Part shown: positions 1-64,000 of the stretch, one piece after another
Layout: each line of letters starts with the position of its first letter
Position numbering within the stretch: the first letter of the stretch is position 1
DNA from: Erythrobacter mangrovi
GTDB lineage: Bacteria > Pseudomonadota > Alphaproteobacteria > Sphingomonadales > Sphingomonadaceae
Assembly: GCF_013260645.1 (NCBI RefSeq)
Contig: NZ_CP053921.1
Span: forward strand, 682,001 to 746,000
DNA: 64,000 bases
Direction: 5' to 3'
Notes under the pieces: generated by a model
What the model was told of the DNA's origin: nothing
The model's database searches: none
Seen by the model: only the letters and a program-made list of their open reading frames with translations
Translations under genes and position numbers: made by a program

Positions 1-328
1 TCTCACCCTCCACCTTGCGATGCATCCGGTTTGCCCCGCCGATCACGCGTCGCGCAGCAGAGGCCGGGCCGAACACCCCGACCATGGCGGCCATGCCGGT
101 ACGTTGCGAGCGGCCGATCGGGTCGACCTTGTAGATCGAATGGTCCCACACCCCCGAGCGGATGCGGGCATCGGCGAATTCGAGCAGCACCGCTGCGACC
201 CCACCGATACCCAGCGCGATCGGGTTCTTGAACACACGCCACTGGATGGAACCGGGTGGCACCAGTCCCGGCTCGCCCTGCGGCGAGCGGAAATCGACCT
301 GGTATGCGGGTGGCAGGTCTGGCGTCAC
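1..328 (-). CDS. DUF2236 / oxygenase MpaB-family protein (5' part, runs off the window)
   Basis: The N-terminal 109 residues are present; the gene continues beyond the left edge. A GTG start at 328 is chosen because a GAGAGAGGGAG ribosome binding site precedes it. Visible stretches such as LLEFADARIRSGVWDHS and GRSQRTGMAAMVGVFGP fit the start of the DUF2236 domain, a haem-dependent oxygenase-like family that includes latex-clearing protein and MpaB relatives. The conserved histidine region lies outside the window, so activity cannot be judged. No signal peptide is seen. The gene is divergent from the membrane protein at 455. The family call rests on motif memory only. Confidence 0.7.
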   Translation of the reverse strand, partial: MTPDLPPAYQVDFRSPQGEPGLVPPGSIQWRVFKNPIALGIGGVAAVLLEFADARIRSGVWDHSIYKVDPIGRSQRTGMAAMVGVFGPASAARRVIGGANRMHRKVEGE

Positions 329-454
329 GGCGCGTCGCTCCCTCTCTCAATCCGCATCATGCCACCGTTTCGCCATCCGGCAAGCAGAGGCTTTGCAAGG
401 CGCTGGATTCTGATGCATCATCCGCACCGGGTCGGGGGCATGGGGGATGTCCGC

Positions 455-1198
455 ATGGATACACGATTTGCTGCGCGCCATTCGGGGGACAGCCGGTTCT
501 GGGCTGCCCTCTGGATTTATATCCTCCTCATCGTGCTGCTCGGCTTCCGCGAGCCGGTTACCGAGCGCTTCTTTGACGACTTCCAGGAACCCGCTTCGGT
601 TGCCCTCCAGCTCCATGTCTGGAGCTTCGCGGCATGGCTGGTCCTGCTGGCGATGCAGGCAGGCCTGGCCGCTACCGGACGGATGGACTGGCACCGCAAG
701 TTCGGCCTGGCGATGCTGCCGCTCGCCGCGCTGATGGTTCTGTCCGCAGGAGTAGCAGAGTTCGCCGCACAACAGCGCGAAGTGGCCAATGGCAATAGCG
801 GCGCCTTTTCTGCCTTCACGATCTTCTATCTAGTACCCTTCGCAGTGCTGGTGCCCCTGGCATGGCGAGCCCGGACCAATCCGCCTGCGCACAAGCGGCT
901 GATCCTGATGGCCACCGCCACGATCTGCGCGGGTGCGCATCTGCGCACCGTCTCGTCCTTTGATCCCACGCTATTCTGGGCGTCGGACAATTACTTCACC
1001 CACCTCTTCATCGGCTTCGGCGGTTCGATGCTGATCATCGCGATCGGCATGGCCTGGGACCTCTATTCGCGCGGCGCGTTGCACCCGGTCTATCGTGTCG
1101 GCGCGCCAATACTGTTTACGATCTACGCGGTCGCCGCATGGGTATACGGCACCGAAAGCTACGGAGAGGCAACGAAGGCCTTCCTCGGCGGGGGTTGA
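455..1198 (+). CDS. Multi-pass inner-membrane protein, function unknown
   Basis: The product is about 247 residues and almost wholly hydrophobic, with roughly six or seven membrane helices. After a short basic N-terminus come helices starting at FWAALWIYILL, LHVWSFAAWLVLLAMQ, FGLAMLPLAALMV, FTIFYLVPFAVLV and FGGSMLIIAIGMAW. Isolated His and Arg residues at helix ends (LHVW, MDWHRKFG, HKRL) recall small cytochrome-like membrane proteins, but I cannot assign a family. ATG 455 is preferred because GGGGGAT precedes it; an in-frame ATG at 440 is the alternative. The longer reading frame upstream overlaps the opposite-strand oxygenase gene and is rejected. Confidence 0.7.
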   Translation: MDTRFAARHSGDSRFWAALWIYILLIVLLGFREPVTERFFDDFQEPASVALQLHVWSFAAWLVLLAMQAGLAATGRMDWHRKFGLAMLPLAALMVLSAGVAEFAAQQREVANGNSGAFSAFTIFYLVPFAVLVPLAWRARTNPPAHKRLILMATATICAGAHLRTVSSFDPTLFWASDNYFTHLFIGFGGSMLIIAIGMAWDLYSRGALHPVYRVGAPILFTIYAVAAWVYGTESYGEATKAFLGGG

Positions 1199-1310
1199 CC
1201 ACGGCCAATCCCGGTCCTTCGCAAACAGGAAATCCAGGTCCCGCACTTGGCATCGCAGCCAAACGGTTCCAAGGGGCCCGGACCCCCTGTGAGACGATGG
1301 AACCGATACG

Positions 1311-1619
1311 ATGAGTGGCGACGACGAGGACTATGTCTACGACGAAGACAGCGGCGAATGGATGCCGGCGAGCGAGCTCGCCGCAAAGCAGGCCGCAGAC
1401 GGACAGGTCGAAGTGCGCGACGCCGTCGGCAACCTGCTGGCCGACGGTGACGCCGTCACGCTGATCAAGGACCTCGAGGTCAAGGGCGCGGGCCAGACGC
1501 TGAAGCAGGGTACGCTGATCAAGTCGATCCGCCTCACCGGCGACCCGCAGGAGATCGACTGCAAGTACCCCGGCATCAAGGGTCTGGTGCTGCGTGCCGA
1601 GTTCGTGCGCAAGCGGTGA
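1311..1619 (+). CDS. PhnA/YjdM-like domain protein lacking the zinc ribbon
   Basis: This is a 102-residue cytoplasmic protein. Residues about 35-102 (VRDAVGNLLADGDAVTLIKDL, then GTLIKSIRL, EIDCKYPGIKGLVLRAEFV) match the C-terminal SH3-like domain of the PhnA/YjdM family, named for a link to alkylphosphonate use although YjdM itself has no proven role there. Family members usually start with a four-Cys zinc ribbon. Here that part is a short acidic stretch (DDEDYVYDEDSGEW) with no cysteine. The stop overlaps the GTG start of the next gene (GTGA), so the two are probably translationally coupled. Confidence 0.75.
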   Translation: MSGDDEDYVYDEDSGEWMPASELAAKQAADGQVEVRDAVGNLLADGDAVTLIKDLEVKGAGQTLKQGTLIKSIRLTGDPQEIDCKYPGIKGLVLRAEFVRKR

Positions 1620-2089
1620 CCCGGCCGCCTGACCGCGCGGTGACAATCCTCGTCGATGCCGACGCCTGCCCGGTGAAGGACGAGGTCTATCGCGTCGCCG
1701 AACGCTTCAAGGCCGAGGTCCGCGTGGTCAGCAACAGCCCCTTTCGCGTACCGCAAGACCCGCGCATCCGCCGCGTGGTGGTGAGCGACGGGTTCGACGC
1801 CGCCGACGACTGGATCGCCGAACACGCAAACCCGCGCAGCGTGGTGATCACCGCCGACATCCTGCTGGCCGAGCGGTGCCTTGCCGCCGGGGCCCAGGTC
1901 CTCGCCCACAATGGCAAGCCGTTCGATGCGGCGAGTATCGGCGGCGCGGTTGCCACCCGCGCGATCATGGCAGACCTGCGCGCGGGGATGGACGGCATCA
2001 CCGGCGGCCCGCCGCCCTTCTCCAAGGCCGATCGGTCGCGTTTCCTCCAGGCGCTCGACCTCGTGCTGACCCGGTTGCAGCGCAGCTGA
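1616..2089 (+). CDS. YaiI/YqxD (UPF0178) family protein
   Basis: The 157-residue product begins VTILVDADACPVKDEVYRVA after ten residues, the signature of the UPF0178 family. The family is related to PIN/NYN-type nuclease folds, with acidic residues (DADACP) in the pocket, but its substrate is not known. Further family stretches are VVVSDGFDAADDWI and VITADILLAERCL. The GTG start at 1616 overlaps the preceding stop codon. No export signal is present. The C-terminal GPPPFSKADRSRFLQALD is also typical. The family call is firm; the biochemical role is open. Confidence 0.85.
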   Translation: MTRPPDRAVTILVDADACPVKDEVYRVAERFKAEVRVVSNSPFRVPQDPRIRRVVVSDGFDAADDWIAEHANPRSVVITADILLAERCLAAGAQVLAHNGKPFDAASIGGAVATRAIMADLRAGMDGITGGPPPFSKADRSRFLQALDLVLTRLQRS

Positions 2090-2175
2090 CCCCGCCTGGC
2101 CCGAATTAACGCGCCATGCCGTGCGAAAGAGCGTAGACCCTGCTGCGGGGCATACCGTCCCGATTGGAACAAGCC

Positions 2176-2310
2176 ATGGCCAAAGGCCAACGCAAGAAGA
2201 GCCGCGAAGCACGCAAGCCCAAGGCGGACAAGGGACCCAAGCTCAATGCCAGCCAACCCAGCCTGAAGCCCGGGAGCATCAAGGGGCTGGAGAACATGAG
2301 GAACAGCTGA
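2176..2310 (+). CDS. Small basic protein, 44 residues
   Basis: A short open frame, MAKGQRKKSREARKPKADKG followed by an Asn/Ser/Pro-rich end (KGLENMRNS). It is strongly basic at the N-terminus and has no hydrophobic segment. Upstream is a weak purine tract (GGAACAAGCC). Such Lys/Arg-rich microproteins are common in sphingomonad genomes and might bind nucleic acid or ribosomes, but that is inference. It lies 86 bp after the YaiI gene and convergent with the RidA gene at 2373. The clean start, end and composition argue for a real gene. Confidence 0.6.
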   Translation: MAKGQRKKSREARKPKADKGPKLNASQPSLKPGSIKGLENMRNS

Positions 2311-2372
2311 CGCAATCTCCCGGCGTGCCCGCGCGCGGCGCTTTCCTGCTCGCGCCGCGGCGCTGACCGCGC

Positions 2373-2837
2373 CTACCCGCTCTGCGGGTTCCAGGCCCAG
2401 CATTCCATTTCCACCCGCGCGCCCAGCGCCAGGCCATTGACGCCCAGCGCCGAACGTGTGGGATAGCTGCCCTTGGTGAAATGCTCGGCGTAGATCGCGT
2501 TGAAGGCGGGCCACTCGCTCATGTCGGCGAGGAACACGGTGCATTTGAACACATCGTCGAAGCCCAGCCCATGCGCAGCAAGCGTCGCGCCAATGCGCGC
2601 GAACATTGCCCGCGTCTCGGGCTCGATCCCGCCGGGCACCACCGCGAGCCCGCTCTCATCCGCGCCGATATCGCCCGACAGGTAAAGCACATCGCCCACC
2701 TGCACCGCGCTGGAGAAAGGATAGGGCAGCGTCGAGGGGGAGAAGACGGGCGGCGCGGGTTCCTCCGCCACGGCGGGGGCGGCCGTGATCAGCGCGGCGG
2801 AGAAAGCGGCGACACAGGCACGCGAGCGGACGGACAT
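2373..2837 (-). CDS. Exported RidA-family protein
   Basis: A 154-residue protein with a Sec signal peptide (ACVAAFSAALITAAPAVAEE; cleavage near 25). The rest is a RidA/YjgF/UK114 trimeric domain: VGDVLYLSGDIG, ARIGATLAAHGLGFDDVFKCTVFLAD, and YPTRSALGVNGLALGARVEMECWA. The Arg of the TRSALGV stretch corresponds to the catalytic Arg of enamine/imine deaminases, so deaminase activity is possible. Periplasmic location is unusual for the family. ATG 2837 is chosen because the signal peptide starts there; the frame stays open further upstream through a repeat array, which is taken as chance. The repeat tail ends 79 bp upstream. Confidence 0.82.
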   Translation of the reverse strand: MSVRSRACVAAFSAALITAAPAVAEEPAPPVFSPSTLPYPFSSAVQVGDVLYLSGDIGADESGLAVVPGGIEPETRAMFARIGATLAAHGLGFDDVFKCTVFLADMSEWPAFNAIYAEHFTKGSYPTRSALGVNGLALGARVEMECWAWNPQSG

Positions 2838-2915
2838 GGCGGTTCTCCCTGAAGGATCCGCACGAGTGGAGCCGCGATCCGCCCGCGATGCAAGCTTGCG
2901 CGCACATCCACCTAC

Positions 2916-3117
2916 AGGATGGAACATGTGGAACAGGGTCCAGCGATAAAAACGCCGATTGCGTGACCCTGCGCCGCAAAAGCGTGACCCTGTAGCCTGC
3001 CGTGTCACCCAAGGGGCCCGAACCGTCACCCTGCGCAGGCGACCTGTCATCCAGAACGCGCGCAAAGCGTCACTATGCCGGCGGAGCGCCGTCACCCGTT
3101 TGGCCCCAAACTGTCGC
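2916..3117 (-). repeat. Phased GTSAC-box array with TGGAACA tail, copy 1
   Basis: Eight boxes reading GTGAC/GTCAC (two degenerate: GTCAT, GTCGC) start at 2963, 2984, 3004, 3025, 3046, 3069, 3091 and 3113. The spacing is 20-23 bp, about two helical turns. At one end lies a conserved tail: ATTGC next to the first box, then a GATAAAAA tract, GGTCCA, and the pair TGGAACATGTGGAACA ending at 2916. A second copy of the same length sits at 47324-47526. On the minus strand the array reads towards the RidA gene. The two outer boxes overlap the end of the HTH gene, and one box supplies its TGA stop. Confidence 0.8.
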
Positions 3118-3391
3118 CCCATTCGGCATAAGGCACCGGCTTCCGGGCGAGCAGCGGATGGACTGGCTTGCGGCCCCGCCGCGACGAGGCACGCCGCCGC
3201 TTCGCGAGCTCCATCGCCTGTTCCCAGAATTGTGCGAACTGCGGCGCCCGCGCGCGCAGGCGATAGGCGGCCTGCCGGCTCATCCCCACCTCCCGCGCCG
3301 CGCGCGCTACCTTGCCGTGCCCCGCCAGCAGCTTGAGGAAGGCCGCGGCCTTGGCGCCGGTCCAGCGGCTATTGTCGGGTTTGGTGCTCAT
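3092..3391 (-). CDS. Small helix-turn-helix protein
   Basis: A 99-residue basic protein. Residues about 26-50 (GKVARAAREVGMSRQAAYRL) form a clear helix-turn-helix of the resolvase/terminase-small-subunit style (NV.RAAR..GMSR...YR). A basic tail follows (AKRRRASSRRGRK). It has no sensor or enzymatic domain, so it looks like a simple DNA-binding protein. It begins 40 bp after the intradiol dioxygenase gene on the same strand, and its stop codon lies inside a GTGAC box of the adjacent array. Binding to that array is an attractive guess without proof. Confidence 0.7.
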   Translation of the reverse strand: MSTKPDNSRWTGAKAAAFLKLLAGHGKVARAAREVGMSRQAAYRLRARAPQFAQFWEQAMELAKRRRASSRRGRKPVHPLLARKPVPYAEWGDSLGPNG

Positions 3392-3430
3392 CCGTGAGGA
3401 TAGGGCACGAATGGGGGTTTGTAGGAAAGG

Positions 3431-4057
3431 TCAGCCTTCCAGCAGCACGATGTCCCAACTGTATCGGTGGTCGCCAAGCGCACTCGCGATCGCCGTCGGG
3501 GCGTCGGCGCCCAGCGTCTTGTAGAGCGTGTCGCGCGCATTCGCTTCGGCATCTTCTGGGAAATACATCTGCAGCATGGCGCGTGTGCTGCTGCCCAGCG
3601 CATCCATATGGATATGCGGGGGGCGGTTTCCGATCGGGCTGTCGTAGCTGCCCGGCTTGATGGTGGTTAGCTTCCAGCTGCCGTCACCACCGGTCGAGAT
3701 CCGCGCAAAGCCCTGAAAGCCCGGGTCGAGCGGCATGACGGCCGGGTCCTGCGGGTGGTCATAGCGACCGTGCGTGTTCGCCTGCCAGATATCGAGTTGC
3801 GCCCCGCGAATGGGGTTGCCCAGCTTGTCGAGCACACGCCCGACCACCTCGATCACCTGCCCCTCGGCCCGCCGTGCTGCCCCTGCAACATGTGTGAGGT
3901 CGGCATCGGTCTCGCCGCGATAGCCGGCGGGGTAGAACGGCCCCATGCCCGACGTCGCGGTAACCGCCTGCGCCAGCACGCGCGGCCCGGCTGCCGCGAC
4001 GCCGATCGCACCCGCAGCGAATGCGCGGCGCGAGATGATGTAATGATGATGGGACAC
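3431..4057 (-). CDS. Exported intradiol ring-cleavage dioxygenase-like protein
   Basis: A 208-residue protein with a twin-arginine-like leader (ISRRAFAAGAIGVAAAG) and a mature domain resembling the beta chain of protocatechuate 3,4-dioxygenase. The four non-haem Fe(III) ligands can be placed: Tyr99 (THGRYDHP), Tyr138 (PGSYDSP), His148 and His150 (RPPHIHM). It should therefore bind iron and could cleave catechol-type rings in the periplasm. Secreted family members are common in sphingomonads and their substrates are mostly unknown. No other aromatic-degradation genes lie beside it. Confidence 0.85.
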   Translation of the reverse strand: MSHHHYIISRRAFAAGAIGVAAAGPRVLAQAVTATSGMGPFYPAGYRGETDADLTHVAGAARRAEGQVIEVVGRVLDKLGNPIRGAQLDIWQANTHGRYDHPQDPAVMPLDPGFQGFARISTGGDGSWKLTTIKPGSYDSPIGNRPPHIHMDALGSSTRAMLQMYFPEDAEANARDTLYKTLGADAPTAIASALGDHRYSWDIVLLEG

Positions 4058-4283
4058 GAACGCCCTCCCCCCATGGAGTCTTGGCGGCCCTGTGGGGAGG
4101 CTAACGGTCTTGGAGGTGGGAGTCTATCGGAGTCGAAACCCCTGCCGAGGTGCGCGAAATTGTGCGCAAGCTGGTGGCTAGGGTCGAAGCCTGACCCGAC
4201 ACTGCTTAGCGCTGCAAGTGAGCGGGTTCGTGGAGCGGCTTCCGGCAGAGTAGCGCAGCGTTTCCTGCAACAGGAAAGGGGGA

Positions 4284-4358
4284 TGGTGCCGAAGGGTGGG
4301 ATCGAACCACCGACGCGCAAATCTTCAATCTGCCGCTCTACCACTGAGCTACTTCGGC
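4284..4358 (-). tRNA. tRNA-Phe (GAA)
   Basis: The minus strand folds as a full cloverleaf: acceptor GCCGAAG paired with CTTCGGC, D-arm GCTCAGTGGTAGAGC, anticodon arm GCAGA-TTGAAGA-TTTGC with anticodon GAA, and T-arm GGTTCGATCC. CCA is encoded. It lies 64 bp downstream of a tRNA-Met on the same strand. Confidence 0.95.
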
Positions 4359-4422
4359 ACAATGCGCGGCGGCGACCGCTTGGCAGCGATCCGCGCGCAG
4401 GCTTGGACTGAGAAACATCGGT

Positions 4423-4498
4423 TGGTTGCAGCGGCCGGACTTGAACCGGCGACCTCGGCTTTATGAGAGCCGTGCTCTTACCACTGAGCTACGCTGCA
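4423..4498 (-). tRNA. tRNA-Met (CAT), probably elongator
   Basis: The cloverleaf reads TGCAGCG / CGCTGCA in the acceptor, GCTCAGTGGTAAGAGC in the D-arm, and CGGCT-CTCATAA-AGCCG in the anticodon arm with anticodon CAT. CCA is encoded. The first pair and D-arm exclude initiator tRNA. A tRNA-Ile2 with lysidine-modified CAT cannot be fully ruled out by eye. Confidence 0.88.
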
Positions 4499-4672
4499 CC
4501 GATGGGCAGCATGCGCGAACGACTACCCTCGCCGTGGGGCGAGAGGCATTCGCGCGGTGGTAAAGAGCTCGTGTCGAATCATGGGGCAGCCCGTTTAGGT
4601 GGGTCGTTCCTCGTTGGCAAGACACTAATGATTACATTCGCTTACCGAGGCACGGGTCGTGTCCGTGGCGAA

Positions 4673-5017
4673 CTATATCACCTTGTCGGGGCGTGGATCG
4701 TGGCCGTGGCGCTCGCTTTTTCCGAAGTGCCGTTCGAGCCGCTGGGCGAGGGTGGCGGCGGCCAGCCGGGCGGCGTCATCGACGGTAGCGGCGTGTTCGG
4801 TCACGCCGATCGCGCGGCCGCCGCGGGGGCGGGCCTCGATGGTGCAGGCCTTGTCGTCCGCCCCGCCCTTGCGCGCATTGTCGTCGCGAACGTGGACTTC
4901 GAGCCGGGTCAGCCGATCCTCGAACCGCGCCAGCTTGTCACGCACCTTGGCCTCGATGCGGGCGGCGACGTTTTCCGTGCCCATGACGCTGCTGTCGGAA
5001 TTGAACTGGACCTGCAT
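4673..5017 (-). CDS. hpf: Short ribosome hibernation promoting factor (HPF/RaiA family)
   Basis: A 114-residue cytoplasmic protein with the S30AE domain: MQVQFNSDSSVMGTENVAAR, then KLARFEDRLTRLEVHVRDDN and CTIEARPRGGRAIGVTEHAA. Such factors bind the 30S decoding centre and keep ribosomes inactive in stationary phase. It is the short form, without the C-terminal dimerisation domain of long HPF. ATG 5017 is preferred over a longer start because AGGAG lies eight bases upstream and the domain begins there. The C-terminus (GKSERHGHDPRPDKVI) is basic. It stands alone, downstream of the tRNA pair region. Confidence 0.82.
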   Translation of the reverse strand: MQVQFNSDSSVMGTENVAARIEAKVRDKLARFEDRLTRLEVHVRDDNARKGGADDKACTIEARPRGGRAIGVTEHAATVDDAARLAAATLAQRLERHFGKSERHGHDPRPDKVI

Positions 5018-5203
5018 GGCGGGTGCTCCTCTAGGTTGCGGTTCTCTCACCTACCGAGATGGGGAGGATTGGGCGGGATACTAGTCCGTTTCGGAGCGGT
5101 TCAACGGGGTATGAAACAGTATTTTTCTGATACTTCAGTGACACCTATGGATCATGCTGGGCTGGATTGAGCTAGTCAGGTAAATCTCGTCTCCCCGCAA
5201 ATG

Positions 5204-6148
5204 TTACGAAGCCTTCTCGTTCTCGCCAATACGTTGTGTCGCGAGCCAATCCTTGATCGTGCGAAAGACGATTGCCGGATCCTGCAGTTCGGGGAAATGT
5301 CCTGCGGCAGGTAGAGACCGGACCTCCATCCCAGGGGCCATGTTGGTAGTCGACGCCCGTGTCTCTGGAGTATGCGATCCGTCCAATTCGCCCCAGATCG
5401 CCAAGCATGGCTGGGCTGGCTGGGCGAGTTCGATATCAGCGTTATGATAGGCTTGGAACGCACTCGCCAATGACCATAGTGCACCATGCCCCATCGAAGT
5501 GCGCGAGCATGAGCAGAACCGCTCGTGATCGGAGGCTCGGCCGAGCGCCAATTCGAACCATTTGGGCATGCGGTCGCCAGCGAGTTTTCGCATCATATAC
5601 TGGCCGAGGATTGGCTTTCGGAGTATCCCTTTGGGGTCACGCGACTTCTTCCAAACATCAAGCCCGCCAGGATCGGCAGCCTGGATCAGGATGAGCGCGC
5701 ATACCAACTCGGGATACCGGGTTGCGATATCAACGGCTGCCAGCCCTGCGACACATGAAAATGCGTAGATGGCCCCTTCCCCTGCGACTTGCCGCAGAAA
5801 TCTGGCCACTTCGTCATTGGTTTCGCGAAAGCCAAACCGATAGGCGGACTTGCCCGGCGAAAACCCCTGCCCCGGCAGTTCGAAGATCACCAGGCGAAAA
5901 TCCTTGGAGGCAAGCTCTATCATCGCGTCATAGTGTTCAAGCGTAACGGGCGGATCGGCGGTAAAGACAAGCGTCGGTGCGCCCGAAGGTCCTGCAATCT
6001 CCCGATAGCGAAACAGCACTCGATCCGTTTCGAAGAAGCTGATGTCGCTACGTGACGATGCAGGCCACCCGTTCCTGAATCGGTCGATGTGTTTCGCGTT
6101 GAAGCCTGCATCGAGGCGCAAGGCGAGGTTTTGCAGAATGCTGCCCAC
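5204..6148 (-). CDS. Alpha/beta-hydrolase fold protein with unusual nucleophile elbow
   Basis: The 314-residue protein shows the alpha/beta-hydrolase order: oxyanion-side strand, LVIFELPGQGFS near 87-98, elbow region AIYAFSCVAGLAAVD near 126-140, acid IWGELDGS (Asp256) and histidine PAAGHFPEL (His284). The elbow reads F-S-C-V-A instead of G-x-S-x-G, so the nucleophile could be Ser131 or Cys132, or activity may be altered. GC is lower than in surrounding genes, suggesting later acquisition together with the divergent LysR gene at 6238, its likely regulator. The substrate is unknown. Confidence 0.8.
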   Translation of the reverse strand: MGSILQNLALRLDAGFNAKHIDRFRNGWPASSRSDISFFETDRVLFRYREIAGPSGAPTLVFTADPPVTLEHYDAMIELASKDFRLVIFELPGQGFSPGKSAYRFGFRETNDEVARFLRQVAGEGAIYAFSCVAGLAAVDIATRYPELVCALILIQAADPGGLDVWKKSRDPKGILRKPILGQYMMRKLAGDRMPKWFELALGRASDHERFCSCSRTSMGHGALWSLASAFQAYHNADIELAQPAQPCLAIWGELDGSHTPETRASTTNMAPGMEVRSLPAAGHFPELQDPAIVFRTIKDWLATQRIGENEKAS

Positions 6149-6200
6149 GAGGATTCTCCTGTCGTTGACATCCGTTTTATCGCGGGAAGAACGGTCATCT

Positions 6201-6216
6201 ATTGCGTATTCGCAAT
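6201..6216. promoter_or_regulatory. Inverted repeat, likely LysR operator
   Basis: ATTGCG-TATT-CGCAAT is a perfect 6-bp inverted repeat in the 89-bp gap between the divergent hydrolase and LysR genes. It contains T-N11-A, the usual LysR-type box, and ends 21 bp before the regulator's ATG. It fits autorepression plus control of the hydrolase. Confidence 0.6.
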
Positions 6217-6237
6217 TTTAACTGCTATTTTTGCAAG

Positions 6238-7113
6238 ATGAGCGATCCTGATTGGGAAGCATTACGCACGCTGGGGATCGTTGCCGATACCGGATCGATG
6301 TCGCGTGCAGCCGAGAAACTGGGTTGCGCCGTAAGCACGATAACGCGCCGGATTGACGGGTTGGAGCAGGCGCTTGGCCTGACCCTACTCCATCGCGCAC
6401 GCGGCGGCGTAGTCCCCACTGAGGCGGGAGCCGCGATACTCGCGTCGGTGAAAGATGCGTCGCAATTCTTGAACCAGGTTCCGCGGCTGGCAAAACACTA
6501 CCATCGGTTCGAGAACCGTCGGCCCGTGCGCATCTCCGCAACGGAGACGGTGATCAATGAGATATTGATGCCACATATCGTGGGGTTGCGATCAAGCTGC
6601 CCCGATGCCCTGTTTGAGTTCGAGTCCAGTTTTGAGCTTTCCAGTCTCGAATTCGGTGAAACTGACCTGGCAATCCGGCTGGCGCGTCCTGTTCAGTCCA
6701 ATCTGATCATGCGCAAGCTGCCCAGCATCGGCATGTCCGTATTCATCAACACCACACAACTGGCGGATCGCGACCCAGCAGATGTCAGGTTGCAGGATGA
6801 AAACATAGTCTGGTTCGACCAGGGGTTTGGCAACATTGCCGAGAACCGCCTGGTCGAGGAGCTGGGTATCCATGACAGAATCACACTACGCTCTTCCAGC
6901 GTGCGCGCGCTGGCAATTGCATGCAGCCATGGTCAGGGTTTGGCTTTGCTCCCGAATTTCCTGGGCAAAGGAATCGGGCTAATTCCACTTGCGCAATATC
7001 CCATTGCCCCGCGCGACGTCTGGCTTGTCTATCACCCCGAAACCCGCAACGACCCCGCTATGCGCAAGGTAAGGCGATGGGTTGTTCAGAGTTTTCGGGC
7101 GACACTCGCATAG
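6238..7113 (+). CDS. LysR-family transcriptional regulator
   Basis: A 291-residue LysR-type regulator. The N-terminal winged HTH (DWEALRTLGIVADTGSMSRA, AEKLGCAVSTITRRIDGLEQ, LLHRARGGVVPTEAG) covers residues about 4-65; the rest is a two-lobed effector domain (RPVRISATETVINEILMPHI). ATG 6238 (MSDPDWEA) is chosen since the fold starts there; an upstream TTG at 6202 would fall in the operator. It is divergent from the hydrolase at 5204 and shares its lower GC. It probably senses a substrate or product of that enzyme. Confidence 0.9.
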   Translation: MSDPDWEALRTLGIVADTGSMSRAAEKLGCAVSTITRRIDGLEQALGLTLLHRARGGVVPTEAGAAILASVKDASQFLNQVPRLAKHYHRFENRRPVRISATETVINEILMPHIVGLRSSCPDALFEFESSFELSSLEFGETDLAIRLARPVQSNLIMRKLPSIGMSVFINTTQLADRDPADVRLQDENIVWFDQGFGNIAENRLVEELGIHDRITLRSSSVRALAIACSHGQGLALLPNFLGKGIGLIPLAQYPIAPRDVWLVYHPETRNDPAMRKVRRWVVQSFRATLA

Positions 7114-7122
7114 CTCTCGAGG

Positions 7123-7504
7123 TTAGGCCCGCCACGCCGCCACGGCGCACAACAGGGCCACCGCAACCAGCGGCAGCCATAGAACCGTGGCGAAGGGCAA
7201 TCCAGACGTGACCTGCCCGTGATACACAACCAGCAGTCCTGTCGCGCCAATGATCGTGGCGGATGCCCCTCCGACAACGCGGGCGTGTACGCGGGGCAGG
7301 CGCATCGCAGCGAACAGCGCGAGAGCGATGACGGCGAAGGTCAGGGCGAACGAGTTGGCCCCGAAGACGAAGGTAGTGTCGCTTACCTGCCCGCCACTGA
7401 CGGTGAGCACCAACGCCATGGCCCCCACCACCAGCCCGGCCAGCAGGAACGGCAGGCGGCCACGCAGGCCCCCTGCCGCATCTGGTCCAGTCGGGCTCGC
7501 GCGC

Positions 7505-7518
<14 letters not shown>
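7123..7518 (-). CDS. Four-helix membrane protein, function unknown
   Basis: The 131-residue product has four predicted membrane helices: LPFLLAGLVVGAMALVLTV, FALTFAVIALALFAAM, ASATIIGATGLLVVYHG and FATVLWLPLVAVALLCAVAA. No known domain is recognised. Its ATG overlaps the end of the RidA-like gene by 14 bp, which suggests translational coupling. With that gene and thiC it forms a tight minus-strand cluster. The role may relate to the exported RidA next to it, but nothing in the sequence proves that. Confidence 0.65.
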
Positions 7519-9962
<2,444 letters not shown>

Positions 9963-10037
9963 GTTTTAGGTGGGTTTGTCCCCCGCGTCCAGCACCGGGG
10001 ATGGGGGAGGTGCGGACGCGGGGGACGGGGGGCTCGG

Positions 10038-10505
10038 TTAGAGGTTCAATTCGGTCAGGCCGGCGTGGTCGGCCGGGCGCTTGCCCAGCGGCCAGTGGAA
10101 CAGGCGCTGGTCGGGATCGATCGCCATGTCGTTGATGCTGGCGATACGCCGCGCCATCAGCCCGTCGGTGTCGAACTCCCAGTTCTCGTTGCCGTAGCTG
10201 CGATACCACTGGCCGTTATCGTCGTGCCATTCATAGGCGAAGCGCGCCGCGATGCGGTTGCCGCTATGGGCCCAGAGTTCCTTGATCAGCCGGTATTCGT
10301 GCTCGCGGTTCCACTTGTCGGTCAGGAAATCCTCGATCGCGCTGCGCCCCTGCAGGAAGCGGTCGCGGTTCCGCCACCGGCTATCGGGCGTGTAGGCGAG
10401 CGCGACCCGCGCCGGATCGCGGCTGTTCCAGCCGTCTTCGGCGGCCTGCACCTTCTCGGCGGCAGAGGCTTCGGTGAAGGGCGGCAGGGGTGGGCGTTGG
10501 GTCAT
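10038..10505 (-). CDS. NTF2-like DUF1348 family protein
   Basis: The 155-residue protein belongs to the DUF1348 branch of the NTF2-like fold: [39 protein letters not shown], then [20 protein letters not shown] and [15 protein letters not shown]. The conical NTF2 pocket usually binds small ligands; no catalytic residues are established for this branch. It is the last gene of a three-gene minus-strand set after the PNPOx-like and VOC genes, with 9-bp and 3-bp gaps. All three are likely controlled by the divergent LysR at 11663. Confidence 0.82.
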
Positions 10506-10514
10506 GGTCGGGCC

Positions 10515-10925
10515 TCAGGCAAAGGGGGTGGCGAATTCCAGCCGGATCCCCCCCGGCATCAGGCAGATGAGATGGCTGGTCGCCGATCCCGGGCGCATCG
10601 GCCCGGGCGCGAACTCGATCACCGTCCCGGGATGCGCCGCGATCCGCTCGTGGACCCGGTCGAGCGCATCGTGGTCCGCCACGCCCAGCGCGAGATGGTG
10701 CAGGCCGACATTCTTGCGACGATCGAAGGCGACCGCGCTGGCCGGATCCTCGACCTGCCACAGCGTCAACAGCGTGCTGCCGTCGCTGACGAAGACCGAA
10801 GGATAGTCCTGAACGCCGCCAACCTCCTTGTAACCGAGCGCGCTGCAGAAGAAGTCCACCGCCGCCGCGAGGTCGGGCACGGCCAGGCCAACGTGATGGG
10901 CACCGGTAGTGAGGGCTTCGCTCAT
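10515..10925 (-). CDS. VOC-family (glyoxalase/bleomycin resistance) protein
   Basis: A 136-residue single-chain VOC protein with two beta-alpha-beta-beta-beta units. The first starts AHHVGLAVPDLAAAVDFFCS (candidate metal-ligand His near residue 11) and the second VGLHHLALGVADHDALD, ending GIRLEFATPF with a Glu in the usual ligand place. This fits a metal-dependent lyase, dioxygenase or resistance protein; the substrate cannot be read from sequence. It starts 3 bp after the PNPOx-like gene and probably shares its transcript. Confidence 0.82.
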   Translation of the reverse strand: MSEALTTGAHHVGLAVPDLAAAVDFFCSALGYKEVGGVQDYPSVFVSDGSTLLTLWQVEDPASAVAFDRRKNVGLHHLALGVADHDALDRVHERIAAHPGTVIEFAPGPMRPGSATSHLICLMPGGIRLEFATPFA

Positions 10926-10928
10926 CGC

Positions 10929-11555
10929 TCAGTTTCCTTTGGCAGAAGCGCGCAGGATCTCGATCTCGGCGCGCAGTTGGGCGTTTTCTTCGGTGAGGGG
11001 CGCGATCGCCGCGGCGATCTGGGCTTCGGTGAAGCGCGGGGTGATGTGCTGGGGGCAGTTCCACTCGAACCCGATCACGTCGATCAGATAGGCCCGTTCG
11101 GGCACGGCCTTGTAGGATGCCACTGCCAGCGAGGCGACCAGCGCAGGATCATCCGCCTGCGGCACGACCCGCGCCTTGCCGAGGATCTTGAGGCGGCGGC
11201 GGTTGGGATAGTCCATCAGGAACAGCGAGACGCGCGGCTCGGACTGCAGGTTCGCCGTGCTGATGTGTTGGCGATTGCCGCGATAGTCGGCAAAGCCCAG
11301 CCGGTTGTCGGGCAGAACGCGCAGGAAGCCCTGCGGACCGCCGCGATGCTGCATATAGGGCCACCCTTCGGAGGTGACGCTGGCCATGTAGAAGCTTTCG
11401 CGCGCACCGATGAAAGCGGCCTCGCTCGCGGTGATCTGGTCGGGCGTGCCGTCGGCTCCCGCCTCCATCCGTGCATAGGTGGCACGCGAACCATCCGCCT
11501 CCTGCAGCGCGCGGGCCGCATCGGTAAACAGGGTGTGGATGTAGTTCTGGGCCAA
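10929..11555 (-). CDS. Pyridoxamine 5'-phosphate oxidase-like FMN-binding protein
   Basis: The 208-residue protein has the split-barrel FMN-binding fold. Typical stretches are ARESFYMASVTSEGWPYMQH, RGGPQGFLRVLPDNRLGFAD and RVSLFLMDYPNRRRLKILGK. This subgroup (COG3576-like) acts on unknown substrates rather than in vitamin B6 synthesis. A short Glu-rich C-terminal coiled-coil (LTEENAQLRAEIEIL) may aid oligomerisation. It is the first gene of the set that includes VOC and DUF1348 proteins and is divergent from the LysR gene at 11663. Confidence 0.85.
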   Translation of the reverse strand: MAQNYIHTLFTDAARALQEADGSRATYARMEAGADGTPDQITASEAAFIGARESFYMASVTSEGWPYMQHRGGPQGFLRVLPDNRLGFADYRGNRQHISTANLQSEPRVSLFLMDYPNRRRLKILGKARVVPQADDPALVASLAVASYKAVPERAYLIDVIGFEWNCPQHITPRFTEAQIAAAIAPLTEENAQLRAEIEILRASAKGN

Positions 11556-11640
11556 GGAATGGTCGCTCCACCACGTGCTCGATGGTGTTCATTTAGAACC
11601 TTGCCGGCATTGCGATAATACGCTCTCTTACGACAACATA

Positions 11641-11657
11641 ATTCCGATAAATGGAAT
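11641..11657. promoter_or_regulatory. Inverted repeat, candidate LysR operator
   Basis: ATTCC-N7-GGAAT lies just before the LysR start codon (5 bp gap) in the 107-bp divergent gap. It has the dyad form of a LysR-type site and its position would allow autoregulation. An AT-rich stretch just to its left may hold the promoters. Confidence 0.5.
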
Positions 11658-11662
11658 AATAG

Positions 11663-12553
11663 ATGGACCGACTGCGAACCATGGAACTGTTCGTTGCCGT
11701 GGCAGACCGCGGCAGCTTCACCGCGGCAGCCCGGGCCAAGCGCGCATCGCCGCAAGCCGTGACCCGGGCGGTGGCGGAACTGGAGGCGCGGCTGGGCGTC
11801 ATGCTGTTCCACCGGTCGACCCGCGCAGTCTCGCTGACGACCGAGGGTGCCGGTTTCCTCGAACAGGCCCGCCGCATCCTCGCCGACATCACCGATGCCG
11901 AGCGCCAGCTTGCCGGAACGCAGGTCGAACCGAGCGGGCAGCTTCATATCACTGCCCCAGTCATGTTCGGCCAGATACATGTCGCGCCGGTCGTGGCCGA
12001 GCTGATCGACCGCTATCCACTGCTCGACGTTCGCTTGCTGCTGTTCGATCGCAACGTGCGGCTGGTGGACGAGGGTATCGACGTCGCCGTCCGCATCGGC
12101 CAGCTAGCGGACTCCTCGCTACTGGCGGTCCGGATCGGCGCAGTGCGGCCGGTGGTCGTCGCCAGTCCGGGTTACCTCGCCCGGTTTGGCGTTCCAACCA
12201 GCCCCGCCGACCTGGCGCAGCATCGCCTGATCTTCTCGTCCGGACCGCGATCCGCCGGGGAATGGCGATTCGACGGGCGTCTCGCACCGGCGCCGCGGCA
12301 AAGCCTGACGGTGAACACCATCGCATCGGCGATCGTCGCGGCGGAAGGCAGCGTGGGCCTGGCCAATTTCCTGCACTACCAGGTCGAAGATGCGATCCAG
12401 GCCGGGCGACTGATCGAAGTCCTCAAGCCCACGGAGCCTGAAATCATGCCCATCAACCTGCTATTCGCCAGCGGCCGCAGCAACTCACCGGCGACCCGTG
12501 CATTCGTCGATGCAATGAAGGAACGCTCGCACCATTGCAGCTGGGGTCGTTGA
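11663..12553 (+). CDS. LysR-family transcriptional regulator
   Basis: A 296-residue LysR regulator of the large CrgA/AaeR-like branch. HTH: MDRLRTMELFVAVADRGSFT, AKRASPQAVTRAVAELEARL, HRSTRAVSLTTEG; effector domain from GQLHITAPVMFGQIHVAPVV onward. It faces the PNPOx-VOC-DUF1348 operon across a short gap containing a dyad and so probably regulates it. The C-terminus (DAMKERSHHCSWGR) has a His/Cys-containing tail of no known meaning. A weak hairpin with T-run follows near 12576-12596. Confidence 0.9.
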   Translation: MDRLRTMELFVAVADRGSFTAAARAKRASPQAVTRAVAELEARLGVMLFHRSTRAVSLTTEGAGFLEQARRILADITDAERQLAGTQVEPSGQLHITAPVMFGQIHVAPVVAELIDRYPLLDVRLLLFDRNVRLVDEGIDVAVRIGQLADSSLLAVRIGAVRPVVVASPGYLARFGVPTSPADLAQHRLIFSSGPRSAGEWRFDGRLAPAPRQSLTVNTIASAIVAAEGSVGLANFLHYQVEDAIQAGRLIEVLKPTEPEIMPINLLFASGRSNSPATRAFVDAMKERSHHCSWGR

Positions 12554-12658
12554 AACTTCCCGATACCCCAACGACGATCCGTCCTGTCGGATTTTTGGAG
12601 TTCCGCTGAAGTGCGGATAAAGGTCCTTCGTGGCAGCCGAACCGGAAAACACTGTTCC

Positions 12659-13102
12659 CTATCTGCCTGTGCCCATTTCAATAATGGAGTCCAGAAGGCG
12701 CGCCAGGGTCGCCAGTTCTTCATGGACGAGCGCGCTCTCAAGCGCGTGATTTACCTCACTGAATGCGGAGGTTGCTCGCAACAGCGCAGCCTGACCTGCT
12801 AAAGTAACGGACAATTCCCATCGTCGCACATCATGAAGTGAACGCCGACGCTCCACATGACCAAGAGCCAAGAGGCGTTGCACCATCGCGGTCATCGCGG
12901 ATTCATTGTGTTGGAGGATTCTGGCCACCTCGCGCTGCGACACTGGTCCATTCTGCCTGATGATCATGAGCACGGCTGCCTGCGCAGTCGTGAGCTCCCC
13001 ATCGGTCGACAGCGCCTCATCGGCACGCTTCTTCAGCGCCTGCGCGGCCCGTTGCAACCTGAAGTATATGCGGTGCGCCGCCGCGGAGCTGCTCTCAGCC
13101 AT
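12659..13102 (-). CDS. MarR-family transcriptional regulator
   Basis: A 147-residue MarR-type winged HTH protein. The dimerisation helices flank ELTTAQAAVLMIIRQNGPVS, QREVARILQHNESAMTAMVQ and GHVERRRSLHDVRRWELSVT, the usual recognition helix and beta wing. ATG 13102 is preferred (AAGGGAT upstream) over a GTG at 13117. It is divergent from an amidohydrolase-family gene, with a near-perfect 20-bp palindrome between them. It likely represses itself and that gene until a phenolic or similar ligand binds. Confidence 0.88.
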   Translation of the reverse strand: MAESSSAAAHRIYFRLQRAAQALKKRADEALSTDGELTTAQAAVLMIIRQNGPVSQREVARILQHNESAMTAMVQRLLALGHVERRRSLHDVRRWELSVTLAGQAALLRATSAFSEVNHALESALVHEELATLARLLDSIIEMGTGR

Positions 13103-13131
13103 ATCCCTTGCCCTCACCCCAAAGGCCTAAT

Positions 13132-13151
13132 ATACTTCACTAGTAAAGTAT
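13132..13151. promoter_or_regulatory. 20-bp palindrome, likely MarR operator
   Basis: ATACTTCACTAGTAAAGTAT is palindromic at nine of ten pairs. It lies midway in the 69-bp gap between the divergent MarR and amidohydrolase genes (30 bp from the MarR start, 20 bp from the other), as expected for a MarR dimer site that covers both promoters. Confidence 0.72.
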
Positions 13152-13171
13152 TATCAATGGAGTACTGATTC

Positions 13172-13987
13172 GTGGGCGCAATTGATGTCTGGGCGCAGAT
13201 CACGACCAAACGCATGGCAGAACAACCATGGCTGGCACCGCTGTTGCGATGGACAGAGCAACGTAGCGATGACCTGCTTCCAACGGTTTCATCCACATTG
13301 GCGGCAATGGATGCAGCAAATGTGGACGTCTCGATTATCTCGGCCTGGCATGGCCCCACCGGGTCCCTGATCAGCAACGATGAGGTTGCCGAACAGATCG
13401 ATGCCGCACCAGACCGGCTTCGCGGCTTGGCTTCAGTGGACCTGAGTAGGCCGATGGACGCTGTTCGCGAGATACGCAGGTGGGTCGATGGCAAACGCTT
13501 CGTCGGCGTACGGGTAGTGCCATGGCTGTGGGGACTGACGCCCGACGATCGACGCTATTACCCAATCTATGCCGCCTGCATCGATGCCAACGTGCCATTC
13601 TGCACCCAAATCGGCCACACTGGCCCACTGCTCACTTCCGAGACTGGTCGTCCCCTACCCTATCTTGAACGCGTGATGTTGGATTTCCCTGAGCTGGTTG
13701 TGGTCGGCGGCCATGTCGGCTTTCCATGGATCGACGAACTGCTGACGATGACGATCAAGTTCCCGAATTTTCATGTCGATACATCGGCCTATGCGATCCA
13801 CCGCCTACCGAATGCCTTCGTCGACTATATGACAGGCCCCGGGAAGAGTCGCGTAATGTTCGGTACCAATTGGCCGATGTTGTCGCCGCAGCGCTGCCTT
13901 GAAAAGCTCGATCAGCTTAACCTGGACGATGACTTGCGCGAGGCATTCTTGTCCGGAAACGCGAAGCGCGTTTTCAATTTGCAATAG
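13172..13987 (+). CDS. Amidohydrolase-2 fold protein without the N-terminal HxH motif
   Basis: A 271-residue TIM-barrel protein of the COG2159 type. Family stretches are seen at FCTQIGHTGPLLTSETGRPL, FPELVVVGGHVGFPWIDELL and SRVMFGTNWPMLSPQRCLEK. At the N-terminus, where metal-binding members have HxH, this one reads IDVWAQ, and the usual GSD near the C-terminus is GTN. Metal-dependent decarboxylase or hydrolase activity may therefore be changed or lost. The GTG start is favoured by the MGAIDVW beginning. Divergent MarR control is likely. GC is lower than in neighbouring operons. Confidence 0.8.
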   Translation: MGAIDVWAQITTKRMAEQPWLAPLLRWTEQRSDDLLPTVSSTLAAMDAANVDVSIISAWHGPTGSLISNDEVAEQIDAAPDRLRGLASVDLSRPMDAVREIRRWVDGKRFVGVRVVPWLWGLTPDDRRYYPIYAACIDANVPFCTQIGHTGPLLTSETGRPLPYLERVMLDFPELVVVGGHVGFPWIDELLTMTIKFPNFHVDTSAYAIHRLPNAFVDYMTGPGKSRVMFGTNWPMLSPQRCLEKLDQLNLDDDLREAFLSGNAKRVFNLQ

Positions 13988-14048
13988 GGGCCGCTAAGGG
14001 TTCTACTGCCGGAAGTCTCACACAGGTTGCATGCTTGAAGGGCCTCCC

Positions 14049-15035
14049 ATGTACATACTCTATGGGGCGCTCGCTTCGCCCTATTCGATGAAGATGCGCG
14101 CGCTCATGCGCTATCGCCGCATTGCCTACGAATGGGTCAGTGGCCCCGCCACGCGCGAAGCCTTGGGCAAGGTCAAGGCGCCGGTGATCCCCGTGCTGCG
14201 CTTTCCCGAAGGGCGCCACGCCAATGATTCCACCCCGCTGATCCACGAACTCGAACGCGCGCACGCCGACCGCAGCGTAATCCCGTCGGATCCGGCGATG
14301 AATTTCCTCGCCCATTTGCTCGAGGATTTCGCCGATGAATGGGTGACCAAGGCGATGTTCGGCTATCGCTGGCTGGAGGACGTCGACCAGATCCAGATGA
14401 GCCGCTGGCTCGCCTTCGACAATCTGCATGGCGGTGGCCTCGAAACCTCGCAGGCTGCGGCCGAGGCGTTCCGCGCGCGGCAGGTCGGACGGATGGCGCT
14501 GGTCGGCTGCACGCGCGAGAACTTTCCCCTGATCGAAGCCTCGACCCGCGCCCTGCTCGACATCCTCGAGGCGCATGTGGTGGACGGTTTCTTCCTGTTC
14601 GGCACGCGCCCCAGCCTCGCCGAATTCGGCCTGTTCGGGCAACTCTCGCAGCTTGCCACCGATCCCACTCCGCAGGCGATGATGCGCGCGGATTATCCCT
14701 ATACCTATCGCTGGCTAAGCCACCTCGACGACCTGTCCGGTCTCGCCGGGACCTGGGCGGAAGAGCCTTCGGTAGCCGCGATCGCGCTCGCCGGGCTGGC
14801 GGGCGAAATTTACGCGCCGTTCCTGACCGCCAATGCCGCGGCGCTGGAAGCGGATGAAGACAGTTTTACCATTCGCGCGCTCGGCCACGACTATTCGCAA
14901 GGCACCTTCAAGTACCAGGCGAAATGTCTCGGCGAACTGCGCCGCCGCTACGCCGCGCTCGGCCCGGAAGACCGCGCGCGGGTCGATGGCTGGGTCGGGG
15001 AAGGCTGGACCGGCCTGCTGGCCGAACCCGCCTAG
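14049..15035 (+). CDS. Glutathione S-transferase-like protein
   Basis: A 328-residue protein starting with a thioredoxin-like GST domain ([40 protein letters not shown] with the cis-Pro and a Ser where glutathione binds), followed by an enlarged helical domain. Typical GSTs are about 210 residues; the extra C-terminal region (about 230-328) includes [20 protein letters not shown]. The S-P-Y-S motif near residue 10 could supply the catalytic Ser or Tyr. Convergent with the BVMO gene, 4 bp away. The substrate is unknown; a detoxification role fits the surrounding oxidative genes. Confidence 0.82.
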
Positions 15036-15039
15036 CGCC

Positions 15040-16845
15040 TCACCCGAATTCGAGACCTTCGAACTTCCCCGAGCTGCGCCACGCCGCCATGTGCGCCCAA
15101 TAGGCCAGCGCGCCGCGCGGATCGCCGACGAAGACGCGCTCGCGGTCGCCCCAACCGGCACCTTCGTTGTTGTAGTAGCCGGGGGTGCATTCGGTGCTGC
15201 CCAGTGCGCGCGCCGGGCCGGTACCGAGGAATTCGAGCCAGGCCTGTTCGGCCTCTTCGGTCGGTTCCACGGTGTCGAGGCCCTGCGCTTCCATATGCGC
15301 CACGACCGCGGCGATGGTGTCGGCATGGTCGACGATATTGTGCGGCACGTTGGCGATGAAGTTGGCCGCCTGCGCCGGCTGCACCATGAAGGCGTTGGGG
15401 AAGCCGTGCATCTGGTTGCCGTGGAGCGTGCGCATGCCATCGCCCCAATGTTCAGACAGCGTCAGTCCATCCTTGCCGACCACGTCGAACCCTGAACGCG
15501 AGACATAATCGGTCCCGACTTCGAAACCCGAAGCGTAGACGATGCAGTCGACCTCATATTCGACGCCGTTCGCGACTACGCCCTTCTCGGTGATCCGTTC
15601 GACCCCCTGCCCGCCGGTGTCGACCAGCCGCGTGCCGGGTTCGTTGAAGGCCTGCAGGTACTCGTCGTGGAAGCACGGCCGCTTGCACAGCTGGCGGTAC
15701 CAGGCCTTGAGGTTTTCCGCCGTGTCGGGATCGGCCACCACCTCTTCGGCGCGACGGCGGATCTGTTCCATCTTGGCGAAATCGGCATCCTCGAAGGCCG
15801 CCATCATCTTCTCGGGCGTCCATTCGGACGGCGGCACTTCGCGCAAATTCGCGCGCATCCGCTTGGCCAGATCGGTCCAGCCGTCGTTGACGAGGTCTTC
15901 GCTGGGGAAGCCGACACCGAGGTTGGCGGCGAAATTGTCCTGCCACTTGCGCTGCCAGCCCTCGCCCGCGACCTCGGCGAACCACTCATTATCGATCGGG
16001 GCATTGGCGCGCACGTCGACCGATGACGGGGTGCGCTGGAATACCAGCAGTTCCTTTGCGCCGCGCGCGAGGTGCGGCACACATTGCACCGCGGTCGCCC
16101 CGGTACCGATGACCGCCACGCGCTTGTCGCCCAGCCTGTCAAGCGGCGCGCCTTCGGGATTGCCGCCGGTATAGGCATAGTCCCAGCGGCTGGTGTGGAA
16201 GCTCTTGCCCTTGAATGTCTCGATACCCGGCAGGCCGGGCAGTTTAGCGACATGCAGCGGGCCGGTGCCCATGCCGATATATTTGGCGGTGAAGGCGTCG
16301 CCGCGATTGGTCCGCACGGTCCAAAGCTTGTCCGCTTGGTTCCATTCGAGGCCGGTCACCTCCGTATGGAACAGCGCCTTGTCATAGAGACCAAAGTGAT
16401 GGCCGATACGCGAACAGTGATCGCGGATTTCGGGGGCATGCGCGTATTTCTCGCTCGGCATGTGCCCGGTTTCCTCGAGCAGCGGCATGTAGATCATGCT
16501 CGCCGTGTCGCATTGCGCACCGGGATAGCGGTTCCAGTACCAGGTCCCGCCGAAATCGCCGCCCTTCTCGATGATGCGCACATCGTCGACCCCGGCGGCC
16601 TTGAGCCGCGCACCCACGACTAGGCCCGCGAACCCGCCGCCGATAAAGGCGAAGGTCACGTGGTCGGTCAGCGGCGCGCGCTCGACAAACGGGGTGTAGG
16701 GATCGGTCGCGAGATCGGCGAACTCGGTTTCGAGCCGGATATATTGCGCAGAGCCGTCCTTGCGCAGGCGCTTGTCGCGCTCCTCGGCATATTTCCGCTT
16801 CAACGCTTCCTTGTCGAAAGCCAGTTCCGATACCGCTGTGGCCAT
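15040..16845 (-). CDS. Flavin-containing Baeyer-Villiger-type monooxygenase
   Basis: The 601-residue protein has an FAD Rossmann motif (FIGGGFAG, residues 68-74), the Baeyer-Villiger fingerprint FKGKSFHTSRWD (211-222) and a second NADPH-binding motif VAVIGTGATAVQ (about 243-254). An N-terminal extension of about 60 residues precedes the FAD domain, as in steroid and cycloalkanone monooxygenases. It should insert oxygen next to a ketone, in the cytosol. It is divergent from a cytochrome P450 gene 105 bp away; the pair suggests oxidation of a terpene, steroid or alicyclic compound. Confidence 0.9.
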   Translation of the reverse strand: MATAVSELAFDKEALKRKYAEERDKRLRKDGSAQYIRLETEFADLATDPYTPFVERAPLTDHVTFAFIGGGFAGLVVGARLKAAGVDDVRIIEKGGDFGGTWYWNRYPGAQCDTASMIYMPLLEETGHMPSEKYAHAPEIRDHCSRIGHHFGLYDKALFHTEVTGLEWNQADKLWTVRTNRGDAFTAKYIGMGTGPLHVAKLPGLPGIETFKGKSFHTSRWDYAYTGGNPEGAPLDRLGDKRVAVIGTGATAVQCVPHLARGAKELLVFQRTPSSVDVRANAPIDNEWFAEVAGEGWQRKWQDNFAANLGVGFPSEDLVNDGWTDLAKRMRANLREVPPSEWTPEKMMAAFEDADFAKMEQIRRRAEEVVADPDTAENLKAWYRQLCKRPCFHDEYLQAFNEPGTRLVDTGGQGVERITEKGVVANGVEYEVDCIVYASGFEVGTDYVSRSGFDVVGKDGLTLSEHWGDGMRTLHGNQMHGFPNAFMVQPAQAANFIANVPHNIVDHADTIAAVVAHMEAQGLDTVEPTEEAEQAWLEFLGTGPARALGSTECTPGYYNNEGAGWGDRERVFVGDPRGALAYWAHMAAWRSSGKFEGLEFG

Positions 16846-16950
16846 CCACCCTCTCCCCGGTCGAGTCAGTCCGTTATTGCAACTGGTTCATCATGACCCC
16901 AGAGTGCGGCAACGACAAGTACAAGAGTCGCGCGCAGAGGGAGAGCTGCC

Positions 16951-18180
16951 ATGGCCACGATAGTCGACCGTCCGGTCACCCCGATCGACCTGAGCGACAA
17001 CGCGCTCTACACCGAGAACCGCTGGCATGCGCCCTTTGCCGAGCTGCGCCGGACCGCACCACTCAGCTATCGGGCCGAAAGCCCCTTCGGTCCCTATTGG
17101 TCGGCGGTCACCTACGACCTCATCCAGCAGATCGAGCTCGACCACGAGACTTGGTCGTCCTCGTGGGAACGCGGCAACATTACAATCGCCGACAACGTCA
17201 ACGATCACGATTTTCCCAATTTCATCGCGCAGGATCCGCCGATCCACACCGCGCAGCGCAAGGTGATCGCGCCCGCCTTCTCGCCCAGCCAGATGAGCCA
17301 GCGCGAAGTGCAGGTGCGCGAACGCTGCGCCATGCTGCTCGACGCGCTGCCGCAGGGCGAAACCTTCGACTGGGTCGAACAGGTTTCGATCCCGATGACC
17401 ATCGGCATGCTGCTGATCCTGTTCGACATGCCCTATGATGAATGGCGCGACGTAAAGCGCTGGTCCGACTGGGCCAGCGGGGTTTCAGCAGACAATCTCA
17501 ATGAAGAGTATTTCACCGAATTCCTCACCCAGATGGGCCAGATGCTGGCACGCTTCGACCGCGAGCTGGAGGATCGCCGCGGCAAGCCGCCGAGCGACGA
17601 CCTGCTGAGCCGCATGGTCCATTCCGAAGCGATGGGGAACATGAATGCGATGGAGCGCATCGCCAATATCGCGCTGCTGATCGTCGGCGGCAACGATACC
17701 ACGCGCAATTCGATGAGCGGGCTGGTCGAAGCGCTGGACAGGTTCCCCGACCAACTCGACCTGCTCCACGCCGATGCCTCGCTGATCCCCAATGCCGCGC
17801 AGGAAATCATCCGCTGGCAATCGCCGGTCACCCATATGCGCCGCACCGCGACACGCGACACCGAGCTTGCCGGCCAGGCGATCCGCGAGGGCGAGAAGAT
17901 GATCATGTGGTATATCTCGGCCAATCGCGACGAGAGCGTCTTTCCCGATGCCGATCGCTTCGACGTGGCGCGCGCCAATGCCCGCCGCCACCTGGCCTTC
18001 GGTCACGGCATCCACCGCTGCGTCGGCGCGCGGCTGGCAGAAATCCAGATCGCCACGGTGATCGAGGAAATCGTCGCCCGCAACTGGCGCATCGTCCCGC
18101 AGGGCGAACCGGTACGCCTGGCCAGCCCATTCCTGCACGGCTTCACCGAAATGCCGGTGCGGATCGAGGTGCGGGAATAG
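16951..18180 (+). CDS. Cytochrome P450
   Basis: A 409-residue soluble bacterial P450. The I-helix oxygen-binding motif is GGNDTTRN, the K-helix ExxR is EIIR, and the haem loop is [15 protein letters not shown] with thiolate Cys357. The N-terminal part resembles CYP108/CYP153-like proteins ([19 protein letters not shown]). It needs ferredoxin and reductase partners, none of which lie in the window. Divergent from the BVMO at 15040 and followed by a LysR gene 73 bp downstream on the same strand. It probably hydroxylates a hydrophobic substrate. Confidence 0.93.
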
Positions 18181-18253
18181 GCTACGATTGCAGCGATAAG
18201 CCGATCAAACTAGACATCCGACCAGCCAGCTTTCGACGGTCGAATATAATCCC

Positions 18254-19186
18254 ATGGACACAGATAGCCTGCGCCTGTTCGTGCGTGCTGCCGAGAAGCT
18301 CAATATCAGCGGCGCGGGTCGCGAGCTGGGGCTGGCCCCTGCGGTAGCAAGCGCGCGTTTGGCGAAGCTCGAACGTGAGGTCGGGGCCGAGCTGCTCCAT
18401 CGCTCGACGCGCAAGGTTTCCCTGTCGCTCGAAGGGGCCGAGTTCCTTCCTTTCGCACGCGAGATCCTGGCCCAGCGCAATGCGGCCATGGCCGCGCTCG
18501 GTCATGGACAGGCGGAACCGGTCGGTACGATCCGTTTCGCCGCGTCGAGTACCTTCGCCCAACTCTACCTGATGCCGCTGCTGCCCGAATTCCTGTCGCG
18601 CTACCCGGGGCTCAAGCTGGACCTGCGCCTCTCTGACGTCCCCTTCGACCTGCTCGAAGGCAGCTTCGACCTGGCGCTGCGCAGTGCCGCACTCGAAGAC
18701 AGCAGCCTCAAGGCGCGCAAACTTGCGCAAACCGACGCCGTGCTGTGCGCCTCTCCCGACTACCTCGCGAAGAATGGTATACCCGAGACTCCGGCCGATC
18801 TCACGGGGCATGACCTGATCGCCTTCCAGTGCATGCAGGATCGACGCCTCGTTTCGGCCAGTGGGGAATATGCGGTCCTGCGCTACACCGAAGCGAACTG
18901 CCGGGTGGTGATCGACGATGGCGCAAACCAGCGGCGCGCAGTCGAGGCCGGGCTAGGCATTGCCATCAACGCCTACTGGAACGTCCATGCTTCCTTCGAA
19001 CGGGGAACGCTCGTCCGCGTGCTGCCAGCATGGCGGATAGAGGACCGGCGTGCGCTGTGGCTGGTCTATCCTCGCTCCAATGTGCTAACCGCGAAGGTTC
19101 GGGTCCTGATCGACTTCCTGGTCGAGAAGTTGGGACACAATCCGCCCTGGGCGAACACGCCTCAATTATATTCAGAATCCGAATAG
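18254..19186 (+). CDS. LysR-family transcriptional regulator
   Basis: A 310-residue LysR regulator: MDTDSLRLFVRAAEKLNISG, GRELGLAPAVASARLAKLER and LLHRSTRKVSLSLEG form the HTH, and an effector domain follows from GTIRFAASSTFAQLYLMPLL. It lies between the P450 gene and the nitroreductase gene on the same strand, 80 bp before the latter. It may control nfsB, or the P450; no clear dyad was found. A C-terminal PPWANTPQLYSESE tail is unusual but short. Confidence 0.88.
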   Translation: MDTDSLRLFVRAAEKLNISGAGRELGLAPAVASARLAKLEREVGAELLHRSTRKVSLSLEGAEFLPFAREILAQRNAAMAALGHGQAEPVGTIRFAASSTFAQLYLMPLLPEFLSRYPGLKLDLRLSDVPFDLLEGSFDLALRSAALEDSSLKARKLAQTDAVLCASPDYLAKNGIPETPADLTGHDLIAFQCMQDRRLVSASGEYAVLRYTEANCRVVIDDGANQRRAVEAGLGIAINAYWNVHASFERGTLVRVLPAWRIEDRRALWLVYPRSNVLTAKVRVLIDFLVEKLGHNPPWANTPQLYSESE

Positions 19187-19266
19187 TTCTTCTAGTTTCT
19201 TCCCGCTTTTATCCGATCGAAGGAAGACTAGTTGAGGCGCCGACATTTTTGATCGGAGCCCCATCC

Positions 19267-19956
19267 ATGACCGAACTATCCCCCCTCGTGCGGGTCGGCG
19301 ATGCCATCGTCGCCACCGCTAAGTCCCGCCATACTGCAAAGGCCTATGATATCACCCGCCGTATCCCCGATGAGGACATCCAGGGGATCAAGGACCTGCT
19401 GCGCTTCAGCCCATCCAGCACCAATTCCCAGCCTTGGCACTTCGTCATCGTGGGCACCGAGGAAGGCAAGGCTCTGGTGGCCAAAGCAGCCGAGGACGCC
19501 TTCGCCTTCAACAAGCCAAAGATCACCGACGCTTCGCACATCGTGATCTTCGCCAGCCGGAACACGGTAGATGAGGATTACCTGCGTCACCTGCTCGATC
19601 GCGAAATCGCAGACGGCCGGTTCGTCGGCGACATCCCGACACTGAGCGCACAATTGCACGCGGGGCGCTCGATGTTTGTCAACATGCACAGGGATGCCGG
19701 TGACCTCGAGGCGTGGACCCAGGCCCAGACCTACCTCAACATGGGCCAGTTCATGCTCGGCGTCGCCGCGATGGGTATCGACGCCACCGCGATGGAGGGC
19801 GTCGACACCGATGTCCTCGACATCGAGTTCGGCCTGCGCGAGAAAGGCTTCCGCAGCCTCGTCGCGGTTTCGCTCGGCTATCGTTCGGAAGACGATTTCA
19901 ACGCGAGGTTACCCAAGTCGCGTTTATTCGAGAGCGAAGTGTTCACCGAAGTCTGA
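19267..19956 (+). CDS. nfsB: Oxygen-insensitive NAD(P)H nitroreductase NfsB-like
   Basis: A 229-residue flavoprotein of the nitroreductase fold. Key stretches are AKAYDITRRIPDEDIQGIKD, LLRFSPSSTNSQPWHFVIVG (FMN phosphate contact SPSSTNSQPW) and EKGFRSLVAVSLGYRSEDDF. It fits NfsB/FRase I enzymes, which reduce nitroaromatics, quinones and dihydropteridine with NAD(P)H in the cytosol. ATG 19267 is chosen since the domain starts there; the longer open frame overlaps the LysR gene. A hairpin with T-run follows at 19978. Confidence 0.9.
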   Translation: MTELSPLVRVGDAIVATAKSRHTAKAYDITRRIPDEDIQGIKDLLRFSPSSTNSQPWHFVIVGTEEGKALVAKAAEDAFAFNKPKITDASHIVIFASRNTVDEDYLRHLLDREIADGRFVGDIPTLSAQLHAGRSMFVNMHRDAGDLEAWTQAQTYLNMGQFMLGVAAMGIDATAMEGVDTDVLDIEFGLREKGFRSLVAVSLGYRSEDDFNARLPKSRLFESEVFTEV

Positions 19957-19977
19957 TCCTTACCCGAATCCAAGCAA

Positions 19978-20006
19978 GGCCCCGTCGAGCAATCGGCGGG
20001 GTTTTC
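19978..20006 (+). terminator. Rho-independent terminator after nfsB
   Basis: CCCCG and CGGGG arms with extra internal pairing (TCG/CGA) are followed by TTTTC. It lies 24 bp after the nfsB stop and separates it from the opposite-strand tRNA-Gln. Confidence 0.7.
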
Positions 20007-20032
20007 GTATGTCTGCCATAGAGTTAGGAGAG

Positions 20033-20106
20033 TGGATGCCCCGTGAGGATTCGAACCTCAATTGACGGAGTCAGAGTCCGTAGTCTTACCATTAGACGAC
20101 GGGGCA
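20033..20106 (-). tRNA. tRNA-Gln (CTG)
   Basis: Minus-strand cloverleaf: acceptor TGCCCCG / CGGGGCA, D-arm GTCTAATGGTAAGAC, anticodon arm ACGGA-CTCTGAC-TCCGT with anticodon CTG, T-arm GAGGTTCGAATCCTC, and encoded CCA. Its first 25 bases are repeated exactly at 21857-21881, bounding an island. Confidence 0.94.
20082..20106. repeat. 25-bp direct repeat, left copy (inside tRNA-Gln)
   Basis: The 25 bp beginning AGTCTTACCATTAG and ending GACGGGGCA are the 5' quarter of tRNA-Gln (minus strand) and recur exactly at 21857-21881. This is the left boundary of the mini-island. Confidence 0.88.
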
Positions 20107-20437
20107 AGGGAGGCGCGCCAATAAATGGCGGTTTTCTGCGGGTCAAGGGCCAATCTCGGGATTCTCCATGCGACGCTCCATGCGACGATGCGTCGCACGG
20201 GCCCGTCGCACCGAAATCTCCCAATTATTAAGCTTGAAGGGGTTAGTCTCGAAAGTCTGTTGATCGCACATTATCCGACCAATTGGCTGCTTGACGGACT
20301 CAATTGGCACACGGCTCGACGCACAGCAGGTGAACCTGTTCACGATATGTGCTAACGCGACGCGTGTTTTCGCGACTTGCCTTTGACTCTATAGCTAAAG
20401 AAGGATTAGCTCCTGATTTCCAATTGGGGGCTAATAA
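20107..20437. other. Non-coding AT-richer region upstream of the island gene
   Basis: No coding frame is supported in these 331 bp. Visible are the short dyad TGCGAC-gatgc-GTCGCA near 20181-20197, further TGCGACG/CGTCGCA units around 20167-20213, and three CAATTGG boxes (near 20279, 20305, 20419). It likely holds the promoter of the gene at 20438. Confidence 0.5.
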
Positions 20438-21349
20438 TTGCGACACGAGACAGAATTCGCGGTCCGGTATCTTACCGAAGATCCAGTCCCCATTCGGGAC
20501 ATCATTGCCAGCCTTCAAGGTGCCGACGCAGCTATTAGGGAGGCGGGGCGACTGCTTCCTCTCCTGGTCGACGGAATCAAGGTTGAAAAGGTTGACATCA
20601 AGGTTCGAGAGGTTGCTCAGGAGAGCCCACTTCGAGAACTATTCGTCGTTGCACTCTTTCTCGCATTCCAACCGGACCTGGAGGAAGAAGTGCCGCAATT
20701 GATAGCCAATGCTACCGGCATGGTGATCCCCGATCGCTTCGATACAGTGGTGACAGTGCTCGCTCTGATCGTCGTGTTCTATGGTGCCGGGGCCCTCAAA
20801 GACCTCGTGTTTGGCAAAGGAGCCGATGGAGCAGCAAAGGCCCAACTGGATGGCCTGATCAAGGAGCTGGCTCCCGAGGTCGGGAAGTCGGAGAAGCAAA
20901 TAAGAGATATCCTGGAAAACCGCTACAGTGAGCGCACAGTCTGGAAGCGACTAGCTAATACCACATCGCGATTCTTCGCCCCCAGCAAGCAGCAAAACAG
21001 CGCACCGATGGAAATCAATGGGCGGCAGATTACTAGAGATACAGTTCAAGACATACCCGCAGAGTTTCTGGTTGATGATGCGGCTGACGAAAATCCGACT
21101 CGCTACTTCGCTAACGCAAGGATCGAACTACGCGCAGAAGACAAAGACCACACCGGGCGCGGATGGGCGGGGGTTGTCCCCGCAATCTCGGACCAACGGC
21201 TTCGAATGAAACTGATGGAGGACGTGTCCGCGGACGACCTATGGGGGCGAGATGCTGTCGTCGGCGATCTGACCGTTATTTACGAGAAAGTCGGAGCAGA
21301 AATAGTGCCCAAAGAAATCCACCTTCATAACGTCAAGGACAGCAGGTAG
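20438..21349 (+). CDS. Membrane-anchored protein of unknown function (island cargo 1)
   Basis: A 303-residue protein I do not recognise. The N-terminal part is alpha/beta-like (VRYLTEDPVPIRDIIASLQG; KVEKVDIKVREVAQESPLRE), followed by hydrophobic stretches at about 66-78 and 103-120 (VVTVLALIVVFYGAG). The C-terminal third is a predicted beta domain (NARIELRAEDKDHTGRGWAG; LRMKLMEDVSADDLWGRDAV; GDLTVIYEKVGAEIVPKEIH). The start is a TTG with a GGGGG tract upstream, so the exact start is uncertain. GC is below that of neighbours. It is the main cargo of the tRNA-Gln island; a defence or stress role is only a guess. Confidence 0.65.
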   Translation: MRHETEFAVRYLTEDPVPIRDIIASLQGADAAIREAGRLLPLLVDGIKVEKVDIKVREVAQESPLRELFVVALFLAFQPDLEEEVPQLIANATGMVIPDRFDTVVTVLALIVVFYGAGALKDLVFGKGADGAAKAQLDGLIKELAPEVGKSEKQIRDILENRYSERTVWKRLANTTSRFFAPSKQQNSAPMEINGRQITRDTVQDIPAEFLVDDAADENPTRYFANARIELRAEDKDHTGRGWAGVVPAISDQRLRMKLMEDVSADDLWGRDAVVGDLTVIYEKVGAEIVPKEIHLHNVKDSR

Positions 21350-21383
21350 GCGCACAGTTCATCTGTCGGTAGTGGAGATGCTC

Positions 21384-21716
21384 ATGACAAGAGGGGATCG
21401 AGGTTGGTTCTGGAGACTGATCGACGAAAAGTCCCAGCGCCCGGGCATAGCGTTGGACAGAAACGTGGGCCTCCAAAAGATCAGCGCAGAAGACGTTCGA
21501 CCCATGACGGACGAGGCCATCGTGTTCGTGCTGGAAGAGTTGGCTCGGCACCCCGGCAGCAGGCCCCACCGTTACTCGCGAGGAATCTTGTTGGCTGAAC
21601 AAGAGAGGCGAGCACGAAATCGGCGCTGCCATCAGGTCGTGCTGGGCTACGCAACGCTCATAGCTGCAGTAGGTTCGGTTGCGTTCGCTGCAATTACTTA
21701 CGCTCAATTGGGGTAG
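21384..21716 (+). CDS. Small tail-anchored protein (island cargo 2)
   Basis: A 110-residue protein, MTRGDRGWFWRLIDEKSQRP at the start and a single C-terminal membrane helix (VVLGYATLIAAVGSVAFAAI), so the soluble part faces the cytosol. No domain is recognised; the middle (MTDEAIVFVLEELARHPGSR) is helical. ATG 21384 is preferred because GGAG precedes it by six bases; in-frame GTG 21372 and ATG 21378 are alternatives. It follows the 303-residue gene by 34 bp and is probably co-transcribed. The two membrane-linked products may act together. Confidence 0.55.
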   Translation: MTRGDRGWFWRLIDEKSQRPGIALDRNVGLQKISAEDVRPMTDEAIVFVLEELARHPGSRPHRYSRGILLAEQERRARNRRCHQVVLGYATLIAAVGSVAFAAITYAQLG

Positions 21717-22080
21717 GCGGCGCTGTCAACACAGGCCTGAAAAGGCGCCTTGGATTGATGCATTGGGCCAACTCTCCGTGCGACGATAGCCTGCAAAGCG
21801 CACCGAACTAGCACAAGTTCAAGTTCTTAAGTAATTGTTTTTAAAGAATTCCTCGAAGTCTTACCATTAGACGACGGGGCATCAGTATCTCGCGCGTGGC
21901 GCAGAATCGCGCTTACGTCCGGGAGAGGCCGCGCATCTAGTTTCGTGCAGGGGCAAGGTCAACCCCGTGCGCGCGCGGCGATTCGCCTGTCCCCTTGCCC
22001 AGTCCTCGCTTCGCCGCTAGCATCGGTACCAAGTCCCCGCGACGGTGGTTGGCGCGGGAGGAATAGAGAAAGCTCCTGAA
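21717..22080. other. Non-coding right end of the island and ppx/gppA leader
   Basis: No gene is supported in these 364 bp. The first part is AT-rich with poly-T/A runs near 21825-21850, then the 25-bp tRNA-Gln segment (21857-21881), and then GC-rich host-like sequence that should contain the promoter of the phosphatase gene at 22081. Confidence 0.55.
21857..21881. repeat. 25-bp direct repeat, right copy (tRNA-Gln fragment)
   Basis: An exact copy of tRNA-Gln positions 1-25 (minus strand) without the anticodon arm, T-arm or 3' end, so not a functional tRNA. It marks the right end of the mini-island. Confidence 0.88.
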
Positions 22081-23295
22081 ATGGCGGATCAATCTCCGCC
22101 GGACGTTACGAAGGGGCCTGGGAACCGAAGGGGCGGCAAGTCCGGCAAGGTAGCCGATTTCCGCTACAAGCGCCCCTCCAGGCCCGAAGCAAAGCAGGGC
22201 GGTCAACGCGGGACGCGGCGCGAGCTAATCCCCGCGGGCACATCACAGCCCGGCGCGAACGGTCCGGAAATCCAGCATCGTCGACAGGCCTATGCCGCGC
22301 TCGATCTCGGCACCAATAACTGCCGCCTGCTGATCGCCCGCCCCTCGGGTGAGGACTTCACCGTCATTGATGCCTTCAGCCGCGTGGTGCGCCTGGGTGA
22401 GGGACTAGCCGCCAGCGGGCGCCTGTCCGACGAAGCGATGGATCGCACTGTCGCTGCGCTGCAGGTCTGCGCCGAGAAGCTGCGCCGCCGCAATGTGCGG
22501 CTGGCACGCTCGGTGGCGACCGAAGCCTGCCGCCGCGCGGCCAATGGCAACAAGTTCATCGAGCGGGTGCAACGCGAAACCGGGATCATGCTCAACATCA
22601 TCTCCGCGCAGGAGGAAGCGCGGCTTGCGGTGCTCGGCTGCCACGTGCTGCTCGAAGACGGCCAGGGCCCGGCGATCATCTTCGACATCGGCGGCGGTTC
22701 GACCGAACTCGTGCTGGTCGAACCCGGCGACGGCGCGGTGCCGCGGATCATCGACTGGCTGAGCGTGCCCTGGGGCGTGGTTTCACTGACCGACACGGTC
22801 GAGGGATCGGACGACACCGAAGAGAGCCGCCGCGCACGCTACATGGCGATGCGCGATACCGTGTCGCGCAGCTTCGCCACTTTCGCCAAGCGGATCGCCG
22901 ACCACGCCACCTCGCCCGAGCCGATCCGCCTGCTGGGCACTAGCGGCACGGTGACCACGCTCGCCAGCCTGCATCTCGAGCTGCCGCAATACGATCGACG
23001 CGCGGTGGACGGGCTGATCGTGCCGTCGCAATCGATGCGCGACATTTCGGAACGGCTCTCGCGCATGAGCGCGCCCGACCGGAGGCGACTGCCCTGCATC
23101 GGCGACGACCGGGCGAACCTGGTCATCGCCGGCTGCGCCATCCTCGAATCAATCCTCGACATCTGGCCCGCCGAACAGCTGGGGGTTGCCGACCGCGGGA
23201 TCCGTGAAGGCATCCTGCGCAGCCTGATGGCCGCCGATGCCGAGGGAGAGCGCGGGCGCGCCGCGCTCCAGCGCATGCGCGAGCAGGACGTCTGA
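22081..23295 (+). CDS. Exopolyphosphatase / pppGpp phosphohydrolase family protein
   Basis: A 404-residue Ppx/GppA protein of the ASKHA fold. Phosphate-1 motif AALDLGTNNCRLLIARPSG, phosphate-2 IIFDIGGGSTELVLVEPG and the adenosine-like motif RLLGTSGTVTTLASLHL are intact. It would hydrolyse polyphosphate or pppGpp in the cytosol. The first 65 residues are a basic, Gly/Lys-rich disordered extension (KGPGNRRGGKSGKVADF) before the domain. ATG 22081 starts this extension. The stop overlaps the ATG of rlmE by one base, so the two are co-translated. Confidence 0.9.
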   Translation: MADQSPPDVTKGPGNRRGGKSGKVADFRYKRPSRPEAKQGGQRGTRRELIPAGTSQPGANGPEIQHRRQAYAALDLGTNNCRLLIARPSGEDFTVIDAFSRVVRLGEGLAASGRLSDEAMDRTVAALQVCAEKLRRRNVRLARSVATEACRRAANGNKFIERVQRETGIMLNIISAQEEARLAVLGCHVLLEDGQGPAIIFDIGGGSTELVLVEPGDGAVPRIIDWLSVPWGVVSLTDTVEGSDDTEESRRARYMAMRDTVSRSFATFAKRIADHATSPEPIRLLGTSGTVTTLASLHLELPQYDRRAVDGLIVPSQSMRDISERLSRMSAPDRRRLPCIGDDRANLVIAGCAILESILDIWPAEQLGVADRGIREGILRSLMAADAEGERGRAALQRMREQDV

Positions 23296-23954
23296 TGAGC
23301 CGCTCGGGCAAGGATCGCGAGACGCGGGTCAAGACCGCGAAGAAGCGCACGGCGAGTTCGACGCGCTGGCTCCAGCGGCAGCTCAACGACCCCTATGTCA
23401 AGCAGGCCAAGGCCGAAGGCTATCGCAGCCGCGCGGCATATAAGCTGATCGAGCTCGACGAGAAGTTCGAGCTGCTCAAGGGTGTTACCCGCGTTGTCGA
23501 TCTCGGCATCGCGCCGGGCGGGTGGAGCCAGGTGGTTCGCAAACTCAAGCCCAAGGCGCATATCGTGGGGATCGACCTGCTCGAGGTCGAGCCGATCGAA
23601 GGCGTCACCATTTTCCAGATGGACTTCATGGATGACGATGCGCCGCGCGTGCTGGAGGAGGCCCTTGGCGGCAAGGCCGAACTGGTGATGAGCGACATGG
23701 CCGCCAACACCGTCGGCCACAAGCAGACCGACCATTTGCGCACCATGGGGCTGGTCGAGGCCGGGGCCTGGTTCGCGATCGAGAACCTTGCGCCGGGCGG
23801 GACCTTCCTCGCCAAGGTACTCGCCGGGGGGACCGACAGCGATCTCCTCGCCCTGCTCAAGAAGCATTTTCGCACGGTAAAGCATGCCAAGCCGCCAGCC
23901 AGCCGCAAGGGCTCGAGCGAATGGTACGTCATCGCGCAGGGCTTCAAGGGCTAG
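23295..23954 (+). CDS. rlmE: 23S rRNA (uridine-2'-O)-methyltransferase RlmE
   Basis: The 219-residue protein matches FtsJ/RrmJ, which methylates U2552 of 23S rRNA in the 50S subunit using SAM. Motif I is VVDLGIAPGGWSQVV, and the K-D-K-E tetrad appears at RSRAAYKL, LVMSDMAANTVGHKQTDH, FLAKVLAGGTDS and SSEWYVIAQGF. The basic N-terminus (KDRETRVKTAKKRTASSTRW) suits rRNA binding. It overlaps the Ppx/GppA gene by one base and is followed by a strong terminator. Confidence 0.93.
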   Translation: MSRSGKDRETRVKTAKKRTASSTRWLQRQLNDPYVKQAKAEGYRSRAAYKLIELDEKFELLKGVTRVVDLGIAPGGWSQVVRKLKPKAHIVGIDLLEVEPIEGVTIFQMDFMDDDAPRVLEEALGGKAELVMSDMAANTVGHKQTDHLRTMGLVEAGAWFAIENLAPGGTFLAKVLAGGTDSDLLALLKKHFRTVKHAKPPASRKGSSEWYVIAQGFKG

Positions 23955-23973
23955 GAAGCATACGCCCCAAACG

Positions 23974-24001
23974 AAAAAGCCCCGCCGAAGCGGGGCCTTT
24001 C
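23974..24001. terminator. Bidirectional terminator between rlmE and cytochrome c
   Basis: A-run, GCCCCGC-CGAA-GCGGGGC stem, then CCTTT. It serves rlmE on the plus strand and the cytochrome c gene (stop at 24025) on the minus strand, where AAAAAG becomes a T-run. Confidence 0.85.
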
Positions 24002-24024
24002 CATGAATAGTGCTGGAATCGGCC

Positions 24025-24654
24025 TCAGTTTGCTGCCGGAGCTTCCTCTGCCGGTGCTTCGGCAGCAGCCTCGACTGCTTCGCCTTCCTCGGCGGCGGGC
24101 GCTTCTTCTTCGACAGCCGGAGCGGTCGGGGCCGGGTAATCCGGACCGCCGCCATTGGCCTTCATGTATGCCAAAAGGTTGGCACGATCTTCAGCCTTGG
24201 ACAGGCCAGCGAAGCTCATCTTGGTGCCATCGGCAAAGCCGCGCGGGTTGGCGAGCCAGTGATCGAGGTTTTCCCAGCTCCAGTCGCCGCCATGGCCCGA
24301 CAGCGCGGCGCTGTAGGCGAAGCCTGCTACGTGCTTGCCGATCGGCTGGCCGGCAACGCCGAACAGGTTCGGGCCGATTCCGTTGGCCCCGCCCTGGTTG
24401 ATCGTGTGACAGGCCGAGCACTTGGCGAAGACCTTTTCGCCCGCAGCGGCATCGGCCGATGCCAGCAGCGTGCCGAGATCGGGGCCGGCTTCCGCGCCGC
24501 CTTCTTCGGCCGCGCCTTCGAGCGCATAGCCGGCTTCTTCGATATGCGGGTGCTTGTCAGCCTTGAAGTACATGCCCGAAACAATCGAGCTGCCGAGCGC
24601 GACGATGCCTGCGAAGAGGACCCAGCCTGCAGCGGTGTTGAAACGATCGTCCAT
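24025..24654 (-). CDS. Membrane-anchored class I cytochrome c (CycM type)
   Basis: A 209-residue protein with an uncleaved N-terminal anchor (TAAGWVLFAGIVALGSSIVS), a linker rich in Ala/Glu/Gly, a haem c site CSACHT and an axial Met in GTKMSFAGL. It resembles CycM/c552, which passes electrons from the bc1 complex to the terminal oxidase in the periplasm. After the haem domain comes an acidic Ala-Pro-Glu tail (about residues 175-209; EEEAPAAEEGEAVEAAAEAP) of unknown use. Divergent from pheA, an order seen in related alphaproteobacteria. Confidence 0.9.
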   Translation of the reverse strand: MDDRFNTAAGWVLFAGIVALGSSIVSGMYFKADKHPHIEEAGYALEGAAEEGGAEAGPDLGTLLASADAAAGEKVFAKCSACHTINQGGANGIGPNLFGVAGQPIGKHVAGFAYSAALSGHGGDWSWENLDHWLANPRGFADGTKMSFAGLSKAEDRANLLAYMKANGGGPDYPAPTAPAVEEEAPAAEEGEAVEAAAEAPAEEAPAAN

Positions 24655-24789
24655 TGCGTGATTGCCTGCCAGAAAAGGTGGTGATCCGAGGTTTGCGCGC
24701 CGCTCTAGTGAAGCAAGCGCGTGCGCGCAAGTCCGTGGTGCGTGATAGCGCTTGATGCCGGGGCCGGGTCCCCTTAGCACCCCCTTCCC

Positions 24790-25683
24790 ATGCGCCAGTT
24801 TGCCAAACCTGCACTCGCCCTCGTGGATTCCATGCGAGCCGCCGCCGCCGAAGATCCGATGCGCGCGATCGCCTTTGGCGGTGCACCCGGTTCGAACTCG
24901 CACCAGGCGGCGATGCAGTTCGCTCCCGAGGCGTTGCCGCTGCCCTGCTTCAGTTTCGAAGACGCGCTGGACGCCGTGGCCACCGGTGCCGCCGGCTGCG
25001 CGATGATCCCAATCGAAAATTCGCAGCATGGGCGTGTGGCCGACATCCACTTCCTGCTGCCCGAAAGCGGGCTCTACATCGTTGCCGAACAATTCATGCG
25101 AATCACGCATGACCTGATGGCTCTGGGCGACGGGCCGTTCGAAGCGGCCTACAGCCACCCGCAAGCGCTGGGCCAGTCGCGCCACTTCCTTGCCGAACGC
25201 GGCATCGTGGGACTGGCCTATGCCGATACGGCCGGTGCGGCGGCCTTTGTCGCCGAGAGCGGCAATCCCTTCATCGCCGCCATCGCCCCGCGGCTCGCCG
25301 CGGACCTTTATGGCCTGAAGATCATCGAACAGGGGGTCGAAGACGCGCATGATAACACCACCCGGTTCGTGGCATTAGCCAAGGACCCGCTCGATCCCGC
25401 AACGATCACCGACGCGCAGGCAATGACCACCTTCATTTTCGAGGTGAAGAACATTCCCGCAGCGCTCTACAAGGCGCTGGGCTGCTTCGCGACGAACGGC
25501 GTGAACATGACCAAGCTCGAAAGCTACCAGAAGGGCGCGAGCTTCGCCGCAACCACCTTCTTCGCCGATATCGAAGGCGCTCCGGGCGATCCGCGCGTGG
25601 ATGTCGCGCTGGAGGAACTGGCGTTCCAGACCAACGAAGTGCGCCTGCTCGGCAGCTACCGGCAAGCTCGCAAGCGCGGCTGA
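24790..25683 (+). CDS. pheA: Prephenate dehydratase PheA
   Basis: A 297-residue monofunctional prephenate dehydratase that makes phenylpyruvate for phenylalanine synthesis. The catalytic domain shows AIAFGGAPGSNSHQAAMQF, IPIENSQHGRVADIHFLLPE and the HDNTTRF motif with the essential Thr. A C-terminal ACT domain (TTFIFEVKNIPAALYKALGC; NMTKLESYQKGASFAATTFF) should bind Phe for feedback inhibition. No chorismate mutase domain is fused. The N-terminal 20 residues are an extra segment before the domain; ATG 24790 is the first start after the cytochrome gene's divergent promoter region. Confidence 0.95.
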   Translation: MRQFAKPALALVDSMRAAAAEDPMRAIAFGGAPGSNSHQAAMQFAPEALPLPCFSFEDALDAVATGAAGCAMIPIENSQHGRVADIHFLLPESGLYIVAEQFMRITHDLMALGDGPFEAAYSHPQALGQSRHFLAERGIVGLAYADTAGAAAFVAESGNPFIAAIAPRLAADLYGLKIIEQGVEDAHDNTTRFVALAKDPLDPATITDAQAMTTFIFEVKNIPAALYKALGCFATNGVNMTKLESYQKGASFAATTFFADIEGAPGDPRVDVALEELAFQTNEVRLLGSYRQARKRG

Positions 25684-25716
25684 CCGGGGCGGAGGGCCAC
25701 CCCGGCCGCCTTCAGG

Positions 25717-26166
25717 TCAATTGCGCCAGACGAGCCGCTTGGCGAGGATTTCGCTGTCGACCGTGCGGTACTTCGCCCGGTCGCCCGACTCCGCCTGCAT
25801 CTGAGCGATCGAGCGTTGCATATATTCGCGCATCTGCCTGTTGCGCGCCTCGAATTCGGCATCGCTTTCGAACTCGGCGAAGCGGGTGATCAACCACAGG
25901 TCGGATTCGTTCTTGCGGGGGTAGGTATTGGACCAGATTTCGTAGCTCTGGATCCAGCCTTGCTGCACGGCATAGTCCATGCGCTTGCGCCATTCGCCTG
26001 CCAGCCAGTTGGTATAGGCAAGCCCGCCGCCGTCTTCGAGCGAGACGCCGGTGATCTCGACCCATTCGGCACCCTTCAGCGGATATTCGTCCTGGGCGTG
26101 GGCCGGCAGTGGTGCGGCGAACGCGAGCGCGGTCGCGGCAAGCGCGATCCTGGTCAGTCGATTCAT
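25717..26166 (-). CDS. Exported protein of unknown function
   Basis: A 149-residue protein with a clear Sec signal peptide (RIALAATALAFAAPLPAHAQ, cleavage after AHAQ). The mature part is rich in aromatic and charged residues (EWRKRMDYAVQQGWIQSYEI; ESDLWLITRFAEFESDAEFE) and resembles dimeric alpha-beta barrel/NIPSNAP-like proteins that hold small ligands, though I am not certain. It is convergent with pheA (33-bp gap). No operon partner lies upstream on the same strand within 146 bp. Confidence 0.7.
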   Translation of the reverse strand: MNRLTRIALAATALAFAAPLPAHAQDEYPLKGAEWVEITGVSLEDGGGLAYTNWLAGEWRKRMDYAVQQGWIQSYEIWSNTYPRKNESDLWLITRFAEFESDAEFEARNRQMREYMQRSIAQMQAESGDRAKYRTVDSEILAKRLVWRN

Positions 26167-26312
26167 AGTGGTAACTCCTCTCCCACAGGTGGCACGACCC
26201 GTTTCGAGGCGTCAGGGCCTTTGCGGCCCGTTCATGAAGAAGTCCCCCAACGCTGTTTGCAAGCTGCCCCGCCCGCCGGGGAGAGTCAAATCTGCGAAGG
26301 TGGGATCAAGAG

Positions 26313-27413
26313 CTATTCGTCCCCGTAGATGGCAACCTGGTCCAGGCCTTCACTGGTCGCGCGACCGCGATACATGCCGGTAGTGTTGAAACTGAATAGC
26401 GGGAACCCGTCGCGAGTCACCACGATCACCCCGCCATCACCGCCAAGCCGTGCGACGTCACCCATTACGGCGTCGATCTCTTCCTGCGCCTTGTCGGCGT
26501 CGAGGACGAACTCCGCTGAATGGATATAGTCGACCGGGACACCGTCTGCATCGGTCGGAACCGTCGCTTGGAGGAGGTCGCGCTCAGCCAACAGGCGATA
26601 TCGCAATCGCGTACAGATTTCGTGAGCCACGCCCACGCGAATGAAATACTCGCCCCAACCCGTTCCGGAAACCGCGCAAGAGTCGTTGTCGGCATAGGTA
26701 CCGGCGCCGATCACCGGGGCGTCGCCAATGCGGCCCCAACGCTTGCCGGTCATGCCGCCGGTCGATGTCCCTGCGGCCAGGTTGCCATGCGTGTCGAGCG
26801 CGACCGCGCCGACTGTGCCGAACTTGATATCCACGTCGAGAGCGGACAGCTTTTCCGCCTTCATCCGCTCGAGCGCCTCGCGCCGGGCATCGGTATCGAA
26901 CCATTCGGGCGGCATGAACTCGACGCCCTGTTCGTGAGCGAACTCTTCCGCCCCCTCACCAGCCAACATGACGTGCGGGCTGTCGATCATGACCTTGCGC
27001 GCCAGCATGATCGGGTGGCGCACTCCGGTGACCCCGGCGATCGCGCCCGCCGCGCGGTCGCGACCGTCCATGATTGCAGCATCGAGCTCGTGCGTACCGT
27101 CCCAGGTGAACACCGCCCCTCGGCCGGCATTGAATTTCTCATCATCTTCGAGCCGGGTGACCACGGCCTCGACCGCATCGAGGGCACTTCCTCCACCTGC
27201 CAGCACCGCCTTGCCCGCATCGAGCGCGGCCTGCAGCGAGGCGCGATAGGCAGCGTCGCGCTCGGGCGTCATGTCCGCCCGATCGAGCGTCCCGGCGCCG
27301 CCATGGATCGCGATCGACCAGCGGCCCTCGTCTTCCTGGGCCATGGCCGGCATTCCCGCTATTGCTGCACAGGCCGCGACCATGGCGGCGACGGACTCAA
27401 GAATTCTCTTCAT
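26313..27413 (-). CDS. Isoaspartyl peptidase / L-asparaginase, exported
   Basis: A 366-residue Ntn-hydrolase of the plant-type asparaginase family. A signal peptide (AAMVAACAAIAGMPAMAQ) precedes the domain: WSIAIHGGAGTLDRADM, ALDAVEAVVTRLEDDEKFNA with GRGAV, then the autoprocessing site KFGT-VGAVALD where Thr200 becomes the N-terminal nucleophile of the beta chain. GGMTGKRWGRIGDAPVIGAG completes the site. It should cleave beta-aspartyl dipeptides in the periplasm. ATG 27413 is preferred because the signal peptide starts there; a longer start at 27503 would bury it. Confidence 0.9.
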   Translation of the reverse strand: MKRILESVAAMVAACAAIAGMPAMAQEDEGRWSIAIHGGAGTLDRADMTPERDAAYRASLQAALDAGKAVLAGGGSALDAVEAVVTRLEDDEKFNAGRGAVFTWDGTHELDAAIMDGRDRAAGAIAGVTGVRHPIMLARKVMIDSPHVMLAGEGAEEFAHEQGVEFMPPEWFDTDARREALERMKAEKLSALDVDIKFGTVGAVALDTHGNLAAGTSTGGMTGKRWGRIGDAPVIGAGTYADNDSCAVSGTGWGEYFIRVGVAHEICTRLRYRLLAERDLLQATVPTDADGVPVDYIHSAEFVLDADKAQEEIDAVMGDVARLGGDGGVIVVTRDGFPLFSFNTTGMYRGRATSEGLDQVAIYGDE

Positions 27414-27497
27414 GCGGTCAGCGATAGCATGGCCGCGCCCACGCTCAATGGGCCGTGCTTTCCTTGTCCGCATCGATAATCTAGCTGTGGGCCCACG

Positions 27498-28010
27498 ATG
27501 CAATTACGCCCCGCCCAGCCCGCCGATGCTCCCACGCTTGCCGAATTCGGCCGGGCGAGCTTTGCCGCCGCCTTCGGTCACCTCTACCGGCCCGCAGATC
27601 TCGCCGCCTTCGAGGCGGAAACCTACGCGGTCGAAACAGTGGCCGCGGAAATCGCGGGCTCCGAATACAGCCATATGCTGGCGGAGAGTGATGGACGACT
27701 TGCCGGCTATTGCAAGATGCGCGTGCCGAGCAAGCTGGCGGTGCACTCGGCGGCCAGCAACCCGATCGAACTGGTCCAGCTCTATGCCGATCCTGCGCGA
27801 ACCGGTCAGGGGATTGGCGCGGCGCTGATGGACTGGGCCCTCGGCCTGGCGCACGACGGCGGACACGATGCGATCCTGCTTTCGGTGTGGAGCGGCAACA
27901 CGGGCGCGCAGCGGTTCTACGCACGCTACGACTTCACCAAGATAGCCGACATCCATTTCAGGGTGGGCGAGCAGCTCGACGAGGAGTACCTGTTCGAAAA
28001 ACGCATGTAG
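27498..28010 (+). CDS. GNAT-family N-acetyltransferase
   Basis: A 170-residue GNAT protein: MQLRPAQPADAPTLAEFGRA at the start, strand 4 ELVQLYADPARTGQGIGAAL with the acetyl-CoA pyrophosphate loop RTGQGIG, and LLSVWSGNTGAQRFYARYDF near the end. It acetylates an amine of unknown identity in the cytosol. The SDR gene follows by 11 bp on the same strand with a GGAGGGAAG ribosome site, so both are likely one operon. Divergent from the isoaspartyl peptidase. Confidence 0.88.
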   Translation: MQLRPAQPADAPTLAEFGRASFAAAFGHLYRPADLAAFEAETYAVETVAAEIAGSEYSHMLAESDGRLAGYCKMRVPSKLAVHSAASNPIELVQLYADPARTGQGIGAALMDWALGLAHDGGHDAILLSVWSGNTGAQRFYARYDFTKIADIHFRVGEQLDEEYLFEKRM

Positions 28011-28021
28011 GGAGGGAAGAC

Positions 28022-28999
28022 ATGGCGACATTCGGTTTCGCGAGCACGGCCGACGAAGTGCTCAAGGGCAAGGACCTGTCGGGCAAGACGGTGCTGGTCA
28101 CCGGCGGCTATTCGGGTCTTGGCATGGAAACCGCGCGGGCGATGGCGGCGAAGGGTGCGCATATCATCCTATCGGGCCGCGATGCGGGCAAGCTGGTTGA
28201 AGCCGGCACCGAAATCGCCGAGGCCGCCGGTGCCAACGTCGACACGCTGGTCTGCGACCTCGCCTCGCTCGACAGCGTGCGCGCGGCAGCGAAGGAGGCC
28301 AATGAGCGCTTCGCCAAGATCGATATCCTGATCAACAACGCGGGCGTCATGGCGCCGCCCTTGGGCCGGACCAAGGACGGCTTCGAGACGCAGTTCGGGA
28401 CCAACCACCTGGGCCATTTCCTGCTTACCAATCTGCTCATGCCGCTGCTCGAGAAGGGCGACCACCCGCGGATCGTCAACCTTTCGAGCCGGGGGCATCA
28501 CTTCGATCAGGTGCACTTCGACGACCCGAACTACGAGAAGCGCGAATACGAGAAATGGACCGGCTACGGGCAGTCAAAGACCGCCAATATCCAGTTCACC
28601 GTAGGGCTGGAACATCGCATGGCCGACAAGGGCATCCATGCCTACGCCGTCCACCCGGGCGGCATCCAGACCAATCTCGGGCGGCATATGACCGAAGAGG
28701 ATGTGGCCTGGATGATGGAACGCATCCGCAAGAATGCCGAACAGGCCGGAACCAGCGGCGTCGGTGCCGCCGCGCCGGGGTTCAAGACCGTTCCACAAGG
28801 CGCCGCGACGAGCTGCTGGGCAGCAACTGCGGAGGAACTGGAAGGTGCCGGCGGGGTCTATTGCGAGGATTGTCACGTCGCCAACCAGGACGACGAGAAC
28901 CCCATCGGCGGGGTGCGCAGCTACGCCATCGATCCGGAGAATGCGGAGAAGTTGTGGGCCTTGTCCGAACGGCTTGTCGGCGAGACCTTCGCCTATTGA
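28022..28999 (+). CDS. Short-chain dehydrogenase/reductase
   Basis: A 325-residue SDR of the retinol-dehydrogenase/WWOX-like subgroup. Cofactor motif TGGYSGLG (27-34), CDLASLDSV adenine contact, NNAG at the expected place, active-site LSSRGHH serine and YGQSK (Tyr and Lys). It is longer than classical SDRs because of an insert near the C-terminus with two Cys (GGVYCEDCHVANQ). It probably oxidises or reduces a lipophilic alcohol or ketone with NADP(H). Co-transcribed with the GNAT gene; its 3' end overlaps the opposite-strand bufC gene by 7 bp. Confidence 0.9.
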   Translation: MATFGFASTADEVLKGKDLSGKTVLVTGGYSGLGMETARAMAAKGAHIILSGRDAGKLVEAGTEIAEAAGANVDTLVCDLASLDSVRAAAKEANERFAKIDILINNAGVMAPPLGRTKDGFETQFGTNHLGHFLLTNLLMPLLEKGDHPRIVNLSSRGHHFDQVHFDDPNYEKREYEKWTGYGQSKTANIQFTVGLEHRMADKGIHAYAVHPGGIQTNLGRHMTEEDVAWMMERIRKNAEQAGTSGVGAAAPGFKTVPQGAATSCWAATAEELEGAGGVYCEDCHVANQDDENPIGGVRSYAIDPENAEKLWALSERLVGETFAY

Positions 29000-29766
29000 A
29001 CCAGGGTCGCGACGAAGCCATCTGAAAGCCAGCGAGCCAGCATGGCGCCGGCTTCCGCGGCCCCTTCGTCCTCACCCAGCTGGGCCACTACGATCGCGCA
29101 GGCTTCGCCGAAGCTGGCACCGCCCAGCATAGCCGCCAACGCATCGCCTTCCCACTTGGCGCGCTGGACGAACACGGGGCGTTCGCCTTCGCGCCAGACG
29201 ATCACTGCCTGTCTTTGGTCGAGCACGACCGTTTCGACCGGTTCTTGGTCGGGCGCGAGCGCCGACCAGAGCTGCACCAGGTCATATCCGGTTTCGAGCA
29301 CCGCCATGCCGGGCAGGAAGCCCAGTCGCATGGCAGCCCAGTCCTCTTCGGTGAAACCCGACGATTGCTTCGCAAAGGCATCCAGTGCCAGCGGTGCGGC
29401 GTCGGCTGCGGTAAAGACCTGCCCCATCGCCCATTCGAGGGCGGCCAGCTCGCCCACGTCTGGATCGTTCGCAAACAGATCGGCGCAGGTTTCGGCAAAG
29501 CCGGCACCCGCAAGGTCCAGCGTCCAGCTTGTTGGCGGATGGGTTATGCAATGATGCGCTGCGGCCTGGCGAAAGGGCTCTTCCCCAACCAGCCGTTCGG
29601 TCCGTTCATAGGTCGCGCGCAACGCCTCGACCAAGGCGGAGCGATAGTTGTTGCGATAGATTTCAAGGCCTGCCTCATGGCGAGCCCCCCAACCTTCGGG
29701 AAGCGCCGCGTCCTCGTCGAGGATGGCGGTCAGGAAAGCCTCCTGCCGGGCGAGCAGCGCCGTCAT
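28993..29766 (-). CDS. bufC: BufC/HvfC-type partner protein (DUF2063)
   Basis: A 257-residue DUF2063 protein. The N-terminal part (LLARQEAFLTAILDEDAALP; YRNNYRSALVEALRATYERT; LVGEEPFRQAAAHHCITHPP) is the family's helical DNA-binding-like domain, now known to act as a recognition partner of DUF692 enzymes in making modified peptides. The ATG overlaps the bufB stop by 4 bp (ATGA), so it is translationally coupled. Together with BufB it should process the Cys-rich precursor at 30713 and perhaps the one at 31193. Role by family and context; no catalytic residues expected. Confidence 0.85.
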   Translation of the reverse strand: MTALLARQEAFLTAILDEDAALPEGWGARHEAGLEIYRNNYRSALVEALRATYERTERLVGEEPFRQAAAHHCITHPPTSWTLDLAGAGFAETCADLFANDPDVGELAALEWAMGQVFTAADAAPLALDAFAKQSSGFTEEDWAAMRLGFLPGMAVLETGYDLVQLWSALAPDQEPVETVVLDQRQAVIVWREGERPVFVQRAKWEGDALAAMLGGASFGEACAIVVAQLGEDEGAAEAGAMLARWLSDGFVATLVQ

Positions 29767-30599
29767 GCCGCCACCTGCGCCGTTTCGGCCGAGGCGATCC
29801 TGCGCGCAATCGCAAGCTCGTCGAGCAGTTCGGGCAGCGGCGGGATATGCCCATCGCGTTCGATCATGGTCGCTACCGGACCAAGCCGGGCAATGGCCGC
29901 CGCATAAAGTTCCCACACGCCTTCGCAGACCTCGCGATCGTGTGTGTCGACGATGATCTCTCCCGGTTGGTGCCCTGCGAGGTGGATCTGGCGAACGCGG
30001 TCGGCGGGGATTCCGGCCAGATACTCGTTCGCATCGAATTGGTGGTTGTGCGCGCTCACATAGACGTTGTTCACGTCGAGCAGCAGGTAGCACCCGGTCC
30101 GCAGCGCCATCTCGCTGAGGAATTCCCATTCGCTCATCTCGTCTTCGGGGAAGGACAGATAGCTTGAGGGGTTTTCGAACAGCATTGCGCGGCCCAGAGC
30201 GGTCTGAGCGCGGTCGATATTGCTGCAAACGACATCCAGCGCCGCGCGCGTCAGCGGCAGCGGCAGCAGGTCGTGACTGTTGTGGGCGCTGGTCCGTGTC
30301 CAGCAAAGATGGTCGGAAACCCAGAGCGGATCGATCCGGTCGGCCAGTCCCTTGAGGCGTAGCAGGTAATCGTCGCTGATGCCCTGCGCCGAACCGATCG
30401 ACATGGACACGCCATGGATGATCACCGGATGCTTGGCGCGGACTTCTTCAAGCAAGCGTAGCGGCTTGCCACCGTCCACCATGTAATTTTCGGAGATGAC
30501 CTCGACGAAATCGACTGGGACATCGCCATCGAGGAAGTCGCTGTAATGCGTCTGTCGAAGACCGAGACCGAAGCCGTGAAACGGGGCGATCGCGTTCAT
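29763..30599 (-). CDS. bufB: BufB/HvfB-type multinuclear non-haem iron oxidase (MNIO, DUF692)
   Basis: A 278-residue TIM-barrel DUF692 enzyme. Candidate iron ligands match the family: Glu37 (EVISENY), His62 ([10 protein letters not shown]), Asp96/His97 (VSDHLCW), Glu142 (FENPSSYL), Asp175 and Asn177/178 (LLLDVNN), His206 and His210 (QIHLAGHQ), Asp218/His220. MNIOs of this clade convert Cys residues of precursor peptides to oxazolone-thioamides or thiooxazoles. It lies 113 bp downstream of the BufA2 precursor, with a hairpin between, and overlaps bufC. It probably modifies both precursors, since no second MNIO is near. Confidence 0.92.
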
Positions 30600-30673
30600 C
30601 GATGTATTCCTTTGAAGAAGGTGGCGACCCGGCGCGGGTTGGGAGGGATGGGGTCGGTCCCCGCGCCGGGCCG

Positions 30674-30705
30674 CCGGTTCGAGCGACCCTAAAGGCTCGA
30701 ACGGG
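30674..30705 (-). terminator. Hairpin between bufA2 and bufB (attenuator or stabiliser)
   Basis: GTTCGAGC at 30677-30684 pairs with GCTCGAAC at 30695-30702 (8 bp, 10-nt loop), starting 10 bp after the bufA2 stop on the minus strand. A further GC-rich dyad (GGTCCCCGCGCCGGG region) follows. No T-run is present on the minus strand, so partial termination or 3'-end protection is more likely than a full stop. Either would give more precursor than enzyme. Confidence 0.55.
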
Positions 30706-30712
30706 GCTCTTT

Positions 30713-30997
30713 TTAGCCGAGGTCGCCGATGGTGCCGCTCTTTGCCAAGCAGTCACCAGCCTTCAGCGCCTTGAAACCATGGCCCTTGCATTCGTTCTGA
30801 CCCTTGCACTGATGTTCGGCAGTGGCGCAGTCACCGGTGCCCTTGCAGCTGTTGACGCCATAGCAATGCACGGTGTCGTTCGCGTCGATGGCGCGGCCAT
30901 TGCTGCCGGCGGGAGCGTCGGCGGCGAACGCGCTCATCGAGCTGAGGGCGAAGAGCGCTGCAGCAGCGACGACAGCAGGCTTGGCAGTGGTGGTCAT
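30713..30997 (-). CDS. bufA2: Bufferin-type precursor peptide BufA2
   Basis: A 94-residue precursor. Signal peptide at about 1-26 ([20 protein letters not shown]) then a Cys-rich core with six Cys at 45, 51, 57, 64, 70 and 83: [20 protein letters not shown] and [20 protein letters not shown]. The repeated C-K-G unit and order fit the BufA2 subfamily of MNIO-modified peptides, thought to be exported and to bind copper or related metals. A GTAACC-N16-CGAA promoter lies 60-85 bp upstream, matching the divergent BufA1 promoter. First gene of bufA2-bufB-bufC. Confidence 0.9.
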
Positions 30998-31056
30998 GAC
31001 ATCAAGTCCCTTGTGACGATTGAGAATAGGTTTGTGCGAGGGTGCACATGGCCAGT

Positions 31057-31082
31057 TTCGTTACGGCACAGGCGGCGGTTAC
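31057..31082 (-). promoter_or_regulatory. SigF-type ECF promoter for bufA2
   Basis: On the minus strand GTAACC (31082-31077), then exactly 16 bases, then CGAA (31060-31057). This is the form of the Caulobacter SigF promoter. It lies 60 bp from the bufA2 start and faces away from the matching plus-strand promoter. Confidence 0.8.
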
Positions 31083-31105
31083 AGGGGGCTAATTTTTCCT
31101 TCGCT

Positions 31106-31131
31106 GTAACTCTGCAACTCCCTCGCCCGAA
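31106..31131 (+). promoter_or_regulatory. SigF-type ECF promoter for bufA1
   Basis: GTAACT (31106-31111), exactly 16 bases, CGAA (31128-31131), on the plus strand 62 bp before the bufA1 start. The -35 boxes of the two divergent promoters are only 23 bp apart. The downstream operon encodes the sigma factor itself, so the circuit is self-amplifying. Confidence 0.78.
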
Positions 31132-31192
31132 TGCCGAATTGTTCTGCCCGCAAGGGAAGGACGCCCCAAAACCCCATTTGAAAGAGTTCCAC

Positions 31193-31480
31193 ATGACCAC
31201 CACCACGATCGCCCGCCTCGCCGGCCTCGCGCTGACCGCTGGTATCGCAGCAAGCGTCGCCACCAGCCCGGCAGCCGCGCAGAAGAAGCCGGAAATGGAA
31301 AAGTGCTACGGCGTCGCCAAGGCGGGCCAGAACGATTGCGCCGCGGGCCCGGGCACCAGCTGCGCCGGCACTTCGACGCGCGATTACCAAGGCGATGCCT
31401 GGAAGCTGGTCGCCAAGGGTAGCTGCGCCAAGATCTCGACGCCCAAGGGCAAGGGTTCGCTGACCCCGATCGAGCGCTGA
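31193..31480 (+). CDS. bufA1: Bufferin-type precursor peptide BufA1 (DUF2282)
   Basis: A 95-residue DUF2282 protein. Signal peptide ([20 protein letters not shown], cleavage near AAAQ) then a core with four Cys at 38, 49, 57 and 78: [40 protein letters not shown] and GSCAK. This is the classical pattern of the family whose middle Cys are modified by an MNIO to give metal-binding exported peptides. It heads the plus-strand operon with doxX, sigF and nrsF. Its maturase must come from the divergent bufB-bufC genes. Confidence 0.92.
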
Positions 31481-31505
31481 TAGTCCACCGCCACGCCACG
31501 CGAGC

Positions 31506-31970
31506 ATGACCATGCAGAGCATTCTTTCCTTCTATGACAGGCTGACCGCTTTCCTGGCCTCACGCCTGCCGGAAGGGTTGGCGCTGCTGGTGACGCGCGT
31601 GGCGTTGGCGGGGATCTTCTGGCGTTCCGGACGGACCAAGATCGAAGAGGGCACGATCCTGACCGTCAGCGACAACGCCAAGCTGCTGTTCGAATATGAA
31701 TATACGGGCGTCCCGCTCTCGCCGGACCTGGCAGCGCCACTTGCTGCTTATGCCGAAAACCTGTTCCCGATCTTGCTCGTGGTTGGGCTCGCCACGCGCT
31801 TTTCGGCTTTCGCGCTGCTGGTGATGACCATGGTCATCCAGTTTTTTGTATACCCCGAAGCCTGGTGGCAGACGCATATCCTCTGGGTGGCGATGGCCGC
31901 GATCCTGATATCGCGCGGCGGGGGTTTGATTTCTGTCGATGCGGCACTCGCCGCGCGACGCATGCGGTGA
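31506..31970 (+). CDS. DoxX-family membrane protein
   Basis: A 154-residue DoxX protein with four membrane helices: LALLVTRVALAGIFWRSGRT, LAAPLAAYAENLFPILLVVG, FSAFALLVMTMVIQFFVYPE and THILWVAMAAILISRGGGLI. DoxX proteins regularly accompany MNIO precursor operons (HvfD/BufD position) and may support electron transfer or oxygen/metal handling at the membrane. It begins 25 bp after bufA1. A gene symbol is withheld because naming differs between systems. Confidence 0.88.
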   Translation: MTMQSILSFYDRLTAFLASRLPEGLALLVTRVALAGIFWRSGRTKIEEGTILTVSDNAKLLFEYEYTGVPLSPDLAAPLAAYAENLFPILLVVGLATRFSAFALLVMTMVIQFFVYPEAWWQTHILWVAMAAILISRGGGLISVDAALAARRMR

Positions 31971-31994
31971 TAGGGATTCGACGGGGAGGGAGAG

Positions 31995-32525
31995 ATGATC
32001 GCCGACGAAACTGCGCTGGCACAGCTGATGGAAGCCTCGCAAAAGGGTGATCGCAACGCCTATCGCGTGCTGTTGGCGGAAGTGCAGCTCTGGTTGGAAC
32101 GGTATTTCCGTCGCCGGGTCGCACCGGCCCAGCTCGACGACCTGGTCCAGGAAGTCCTGCTGGCAGTGCATACCAAGCGCGCAAGCTGGGACCCGACCCG
32201 CGCCTTCATCCCATGGTTGGCGGCGATCGCGCGCTACCGCTGGGTCGATCACCTGCGCAAGGTTTACCGCAATGCGGAAGAAGAGCTGAGCGATCATGAC
32301 GCAGCGGGCGACGGCGACGAAGAGGCCGTACTCGCGCGGATGAGCCTCGAACGATTGTTCGTCTACCTGCCCGACAAGCAGGTCGAGGCTATCGAACTGG
32401 TCAAGATCGAGGGTCTCTCGATCGCCGAGGCCTCCGCCCGCACCGGGCAGAGCGAAAGCCTCGTCAAAGTGAATATTCATCGCGGGCTGAAGAAGCTGTC
32501 CGCGCTTGTAGAAAAGGCTGAATGA
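31995..32525 (+). CDS. sigF: ECF RNA polymerase sigma factor, SigF type
   Basis: A 176-residue ECF sigma factor. Region 2 is DDLVQEVLLAVHTKRASWDP and FIPWLAAIARYRWVDHLRKV; region 4 is LPDKQVEAIELVKIEGLSIA with SESLVKVNIHRGLKKL. Its partner NrsF follows with a 4-bp overlap. In Caulobacter the SigF-NrsF pair responds to chromate, cadmium and copper and drives a DUF2282/DUF692 operon; the two GTAAC-N16-CGAA promoters nearby are its likely targets. It is itself transcribed from the bufA1 promoter. Confidence 0.92.
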   Translation: MIADETALAQLMEASQKGDRNAYRVLLAEVQLWLERYFRRRVAPAQLDDLVQEVLLAVHTKRASWDPTRAFIPWLAAIARYRWVDHLRKVYRNAEEELSDHDAAGDGDEEAVLARMSLERLFVYLPDKQVEAIELVKIEGLSIAEASARTGQSESLVKVNIHRGLKKLSALVEKAE

Positions 32526-33169
32526 GAATGAACCGGGTCCCCAACCCCCTGATCGACCAGCTGGCCGACGATCTCGTACCGGTGAAGCCGATGACCCGCA
32601 GCGCCGGGGCCGCCATGGCCGCGCTCGCGCTGGGCCTGTCCATCGCCGGAACCGCCCTGTTCGAGGGCATCTGGATGGCTCCCTTCGCGGGCCAGGCGTC
32701 ACCGTTCTTCCTGATCGTGAACGGCGCCTTCCTGATGCTGGGCGCGGCCTGCGCGGGCGCGGTAGTCCGCATGGCGTCGCCCAAGGTCGGTAATTCCTAT
32801 GCAGGGACCGGATGGGCGTTGGCGATGACCGCCATCATGCCGATCGCGACCGTCGTGATGCTGCTCGGCCATGGCGAGGCGTTGGCCGCAGTCGATGCGG
32901 CCTTCGCCCTGCATTGCGTAACCGCGCCGCTGCTGACCTCGCTGGTCACGGGCGGGGCGTTGATCTGGTGGCTGCGGCAAGGTGCTCCCGTCTCGACGAC
33001 CCAGGCGGGACTGCTCACCGGCTTCGCTGCAGGCGCGCTCGGGACCTTCGCCTATGGCCTGTCGTGCTCGTTCGACACCGTGGCCCACCTGGGGCTTTGG
33101 CACATGGTACCGGTCGCCTTGGCGGCACTTATCGGACGCATGGTCGTGCCCGGCCTGATCCGCTGGTAA
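32522..33169 (+). CDS. nrsF: Membrane anti-sigma factor NrsF (DUF1109)
   Basis: A 215-residue protein with six membrane helices (DUF1109 fold). Cys132 (ALHCVTAPLL) and Cys182 (YGLSCSFDTVAH) occupy the places of the two conserved Cys needed for signal sensing in Caulobacter NrsF; Cys77 is additional. It should hold SigF at the membrane and release it when the Cys react with metal or oxidant. The start overlaps the sigF stop (ATGA); ATG 32528 is an alternative. Confidence 0.9.
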   Translation: MRMNRVPNPLIDQLADDLVPVKPMTRSAGAAMAALALGLSIAGTALFEGIWMAPFAGQASPFFLIVNGAFLMLGAACAGAVVRMASPKVGNSYAGTGWALAMTAIMPIATVVMLLGHGEALAAVDAAFALHCVTAPLLTSLVTGGALIWWLRQGAPVSTTQAGLLTGFAAGALGTFAYGLSCSFDTVAHLGLWHMVPVALAALIGRMVVPGLIRW

Positions 33170-33176
33170 ATCGCGA

Positions 33177-33935
33177 TCAGTCCTGCTCGCCCGCAGCGCC
33201 GCGACGACGCTCGATGTCGAAGATGGCGCAGCAGGCGAGGAAGGTCGCGATGATCATCACGAACTCCCCGCCGTCTTCCAGCCTAGCCGCGAAGGCGATC
33301 CAGTAGTCGGTCTTGTCGCCCCAGCTGGTGGCGGCATCGGCAACCACGCCGAACACGGCAGCGCCGGCAACTCCGGCGGCCAGGATCAGCGCATGCGCAG
33401 CAGGTCGCAGTTCTGCGCGAACGAGGGCGACCAGCAGCGAGACGAGCCAGGCGCCTCCGATCAGCGCAAAGAGCAGCATCTCCCCCCAATCATTGGCTGG
33501 CAAGGGCGTGCTTTGCGGCATCGATGGGGCGATCCAATGACCGAACTGCTCGTGAAACTGCAACGCGTTGTCGGCAGTAAGGTAGACGAAGAGCAGCGCG
33601 TTCACGAGGTAGAACCCCGCGCGCGCGCAACCATAACAGGAACAGCATGATCGCCGTGGCGGCGGTCAGCGAGTATTCCAGATACTCGCCGAAGCTTTCG
33701 TCCTTCGAGAGGTACATCTGGGCCGGCAGCAGGGCATCGGTTACCGAACCGTATTGCACCGCAACATCCATTCCCGCGAGCACCCCGGCATAGGGCAAGA
33801 GAAAGAAGGCAATCCGCCGCCACGCATGATTGGCGAGGAGGTCGCCAAGCGTTCGCCAGAACTCGGTCCACAAATCCAGGATCCTGCCGGGCACGCGTTC
33901 CCCCTGCGGTTGCCGTCGAACAGCAGTGGTAATCA
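33177..33935 (-). pseudogene. Frameshifted multi-pass membrane protein gene
   Basis: Two frames give one coherent protein if a single base is removed. The upstream frame (ITTAVRRQPQGERVPGRILD ... EYSLTAATAIMLFLLWLRARG) should continue FYLVNALLFVYLTADNALQF ... IATFLACCAIFDIERRRGAA. The break is at a run of four C on the plus strand (33615-33618) within a GC-dinucleotide tract. The joined product would be about 252 residues with five or six membrane helices and no domain I know. A sequencing error, true disruption or slippage are all possible. Start 33935 is tentative. Confidence 0.75.
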
Positions 33936-34027
33936 TAGCCAAGCTGCTGCACCAGCGAACGCGGCCTGTCGCGACGGGGTTTGCGCCATCCCGTTGCGGG
34001 ACGCGCCAAGGCATCGCCGCTATCCCG

Positions 34028-35029
34028 TTACAACCACCGCAGGCGGCGGAATGTGACGATCAGCAAGGACAGCACCAGCAAACAAAGGGCGACGACCATC
34101 CAGAAGGCCCGCGGGTCGTCCATCCCCGGCATGCCCCCGACATTGATCCCCAGCAGTCCGGTGAGGAAGGACAATGGCAGGAAGATCCCCGCAACCACGG
34201 TCAGCATGTAGGTCGCATGTTCGCTGCTGGCCAATGTCCGCGCGCGAATCTCGTCCTGCAACACCAGCGCACTTTCCTTGCTGATGTCGATATCATCGAG
34301 ATAGCGCCGCAGGCGCGCGATACTTTCCGCGATCTCGCGCCGGTCGTGGTGCTCGAACCATGCGGGCGCGTCGCGGCTGATGTGCTCCAGCGCCTCGTGC
34401 TGGGGAGCCATGTGGCGCTTCAGCGCAAGACAGTTGCGACGGATGATCGAGATTCGGCGAAGCATGGCCTCGGCATGCCGCTCAGGGTCGTCCTCTTCGA
34501 GCTGGTCAATGACCTCGTTCATGTCGACGATCGATTGGCTCATCCGGGTGATCATCAGTTCGGCGAGCAGGGTGATGGTCGCCCCGGCATCGGGCGGGCC
34601 CATGCGGCGGTCGATCTGGGCAACGATCTCACGCGGGGTCTGCAGCGGATGGCGGCGCAGGGTTACGAGCCGCCGCCCGTCACTCCACAGCTGCATCGAG
34701 ATCATGTCCTCAGGCTCTGCCCCTGGGTTAAAATTGATCCCGCGCAGCGTCGCGACGAGTGTCTTGCCGTCACGAAAGGCACGCGGGCGATTCTGGTCGC
34801 TGGTCAGCAGTTCCGCGGTCGGTTCGGGTATTTCGAGCGTCGTTTCGAGCCATTCGCGCAACCCCGATCGCGTACGGTCGAGATGGATCCACATCACCTC
34901 GCCCGGTGCCGCCGGTTGCCAGACCTGCGCCTCCTCCCAGTCGATCGCCCGGCCGCCGCCTTCACCGTCGAGCACGCGCCCGAACAGCAGGGGTGAGCCA
35001 TGGTCGATGTCGTCATTGGGTTCCATCAT
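34028..35029 (-). CDS. zntB: CorA-family transporter, ZntB-like
   Basis: A 333-residue protein of the CorA/ZntB superfamily. A large cytoplasmic funnel domain with a long helix ([20 protein letters not shown]) is followed by two C-terminal membrane helices: [20 protein letters not shown] and [19 protein letters not shown]. The pore signature is GINVGG (GxN), with MPGMDDP in the loop. ZntB-type members move Zn2+ with protons. The start is ATG 35029 or 35026; a TTG at 35047 is less likely. Divergent from ispG. Confidence 0.87.
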
Positions 35030-35099
35030 GTCTGCTACATGCCGCAAGCCGCGCCGCGTGTCATTGCCCCTTCACGCTGGCCCGCCTATATCGCCGTCC

Positions 35100-36239
35100 A
35101 TGACTTCGATCCGTCCCTGGCGCGACATCATGCGCCGCCAATCGCGCCAAATCATGGTCGGCAACGTGCCCGTGGGCGGCGACGCCCCGATCACCGTCCA
35201 GACCATGACCAATACGCCGACCGAGGACGTGGGCGCGACGATCGACCAGATCCGCCGTTGCGAAGAGGCCGGTGCGGACATCATCCGCGTTTCCTGTCCA
35301 ACCGAGGAGGCGACCCGCCACTTCGACCAGATCACCCGCGCGGCGAACGTACCGATCGTTGCGGACATTCATTTTCACTACAAGCGCGCACTCGAAGCCG
35401 CGGACAAGGGTGCGGCTTGCCTGCGCATCAATCCCGGCAATATCGGTTCGTCCGAGCGCGTGGCCGAAGTCGTCCGTGCGGCTAAGGCCAACGGCTGCGC
35501 GATCCGCATCGGGGTCAACGCCGGGAGCCTCGAGAAGGACCTGCTGGAAAAATACGGCGAGCCCTGCCCCGAGGCACTGATTGAAAGCGCACTCGATCAT
35601 ATCAAGCTGCTGCAGGACCACGACTTCCACGAATATAAGGTGGCGGTGAAGGCCAGCGACGTGTTCCTCGCGGTCGCCGCCTATCATGGGCTGGCCGATG
35701 CGGTGGACTGCCCGCTGCACCTCGGTATCACCGAAGCCGGTGGGCTGATCGGCGGGACCGTCAAGTCGTCGATCGGCATCGGCAGCCTGCTGTGGGCGGG
35801 TATCGGCGACACGATCCGTGTTTCGCTGAGCGCGGAACCCGAACAGGAAGTGAAGGTCGGCTTCGAAATCCTCAAGGCGCTCGGCCTGCGCACTCGCGGC
35901 GTGCGGGTCGTCTCATGCCCATCGTGCTCGCGCCAGGGCTTCGACGTGATCCGCACGGTCGAGGCGCTGGAAAAGCGGCTCGAACACATCAAGACACCGA
36001 TGAGCCTTTCGGTGCTCGGCTGCGTGGTCAACGGCCCGGGCGAGGCGCGCGAAACCGACATCGGCATCACCGGCGGCGGCGCGGGCAAGCACATGGTCTA
36101 CCTTTCGGGCGTCACCGATCATCATGTCGAGAGCGACGCCATGCTCGACCACATCGTGTCATTGGTCGAAGCCAAAGCAGCGGAAATCGAGGCCGGCAAG
36201 GCGGTAGCTTTCGACCCCCATGCCGAAGCGGCGGAGTAG
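35100..36239 (+). CDS. ispG: 4-hydroxy-3-methylbut-2-enyl diphosphate synthase IspG
   Basis: A 379-residue IspG (GcpE), the penultimate enzyme of the MEP isoprenoid pathway in the cytosol. The TIM barrel begins [20 protein letters not shown] and [20 protein letters not shown]. The [4Fe-4S] ligands are Cys in [11 protein letters not shown] and [10 protein letters not shown], with the conserved Glu nearby. ATG 35100 fits the family start; the longer frame upstream is antisense to the transporter gene. The FAD oxidoreductase gene follows by 17 bp. Confidence 0.96.
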
Positions 36240-36256
36240 TCTGCCACGGGGGACGA

Positions 36257-37660
36257 ATGACGATCGAGACCGATTACCTGATCGTGGGAGCCGGGGCGAC
36301 CGGCCTCGCCTTTGCGGACACGCTGGTCGAGCAGGATACCTCCGCCGACATCGTCATTGTCGACAAGCATTCCTCGCCAGGCGGGCACTGGAATGACGCC
36401 TATTCCTTCGTCGCACTGCACCAGCCGAGCGCGACCTATGGCATCAACCGCCTGCCGCTGGGCCACGATCGCATCGACGAAGCCGGGCCGAACAAGGGTT
36501 TCTTCGAACTCGCCAGCGGGGCCGAGGTTTCGGCCTATTTCCAGTCGACCATGCGCGACCACCTGCTGCCGACCGGGCGGGTCCGTTACTATCCCAACAG
36601 CGAGTTCATCGGCGACCGTTTCCGCAACATCTTCTCAGGCGAGGAGACCAGGGTTTCGATACGGCGCAAGCTGGTCGATTCGACCTATTTCGAGACCTCC
36701 GTTCCGGCAACACACAGCCGCAAGTTCGCCGTGGCCGATGGCGTGCGCGTAGTCGTACCCGGTACGTTGCCCGAACTGTGGAAGCAGGCAGGGGGCTTAC
36801 CCGATCGCTACGTCATCCTTGGTGCGGGCAAAACCGCCATGGATGTGGGCGTGTGGTTGCTGGAGGCGGGCATTCCCGCCCAGGCAATCACCTGGGTCAA
36901 GCCGCGCGAAAGCTGGCTGATCAACCGTTCCACTGTCCAACCGGGCGAACAGTTCTTCGAGAAGACCATCGGCGGCCAGATCGCCATCATGGAGAATGCC
37001 GCCACGGCCGAAACCGTCTCCGCACTGTTCCATGCCTTGGAGGACGCCGGGGTGATGCTGCGCATCGACACCGCAGTCGAACCAACCATGTTCCACTACG
37101 CCACCATCTCCGAGGGCGAGGCCGAGCGGCTGCGGAGCATCGAAAAGGTGATCCGCAAGGGTCGGGTCAAAGCGATCGAACCAGGTCGGATGGTACTCGC
37201 CGAGGGCGAGGAGCAGGTATCCGCCAACGCTTTGTTCATCGACTGCACCGCATCGGCCGTGCGCCCCAAGCCAGTCGCCCCGCAATGGCAGGACGGCAAG
37301 ATCGTGCTGCAGCTGCTGCACGTACCACTGGTGACGCTCAACGCGGCGGTCAGCGCCTTTATCGAAGCCAATTTCGCCACCGATGAGGAAAAGAACGCGC
37401 TCTGCAAGCCGATTGCCTTCATTGATCGTATCGAAGGCTATGCCGGGACGATCCTGGGCACGGGCATGAACCGCTTCCTGTGGTCGCAGAATCCCAAGGT
37501 GTCGGATTTCCTCGCGACATCCCGGCTCGATCCGGCGGCACGCACGATCGGCTGGCTAGCGCAAAATGCACCCGAACGGCTGGCGCTGCTCCAACGCATG
37601 AGCGCGGCAAGTGCGGCGGCGGTACCCAACCTCCAGCGGTTGGCTGCGCTGGCGCAATAG
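36257..37660 (+). CDS. FAD-dependent oxidoreductase (NAD(P)-binding Rossmann)
   Basis: A 467-residue flavoprotein. Start motif IVGAGATGLAFADTL (FAD Rossmann), DKHSSPGGHWNDAYSFV around the flavin, then a second nucleotide-binding motif VILGAGKTAMDVGVWLLEAG near the middle. It resembles flavin monooxygenase-like or pyridine nucleotide-disulphide-oxidoreductase-like proteins, but no family-specific fingerprint was found. It shares a likely transcript with ispG (17-bp gap, GGGGGACGA ribosome site). The substrate is unknown. Confidence 0.78.
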   Translation: MTIETDYLIVGAGATGLAFADTLVEQDTSADIVIVDKHSSPGGHWNDAYSFVALHQPSATYGINRLPLGHDRIDEAGPNKGFFELASGAEVSAYFQSTMRDHLLPTGRVRYYPNSEFIGDRFRNIFSGEETRVSIRRKLVDSTYFETSVPATHSRKFAVADGVRVVVPGTLPELWKQAGGLPDRYVILGAGKTAMDVGVWLLEAGIPAQAITWVKPRESWLINRSTVQPGEQFFEKTIGGQIAIMENAATAETVSALFHALEDAGVMLRIDTAVEPTMFHYATISEGEAERLRSIEKVIRKGRVKAIEPGRMVLAEGEEQVSANALFIDCTASAVRPKPVAPQWQDGKIVLQLLHVPLVTLNAAVSAFIEANFATDEEKNALCKPIAFIDRIEGYAGTILGTGMNRFLWSQNPKVSDFLATSRLDPAARTIGWLAQNAPERLALLQRMSAASAAAVPNLQRLAALAQ

Positions 37661-37701
37661 CGCTTTACCCAAGCTTAAGCCGCTGCTGCCATGCTCGGGC
37701 A

Positions 37702-38229
37702 ATGCGTGAAGCCGTTCTCCTTGTGGTGGCCGTCAGTGCCTTTGCCGGTTTTGCCCTGCGCGGGGTGGATGGCCCCAAAGCCGCAGAGGAGGCCGATCCT
37801 GTGCAATTGGTGGCCGAACGCGATGCCAAAGAACGCGACAGGGCCTTCGCCGCGTGGAGCGCAGGCGAAACGGTGCTTCCACGCGCGTCGAACGGTCACT
37901 TCTACGCCGAAGCCTCGGTCAACGGTTCCTCGGTCAATTTCCTGGTCGATACCGGCGCCAGCATGATTGCGCTGACCGGCGAAGACGCCACGGCAGCGGG
38001 GCTCAGCTGGTCGGAAAGCGACGTGCGGATCGTGGCGCAAGGTGCCAGCGGCCCGGTTTATGGCGTGCCCGTTCGGCTCGATCACGTCGTGCTCGGAGGA
38101 CACGAGGCGGACAATGTCGATGCCGCCATCATCCCACGGGGTCTCGACATCTCGCTACTTGGGCAGAGCTTCCTTTCGACCATCGAACCGGTTCGCATCG
38201 AAGGCGACCGGTTGGTTCTGGGTGGCTAG
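37702..38229 (+). CDS. Membrane-anchored retropepsin-like aspartic protease
   Basis: A 175-residue clan AA protease (TIGR02281 type). An N-terminal hydrophobic anchor (AVLLVVAVSAFAGFAL) is followed by a single retropepsin domain: HFYAEASVNGSSVNFLVDTG with catalytic Asp83 in DTGAS, and LDISLLGQSFLSTIEPVRIE near the end (hydrophobic-hydrophobic-G). It would act as a homodimer on the periplasmic side. Substrates in bacteria are mostly unknown. Followed 61 bp later by an L,D-transpeptidase-like gene. Confidence 0.87.
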   Translation: MREAVLLVVAVSAFAGFALRGVDGPKAAEEADPVQLVAERDAKERDRAFAAWSAGETVLPRASNGHFYAEASVNGSSVNFLVDTGASMIALTGEDATAAGLSWSESDVRIVAQGASGPVYGVPVRLDHVVLGGHEADNVDAAIIPRGLDISLLGQSFLSTIEPVRIEGDRLVLGG

Positions 38230-38290
38230 TCGATCACCGGCGGCGCCATTTTCAGCCTGCGGTAAGCTTCAACTGTGCTATGATGTGCCG

Positions 38291-38998
38291 ATGAATCGCC
38301 GTGACATACTCAAGAACGGCCTGCTGCTCGGCGCCATGACGAGCGTGCCTGCGCGCGTCTTCGCACAGGTCAATCCGACCGCCGAGCGCGATCGAAAGTT
38401 GATCGCCATCGCCCACGAGCAACTCGATCGTGCGGGTGCGACGATCTGGCGCAAGGATATCGTCGGAATCGCTGATTTCGGGCTCCACAGTGCGGAGCGC
38501 CGCTTTCACTTCGTCGATCTCGTCAATGAGCGGGTCCAGAGCTTTCACGTCAGCCATGGATCGGGTTCCGACCTCGAGCATGACGGCTGGCTCAAGCGGT
38601 ATTCGAATATCGAAGGTTCGGAAGCGACCTGCCGCGGTGCCTTCATGACGCGCAGCTGGTATGTCGGGAAATATGGCACCTCGATCCGGCTCGACGGTCT
38701 GGACCAGACCAACGACAAGGCCCTGCCGCGTGCGATCGTGATGCACCAGGCGAGCTACGCCACGCCCGAACATGTCGCACGTTTCGGGCGGCTTGGTCGC
38801 TCCAACGGTTGCTTTGCCATGGGTCCCGAGCAGTTCGATCGCGCGCTGCTCGACCTTGGCGGCGGGCGGCTGCTCTTTGCCGACAGCATGGGCCTGGCCG
38901 AGGACGGCAGCAGGCGGCTGCCACCGATCGCGCAGGTCGACCTGCTGCGCAACGAGCTCGGAGCTATCTACGAACGCCCCAGCGCCAGCGCCTACTAA
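38291..38998 (+). CDS. Exported murein L,D-transpeptidase-like protein (YkuD_2)
   Basis: A 235-residue protein with a twin-arginine-like leader (MNRRDILKNGLLLGAMTSVP, cleavage after VFAQ). The catalytic region is HQASYATPEHVARFGRLGRS followed by NGCFAM, where Cys174 is the likely nucleophile and His152 the base; this is the L,D-transpeptidase catalytic layout of the PF13645 type. It should act on peptidoglycan cross-links or anchor proteins in the periplasm. Convergent with the larger L,D-transpeptidase at 39002, 3 bp away. Confidence 0.87.
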   Translation: MNRRDILKNGLLLGAMTSVPARVFAQVNPTAERDRKLIAIAHEQLDRAGATIWRKDIVGIADFGLHSAERRFHFVDLVNERVQSFHVSHGSGSDLEHDGWLKRYSNIEGSEATCRGAFMTRSWYVGKYGTSIRLDGLDQTNDKALPRAIVMHQASYATPEHVARFGRLGRSNGCFAMGPEQFDRALLDLGGGRLLFADSMGLAEDGSRRLPPIAQVDLLRNELGAIYERPSASAY

Positions 38999-39001
38999 CG
39001 A

Positions 39002-40429
39002 TCAGGTCTGCAGGTCGTCGATGATCTCGACGACTTCTTCGCTCGACTTGCGTGCGCGGTTCGACTGGCGCGGTGCGTCAAGCGCTGCAAGCACCGGTGC
39101 GTCGCGACCATAGATATCAGCAAAGCTGGTCAGGTTGCCGTCCACGTCCACGCCCATGGTGAAGTAGGTGATGTAGACTGGCCACTGCTTGGCCATGGGA
39201 TAGCGCGTGTAGACCCCGCTGGCGGTGATCTCCGAAACTTCCTGCTGGATTAGCGGAAGGTCATCCTTGGTCTGCGCATTGCCCAGCATCGACATGGTGA
39301 TAGCCAGCTCGCGGGCACCCTGCACCCGGATGCAACCATGGCTGAGGGCCCGGTTGTCCTGGTTGAACAGGTGGCGTGCAGGCGTGTCATGCAGGAAGAT
39401 CGCATGCTCGTTGGGCATATCGAGCTTCATCAGGCCCAGCGAATTGTTCGGACCGGGCTGTTGGACGACATAAACAACCCCGTCGGCGCCCTTCGTGCCC
39501 TTGTAGCCTGCCGCCTTGGCCCAGGCCGGGTTACCCAGCACCTTCGCCCCAAGGCCTTCGCCCTTCACGATCGATTGCGGCACGGTCCAGGTAGGGTTGA
39601 AGATCACCGCTTCGACCATCTCGGCCAGCTGCGGGGTTGCAGTGCGACCCGGCTTGCCCACCACCACGCGGTAATTCTTGATGATGCGATTGTTGACCGT
39701 CAGCCGCAGCTGGTATTCGGGCACGTTGGTCAGCAGGTACTGCCTGCCCAGATCCTGCCCCAACCAGCGCCAGCGATCCATGTTCGCGCGGATCAGCTTG
39801 GCGCGCGCGGGATCGCTGGTCAGGGCCAGCTCTTCCTTAAGCCGGGCATAGTCGGGGGCAACCGGGTTGAGCCCGCGAAGGATCCCTGCGATATCGCCGC
39901 TGGCCAGCGCCTCGGCAAGCAGCACATGCGTGGGATTGGTGTCGGGGTCGGGATCGACGACGAACCACTGCTTGCGCGCCTCGGCAGGGGTGCGCCCGTC
40001 GCGCAGATCCTCGACCAGCCACACGAAAGTCTCGCTGGCGATGCGGTTGAGCTCCTCGCCCTCGCCCGCGGCGATCGCGGCGCGCAAGGCATCGACGGGA
40101 TAGTCGGCCGGGCGCAGGCCCTCTTCCGCGACACTGGGAATGAAGGCGAGCAGCTTTTGCGCCGTAGCGAGCGTCCAGTCTCCGACCAGCGAGGGCACCG
40201 GCTGGACGACTTCGCCCTGCACCGTACGGATATCGCCGAAAGCTTCATCGACACTCTGGCGCTCTTGCTTTGGTGGAGTCTGGTTGCGCGAAAAATCGGG
40301 CAATGGCTCGGTCACCTTTTCAGGCTCGGGCGGCAACAGGTTTTCCGGTGCCCGATCCTGCGCCAGCACCGAAGTGGCGAGGAAGGCCGCACCTGCAACC
40401 GAACCAAGAAAGTAACGCGTGAAAGTCAT
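39002..40429 (-). CDS. Large L,D-transpeptidase (YcbB/LdtD type)
   Basis: A 475-residue exported enzyme. The signal peptide is TRYFLGSVAGAAFLATSVLA; then a Pro/Glu-rich linker, a helical scaffold domain (about 80-220, KLLAFIPSVAEEGLRPADYP) and the YkuD catalytic domain with AIFLHDTPARHLFNQDNRAL and SHGCIRVQGARELA (nucleophile Cys). This is the LdtD-like layout that forms 3-3 cross-links in peptidoglycan. ATG 40429 starts the signal peptide. It is divergent from an EamA transporter gene. Confidence 0.9.
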   Translation of the reverse strand: MTFTRYFLGSVAGAAFLATSVLAQDRAPENLLPPEPEKVTEPLPDFSRNQTPPKQERQSVDEAFGDIRTVQGEVVQPVPSLVGDWTLATAQKLLAFIPSVAEEGLRPADYPVDALRAAIAAGEGEELNRIASETFVWLVEDLRDGRTPAEARKQWFVVDPDPDTNPTHVLLAEALASGDIAGILRGLNPVAPDYARLKEELALTSDPARAKLIRANMDRWRWLGQDLGRQYLLTNVPEYQLRLTVNNRIIKNYRVVVGKPGRTATPQLAEMVEAVIFNPTWTVPQSIVKGEGLGAKVLGNPAWAKAAGYKGTKGADGVVYVVQQPGPNNSLGLMKLDMPNEHAIFLHDTPARHLFNQDNRALSHGCIRVQGARELAITMSMLGNAQTKDDLPLIQQEVSEITASGVYTRYPMAKQWPVYITYFTMGVDVDGNLTSFADIYGRDAPVLAALDAPRQSNRARKSSEEVVEIIDDLQT

Positions 40430-40566
40430 CAGTCCCACCAATTGCGCCGCCGGAACCCCCGTACGGACGAGTTTATTCTAGCCAATCCGTGGCCCTCCTC
40501 CAACACTGCGGCTTGCGCTCGGCTGAACTACCGCAAGGATTGGTGACGAATGGCCACACCCACCTT

Positions 40567-41466
40567 ATGGCAACGCTCGTGAGCCAGTCCGTTTCCCCAC
40601 TTCGCCCGATCCTCGCAACAGCCATCGGGATTGGCCTGTTGTCGCTGATGGACGCGCTGATGAAGATGGCGGCGCTCGAACTGGGCGCATATATGGCGGC
40701 GCTCATGCGTTCCAGCATGGCGCTGGCTCTCGCGGCGCCGCTGTGGTTGGCGAGCGGCCCGAAATGGCCGGCGAAGAGCGTGCTCAAGGTCCATCTGATT
40801 CGCGGCGTGGTCGGATCGCTGATGGCGCTGACGTTTTTCTATTCGCTCACCAAACTGCCCTTGGCGGAGACCATCGCGATCTCCTTCATCGCGCCGCTGG
40901 TCTCGCTCTATCTCGCCGCGGTCATCCTTGGCGAGGAAATCAAGCCGCGGGCGATCTGGGGGTCGGTCCTCGGTCTGGTCGGTGTGCTGGTGATTGTCGG
41001 CGGCAAGTTCGGGCGCGGCAACCTCAATACCGATACGTGGCTCGGCCTGGCGGCGATCGTGGTCTCCGCGCTGCTGTATGCCTGGAACCTGGTGCTCCAG
41101 CGGCAGCAGGCCATGGTCGCCAAGCCGACCGAAATCGCGACGTTCTATATGGCGGTGGCCAGCCTGACCTATCTCACGGCCGCACCATGGCTGTTCGAAA
41201 TGCCGCAAATCGGCCAGCTGCACGAAGTCGCGCTGTCCTCCGTCCTGACGGTGGCGGGGGCATTGGTGATGGCCTGGGCCTATGCCCGGGCGGAAGCGCA
41301 AGTTCTTGTTCCATTGGAATATTCTGGATTCGTCTGGGCAGCGCTGTTCGGCTGGCTGCTGCTTCATGAGGGGGTTACCGCCACGGCAATTGGTGGGACC
41401 ATGCTGATCGTCGCCGGATGCTGGATCGCCACGACGCGGCGGCGTCCCGAACAAAGCGCCGTCTAG
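40567..41466 (+). CDS. DMT/EamA-family transporter
   Basis: A 299-residue protein with ten membrane helices in two EamA repeats: ILATAIGIGLLSLMDALMKM, RGVVGSLMALTFFYSLTKLP and LAETIAISFIAPLVSLYLAA in the first half; VLTVAGALVMAWAYARAEAQ and LEYSGFVWAALFGWLLLHEG in the second. These transport small metabolites across the inner membrane, substrate not predictable. ATG 40567 is preferred; the longer frame begins inside the divergent promoter region. Confidence 0.87.
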   Translation: MATLVSQSVSPLRPILATAIGIGLLSLMDALMKMAALELGAYMAALMRSSMALALAAPLWLASGPKWPAKSVLKVHLIRGVVGSLMALTFFYSLTKLPLAETIAISFIAPLVSLYLAAVILGEEIKPRAIWGSVLGLVGVLVIVGGKFGRGNLNTDTWLGLAAIVVSALLYAWNLVLQRQQAMVAKPTEIATFYMAVASLTYLTAAPWLFEMPQIGQLHEVALSSVLTVAGALVMAWAYARAEAQVLVPLEYSGFVWAALFGWLLLHEGVTATAIGGTMLIVAGCWIATTRRRPEQSAV

Positions 41467-41612
41467 TCGACGCTGGCAGCAGCGGCTTGCGCCGACTGGT
41501 CGGCAAAAGTGAATGCCGCGGTGAAGCAGCCGACCGTGGCCAGCGCGGCGGCAAGTACGGCTGCACGAACGCGGCGGCGCGAGCGCGCCCGCATGGGTTG
41601 ATGCGACGTCAT
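41463..41612 (-). CDS. Small single-pass or exported protein
   Basis: A 49-residue frame: basic MTSHQPMRARSRRRVRAAVL then a hydrophobic helix (AALATVGCFTAAFTFADQ) and an Ala-rich end. An AGGAG ribosome site precedes ATG 41612 by eight bases, and the stop overlaps the end of the convergent EamA gene by 4 bp. It may be an exported peptide or a small membrane protein. No homologue comes to mind. Confidence 0.5.
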   Translation of the reverse strand: MTSHQPMRARSRRRVRAAVLAAALATVGCFTAAFTFADQSAQAAAASVD

Positions 41613-41834
41613 GTGTCTGCTCCTCATCGAGGCCGCGCGGGCCCTGCACCGCACCAGCCTCCATTTTCATTCGATAATGCACAAAGCCGCCGCACCGTTC
41701 CCGACAGGCCGCTTTAGAGCCGCGGCGGCCCTTGATTTTTCCCGGTATTGGGCGCAGGGCGCGCGCATATTTCGCCGCACTTGCGAAGGGCGCTTGGCGC
41801 GGCTCCGGACAGAACAGAAAGGACCCAGCACAGC

Positions 41835-44510
<2,676 letters not shown>

Positions 44511-44544
44511 ACTCGTCGCAGCGTATGGCCTTAACCGGCCTTCT

Positions 44545-45576
44545 TCAACTCTCCCCGTCAAACATGTCGGGCTGGGGGCGCGATGGCGGCGTAAACCCCA
44601 GGTGCTGCCACCCGCCATCGTTGAGCATGCGCCCGCGGGCGGTCCGTGCGATCAGGCCGAGCTGGATGAGATAGGGCTCGATCACTTCCTCGACCGTGTC
44701 GCGCGGTTCGGAGAGGCCCGCGGCCAACGTCTCGACCCCCACCGGCCCACCCTTGTAGGTGGTGGCGATCATGGTGAGATAGCGCCGGTCCATCGCGTCG
44801 AGGCCGAGCGTATCGACTTCGAGCCGTGTGAGCGCCTCATCGGCGACCTTGCTGGTGACGGTGCCCTGCCCCAGCACATGCGCGAAGTCGCGCACGCGGC
44901 GCATCAGCCGGCCCGCGACACGCGGCGTACCGCGACTGCGGCGGGCGATCTCGCGCGCGCCACCCTCGTCGATCGCCAGGCCGAGCAGCCCGGCCCCGCG
45001 CGTCACCACGCGCAACAGCTCGTCCTCGGTGTAGAAGTTCAGCCGCACCGGGATACCGAACCGGTCGCGCAGCGGCGTGGTCAGCAGGCCCTGCCGGGTG
45101 GTGGCACCGACCAGCGTGAACGGCGGCAGGTCGATCCGCACGCTGCGCGCCGATGGCCCCTCGCCGATGATGATGTCGAGCGCGCGGTCCTCCATCGCGG
45201 GATAGAGCACTTCCTCGACGACCGGATTGAGCCGGTGGATCTCGTCGATGAACAGCACGTCGTTGGGTTCGAGATTGGTCAGCAGCGCGGCGAGGTCACC
45301 CGCCTTGGCGATCACCGGCCCGCTGGTGGCGCGGAACCCCACGCCGAGTTCCTTGGCGACGATCTGCGCCAGCGTGGTCTTGCCCAGCCCGGGCGGGCCA
45401 AAGAACAGCACATGGTCCATCGCCTCCGCACGCCCGCGCGCCGCCTCGATGAAGACGCGCAGGTTCTCGCGCGCCGCCTGCTGCCCGACGAATTCGGTCA
45501 GCGACTTCGGCCGCAGCGCGGCGTCAGGGTCCTCCGGCTGGCGGGCGGGAGAATGGAGGGGGACAGGGTCGGTCAA
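44545..45576 (-). CDS. ruvB: Holliday junction branch migration helicase RuvB
   Basis: A 343-residue AAA+ motor that, with RuvA, drives branch migration. [11 protein letters not shown] starts the domain; Walker A is GPPGLGKTT (60-68), Walker [10 protein letters not shown], sensor 1 [20 protein letters not shown], arginine finger region and the C-terminal winged helix with [12 protein letters not shown] start at 45576 is inferred: it overlaps the previous stop (TTGA) and gives a family-length protein ([13 protein letters not shown]). Two other genes lie between it and ruvA. Confidence 0.95.
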
Positions 45577-46103
45577 CTGTCGCCCACCTTCGCTACCACT
45601 TGCTCTTGTTGCTTCATCTCCGCGGTCTCGGGCGTTGAGAGTGCTAAACAAAGCAAACCCAAAGTGAATAGTGCAAAGGACCAACGTCCGAGGGTACTAG
45701 CTGCTATACCCTGCGTACCCACAGCAATGATTTCATCCCTTACTTCTTCAAGCTTTCGACCATCGATCTGGCCATCGATGGCCGCTGATTCCCAAACGGC
45801 TATGAATCGACTGTGTGGTGCAAGCATCCGTTGATTCAAGGAAATCTGCCGCCAACCCATTTTCAACGCTAGCGCCACTCCGGCATAGAATGCGATTACA
45901 GCCATTGTGCTCCAGAAGCCAAGGGCTTCGATACGATTGATTGCCGCGATCAAGCCGCCACTATTGATCGCCAAGACGGAAGCCATGATCCAACGAGCGG
46001 CATGAGACATCTCGTCCATGACGACCTTCTTCGTGCCCATAGCAACTTCGCGCTGAAGCAAGGCGAGCTGCTTGTTCGCGCCAATGTCGTCATAACCATC
46101 CAT
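45573..46103 (-). CDS. Membrane protein of unknown function inserted between ruvA and ruvB
   Basis: A 176-residue protein. Two helices lie centrally ([40 protein letters not shown]) and one near the C-terminus ([17 protein letters not shown]), with a hydrophilic helical segment between. No family is recognised. GC is visibly lower than in ruvA, ruvB and the DsrE gene, and it is joined to both neighbours by overlaps (TGATG with the DsrE gene, TTGA with ruvB). It may be a recent insertion kept because it preserved translational coupling. Confidence 0.7.
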
Positions 46104-46639
46104 CAAAACGGGTTCACCGTATAGCCGCGCTGTTGCAGCAGGGCGTGGGCGGTCATGGCGGAGAGCGACATTTCGACGCCGGGGATCAGTTGGTCCTGCG
46201 TCACGCCATAGGCAGCCGCGCTCTGCCCGCAGGCGATGAAGCGCACGCCATGGTCAAGCATCGCCTGGATCATCGCGGCGGAACCGTTTTCACCCAGCTC
46301 ATGCGCGGTGCGCCCCTCGGCACCGAGCAAGTCATTGACCGCCTTGCCATGGACCACTACCGCGATGCGGATATTGTCTTCGGGCACGCGATGCGCGACG
46401 TGCATGTTGATGAAGCGCGCGGCGCTTTCGAAGCCACGATTGCGCTCACCTTCCTTGGCCGCTTCGGAAACGTCGAACGCCACCGCGAATTCGGTATCGT
46501 CGGGGACCTCGCCAATCCCCTCAACCGGGGCATGCGGACCGAAATCCTCGAACACCGGGCCTGTCCGGAAGGCGCTCATGTCCTGCGCCATGGTCGGGAC
46601 CGCGAGCAGCGCCAGCGCCGCAATCATTGCAATCCGCAT
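46103..46639 (-). CDS. Exported DsrE-family protein
   Basis: A 178-residue protein with a Sec signal peptide (AMIAALALLAVPTMAQ). The mature part is a DsrE/DsrF-like sulphur-relay fold: DDTEFAVAFDVSEAAKEGER, NIRIAVVVHGKAVNDLLG and LDHGVRFIACGQSAAAYGVT, with a Cys in the position used for persulphide in active DsrE proteins. GQSAAAYGVTQDQLIPGVEM then TAHALLQQRGY completes it. ATG 46639 follows AGGAGAGG; the upstream ATG at 46654 overlaps the ruvA stop. Its role in a ruv operon is unclear. Confidence 0.82.
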   Translation of the reverse strand: MRIAMIAALALLAVPTMAQDMSAFRTGPVFEDFGPHAPVEGIGEVPDDTEFAVAFDVSEAAKEGERNRGFESAARFINMHVAHRVPEDNIRIAVVVHGKAVNDLLGAEGRTAHELGENGSAAMIQAMLDHGVRFIACGQSAAAYGVTQDQLIPGVEMSLSAMTAHALLQQRGYTVNPF

Positions 46640-46650
46640 CGATCCTCTCC

Positions 46651-47253
46651 TCATCCCGCCGCCCTCTTCAATGCCACGCGGATCAAGTCGCTTTCGCTCG
46701 CGCCGTCGCCCAGTTCACCTTGCGCCAACGCCACCGCGCGGGCGGCCACGGCGGGCTTGAACCCGAGGTTCTCGAGCGCGCTGACCGCATCGGCGCTGGA
46801 ACTGCCTGCGAGCGGCGCAGCGGCAGTGACGCCGCCACCGCCACCGGGCAGCGCCCCGGCCTTGTCCTTCAACTCGTTGACGATGCGACCGGCCAATTTC
46901 GGCCCGACGCCATTGGCGCGTGCGACCATCGCCGCATCGCCCTGCGCGCAGGCCTGCTGCAATTCACCGGTCGACAGCGCGGAAAGGATGGCAAGGCCGA
47001 CCTTGCTGCCCACGCCCTGCACCTGGGTCAGCAGGCGAAACCAGTCGCGTTCCGCCGCTTCCGCGAAGCCGAGCAGGCGCATGTCGTTCTCCGACACCTG
47101 CAGGTCGGTATAGACCGTGCAGGCCTCGCCGCGCTCACCCAGCGCGGCGAGCGTTTTCGACGAGCAATGGACGAGATAGCCTACGCCCTGCACGTCGATC
47201 ACCGCCCAGTCGGTGCCGGTTTCGTCGAGCAGGCCTTTGAGCTTCGCAATCAT
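46651..47253 (-). CDS. ruvA: Holliday junction DNA-binding protein RuvA
   Basis: A 200-residue RuvA. Domain I is [20 protein letters not shown] and [12 protein letters not shown]; domain II has the two helix-hairpin-helix motifs [20 protein letters not shown] and [20 protein letters not shown]; after a Gly-rich linker (GALPGGGGG) comes domain III ([20 protein letters not shown]), which contacts RuvB. ruvC is not in the window. The phased repeat copy 2 ends 71 bp upstream of its ATG. The stop overlaps the possible first ATG of the DsrE gene. Confidence 0.95.
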
Positions 47254-47323
47254 GGTTTGTTCCTGCCCCAGCACGCACGCGCGGTCCAGCCTTGTACGGC
47301 GGTTCTCCGCGATCGTGATGTGG

Positions 47324-47526
47324 AGGATGGAACACCTGGAACACGGTCCAGGATAAAAAGCGCCAATTGCGTCACCGTCGGGCCCCAAAGCGTCACCTTG
47401 CGCGCCCGAGTGTGACTTGCGCCGGGGAAAGCGTCACCCTTGCCAAGCGCAGTGACATCCAATTCTGCGCAAATCGCCATTCTGGCACCTCCCGCGCCGT
47501 CACCCTTCTGGCAGCACATCTGTCAC
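47324..47526 (-). repeat. Phased GTSAC-box array with TGGAACA tail, copy 2
   Basis: GTCAC/GTGAC boxes start at 47371, 47392, 47412, 47433, 47452, 47499 and 47522, with a decayed box (ATCGC) near 47473. The spacing of most is 19-23 bp. The tail is the same as in copy 1: ATTGC, GGATAAAAA, GGTCCA, then TGGAACACCTGGAACA, and AGGAT. Total length is 203 bp versus 202 bp. It lies in the divergent gap between ruvA and aroC, tail towards ruvA. A one-base indel in the tail compared with copy 1 breaks any shared reading frame. Confidence 0.8.
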
Positions 47527-47614
47527 CCTGGCCCATGCCGTCTTCGCCAGCCAATGCCACCGAAGGCCAAGCGTAGGAAAGTGAAGCTTGCTCGACACGC
47601 GCGGGGAGCAGGCT

Positions 47615-48694
47615 ATGACACGGCGCATGAGCTGGAACACATTCGGACGCGTGCTGCGCTTCACCACCTGGGGGGAAAGCCATGGCCCCGCGATTGGCGC
47701 GGTGGTCGACGGGTGCCCGCCGGGCATCGCGCTGGCCGAGAGCGACATCCAGCCTTTCCTCGATGCGCGCAAGCCGGGGCAGAACAAGTTCACCACCCAG
47801 CGGCAGGAAGCTGACGAGGTCCGCATCCTGTCGGGCGTGTTCGAGGGCAAGACCACGGGCACACCGATCAGCCTGCTGATCGAGAACACCGACCAGCGAT
47901 CGAAGGATTATTCGGAGATCGCCAATACCTACCGCCCCGGCCATGCCGACTATGCCTATGACGCGAAATACGGCTTTCGCGACTATCGCGGCGGCGGGCG
48001 CAGCTCGGCGCGCGAAACCGCGATGCGGGTGGCGGCGGGCGCGGTGGCGCGGCTGGTGATCCCCGAGGTGACGATCCTCGCCTATGTCGCCGAAATCGGC
48101 GGCGATGCGGTGGATCCGGCCAATTTCGACGCGGCAGAGATTGCACGCAATCCCTTCTGGTGCCCCGATGCGGCGGCGGCCGAGCGCTGGGAAGCGCTGG
48201 TCGACGATGCGCGCAAGGCAGGCAGCTCGCTCGGCGCGGTGGTCGAATGCGTCGCCACCGGTGTGCCCGCAGGCTGGGGCGCGCCGATCTATGCCAAGCT
48301 CGACGCGGACCTTGCCGCGGGGATGATGAGCATCAATGCGGTCAAGGGCGTCGAGATCGGCGATGGGTTCGGCGCGGCGCGGCTGACCGGCGAAGAGAAC
48401 GCCGACCCGATGCGACCGGGCAACGACGGCCCGCGCTTCGAGGCGAACCACGCGGGCGGGATCGCGGGCGGCATTTCGACCGGTCAGCCGGTGACCTGCC
48501 GCGTGGCGTTCAAGCCGACCAGTTCGATCCTCACCCCGGTCGAAAGCATCACCCGCGACGGCGAGGCGACCGAGGTCCGCACCAAGGGCCGTCACGATCC
48601 CTGCGTGGGTATCCGCGGCACGCCCGTGGTCGAAGCGATGTTGGCGCTGGTGCTGGCCGATCACAAGCTGCTCCACCGGGCGCAATGCGGTTGA
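47615..48694 (+). CDS. aroC: Chorismate synthase AroC
   Basis: A 359-residue FMN-dependent chorismate synthase, last step of the shikimate pathway. Family signatures: [60 protein letters not shown] and [20 protein letters not shown], plus [20 protein letters not shown] 47615 ([11 protein letters not shown]) is chosen for its GGGGAG ribosome site; ATG 47627 is the usual family start but lacks one. The repeat array lies 89 bp upstream. Confidence 0.96.
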
Positions 48695-48765
48695 ACAGGG
48701 AATGAGTCGCAATCTTTACGGGCGACCTGCCGCTCTTGATTGAGATTGGATCGGTTCGCGCACGC

Positions 48766-49599
48766 ATGACTACAGACCGCCTGAAGATCTGGCTGCTGGC
48801 GCCACTCATCCTGCTTGCCTTCGCCGGGAATTCGCTGCTCGCGCGCGCCGCGCTGGCCGATGCGGCCAACAGTCCTGGCGCTTTTGCCGCGGTCCGGCTG
48901 GGTGCCGGAGCGGTGCTGCTTGTCGGTTTCGCGATTGCAGGCCGGTTTTCGATCATGCCGCAGCGACGCGACATGTCGACGGTTGCCGCACTGTTCGTCT
49001 ATGCGCTGGGCTTTGCTCTGGCCTATGTCTCGATGGGCGCGGCAAGCGGCGCGCTGATCCTGTTCGCGGCGGTCCAGGCGACGATCATCGGTGTGGGTCT
49101 CTTGCGGGGCGACCGCATCGGGTCGCTGCAGGCGGTGGGGCTGGTGATCGCACTCGCAGGCGTCGGCTGGCTGCTGTTCCCCGGCCTTACCGCCCCGCGC
49201 CCGGTGCCTGCACTGCTGATGGCCGCTGCGGGGGTCGCATGGGGTATCTACAGCACGGTCAATAGCGGCGATGATTCCCCCACCGCACGCACCGCACGCA
49301 ATTTCTGCGGGGCCGCGGTGCTTGGGCTGGTTGCGTTGCTGGTTCTTCCCTTCGAGCTGACGCCTACCGGCTGGATGCTGGCAACGGTATCGGGCGCGGT
49401 CACCTCCGCGTTGGGCTATGTCTTGTGGTACGCCTTCCTGCCGCATGTGCAGCGGCTCGTCGCCGCCAGCCTGCAGCTTTCCGTGCCAGCGATCACCGCC
49501 GTGGGGGCAGCGCTGTTGCTGGGCGAAGCGATCGGGCTGCGGCTGATCGTCGCCAGCACCCTGATCATTGCCGGCATCGCGCTGACCCTGCGCCGCTAG
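48766..49599 (+). CDS. EamA/DMT-family transporter
   Basis: A 277-residue protein with ten membrane helices in two EamA repeats, e.g. IWLLAPLILLAFAGNSLLAR, FVYALGFALAYVSMGAASGA and LRLIVASTLIIAGIALTLRR. The AASLQLSVPAITAVGAALLL stretch before the last helix is typical. Substrate unknown. It follows aroC by 71 bp on the same strand. A second EamA gene is at 40567, but the two differ clearly in sequence. Confidence 0.87.
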   Translation: MTTDRLKIWLLAPLILLAFAGNSLLARAALADAANSPGAFAAVRLGAGAVLLVGFAIAGRFSIMPQRRDMSTVAALFVYALGFALAYVSMGAASGALILFAAVQATIIGVGLLRGDRIGSLQAVGLVIALAGVGWLLFPGLTAPRPVPALLMAAAGVAWGIYSTVNSGDDSPTARTARNFCGAAVLGLVALLVLPFELTPTGWMLATVSGAVTSALGYVLWYAFLPHVQRLVAASLQLSVPAITAVGAALLLGEAIGLRLIVASTLIIAGIALTLRR

Positions 49600-49699
49600 G
49601 AAAGCTTCCGCTGGTGGGGGCGCCAGATCCTGCTATACAGCGGGCAACGACAACAGACTCGGGCCGCAGGGTCGTAGAACCCTTGTGAGGAGTCTGGGT

Positions 49700-49963
49700 A
49701 TGACGATCAGACGAAAAGTTGGTGCTGCTCTGGCACTGGTCGTGCTTGCCTCTCCGGCCCTGGCCGGTGAGATAACCGGTAACGGGAAATACACGCCGGT
49801 GCATTTCTATACAGCGAGCTCAATCTGTTCCTTCAGTGGGTACAACGACACGCCCGGTGAGGACGGCTTCGGCCAGGTCCAGGCCTATGGCATGCTGGTG
49901 AAGGCATTTGGCGGCTTTTCGCCGGGCTTTGAGTTCCATCCGGGGCAAGCCTGCCGCGGCTGA
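49700..49963 (+). CDS. Small exported protein of unknown function
   Basis: An 87-residue protein with a Sec signal peptide (VGAALALVVLASPALAGE). The mature 65 residues are Gly/Phe/Tyr-rich with two Cys (ASSICSFSGYNDTPGEDGFG; FSPGFEFHPGQACRG) that might form a disulphide. A GAGGAG ribosome site lies ahead of ATG 49700. A strong hairpin follows 6 bp after the stop, so it forms a single-gene unit. No family is recognised. Confidence 0.7.
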   Translation: MTIRRKVGAALALVVLASPALAGEITGNGKYTPVHFYTASSICSFSGYNDTPGEDGFGQVQAYGMLVKAFGGFSPGFEFHPGQACRG

Positions 49964-49968
49964 ATTGG

Positions 49969-49998
49969 ACAGGCTCGCCATGGGACCGGCGAGCCTGT
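49969..49998 (+). terminator. Hairpin after the small exported protein gene
   Basis: ACAGGCTCGCC and GGCGAGCCTGT form a perfect 11-bp stem with an 8-nt loop, but only TTC follows, so it is a weak or Rho-assisted terminator or a transcript stabiliser. Confidence 0.65.
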
Positions 49999-50185
49999 TC
50001 GCCCCAGACTTGGTAATCTGAAACTAACGGTACTCCGAAAGCGGAGGTTAGCCGGACTGTGTCATTCTGGCATAGAGAAGCGGCGATCTGCGGGGTATCG
50101 TTCAACGCTTCTCGAAAAGCTTGTCTTCCATTTGCGGGTATCGGATAGATCGCGCCTGCAACGGCTGAAGTCGGAAGGACAACTG

Positions 50186-50437
50186 ATGAAAGCGACATGT
50201 CGACCACGCTCGGGATCCAAGGTCCAGTACGAAGTGCTGGAATTGACGCCGGGCGGATGCCTGATCGATGCGCGGGCCTGGATGCCGCGCGAGGGCGAGA
50301 GCATTTCGGTCTGGCTGGAAGGGCTGGAACCGCTCGCCGGCACGGTGGTGTGGGCGGAAGACGGCAAGGCCGGCATCGCCTTCGAACAATTGCTGCACGA
50401 GGCCGTCTATAGTCGGCTGATGCAAAGCGCCGCCTAA
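50186..50437 (+). CDS. PilZ-domain protein
   Basis: An 83-residue minimal PilZ-like protein: [40 protein letters not shown], then [20 protein letters not shown] and [18 protein letters not shown]. The (D/N)xSxxG motif that completes c-di-GMP binding is reduced to ELTPGGC, so binding is doubtful. ATG 50186 is chosen because AGGA precedes it by six bases; a TTG at 50132 would add an Arg-rich stretch (SDRSRLQRLKSEGQL) that could supply the missing RxxxR, so that longer form deserves thought. Confidence 0.65.
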
Positions 50438-50551
50438 GGCCGCCCCACGGCCATCCACGCCCTATCCCGAACCCTTGCGTTGCGCTGGGCGCAAGGGAAT
50501 CACATAGACGTTGCACTTTTCGAAAGTGTCGCGTGATTGATCGAAAATTCC

Positions 50552-50564
50552 GATATTCGCTATC
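50552..50564. promoter_or_regulatory. Possible OxyR-type site upstream of ahpC
   Basis: GATA-TTCGC-TATC is an inverted repeat 83 bp before the ahpC ATG, preceded by a related ATCGAAAAT stretch. The GATA/TATC half-site resembles OxyR boxes and the location fits. No oxyR gene is in the window. Confidence 0.4.
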
Positions 50565-50646
50565 GCACAAAATCACTTTTGTGCGTCGCAACACTCCCTA
50601 TTTGAGCTCCATCGAATTCAACCCAAATTCACGGAGAATCAACGCA

Positions 50647-51213
50647 ATGGGTATCATCGGATCGCAGCTCAAGCCGTTCAGCGCCACCGCCTTCCAGGCC
50701 GGTAAGGACTTCTTCCAGGTCACCGACGAAGACGTGCGCGGCAAGTGGGCCGTGTTCTTCTTCTACCCGGCCGACTTCACCTTCGTCTGCCCGACCGAGC
50801 TCGAAGACCTGGGCGAGCACTACGACATGCTCCAGAAGCTGGGCGTGGAAGTCTATGCCGTCTCGACCGACACGCACTTCAGCCACAAGGCCTGGCACGA
50901 TACTTCGGAAAAGATCGGCAAGCTCAACTTCCCGTTCCTCGGCGACCAGAACCACAACCTCGCGACCAATTTCGACGTGCTGCGTGAAGGTGCCGGCCTC
51001 GCCGATCGCGCGACCTTCGTCATCGACCCCGATGGCGTGATCCAGCTGGTCGAGCAGACCTGCGAAGGCGTCGGCCGCAATGCCAACGAACTGGTCCGCA
51101 AGATCCGCGCTGCCCAGTACGTGCGCAACAACCCCGGCCAGGTCTGCCCGGCCGCATGGGAAGAAGGCGAAGAAACCCTCGCGCCGTCGCTCGACCTCGT
51201 CGGCAAGATCTGA
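50647..51213 (+). CDS. ahpC: Alkyl hydroperoxide reductase peroxiredoxin AhpC
   Basis: A 188-residue typical 2-Cys peroxiredoxin. The peroxidatic Cys48 is in [13 protein letters not shown] and the resolving Cys167 in [12 protein letters not shown]-like and YF motifs follow the bacterial AhpC pattern. It reduces H2O2 and organic peroxides in the cytosol and is recycled by AhpF. ATG 50647 matches the family ([17 protein letters not shown]). Two hairpins separate it from ahpF. Confidence 0.97.
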
Positions 51214-51231
51214 CGCGCGACACCAGAAGAT

Positions 51232-51260
51232 TGGGCGGGCGTACATGGGTCGCCCGCCCA
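51232..51260 (+). terminator. Hairpin after ahpC
   Basis: TGGGCGGGC and GCCCGCCCA form a 9-bp stem 19 bp after the ahpC stop, with no T-run. It may stabilise the ahpC mRNA end. Confidence 0.55.
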
Positions 51261-51290
51261 TGAACCCGAGCAATGGTCTCGGGTCGCTGG

Positions 51291-51335
51291 AAGGCCCGGG
51301 GTAACCCCTACCTCCCCCCTCGCCCCGGGCCTTTT
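51291..51335 (+). terminator. Rho-independent terminator between ahpC and ahpF
   Basis: AAGGCCCGGGG (51291-51301) pairs with CCCCGGGCCTT (51323-51333) and TTTT follows. It lies 43 bp before the ahpF start, so only part of the transcription from ahpC should reach ahpF. Confidence 0.78.
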
Positions 51336-51378
51336 CGCTTCGCATCGTTCCGCCCCAACCGACATTCGGAGCCTCTCC

Positions 51379-52968
51379 ATGCTCGACGCCACGATGAAAC
51401 AGCAGCTGACCGCCTATCTCGCCAATCTGCGCGAGCCGGTGGAACTGGTCGCTTCGCTCGATGACAGCGCGAAGAGCGCGCAGACGCGCGAACTGCTCGA
51501 GGAAATCGCCGCGCTGCACGACATGGTCCGCGCAAGCTTCGATGGAACCGATGCGCGCAAGCCCAGCTTCGTGATCCGTCGCGCCAGCGATGCGGAAAAG
51601 TGGGTTCGCTTTGCCGGCCTGCCGATGGGCCACGAATTCACCTCGCTGGTGCTCGCACTGCTATGGGCCGGGGGCCATCCGCCCAAGGTCGACGCCGATT
51701 TGATCGAACAGGTCCGCGGGCTGGAGGGCGACTATCATTTCGAGATGTATTTCTCGCTGTCCTGCCACAATTGCCCGGACGTGGTGCAGGCGCTGACGCT
51801 GATGGCGCTAGAGAACCCGCGCATCACCGTAACGCTGATCGAAGGCGGGACCTACAAGGACGAAGTCGAAGCACGCGAAGTCATGGCCGTGCCGGCAACC
51901 TTCCTCAACGGCGAACCGTTCTGGAACGGCAAGATGGAGTTGGCCGAGATCCTCGGCCGCCTCGACAGCGATGCCGATGCCAAGGCGGCGGAAAGGCTTG
52001 CCGCGAAAGAGCCTTTCGAAGTGCTGGTTATCGGCGGCGGCCCGGCCGGCGCCGCGACCGCGATCTACACCGCGCGCAAGGGCTTTCGCACCGGCATCGC
52101 GGCGGAACGCTTCGGCGGCCAGCTGCACGACACGCTCGGCATCGAGAACCTGCCCGGCACGCCCTATACCGAAGGGCCCAAGCTGGCGGGCGAACTCAAA
52201 CGCCATGTCGGCGAATACGACATCGACCTGATGGACCTCGCCAAGGCGGTAAAGCTCGTCCCGGCCAAGGCCGAAGGTGGCCTGCACACCATCGAGCTGG
52301 GCAACGGCGCCAGCCTCAAGGCCCGCAGCCTGATCCTCGCCAGCGGTGCCCGCTGGCGCAACCTCGGCGTCCCGGGCGAGGCGGAATATCGCAACAAGGG
52401 TGTGGCCTATTGCCCGCACTGCGACGGGCCGCTGTTCAAGGGCAAGCGCATTGCGGTGATCGGCGGCGGCAATTCGGGCGTCGAAGCGGCGATCGACCTC
52501 GCCAAGATCGTCGGCCATGTCACGCTGATCGAATATGACGACAAGCTGCGCGCCGACGAGGTGCTGCAGGCCAAGCTGCACTCGCTCGGCAACGTCGAGA
52601 TCGTCACGAGCGGCCAGACCACCGAGATCACCGGCAAGGACGGCAAGGTCGACGGCCTGGTGCTCAAGGACCGCAAGTCCGGCGAAGAGCGCCGCATCGC
52701 GCTGGAGGGCGTATTCGTCCAGATCGGCCTCGTCCCCAACACCGAATGGTTGCAGGACAGCGGGCTGGAACTGTCCAGGTTCGGCGAGATCATGACCGAC
52801 GCCGAAGGGCGCACGAACCTGCCCGGCATCTTCGGTGCAGGCGACGTAACCGACGTACCCTACAAGCAGATCGTGGTGGCGATGGGCGAAGGCTCGAAGG
52901 CGGGCCTTTCGGCCTTCGACTACCTCATCCGTACCGAACCGGCCGAGGACATCGCCGAAGCCGCCTGA
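51379..52968 (+). CDS. ahpF: Alkyl hydroperoxide reductase flavoprotein subunit AhpF
   Basis: A 529-residue AhpF. The N-terminal double thioredoxin-like domain has the active disulphide CHNC (Cys129, Cys132); the thioredoxin reductase-like half has FAD motif [16 protein letters not shown], redox site CPHC in [14 protein letters not shown] motif [16 protein letters not shown] and the closing [19 protein letters not shown]. It reduces AhpC with NADH. ATG 51379 starts the domain. Downstream of ahpC behind a terminator, followed by katG. Confidence 0.97.
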
Positions 52969-53127
52969 ACCACCAGCGAACGCCACCCAAGACCGCCGCG
53001 ATCCGCATGGATTCGCGGCGCTTCTTGCGTGGGAATGGGGCGCTCCACTCAATCGCCTCAGGCAATCAATTTGAACCGATTAATCGATTGGACGGATCAC
53101 CGCCAAACCGTCATCCTCCACTGGTAG

Positions 53128-55356
<2,229 letters not shown>

Positions 55357-55380
55357 GACGCATGCGATCGCAAGAGAAGT

Positions 55381-55410
55381 GCCCCCGGCAGCGATGCCGG
55401 GGGCTTTTTC
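55381..55410 (+). terminator. Rho-independent terminator after katG
   Basis: GCCCCCGGCA-GCGA-TGCCGGGGGC, then TTTTTC. A 10-bp stem with tetraloop 24 bp after the katG stop. Confidence 0.92.
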
Positions 55411-55436
55411 GTAGGCTTTGGCGAAAGCCAGCGATC

Positions 55437-56420
55437 CTATTCCTGCGGCGCAATCGGAATGGCGATCGGTCGGACTGGCGCGCCGCTGGCGCCCTTCAGT
55501 TTCAACGGTGACGCCACGAACAGGAATTCGTGGACGCCCTCGCGCGCAAGATCTTCCAGCCACACGCTTTCCATGAAGGGCATTCCACGCTCGGCGAGCA
55601 GATAGGTGTGGATCGGGGCGAAATTCTCCGGATTGGCAGAGGGAAAGCTCTCAAGCCCGAAGTTGTCGCTCCCGAGCATGATCGCCCCGGTTTCCTCGGC
55701 GAGCCATTTGGCGGCTTCGAGGCCGATCCCTGGTTCGATGAAGAGGCTGCGCCCGGTCGCATCGGGCCAGCTGGTCATCTGGCCGGTCCTGATCAGGACC
55801 ACATCCCCAGCGCGAATCTGCGAACCCTGCCTGGCGAGCGCCGCCTTGAGGTCGTTGACGGTGATGACATAGGACGGGGGGAGGCGTTCCAGTCCCTTCG
55901 CTCCTGCCACGTCAATCAAGGTCCCCCGGGCGATGATTGGGGGGTAATTCTCCGCGCCCGAACTGCTCCAGCCCCGGACCCCAAGTGCATCCTTGGCGTC
56001 GGCGCCGTTCCAGATCTTGCCATGCAGTCCGAAGTGCGGAAGCGCATCGAGGTGGGTCCCGGCGTGGCTGCTCATGAAGATCGCCTCGCTGGTATGCGAT
56101 ACCAGCTCACTGTCCCCCGAGCGGGAAGGGCTGTGGGTCAGGAACAATTGGTACTTAGGGTCACCGAACGCATCGGCACAGCAATCCGGCATGCCGACGA
56201 AGAGCTCGACACCCAGGTCATAGACCTGCCCGCCTGCAACAATCCGCATGGCGTCCAGCCTGCTCCGGTCCGACATCTTGCCGAGCGTTCCAGCCTGGGC
56301 CTGCTCGGCCGCCGGTTCTGCCTGCTGATCCGCCTGCAAAGGTGACAACGGGAGGGCGGCTAGGACCAATGCCAGAGACTTGAGCACTAGACCCGGGCGC
56401 GTTCGGATTGCTTGAAACAT
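55437..56420 (-). CDS. Exported cyclase/kynurenine-formamidase-like metal hydrolase
   Basis: A 327-residue protein with a signal peptide (VLKSLALVLAALPLSPLQAD) and a linker (EPAAEQAQAGTLGKM). The cyclase domain has the metal motif HAGTHLDALPHFG (HxGTHxD), the second-site GSDNFGLES and RTGQMTSW. Family members hydrolyse N-formylkynurenine, isatin or similar amides/lactones. The exported form is less usual. ATG 56420 starts the signal peptide. It is divergent from the LysR gene at 56569, its likely regulator. Confidence 0.88.
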   Translation of the reverse strand: MFQAIRTRPGLVLKSLALVLAALPLSPLQADQQAEPAAEQAQAGTLGKMSDRSRLDAMRIVAGGQVYDLGVELFVGMPDCCADAFGDPKYQLFLTHSPSRSGDSELVSHTSEAIFMSSHAGTHLDALPHFGLHGKIWNGADAKDALGVRGWSSSGAENYPPIIARGTLIDVAGAKGLERLPPSYVITVNDLKAALARQGSQIRAGDVVLIRTGQMTSWPDATGRSLFIEPGIGLEAAKWLAEETGAIMLGSDNFGLESFPSANPENFAPIHTYLLAERGMPFMESVWLEDLAREGVHEFLFVASPLKLKGASGAPVRPIAIPIAPQE

Positions 56421-56553
56421 CTTGGACTCCACATGTTGAGACAAGGGTCGGTCGATCCTCGCGCGAGCAGTGATCAGACCGTGCCGACCCACGACTTCGA
56501 CAACTGGATCGCGCATAAACGCAATTGAACTGTTGAATTTCGCAAATCGGAAA

Positions 56554-56565
56554 TGCAAAATTGCA
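56554..56565. promoter_or_regulatory. Dyad, candidate LysR operator
   Basis: TGCAA-AA-TTGCA lies 3 bp before the LysR ATG, next to further TTGC/GCAA-like runs at 56535-56550, in the 148-bp divergent gap. It could allow autoregulation and control of the cyclase gene. Confidence 0.45.
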
Positions 56566-56568
56566 AGA

Positions 56569-57489
56569 ATGAAGGATTGGGACGATTTGCGATATTTTCT
56601 CGCGGTGGCGCGCAGCGGCTCCATTCGCGCCGCAGCGTCGGACCTTGCGGTGAACAGCTCGACGGTTTCGCGTCGGATCGCATCGTTCGAAGCCCGGGCC
56701 AACCAGCTGCTGTTCGATCGTTCTGCTGCCGGTTACGAGTTGACCGAAGCCGGATTGCAGATCTTCGAATCCGTCGAACGGATAGAGCAGGAGGCCAATG
56801 CGGTCGGGCGCCAGTTGCTGGGCCGTGACTCAGACCTCAAGGGCCCCCTCAAGATCACGATGCCGAACACCATCGCCACGCGACTGATCATGCCGGATCT
56901 GGTGCAGTTTGCCGATACCTACCCCGAGATTGAGCTGGCGATCGACGTGTCCATGTCCATGGCCGACCTCGTCCGTCGGCAGGCGGACGTCGCCATTCGG
57001 GTGTCGAACGATCCACCGGGCCATTTGTTCGGCCGCCGCTTGGTGAAATATGCCCGGTCGATCTATGCATCGCACGGCTATCTCGCGCGGGTCGGCGATC
57101 ACAAGGACGCTTCCAGACACCAATGGATCGGTTGGGAAGACAAGGTCGTCCGCCCCCAATGGGTTCGCGAAAGCCCCCACCCTGAGACCGCGATAAAGCA
57201 CCGGATTCCCAACACGCTGGCACATCTCGAAGCCGCCCGGAATGGGTTGGGCTTGTGCATGCTGCCCTGCTTTATCGGCGATACCGAGCCGACGCTGGCG
57301 CGGGTCGACGCAGCTTTTTCGGAACCCGACCGGGATATCTGGATTCTGACGCATGAAGACCTGCGTCATACGGCCCGTGTCCGTCGTTTCATGGAATTCG
57401 CAGCGAAGGCGATCTTGTCCAAGAAGGACCTGCTGGAAGGTCGACGCGCGGCATCCGAATCATCAATTGCCGACCATACAGGTCGCTGA
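56569..57489 (+). CDS. LysR-family transcriptional regulator
   Basis: A 306-residue LysR regulator. HTH: MKDWDDLRYFLAVARSGSIR, ASDLAVNSSTVSRRIASFEA, LLFDRSAAGYELTEAG; effector domain begins GPLKITMPNTIATRLIMPDL. ATG 56569 begins the fold; the frame upstream is antisense to the cyclase promoter region. The C-terminal 25 residues (KKDLLEGRRAASESSIADHT) are an extension. It probably controls the divergent cyclase gene. Confidence 0.9.
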   Translation: MKDWDDLRYFLAVARSGSIRAAASDLAVNSSTVSRRIASFEARANQLLFDRSAAGYELTEAGLQIFESVERIEQEANAVGRQLLGRDSDLKGPLKITMPNTIATRLIMPDLVQFADTYPEIELAIDVSMSMADLVRRQADVAIRVSNDPPGHLFGRRLVKYARSIYASHGYLARVGDHKDASRHQWIGWEDKVVRPQWVRESPHPETAIKHRIPNTLAHLEAARNGLGLCMLPCFIGDTEPTLARVDAAFSEPDRDIWILTHEDLRHTARVRRFMEFAAKAILSKKDLLEGRRAASESSIADHTGR

Positions 57490-57512
57490 ATTTCCACCTT
57501 CCTGAGTGGATA

Positions 57513-58061
57513 TCACCGCTCGCGCCTGAGCACGATGTAGAGCGCCCCGTCGCCGCCGTGGCGCTGGTGCGCGCGGCGGACCGCAGCGATCGCGGAGTGA
57601 TGGCTCGATGCGGCCAGCCAGTCGAGCACCTTGGCACGGATCGCCCCGCGCCGCTCGGCCCGGTCCGCCGCCTCCACTGGGCGCGACTTGCCGGTTACCA
57701 GCAGGACCGTGCGCACGCCCATCGCGCGGGCCTGCGCGATTCCGCTCATCAGCCGGCCATAGGCCGCATCGAGGTTGTGTCCGTGCAGGTCGAGCGTGAG
57801 TTCGGGCTGCAGCGTGCCCGCCTTGAGCCGCCGGTCCCAATGCGAATCGAGCCCCTGCGGCTTGGGTTGCAGCGGCACGGGCAGGGCCTTCTGCTTGGGT
57901 GTGGCGGGTGGAGGAGTCTTGGCCTTGGGCTTGGACTTCTCGACCGGGACAACGGCCGCGATCGGCGGCACCGGCTTGCGCGGATGCAGGGGCTGCACGG
58001 TAGCGGCGAGCTTCTCCCAGGCGGCGCTTTCCTCCGCGGTCAGGCCACGCGGCGCGCTCAC
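57513..58061 (-). CDS. Smr-domain protein
   Basis: A 182-residue protein. The N-terminus has LTAEESAAWEKLAATVQPLH, then a Lys/Pro-rich linker (VEKSKPKAKTPPPATPKQKA), and the C-terminal Smr domain (TLDLHGHNLDAAYGRLMSGI, VRTVLLVTGKSRPVE, HQRHGGDGALYIVLRR). Smr domains are nicking or RNA endonucleases; the LDLHG motif is intact. The GTG start overlaps the MltA stop (GTGA). It is the third gene of the Tim44-mltA-Smr set. Confidence 0.9.
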   Translation of the reverse strand: MSAPRGLTAEESAAWEKLAATVQPLHPRKPVPPIAAVVPVEKSKPKAKTPPPATPKQKALPVPLQPKPQGLDSHWDRRLKAGTLQPELTLDLHGHNLDAAYGRLMSGIAQARAMGVRTVLLVTGKSRPVEAADRAERRGAIRAKVLDWLAASSHHSAIAAVRRAHQRHGGDGALYIVLRRER

Positions 58062-59248
58062 TGCGACTGGAGGCGGGCAAGGGTCCCGCGTGGCAGCAGG
58101 ACCAGCGCAGAGCCGCGCCCGCTCATCCCTCCGGCGATGGTCCGCGCGTCGGCGCCATTGCCCCAGAAGGTATCGAAGCGGTTGAGCCCCTTGATCGCGC
58201 CGCCGGTATCCTGCGCGATCCACAATCCGTCAGCCTCGTTGCGGTCGAGGTCGAGGAACACCGGGGCACCGAGCGGCACGAAATTGGGATCGACCGCCAC
58301 CGATGCTTCGCGCCGCACCGGCACTTCGAGCGCACCCAGCGGCCCGTCGGTGGTCAGTTCGCGGAAGAAGATCCAACTCTTGTTGAGCCGCATCAGCTCG
58401 CGCCCCCCTTCGGGGTAGTCGTGGATGTACTGGATGATCCCCTGCATCGAGCCGGGATACTTGCCCGGCCCTTCGCCGAGCAGGCCGCGTTCGCGCATGA
58501 CCGAGCCGATGCCGACATATTCGCGACCGTTCTGCCCGGCATAGCCAATCCGCATCAGCGAACCGTCGGGCAGGCGCAGCAGGCCCGAACCCTGGATCTG
58601 GAGGAAGAAGAATTCGATCGGGTCGGCCGCCCAGGCGATCTCGAGGCCCCGGCCTTCGAGCGCCCCGTCCTCGATCTCAGCCCTCTCGAAATAGGGGACG
58701 AAATTGCCGGACGCATCATAGCGCCCCAGCGGCGGGCGACCGGTCCGCTCGCTCTCGGGCATATCGGCCGGCCAGGCGCGCACCAGGTCGTCGGGCAGGC
58801 GGTAGACGGGCACGTCGTATCCCGGCGCCCTGGTGCGGCTGCCGCGAATCTCGGGCTCGAAATAGCCGGTTGCGAAGGCCGCGCCATCGCCGACGCGGGC
58901 CGCCTCGAAATAGGTGGTGAAGAAACGTTGCGCATCGCCGATCGGCCAGCCCTGCGCCGCTTCGCAAGCCGGGCGCCAGTCCTCCGCAACGGTAAGGCCG
59001 CTGCCGTCCTTGCGGGTAAGCAGCTTGGGACAGGATTCGATGAAGGAGGACAGCGCCGTCCCGGCATCGCCGGGTGCAATGCCAAGCGAGTTCACGTCCG
59101 GCCCGCGGGTCACCCCGGCGAAGGCAGCCGACGCGACGGTGGTCGCAACCGGGGGCGTGCCGATCGAACGGGGAGGAGAAGCCTGGGGAACGACGCGCAC
59201 GCAACCGGCAAGCAGCACCATCGCCGCAAGGACCAGCCAGCCGCGCAT
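58058..59248 (-). CDS. mltA: Membrane-bound lytic murein transglycosylase A
   Basis: A 396-residue MltA. Lipobox LLAGC at about 12-16 suggests an outer-membrane lipoprotein. The catalytic domain has GYFEPEIRGSRTRAPGYDVP, FFLQIQGSGLLRLPDGSLMR and DTGGAIKGLNRFDTFWGNGA, which holds the catalytic Asp of the 3D fold. It cleaves glycan strands to 1,6-anhydromuropeptides. ATG 59248 begins the signal peptide. It lies 37 bp after the Tim44-like gene and overlaps the Smr gene. Confidence 0.93.
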   Translation of the reverse strand: MRGWLVLAAMVLLAGCVRVVPQASPPRSIGTPPVATTVASAAFAGVTRGPDVNSLGIAPGDAGTALSSFIESCPKLLTRKDGSGLTVAEDWRPACEAAQGWPIGDAQRFFTTYFEAARVGDGAAFATGYFEPEIRGSRTRAPGYDVPVYRLPDDLVRAWPADMPESERTGRPPLGRYDASGNFVPYFERAEIEDGALEGRGLEIAWAADPIEFFFLQIQGSGLLRLPDGSLMRIGYAGQNGREYVGIGSVMRERGLLGEGPGKYPGSMQGIIQYIHDYPEGGRELMRLNKSWIFFRELTTDGPLGALEVPVRREASVAVDPNFVPLGAPVFLDLDRNEADGLWIAQDTGGAIKGLNRFDTFWGNGADARTIAGGMSGRGSALVLLPRGTLARLQSQ

Positions 59249-59285
59249 ACTCCCTCCCTTGGCGTCGTTACGAAATGGCGGGCGA

Positions 59286-59939
59286 TCAGCCCTGGTCGGT
59301 CTCGTCGAGCACCCAGTCGGGCGAGCGGGCATCGATATTGCGCGAGAAAGTCCACACGTCGCGGCTTTCGATCGCATCGTCGAGCGAACCGGCCACGACA
59401 TTGCCGTCCTTGTCACGGGTGACGGCGGCGATGTCGGCGACGAACAGCACCGCGATGCGCGCGATCCGGCCATCGAGTTCGGCCGAACGCACAGTGGCGT
59501 CCTCGATTCGGATCAGGCGGTTGTCGAGCGTTTCGCCCGCTGCCTCGCGCGCGTCGATCGCGCCGGTGAAACCGGCATAGACATCGTCGTCGGTCAATTC
59601 GCGCAGCGTGGCCTTGTCACCCTTCCAGAAGGAGTCGAGAATCAGGCCATAGGCGCCCTTGGCGCCTTCGAGGAAGGCGAGCAGGTCGAAACGCGGATCG
59701 GCCGCGGCGATGGCGCGGATCCCGGCTTCGTTCGCGGGCACGCGATTGTCGGTGGAGCGCAGCGTCACCGGCTGGCGCAGCGGGGTCGGCTCCGCCATGG
59801 GCGGCTGGACCGCGTCGCCGCGATCGAAGCGATGCGCAATCGCCTCCTCCTCATGCTCCGACCGGCGACCAAGCACCGAATAGAGGCGCAGCCCGAGGAA
59901 GGCGGCGATCATGGCGAGGATGACGATTTCGGTAATCAC
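59286..59939 (-). CDS. Tim44/TimA-like membrane-associated protein
   Basis: A 217-residue protein with an N-terminal membrane helix (ITEIVILAMIAAFLGLRLYS), a charged linker and a C-terminal Tim44-like domain: FDLLAFLEGAKGAYGLILDS, FWKGDKATLRELTDDDVYAG and AVLFVADIAAVTRDKDGNVV. Mitochondrial Tim44 tethers the import motor; bacterial relatives may be membrane adaptors. GTG 59939 is the start. It is the first gene of the minus-strand set with mltA and Smr, and is divergent from secB, an order shared by related bacteria. Confidence 0.88.
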   Translation of the reverse strand: MITEIVILAMIAAFLGLRLYSVLGRRSEHEEEAIAHRFDRGDAVQPPMAEPTPLRQPVTLRSTDNRVPANEAGIRAIAAADPRFDLLAFLEGAKGAYGLILDSFWKGDKATLRELTDDDVYAGFTGAIDAREAAGETLDNRLIRIEDATVRSAELDGRIARIAVLFVADIAAVTRDKDGNVVAGSLDDAIESRDVWTFSRNIDARSPDWVLDETDQG

Positions 59940-60175
59940 AATTCGGTAGTCCGCTAGTCCCTGTCAGCACAGGAGGTTCCTTGCTGTCCTGCCCTAGATA
60001 GGGAAGAATTACAAACCGACAATGTTCCTACGATGAACGATATCGCCCATGCGACCGGCGTTTTGCCGCGCATTGCTAGGCGATGCGGCAAGTGCTAGGC
60101 GCGCGCAACCAAGCGCCCGGGGCCCGGCAAGACGGCTTCGGGTATTATCTGACCTGTTTTGAAAGATGTGCTGAC

Positions 60176-60706
60176 ATGGCCGATGAAGGCGACGTTCTGA
60201 CCAACCTCAATCTCGATCCCGCAGCCGGTGCCAATGGCGCCGATAACCAGCCTGCGGTCGGTGTCATCACGCAGTACGTGAAGGACCTGTCGGTCGAGAA
60301 CCCCAATGCCCCCGCCTGTTTCCAGTGGGCCGGGCAGCCGCAGCTCGATGTGCAGTTCAACATCGGTGCCGACGCCGTCAGCGACGAGACGCATGAAGTA
60401 ACGCTCAAGATCACCGCCAACGCCAAGGTGGATCAGGGCCAACTCTACCTCGTCGAGCTTACCTATTGCGGCCTGATCGGCATCCGCAACCTACCCGATG
60501 AGCACGCGCACGCCTTCCTCTTCGCCGAGGCGCCGCGCCTGCTGTTCCCCTTCGCCCGCCGCGTGATCGGCGATGCGACCCGCGATGCCGGTTTTCCGCC
60601 GCTGATGCTCGACCCGATCGATTTCGGTTCGCTGTATCAGCAGCAGCTCGCCGCACGCGCGGCGGAGCAAGGTACGGTCACCACAGCCCCGGGCGGCCAG
60701 GCCTGA
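60176..60706 (+). CDS. secB: Protein-export chaperone SecB
   Basis: A 176-residue SecB. After an acidic, Asp/Asn-rich start (MADEGDVLTNLNLDPAAGAN) come VGVITQYVKDLSVENPNAPA, VDQGQLYLVELTYCGLIGIR, LFAEAPRLLFPFARRVIGDA and GFPPLMLDPIDFGSLYQQQL, all family hallmarks. The tetramer holds precursors unfolded for SecA. The N-terminus is longer than in E. coli. ATG 60176 is preferred; the frame upstream has no ribosome site. murJ follows by 28 bp. Confidence 0.95.
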   Translation: MADEGDVLTNLNLDPAAGANGADNQPAVGVITQYVKDLSVENPNAPACFQWAGQPQLDVQFNIGADAVSDETHEVTLKITANAKVDQGQLYLVELTYCGLIGIRNLPDEHAHAFLFAEAPRLLFPFARRVIGDATRDAGFPPLMLDPIDFGSLYQQQLAARAAEQGTVTTAPGGQA

Positions 60707-60734
60707 CGCCGGACCATCAAGGCAGGGGCCGGCC

Positions 60735-62306
60735 ATGAGCCTGCTCAAGAATGTCGGCACGATCGGCGGACTGACCATGGTCAGTCGCCTGTTCGGCTTC
60801 ATCCGCGACATGATGCTCGCCCGCGTCCTTGGCGCGGGCGGTGTCGCCGACGCGTGGCAGCTCGCCTTCCAGCTGCCCAATATCTTCCGGCGCCTGTTTG
60901 CCGAAGGGGCCTTCGCCAGCGCCTTCGTGCCGCTGTTCAATCGACGCATGGCTGGCACGGAAGAGATTACCGAGGCGCGCAAGTTCGCCGAGGAAGTGCT
61001 CGCCTTCCTGATCCCGGTCCTGATCGTCTTCGGCGGCCTGGCGTTGATTGCCATGCCGTGGATCGCGGGTCTCTTCGCCAATGAAGGCATCGAGGCCGAT
61101 CCGGAGTTGAGGGATCTCGCCGTGCTCATGGCGCGGGTGGCCTTCCCGTACCTGGCCTTCATGAGCCTGGCGACGCTGTTCGCCGCCATCCTCAATTCGC
61201 TTGGGCGCTTTGCCGCCGCCGCCGCCGCACCGATCCTGCTTAATCTCTGCATGATCACCGCACTGGTGATCGGGATAAGCCTCGGCGAGGGGATGGAAGC
61301 GCGCCGCATGACCGGCTTCTACCTTTCGATCGCCGTCACGGTTTCCGGCTTGCTGCAATTGCTGTGGCTGTGGTGGTTCGCCCGCCGCGCGGGCTTCCGG
61401 ATGAGCTTGAAGCGGCCGCGCATCACCTATGGCGTGAAGGAACTCGGCATACTGATCCTGCCGGCAGTGTTCGGCGCGGGCGTTTACCAGATCAGCCGCT
61501 TCATCGACCTGTTCTTCCTCTCCACGCTACCCGACGGTGCCTACAGCTTCCTTGCCTATGCGGACCGCCTCAATCAGTTGCCGCTCGGCATCATCGGCAT
61601 CGCGCTGGGCACCGCGATCCTGCCCGCGCTGTCGCGCCATATCGCCAATGAGGATACGGACAGCGCGCAGCGCCTGCAGTCGAACGCGATCGAACTGGCC
61701 ATGCTGCTGACCGTCCCGGCGGCCATAGCATTGTTCGTAACCGGCAGCGCCTTCACCAGCGCTTTCTACACCGGTGGCGCCTTCACGATCGAGGATGCCA
61801 TGGCCACGGGCGCGGTGGTCAGTGCATTAGTGGTCGGACTGCCCGCCTATGTGCTGGTCAAGGTGCTGGTGCCCAATTTCTTCGCCCGCAAGGATACGCG
61901 AACGCCGGTCTTCACCGCGGCGACTTCCTTGCTGCTCAATATCGCGCTGAACTTCCTCCTCGTGCCGCGCTTCGGCGTGGTGGGTCTGGCGCTGGCAGGC
62001 TCGGCGGCGGCCTGGACCAATGCCGGGCTGCTCTACGTCATCCTGGCTCGCAAGGGTCATTTCCGCATGACCGCACGCGTGGTGAGCCGCATCGCGCGGA
62101 TCATGCTCGCTGCCATCCTGATGGGCGCCGCGCTGTGGTTCGCCATGCCCTATGGCGCCGATTGGTACACCGGCGGCGTCCTCGAACGGGTTGGCGCGAT
62201 CATCGCGTTGGTGGCGGTCGGTGCCATTACCTACTTCGCGCTCGCAGCCATGCTGGGCGTGGTGAACGGGGAGACCCTGGCCCGGCTGACCAAGCGGCAG
62301 GCTTGA
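60735..62306 (+). CDS. murJ: Lipid II flippase MurJ
   Basis: A 523-residue MurJ/MviN with about 14 membrane helices. The conserved start MSLLKNVGTIGGLTMVSRLF and GFIRDMMLARVLGAGGVADA, with Arg residues needed for lipid II transport, then FQLPNIFRRLFAEGAFASAF. It flips lipid II across the inner membrane for peptidoglycan synthesis. A likely operon with secB upstream and trpS 63 bp downstream. Confidence 0.96.
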   Translation: MSLLKNVGTIGGLTMVSRLFGFIRDMMLARVLGAGGVADAWQLAFQLPNIFRRLFAEGAFASAFVPLFNRRMAGTEEITEARKFAEEVLAFLIPVLIVFGGLALIAMPWIAGLFANEGIEADPELRDLAVLMARVAFPYLAFMSLATLFAAILNSLGRFAAAAAAPILLNLCMITALVIGISLGEGMEARRMTGFYLSIAVTVSGLLQLLWLWWFARRAGFRMSLKRPRITYGVKELGILILPAVFGAGVYQISRFIDLFFLSTLPDGAYSFLAYADRLNQLPLGIIGIALGTAILPALSRHIANEDTDSAQRLQSNAIELAMLLTVPAAIALFVTGSAFTSAFYTGGAFTIEDAMATGAVVSALVVGLPAYVLVKVLVPNFFARKDTRTPVFTAATSLLLNIALNFLLVPRFGVVGLALAGSAAAWTNAGLLYVILARKGHFRMTARVVSRIARIMLAAILMGAALWFAMPYGADWYTGGVLERVGAIIALVAVGAITYFALAAMLGVVNGETLARLTKRQA

Positions 62307-62369
62307 CTTTTCCCCGCGCGACATAGACCGGTCGCGCTTCGTTTTCTTCGCAACTGCACAAGGCCTATC

Positions 62370-63386
62370 ATGCGCGTCGTTTCCGGCATCCAGCCCACCG
62401 GCAATCTCCACCTCGGTAACTACCTTGGGGCGATCCGCAATTGGGTGCGGATGCAGGACGAGATGGCCGAAGGCAGCCAGTGCCTGTTCTTCCTGGCCGA
62501 CCTCCACGCGATCAGCCAGCCGCACAACCCGGCCGAGCTGCGCAAGGGTACGCTCGAAATGGCCGCGGCGCTGGTCGCCTGCGGTATCGATCCGCAGCGT
62601 TCGGTGCTGTTCAACCAGGCGCAGGTTCCCGCGCATGCCGAGCTGCAATGGCTGCTGAGCGGCACCGCCCGGATGGGCTGGCTCAACCGCATGACGCAGT
62701 GGAAGGACAAGGCGGGCAAGAACCGTGAAGGCCAGTCGGTCGCGCTGTTCAGCTATCCGGTGCTGCAGGCCGCCGACGTGCTGCTCTACCAGGCGACCCA
62801 CGTGCCCGTGGGCGAGGACCAGAAGCAGCACCTCGAGCTGGCTCGCGACATCGCGCAGAAGTTCAACAACGACTTCGCATCGGAGGATGCACCGGTCTTC
62901 ACCCTGCCCGAGCCGATCGTGCCGCCGCAGGCCGCGCGGATCATGAGCCTGCGCGACGGGACTGCCAAGATGAGCAAGTCGGACCCGTCCGACATGAGCC
63001 GCATCAACCTGGTCGACGATGCCGATGAGGTGATGAAGAAGGTCAAGAAGGCCAAGACCGATCCCGAACCGCTACCGAGCGAGGAAGCGGGACTGGAAGG
63101 TCGGCCCGAAGCGCTCAATTTGGTGACGATCTACGCTGCGCTGACCGACGGAACGGTAGAAGGCGTGTTGCGCGATTTCGGCGGCGAGGGTTTCGGCAAG
63201 TTCAAGCCCGCGCTGGGCGAACTGCTGGTCGAGACGCTGCGTCCGATTTCGGCGCGCTTCACCGAACTGCTCACCGACCACGAAGCGCTCGACGCGATCC
63301 TCGCGCGCGGAGCAAGCCATGCCCGCGAGATCGGCCGCCCGACGCTCGACGCGGCCTATGAGGCCCTGGGGTTGGTACGCGGCTGA
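62370..63386 (+). CDS. trpS: Tryptophanyl-tRNA synthetase
   Basis: A 338-residue class I synthetase charging tRNA-Trp in the cytosol. The HIGH-like motif is in [17 protein letters not shown] (residues 5-21) and the KMSKS motif is exact ([16 protein letters not shown]). Other hallmarks are [12 protein letters not shown] and [20 protein letters not shown]. Length matches the family. It follows murJ by 63 bp on the same strand. Confidence 0.97.
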
Positions 63387-63544
63387 ATTCGCGTCGCCAT
63401 GCGAAGCACCCATTCAATCCGGGTTCATCGACAATCCGGTAGAAAAGTGCATATTCGCTAACAGTTTGCCGAGGGGGAAGCGGTGAACTGCGCGGGCAAC
63501 CGAACTCGTGTACAACCTATATCGTCACTCGAAAGGGACTGAGT

Positions 63545-64000
63545 ATGACCGAGCGCAAAGGTTGGGGGCAGAAACTCAAGCTTGCCACCGTGCCGCTGAT
63601 CCTGGCCAGCCTCGCGGCCTGCGCGACGCCGTTCAAGGCCGATGTCTCGCGCTACCAGTCACAGCTGCCTGCGCCAGGCGCCGGTGAAAGCTATTATGTC
63701 GTGGCGGACGACCCGGCACTCGCTGGCGGACTCGAGTTCGCGCAATACGCCGATCTCGTCGAGGCCCAGATGAACCGCCTCGGCTATCCCGAGGCCGCAT
63801 CGCCCGAAGCCGCCAGCCTGCTGGTGCGGTTCGACTATGATATCGACAAGGGCCGCGAGAAGGTCCGCTCGACCGGCTTCGCCGATCCCTTCTATTCGCC
63901 CTGGTATGGGTTCAGCCGGCCCTACTATCGCTCCTATTATCGGCCGCGCTACTTTGGGCGTACCTGGGGCTACGGCTTCTACGACCCGTGGTTCGACAAC
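63545..64000 (+). CDS. DUF4136-like lipoprotein (3' end beyond the window)
   Basis: The first 152 residues are visible; the gene runs off the right edge. The signal peptide carries a lipobox (VPLILASLAAC, Cys near residue 26), so it is likely lipidated. The mature part, SRYQSQLPAPGAGESYYVVA and LEFAQYADLVEAQMNRLGYP, fits DUF4136 proteins of the cell envelope. It then becomes Tyr/Phe/Arg-rich (YSPWYGFSRPYYRSYYRPRY). A GAAAGGGA ribosome site lies upstream of the ATG. Function unknown. Confidence 0.8.
   Translation, partial: MTERKGWGQKLKLATVPLILASLAACATPFKADVSRYQSQLPAPGAGESYYVVADDPALAGGLEFAQYADLVEAQMNRLGYPEAASPEAASLLVRFDYDIDKGREKVRSTGFADPFYSPWYGFSRPYYRSYYRPRYFGRTWGYGFYDPWFDN

Follow-up and report, generated by a model that had tools for sequence, protein, structure and literature searches.

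A stretch of the Erythrobacter mangrovi genome raises the question of why an array of short, evenly spaced repeats should stand, twice and in the same orientation, before two unrelated genes. The window, which means the whole stretch of 64,000 nucleotides that was analysed (contig NZ_CP053921.1, positions 682,001 to 746,000), holds both copies on its minus strand. The first-pass annotation described each as a run of GTSAC boxes closed by a paired tail. A scan for the boxes recovers all eight positions claimed for copy 1, only six of which are exact, as the box at 3046 reads GTCAT and that at 3113 reads GTCGC, with one mismatch each. The seven good boxes and one decayed box claimed for copy 2 are confirmed by the same scan; the exact ones lie at 47371, 47392, 47412, 47433, 47452, 47499 and 47522, with the decayed one in a 47-bp gap. 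The distances from the tail to the next start codon, 79 bp to the RidA-like gene and 71 bp to ruvA, were also correct. A span of 202 bp contains seven GTSAC words in copy 2 and six in copy 1, against no more than four in the rest of the window and a maximum of five in 200 first-order simulated windows. The tail is present in both copies; even when three mismatches are allowed, the window has no third site, and 100 shuffles gave none. On the minus strand it reads GGACCnTGTTCCAnnTGTTCCATCC and is preceded in both copies by a T-tract. The word TTTCCTA[CA] also has just two sites in the window, both of the form TTTCCTAC and one in each copy; this box is referred to as P1. Copy 1 follows the order P1, HTH gene, array, T-tract, tail and ridA, with the HTH gene placed between P1 and the array and overlapping the far end of the latter. 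The features are as follows.

3421 to 3428, minus strand: P1 box of copy 1, TTTCCTAC, with the HTH start codon 37 bp on
3092 to 3391, minus strand: HTH gene of copy 1, encoding the 99-aa protein P0002, small-terminase-like by profile
2963 to 3117, minus strand: array of copy 1, eight boxes at a spacing of about 21 bp, six of them exact GTSAC; the first boxes overlap the end of the HTH gene
2946 to 2952, minus strand: T-tract of copy 1 (ATAAAAA on the plus strand)
2917 to 2941, minus strand: tail of copy 1, one inverted and two direct half-sites
2373 to 2837, minus strand: RidA-like gene downstream of copy 1 (PF01042)
47573 to 47580, minus strand: P1 box of copy 2, TTTCCTAC
47371 to 47526, minus strand: array of copy 2, eight boxes, exact except for one that has decayed, without an HTH gene
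47353 to 47359, minus strand: T-tract of copy 2 (ATAAAAA on the plus strand)
47325 to 47349, minus strand: tail of copy 2
46651 to 47253, minus strand: ruvA downstream of copy 2, 200 aa by the gene caller, with residues 1-188 matched in 59 of 60 genus genomes

Both copies are real, but the statement that the element is present twice falls short of its true extent. The 25-bp tail occurs at 26 sites in the 3.06-Mb genome at up to three mismatches, while a reversed-pattern control finds none. The eight-box array is restricted to three of these 26 (L003, L004 and L023), where the boxes lie between P1 and the tail. The shared orientation of tail and next gene, noted for the two copies, extends to 20 of the 26 tails (for 19 the next feature is a called gene of like orientation, and for one it is rnpB) and fails for the remainder, with four facing an opposite gene and two inside coding sequence. 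These last two groups would be left unexplained by a plain promoter role. The strand orientation of the 26 sites is mixed, as judged by eye. The search for further copies that had been proposed also succeeded in relatives. At up to two mismatches, the tail is found in 22 of 61 genomes, a sample of 37 from the genus (E. mangrovi included) and 24 others of the order, and all 22 belong to the genus. A public species collection contains at least 120 tail stretches; among the 80 matches listed, 77 are from Erythrobacteraceae or from unclassified Sphingomonadales or alphaproteobacterial records, and the other three (L182, L226 and L239) were taken as chance and dropped. The consensus covers approximately 45 bp and consists of the T-tract, CAGGACCG, two TGTTCCA units nine bases apart and TCCTGTAGGA (100 of 103 elements).

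Several known categories were compared with the tail and rejected. The LexA box of Alphaproteobacteria is defined as GTTC-N7-GTTC; the spacing of the tail is wrong for it, as units nine bases apart give GTTC-N5-GTTC. EcfG, parS and Tus-like sites were weighed informally alongside it. An intrinsic terminator is not general, with a strong hairpin before the T-tract in a few elements such as L005 and L012. A leader peptide is an attractive reading at L016 and was rejected because the frames differ between loci and between orthologues. It has also been noted that a tail inside coding sequence is read as a Pro-Val-Pro-rich linker at L011, L177, L241 (a phage-lysozyme-like gene) and L018 (a long HTH gene). 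At L071 and L161, a partial tail with a single GTGTTCCA lies no more than about 50 bp after the stops of two further HTH genes of E. mangrovi.

The tail has a regular upstream partner. A T[TG]TCCTA box occurs in the 750 bp upstream of all 26 E. mangrovi tails and, among the public matches listed, of 46 of 54 tails (23 of the 77 listed were left out for want of flank), and in the 750 bp downstream of none in either set; its reverse complement lies upstream of one E. mangrovi tail and two public ones. The nearest P1 is 60-135 bp from the tail in 20 of 26 and 35 of 46 cases, respectively, again among the matches listed. This gap grows to about 155-280 bp where there is an array without an HTH gene, to about 425-590 bp with an HTH gene, and to about 540-560 bp in units with an intervening DUF6456 gene (PF20057, as tested for the E. 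mangrovi copy). In 28 of 32 loci, genes of the HTH family have their ATG at +36 or +37, counted from the start of the box, a total that includes L153 through a spurious hit; there is none in L136, L138, L142 and L147. Because the box stands 36-37 bp from the ATG of the regulator gene, P1 is read as the putative -35 element of a leaderless promoter. Taken alone, the word TTTCCTAC shows no enrichment across the genome, with 63 occurrences versus 57 for the reversed word. At glyS, its eight bases are kept in 27 of 29 aligned genomes. Other synonymous codons of glyS, mainly 50-77, are as well kept in the aligned set (L284-L314), and conservation of the word alone is therefore no proof of P1 there. 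The conserved synonymous codons near the end of glyS perhaps reflect an internal promoter of ppdK.

The boxes are held in a fixed register with the tail. Across 11 array elements from seven genomes (three from E. mangrovi, three from one MAG and one from each of five genomes), 59 of 63 boxes fall no more than 2 bp from a single grid counted from the first tail unit, with starts at -32, -53, -73, -94, -115, -138, -160 and -182. The resultant of the array periodicity is 0.90 at 21.3 bp in these elements, and the DNA between the boxes is unrelated from one to another. The spacing near 21 bp is kept in other genomes; with this and the further copies, neither of the two outcomes that would have counted against the first-pass annotation is seen. 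Outside the model, the ruvA leader of G061 (L376) carries nine boxes on the grid from -31 to -203, and L381, L378 and L382 are also on it. L372, a weak array match in G004, is off the grid and L374 partly so, and no recognised tail accompanies the array matches at L370, L371 and L377. There are 14 GGTGAC pairs in the E. mangrovi genome, five within the three array elements and nine that looked isolated.

Searching 60 genomes of the genus with the array model gave arrays in 10 (E up to 1e-3) and strong arrays (1e-8 or better) in six. Four of these six encode an intact P0002-type HTH protein (at least 100 bits), G021 has a broken copy, and none was found in G028. In the other 54 genomes, a P0002-type HTH is present in G033 only, with a decayed four-box array about 0.9 kb behind the gene. 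Strong arrays occur almost only in genomes with a P0002-type HTH, in a comparison that was not blind (HTH loci had supplied four of the 11 sequences in the model), that used a cut-off of 100 bits picked after the list had been seen, and whose counts ignore relatedness. The order P1, HTH gene, array and tail is repeated in G030, G017 and G061, and in G021 with the broken HTH. In L130-L133 and L137, the array either overlaps the HTH gene or comes after it. As judged by eye, the more distant relatives found in G022, G003 and G067 are accompanied by AAGCCGAC boxes and a tail of another type. The suggestion in the first-pass annotation that the HTH protein at 3092 be tried as the binding partner has gained weight, as the gene is nested within the element and arrays are found together with this type of HTH.

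P0002 has 91 homologues, and the minority with an organism name are from Erythrobacteraceae. Pfam and NCBIfam return weak, generic matches only for the HTH proteins. PHROG 4044, a terminase small subunit family, matches all three members tested, at 9.9e-10 for P0002 (residues 7-63), 6.9e-15 for L143 and 4.7e-20 for L163 (residues 33-152); on P0002, the match spans little beyond the HTH. One listed relative carries the name Terminase from a source. No PDB chain was matched by sequence at E up to 0.1, and the AlphaFold2 monomer model (mean pLDDT 78) is confident in a helical HTH region and poor at one end. The family is probably related to the small terminase, a phage DNA-packaging protein.

At fixed loci, the type of site changes between species. 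In the glyS-ppdK region, TTTCCTAC lies inside glyS in 29 of 31 genomes and is absent in L300 and L311. The site before ppdK, in our sorting of types, is TGnTCCA in 14 of the 31, TGTAACA..CGGTCCA in three, TGTCAAC in two and GGTGACA..TGTCACC-like in 11 (E. mangrovi included), and is absent in one. In 30 genomes compared at ruvA, 20 have neither P1 nor tail, one (E. mangrovi) has the array, four have TGTTCCA solos, two have TGTAACA types, and three have P1 with no tail of these kinds. These states are scattered over a poorly resolved tree. Other repeats are seen in the same intergenic region: just before the ruvA start in L103, L105, L107, L110, L113 and others stands a unit like GCGCTCATGCAGCGTAGCGGTAGCGCAGAAAG, about 30 bp long and in some cases present in two or three copies; aroC-ruvA regions that lack the element have in common a different conserved block, about 50 bp long, containing the inverted repeat GTCCA..TGGACC (L101, L102, L106, L109-L111, L116, L117 and others); and a palindromic GTCTCGAC-type repeat fills the ruvA leader in L108 and L126.

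The GGTGACA..TGTCACC tail, designated type iv, is found in 27 of 60 genomes with up to 12 matches each, some places being counted on both strands; the control and E. mangrovi gave none. P1 is upstream in all 20 of the type-iv loci read. This tail goes together with a second type of HTH protein: 24 genomes have both, eight the HTH only, three the tail only and 25 neither (p 4e-7, relatedness ignored, with a cut-off of 130 bits picked after the list had been seen), and all 14 genomes with at least four type-iv matches have the second HTH type. In 11 genomes, a second-type HTH gene is followed by a type-iv tail at a distance of 97-231 bp from its aligned end. The copy in G075 holds a stop, and that genome has no type-iv tail. 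Seven genomes with a stop-free match, E. mangrovi included, have no type-iv tail within two mismatches. The E. mangrovi relative of this type (G000:C1:1316201-1316671; L160 and L356) scores 159 bits and has TTTCCTAC upstream, and no start codon near +36 was found for it by script.

From the observed architecture, recurrence and register of the element, and from the observed co-occurrence of HTH type and site type, we lean, if only slightly, towards the view that it is a cis-regulatory module of Erythrobacteraceae, in which diversifying, autoregulatory, small-terminase-like HTH proteins would be paired with cognate operator modules. Transcription would start at P1 from a leaderless promoter. 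After a short spacer or a gene, the tail would act as a composite operator made of the T-tract, one inverted half-site and two direct ones. As the HTH genes are encoded in units of the same build (P1, HTH gene, tail), their proteins would be expected to autoregulate through their own units. They may also act in trans on the solo P1-tail modules, which mostly stand before housekeeping genes. The protein of 3092 would bind the GTSAC boxes as adjacent molecules along a single face of the DNA, at intervals of two helical turns, with the register of the loaded protein set by the tail. The filled operator may then gate the transcription begun at P1. Promoter activity, binding and gating, including the direction of the gating, are predicted here from sequence. 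A more detailed version of this scheme is doubtful. In it, the subunits of a terminase-like ring would read eight to nine boxes every 21-22 bp on wrapped DNA, nucleated at the tail, and so gate nearby transcription; rival protein types would compete for conserved loci and switch the site sequence between species. Small terminases display their HTHs in a ring, and wrapping of DNA round the rim is one model and a disputed one, according to the available text of two accounts (PMC4737164, PMC7672466).

The likeness to small terminases suggests an alternative, distinctly unlikely in our estimate, that the arrays are domesticated phage packaging sites of the pac or cosB kind, with a terminase-like ring serving a gene transfer agent or the packaging of a prophage remnant. 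Phage TerS with pac/cosB (SPP1, SF6, lambda) likewise pairs a TerS-profile HTH protein, which the PHROG 4044 matches recall, with repeats beside its gene. The direct-repeat sets of SPP1 pac span the terS start (PMC4737164, available text), much as the array here abuts the HTH gene, and in one published model DNA is wound round a ring of HTHs (PMC7672466, available text). P1 and the tail also occur at a DUF6456 gene and a phage-lysozyme gene. However, the HTH genes are chromosomal orphans, the boxes are strictly 21 bp apart, and phage records gave no direct match to the proteins or the element. Most tails are without an array and stand as solo sites, mostly before housekeeping genes, and 20 of 26 have a gene of the same orientation ahead of them. 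No large-terminase gene was noticed among the open reading frames flanking copy 1. In the available text of PMC6854486, the small terminase of the Rhodobacter gene transfer agent appears to be without an HTH.

It is very unlikely that the element is a mobile family, in which the HTH-gene unit would be autonomous and the solos internally deleted derivatives with the same two ends. The two ends are constant around a variable interior, tails of one type are multi-copy within a genome (nine identical ones in G021), the ruvA states are scattered, and TGTAGGA, which matches the TCCTACA of P1 in inverted form, closes many of the tails. Nonetheless, orthologous loci are filled in many species, though with different types, P1 at glyS-ppdK lies within coding sequence, no target duplication is seen in the flanks by eye, and profile searches found no transposase match for the HTH family. 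The proposal of a mobile element in the first-pass annotation has lost ground accordingly.

Least probable of all is an RNA-level leader, in which the tail, once transcribed, would control translation or termination for the gene that follows. In its favour, a start codon lies 19-32 bp beyond the end of seven of the 26 tails, many tails lead into an AGGA-like stretch, and the few strong hairpins above would suit it. Against it, the tail is no more structured than shuffles (mean z 0.17 over 61 elements), the sequence ahead of the T-tract is no more structured than controls (mean z -0.13 versus -0.38 and -0.06), the motif frames differ among ruvA orthologues, one copy precedes the untranslated rnpB, and no Rfam match covers the element in 16 of 26 E. 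mangrovi loci (gathering threshold) or five glyS-ppdK loci (E up to 1), so that the initial view of a DNA-level element stands.

The cis-regulatory reading also finds partial parallels in other systems. Plasmid iterons are arrays whose sites recur roughly every two helical turns next to a gene for a DNA-binding protein (Rep), followed by an A/T tract. The element resembles them in spacing, adjoining gene and tract; it differs in that the HTH protein has no Rep-family match in Pfam, NCBIfam or PHROGs and that three arrays are chromosomal in E. mangrovi. GafZ is, we presume, a DUF6456 protein, and a DUF6456 gene is among the units here. GafY/GafZ of the Caulobacter gene transfer agents resembles the element in combining a small DNA-binding activator with about 20 chromosomal sites, as its available text describes. 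A GafY site was nevertheless rejected, since the published element, at about -123 to -113, reads differently by eye, and that text contains no box array or variable tail. The TAACTGA repeats of Beggiatoaceae are also short direct repeats before many unrelated starts, ribosomal ones included, but consist of one fixed heptamer, and the available text names no partner promoter box or internal HTH gene (PMC4679880). The literature searched, which mostly excludes subscription papers, contains neither of two 16-mers of the tail, no account of the element and no link between small-terminase paralogs and Erythrobacter.

The recognition of packaging sites by small terminases is described as a matter of continuing debate in the available text of PMC7672466. 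With its eight to nine sites for a terminase-like HTH protein, the array, which is natural and defined by sequence, would offer a testable substrate for this question. For the Erythrobacteraceae, the element looks like a regulon in which positions have been kept while the recognised sequence has been replaced; units of this same kind also encode the presumed cognate protein. If the regulon reading is true, this would be a natural case of co-evolution between a regulator and its sites.
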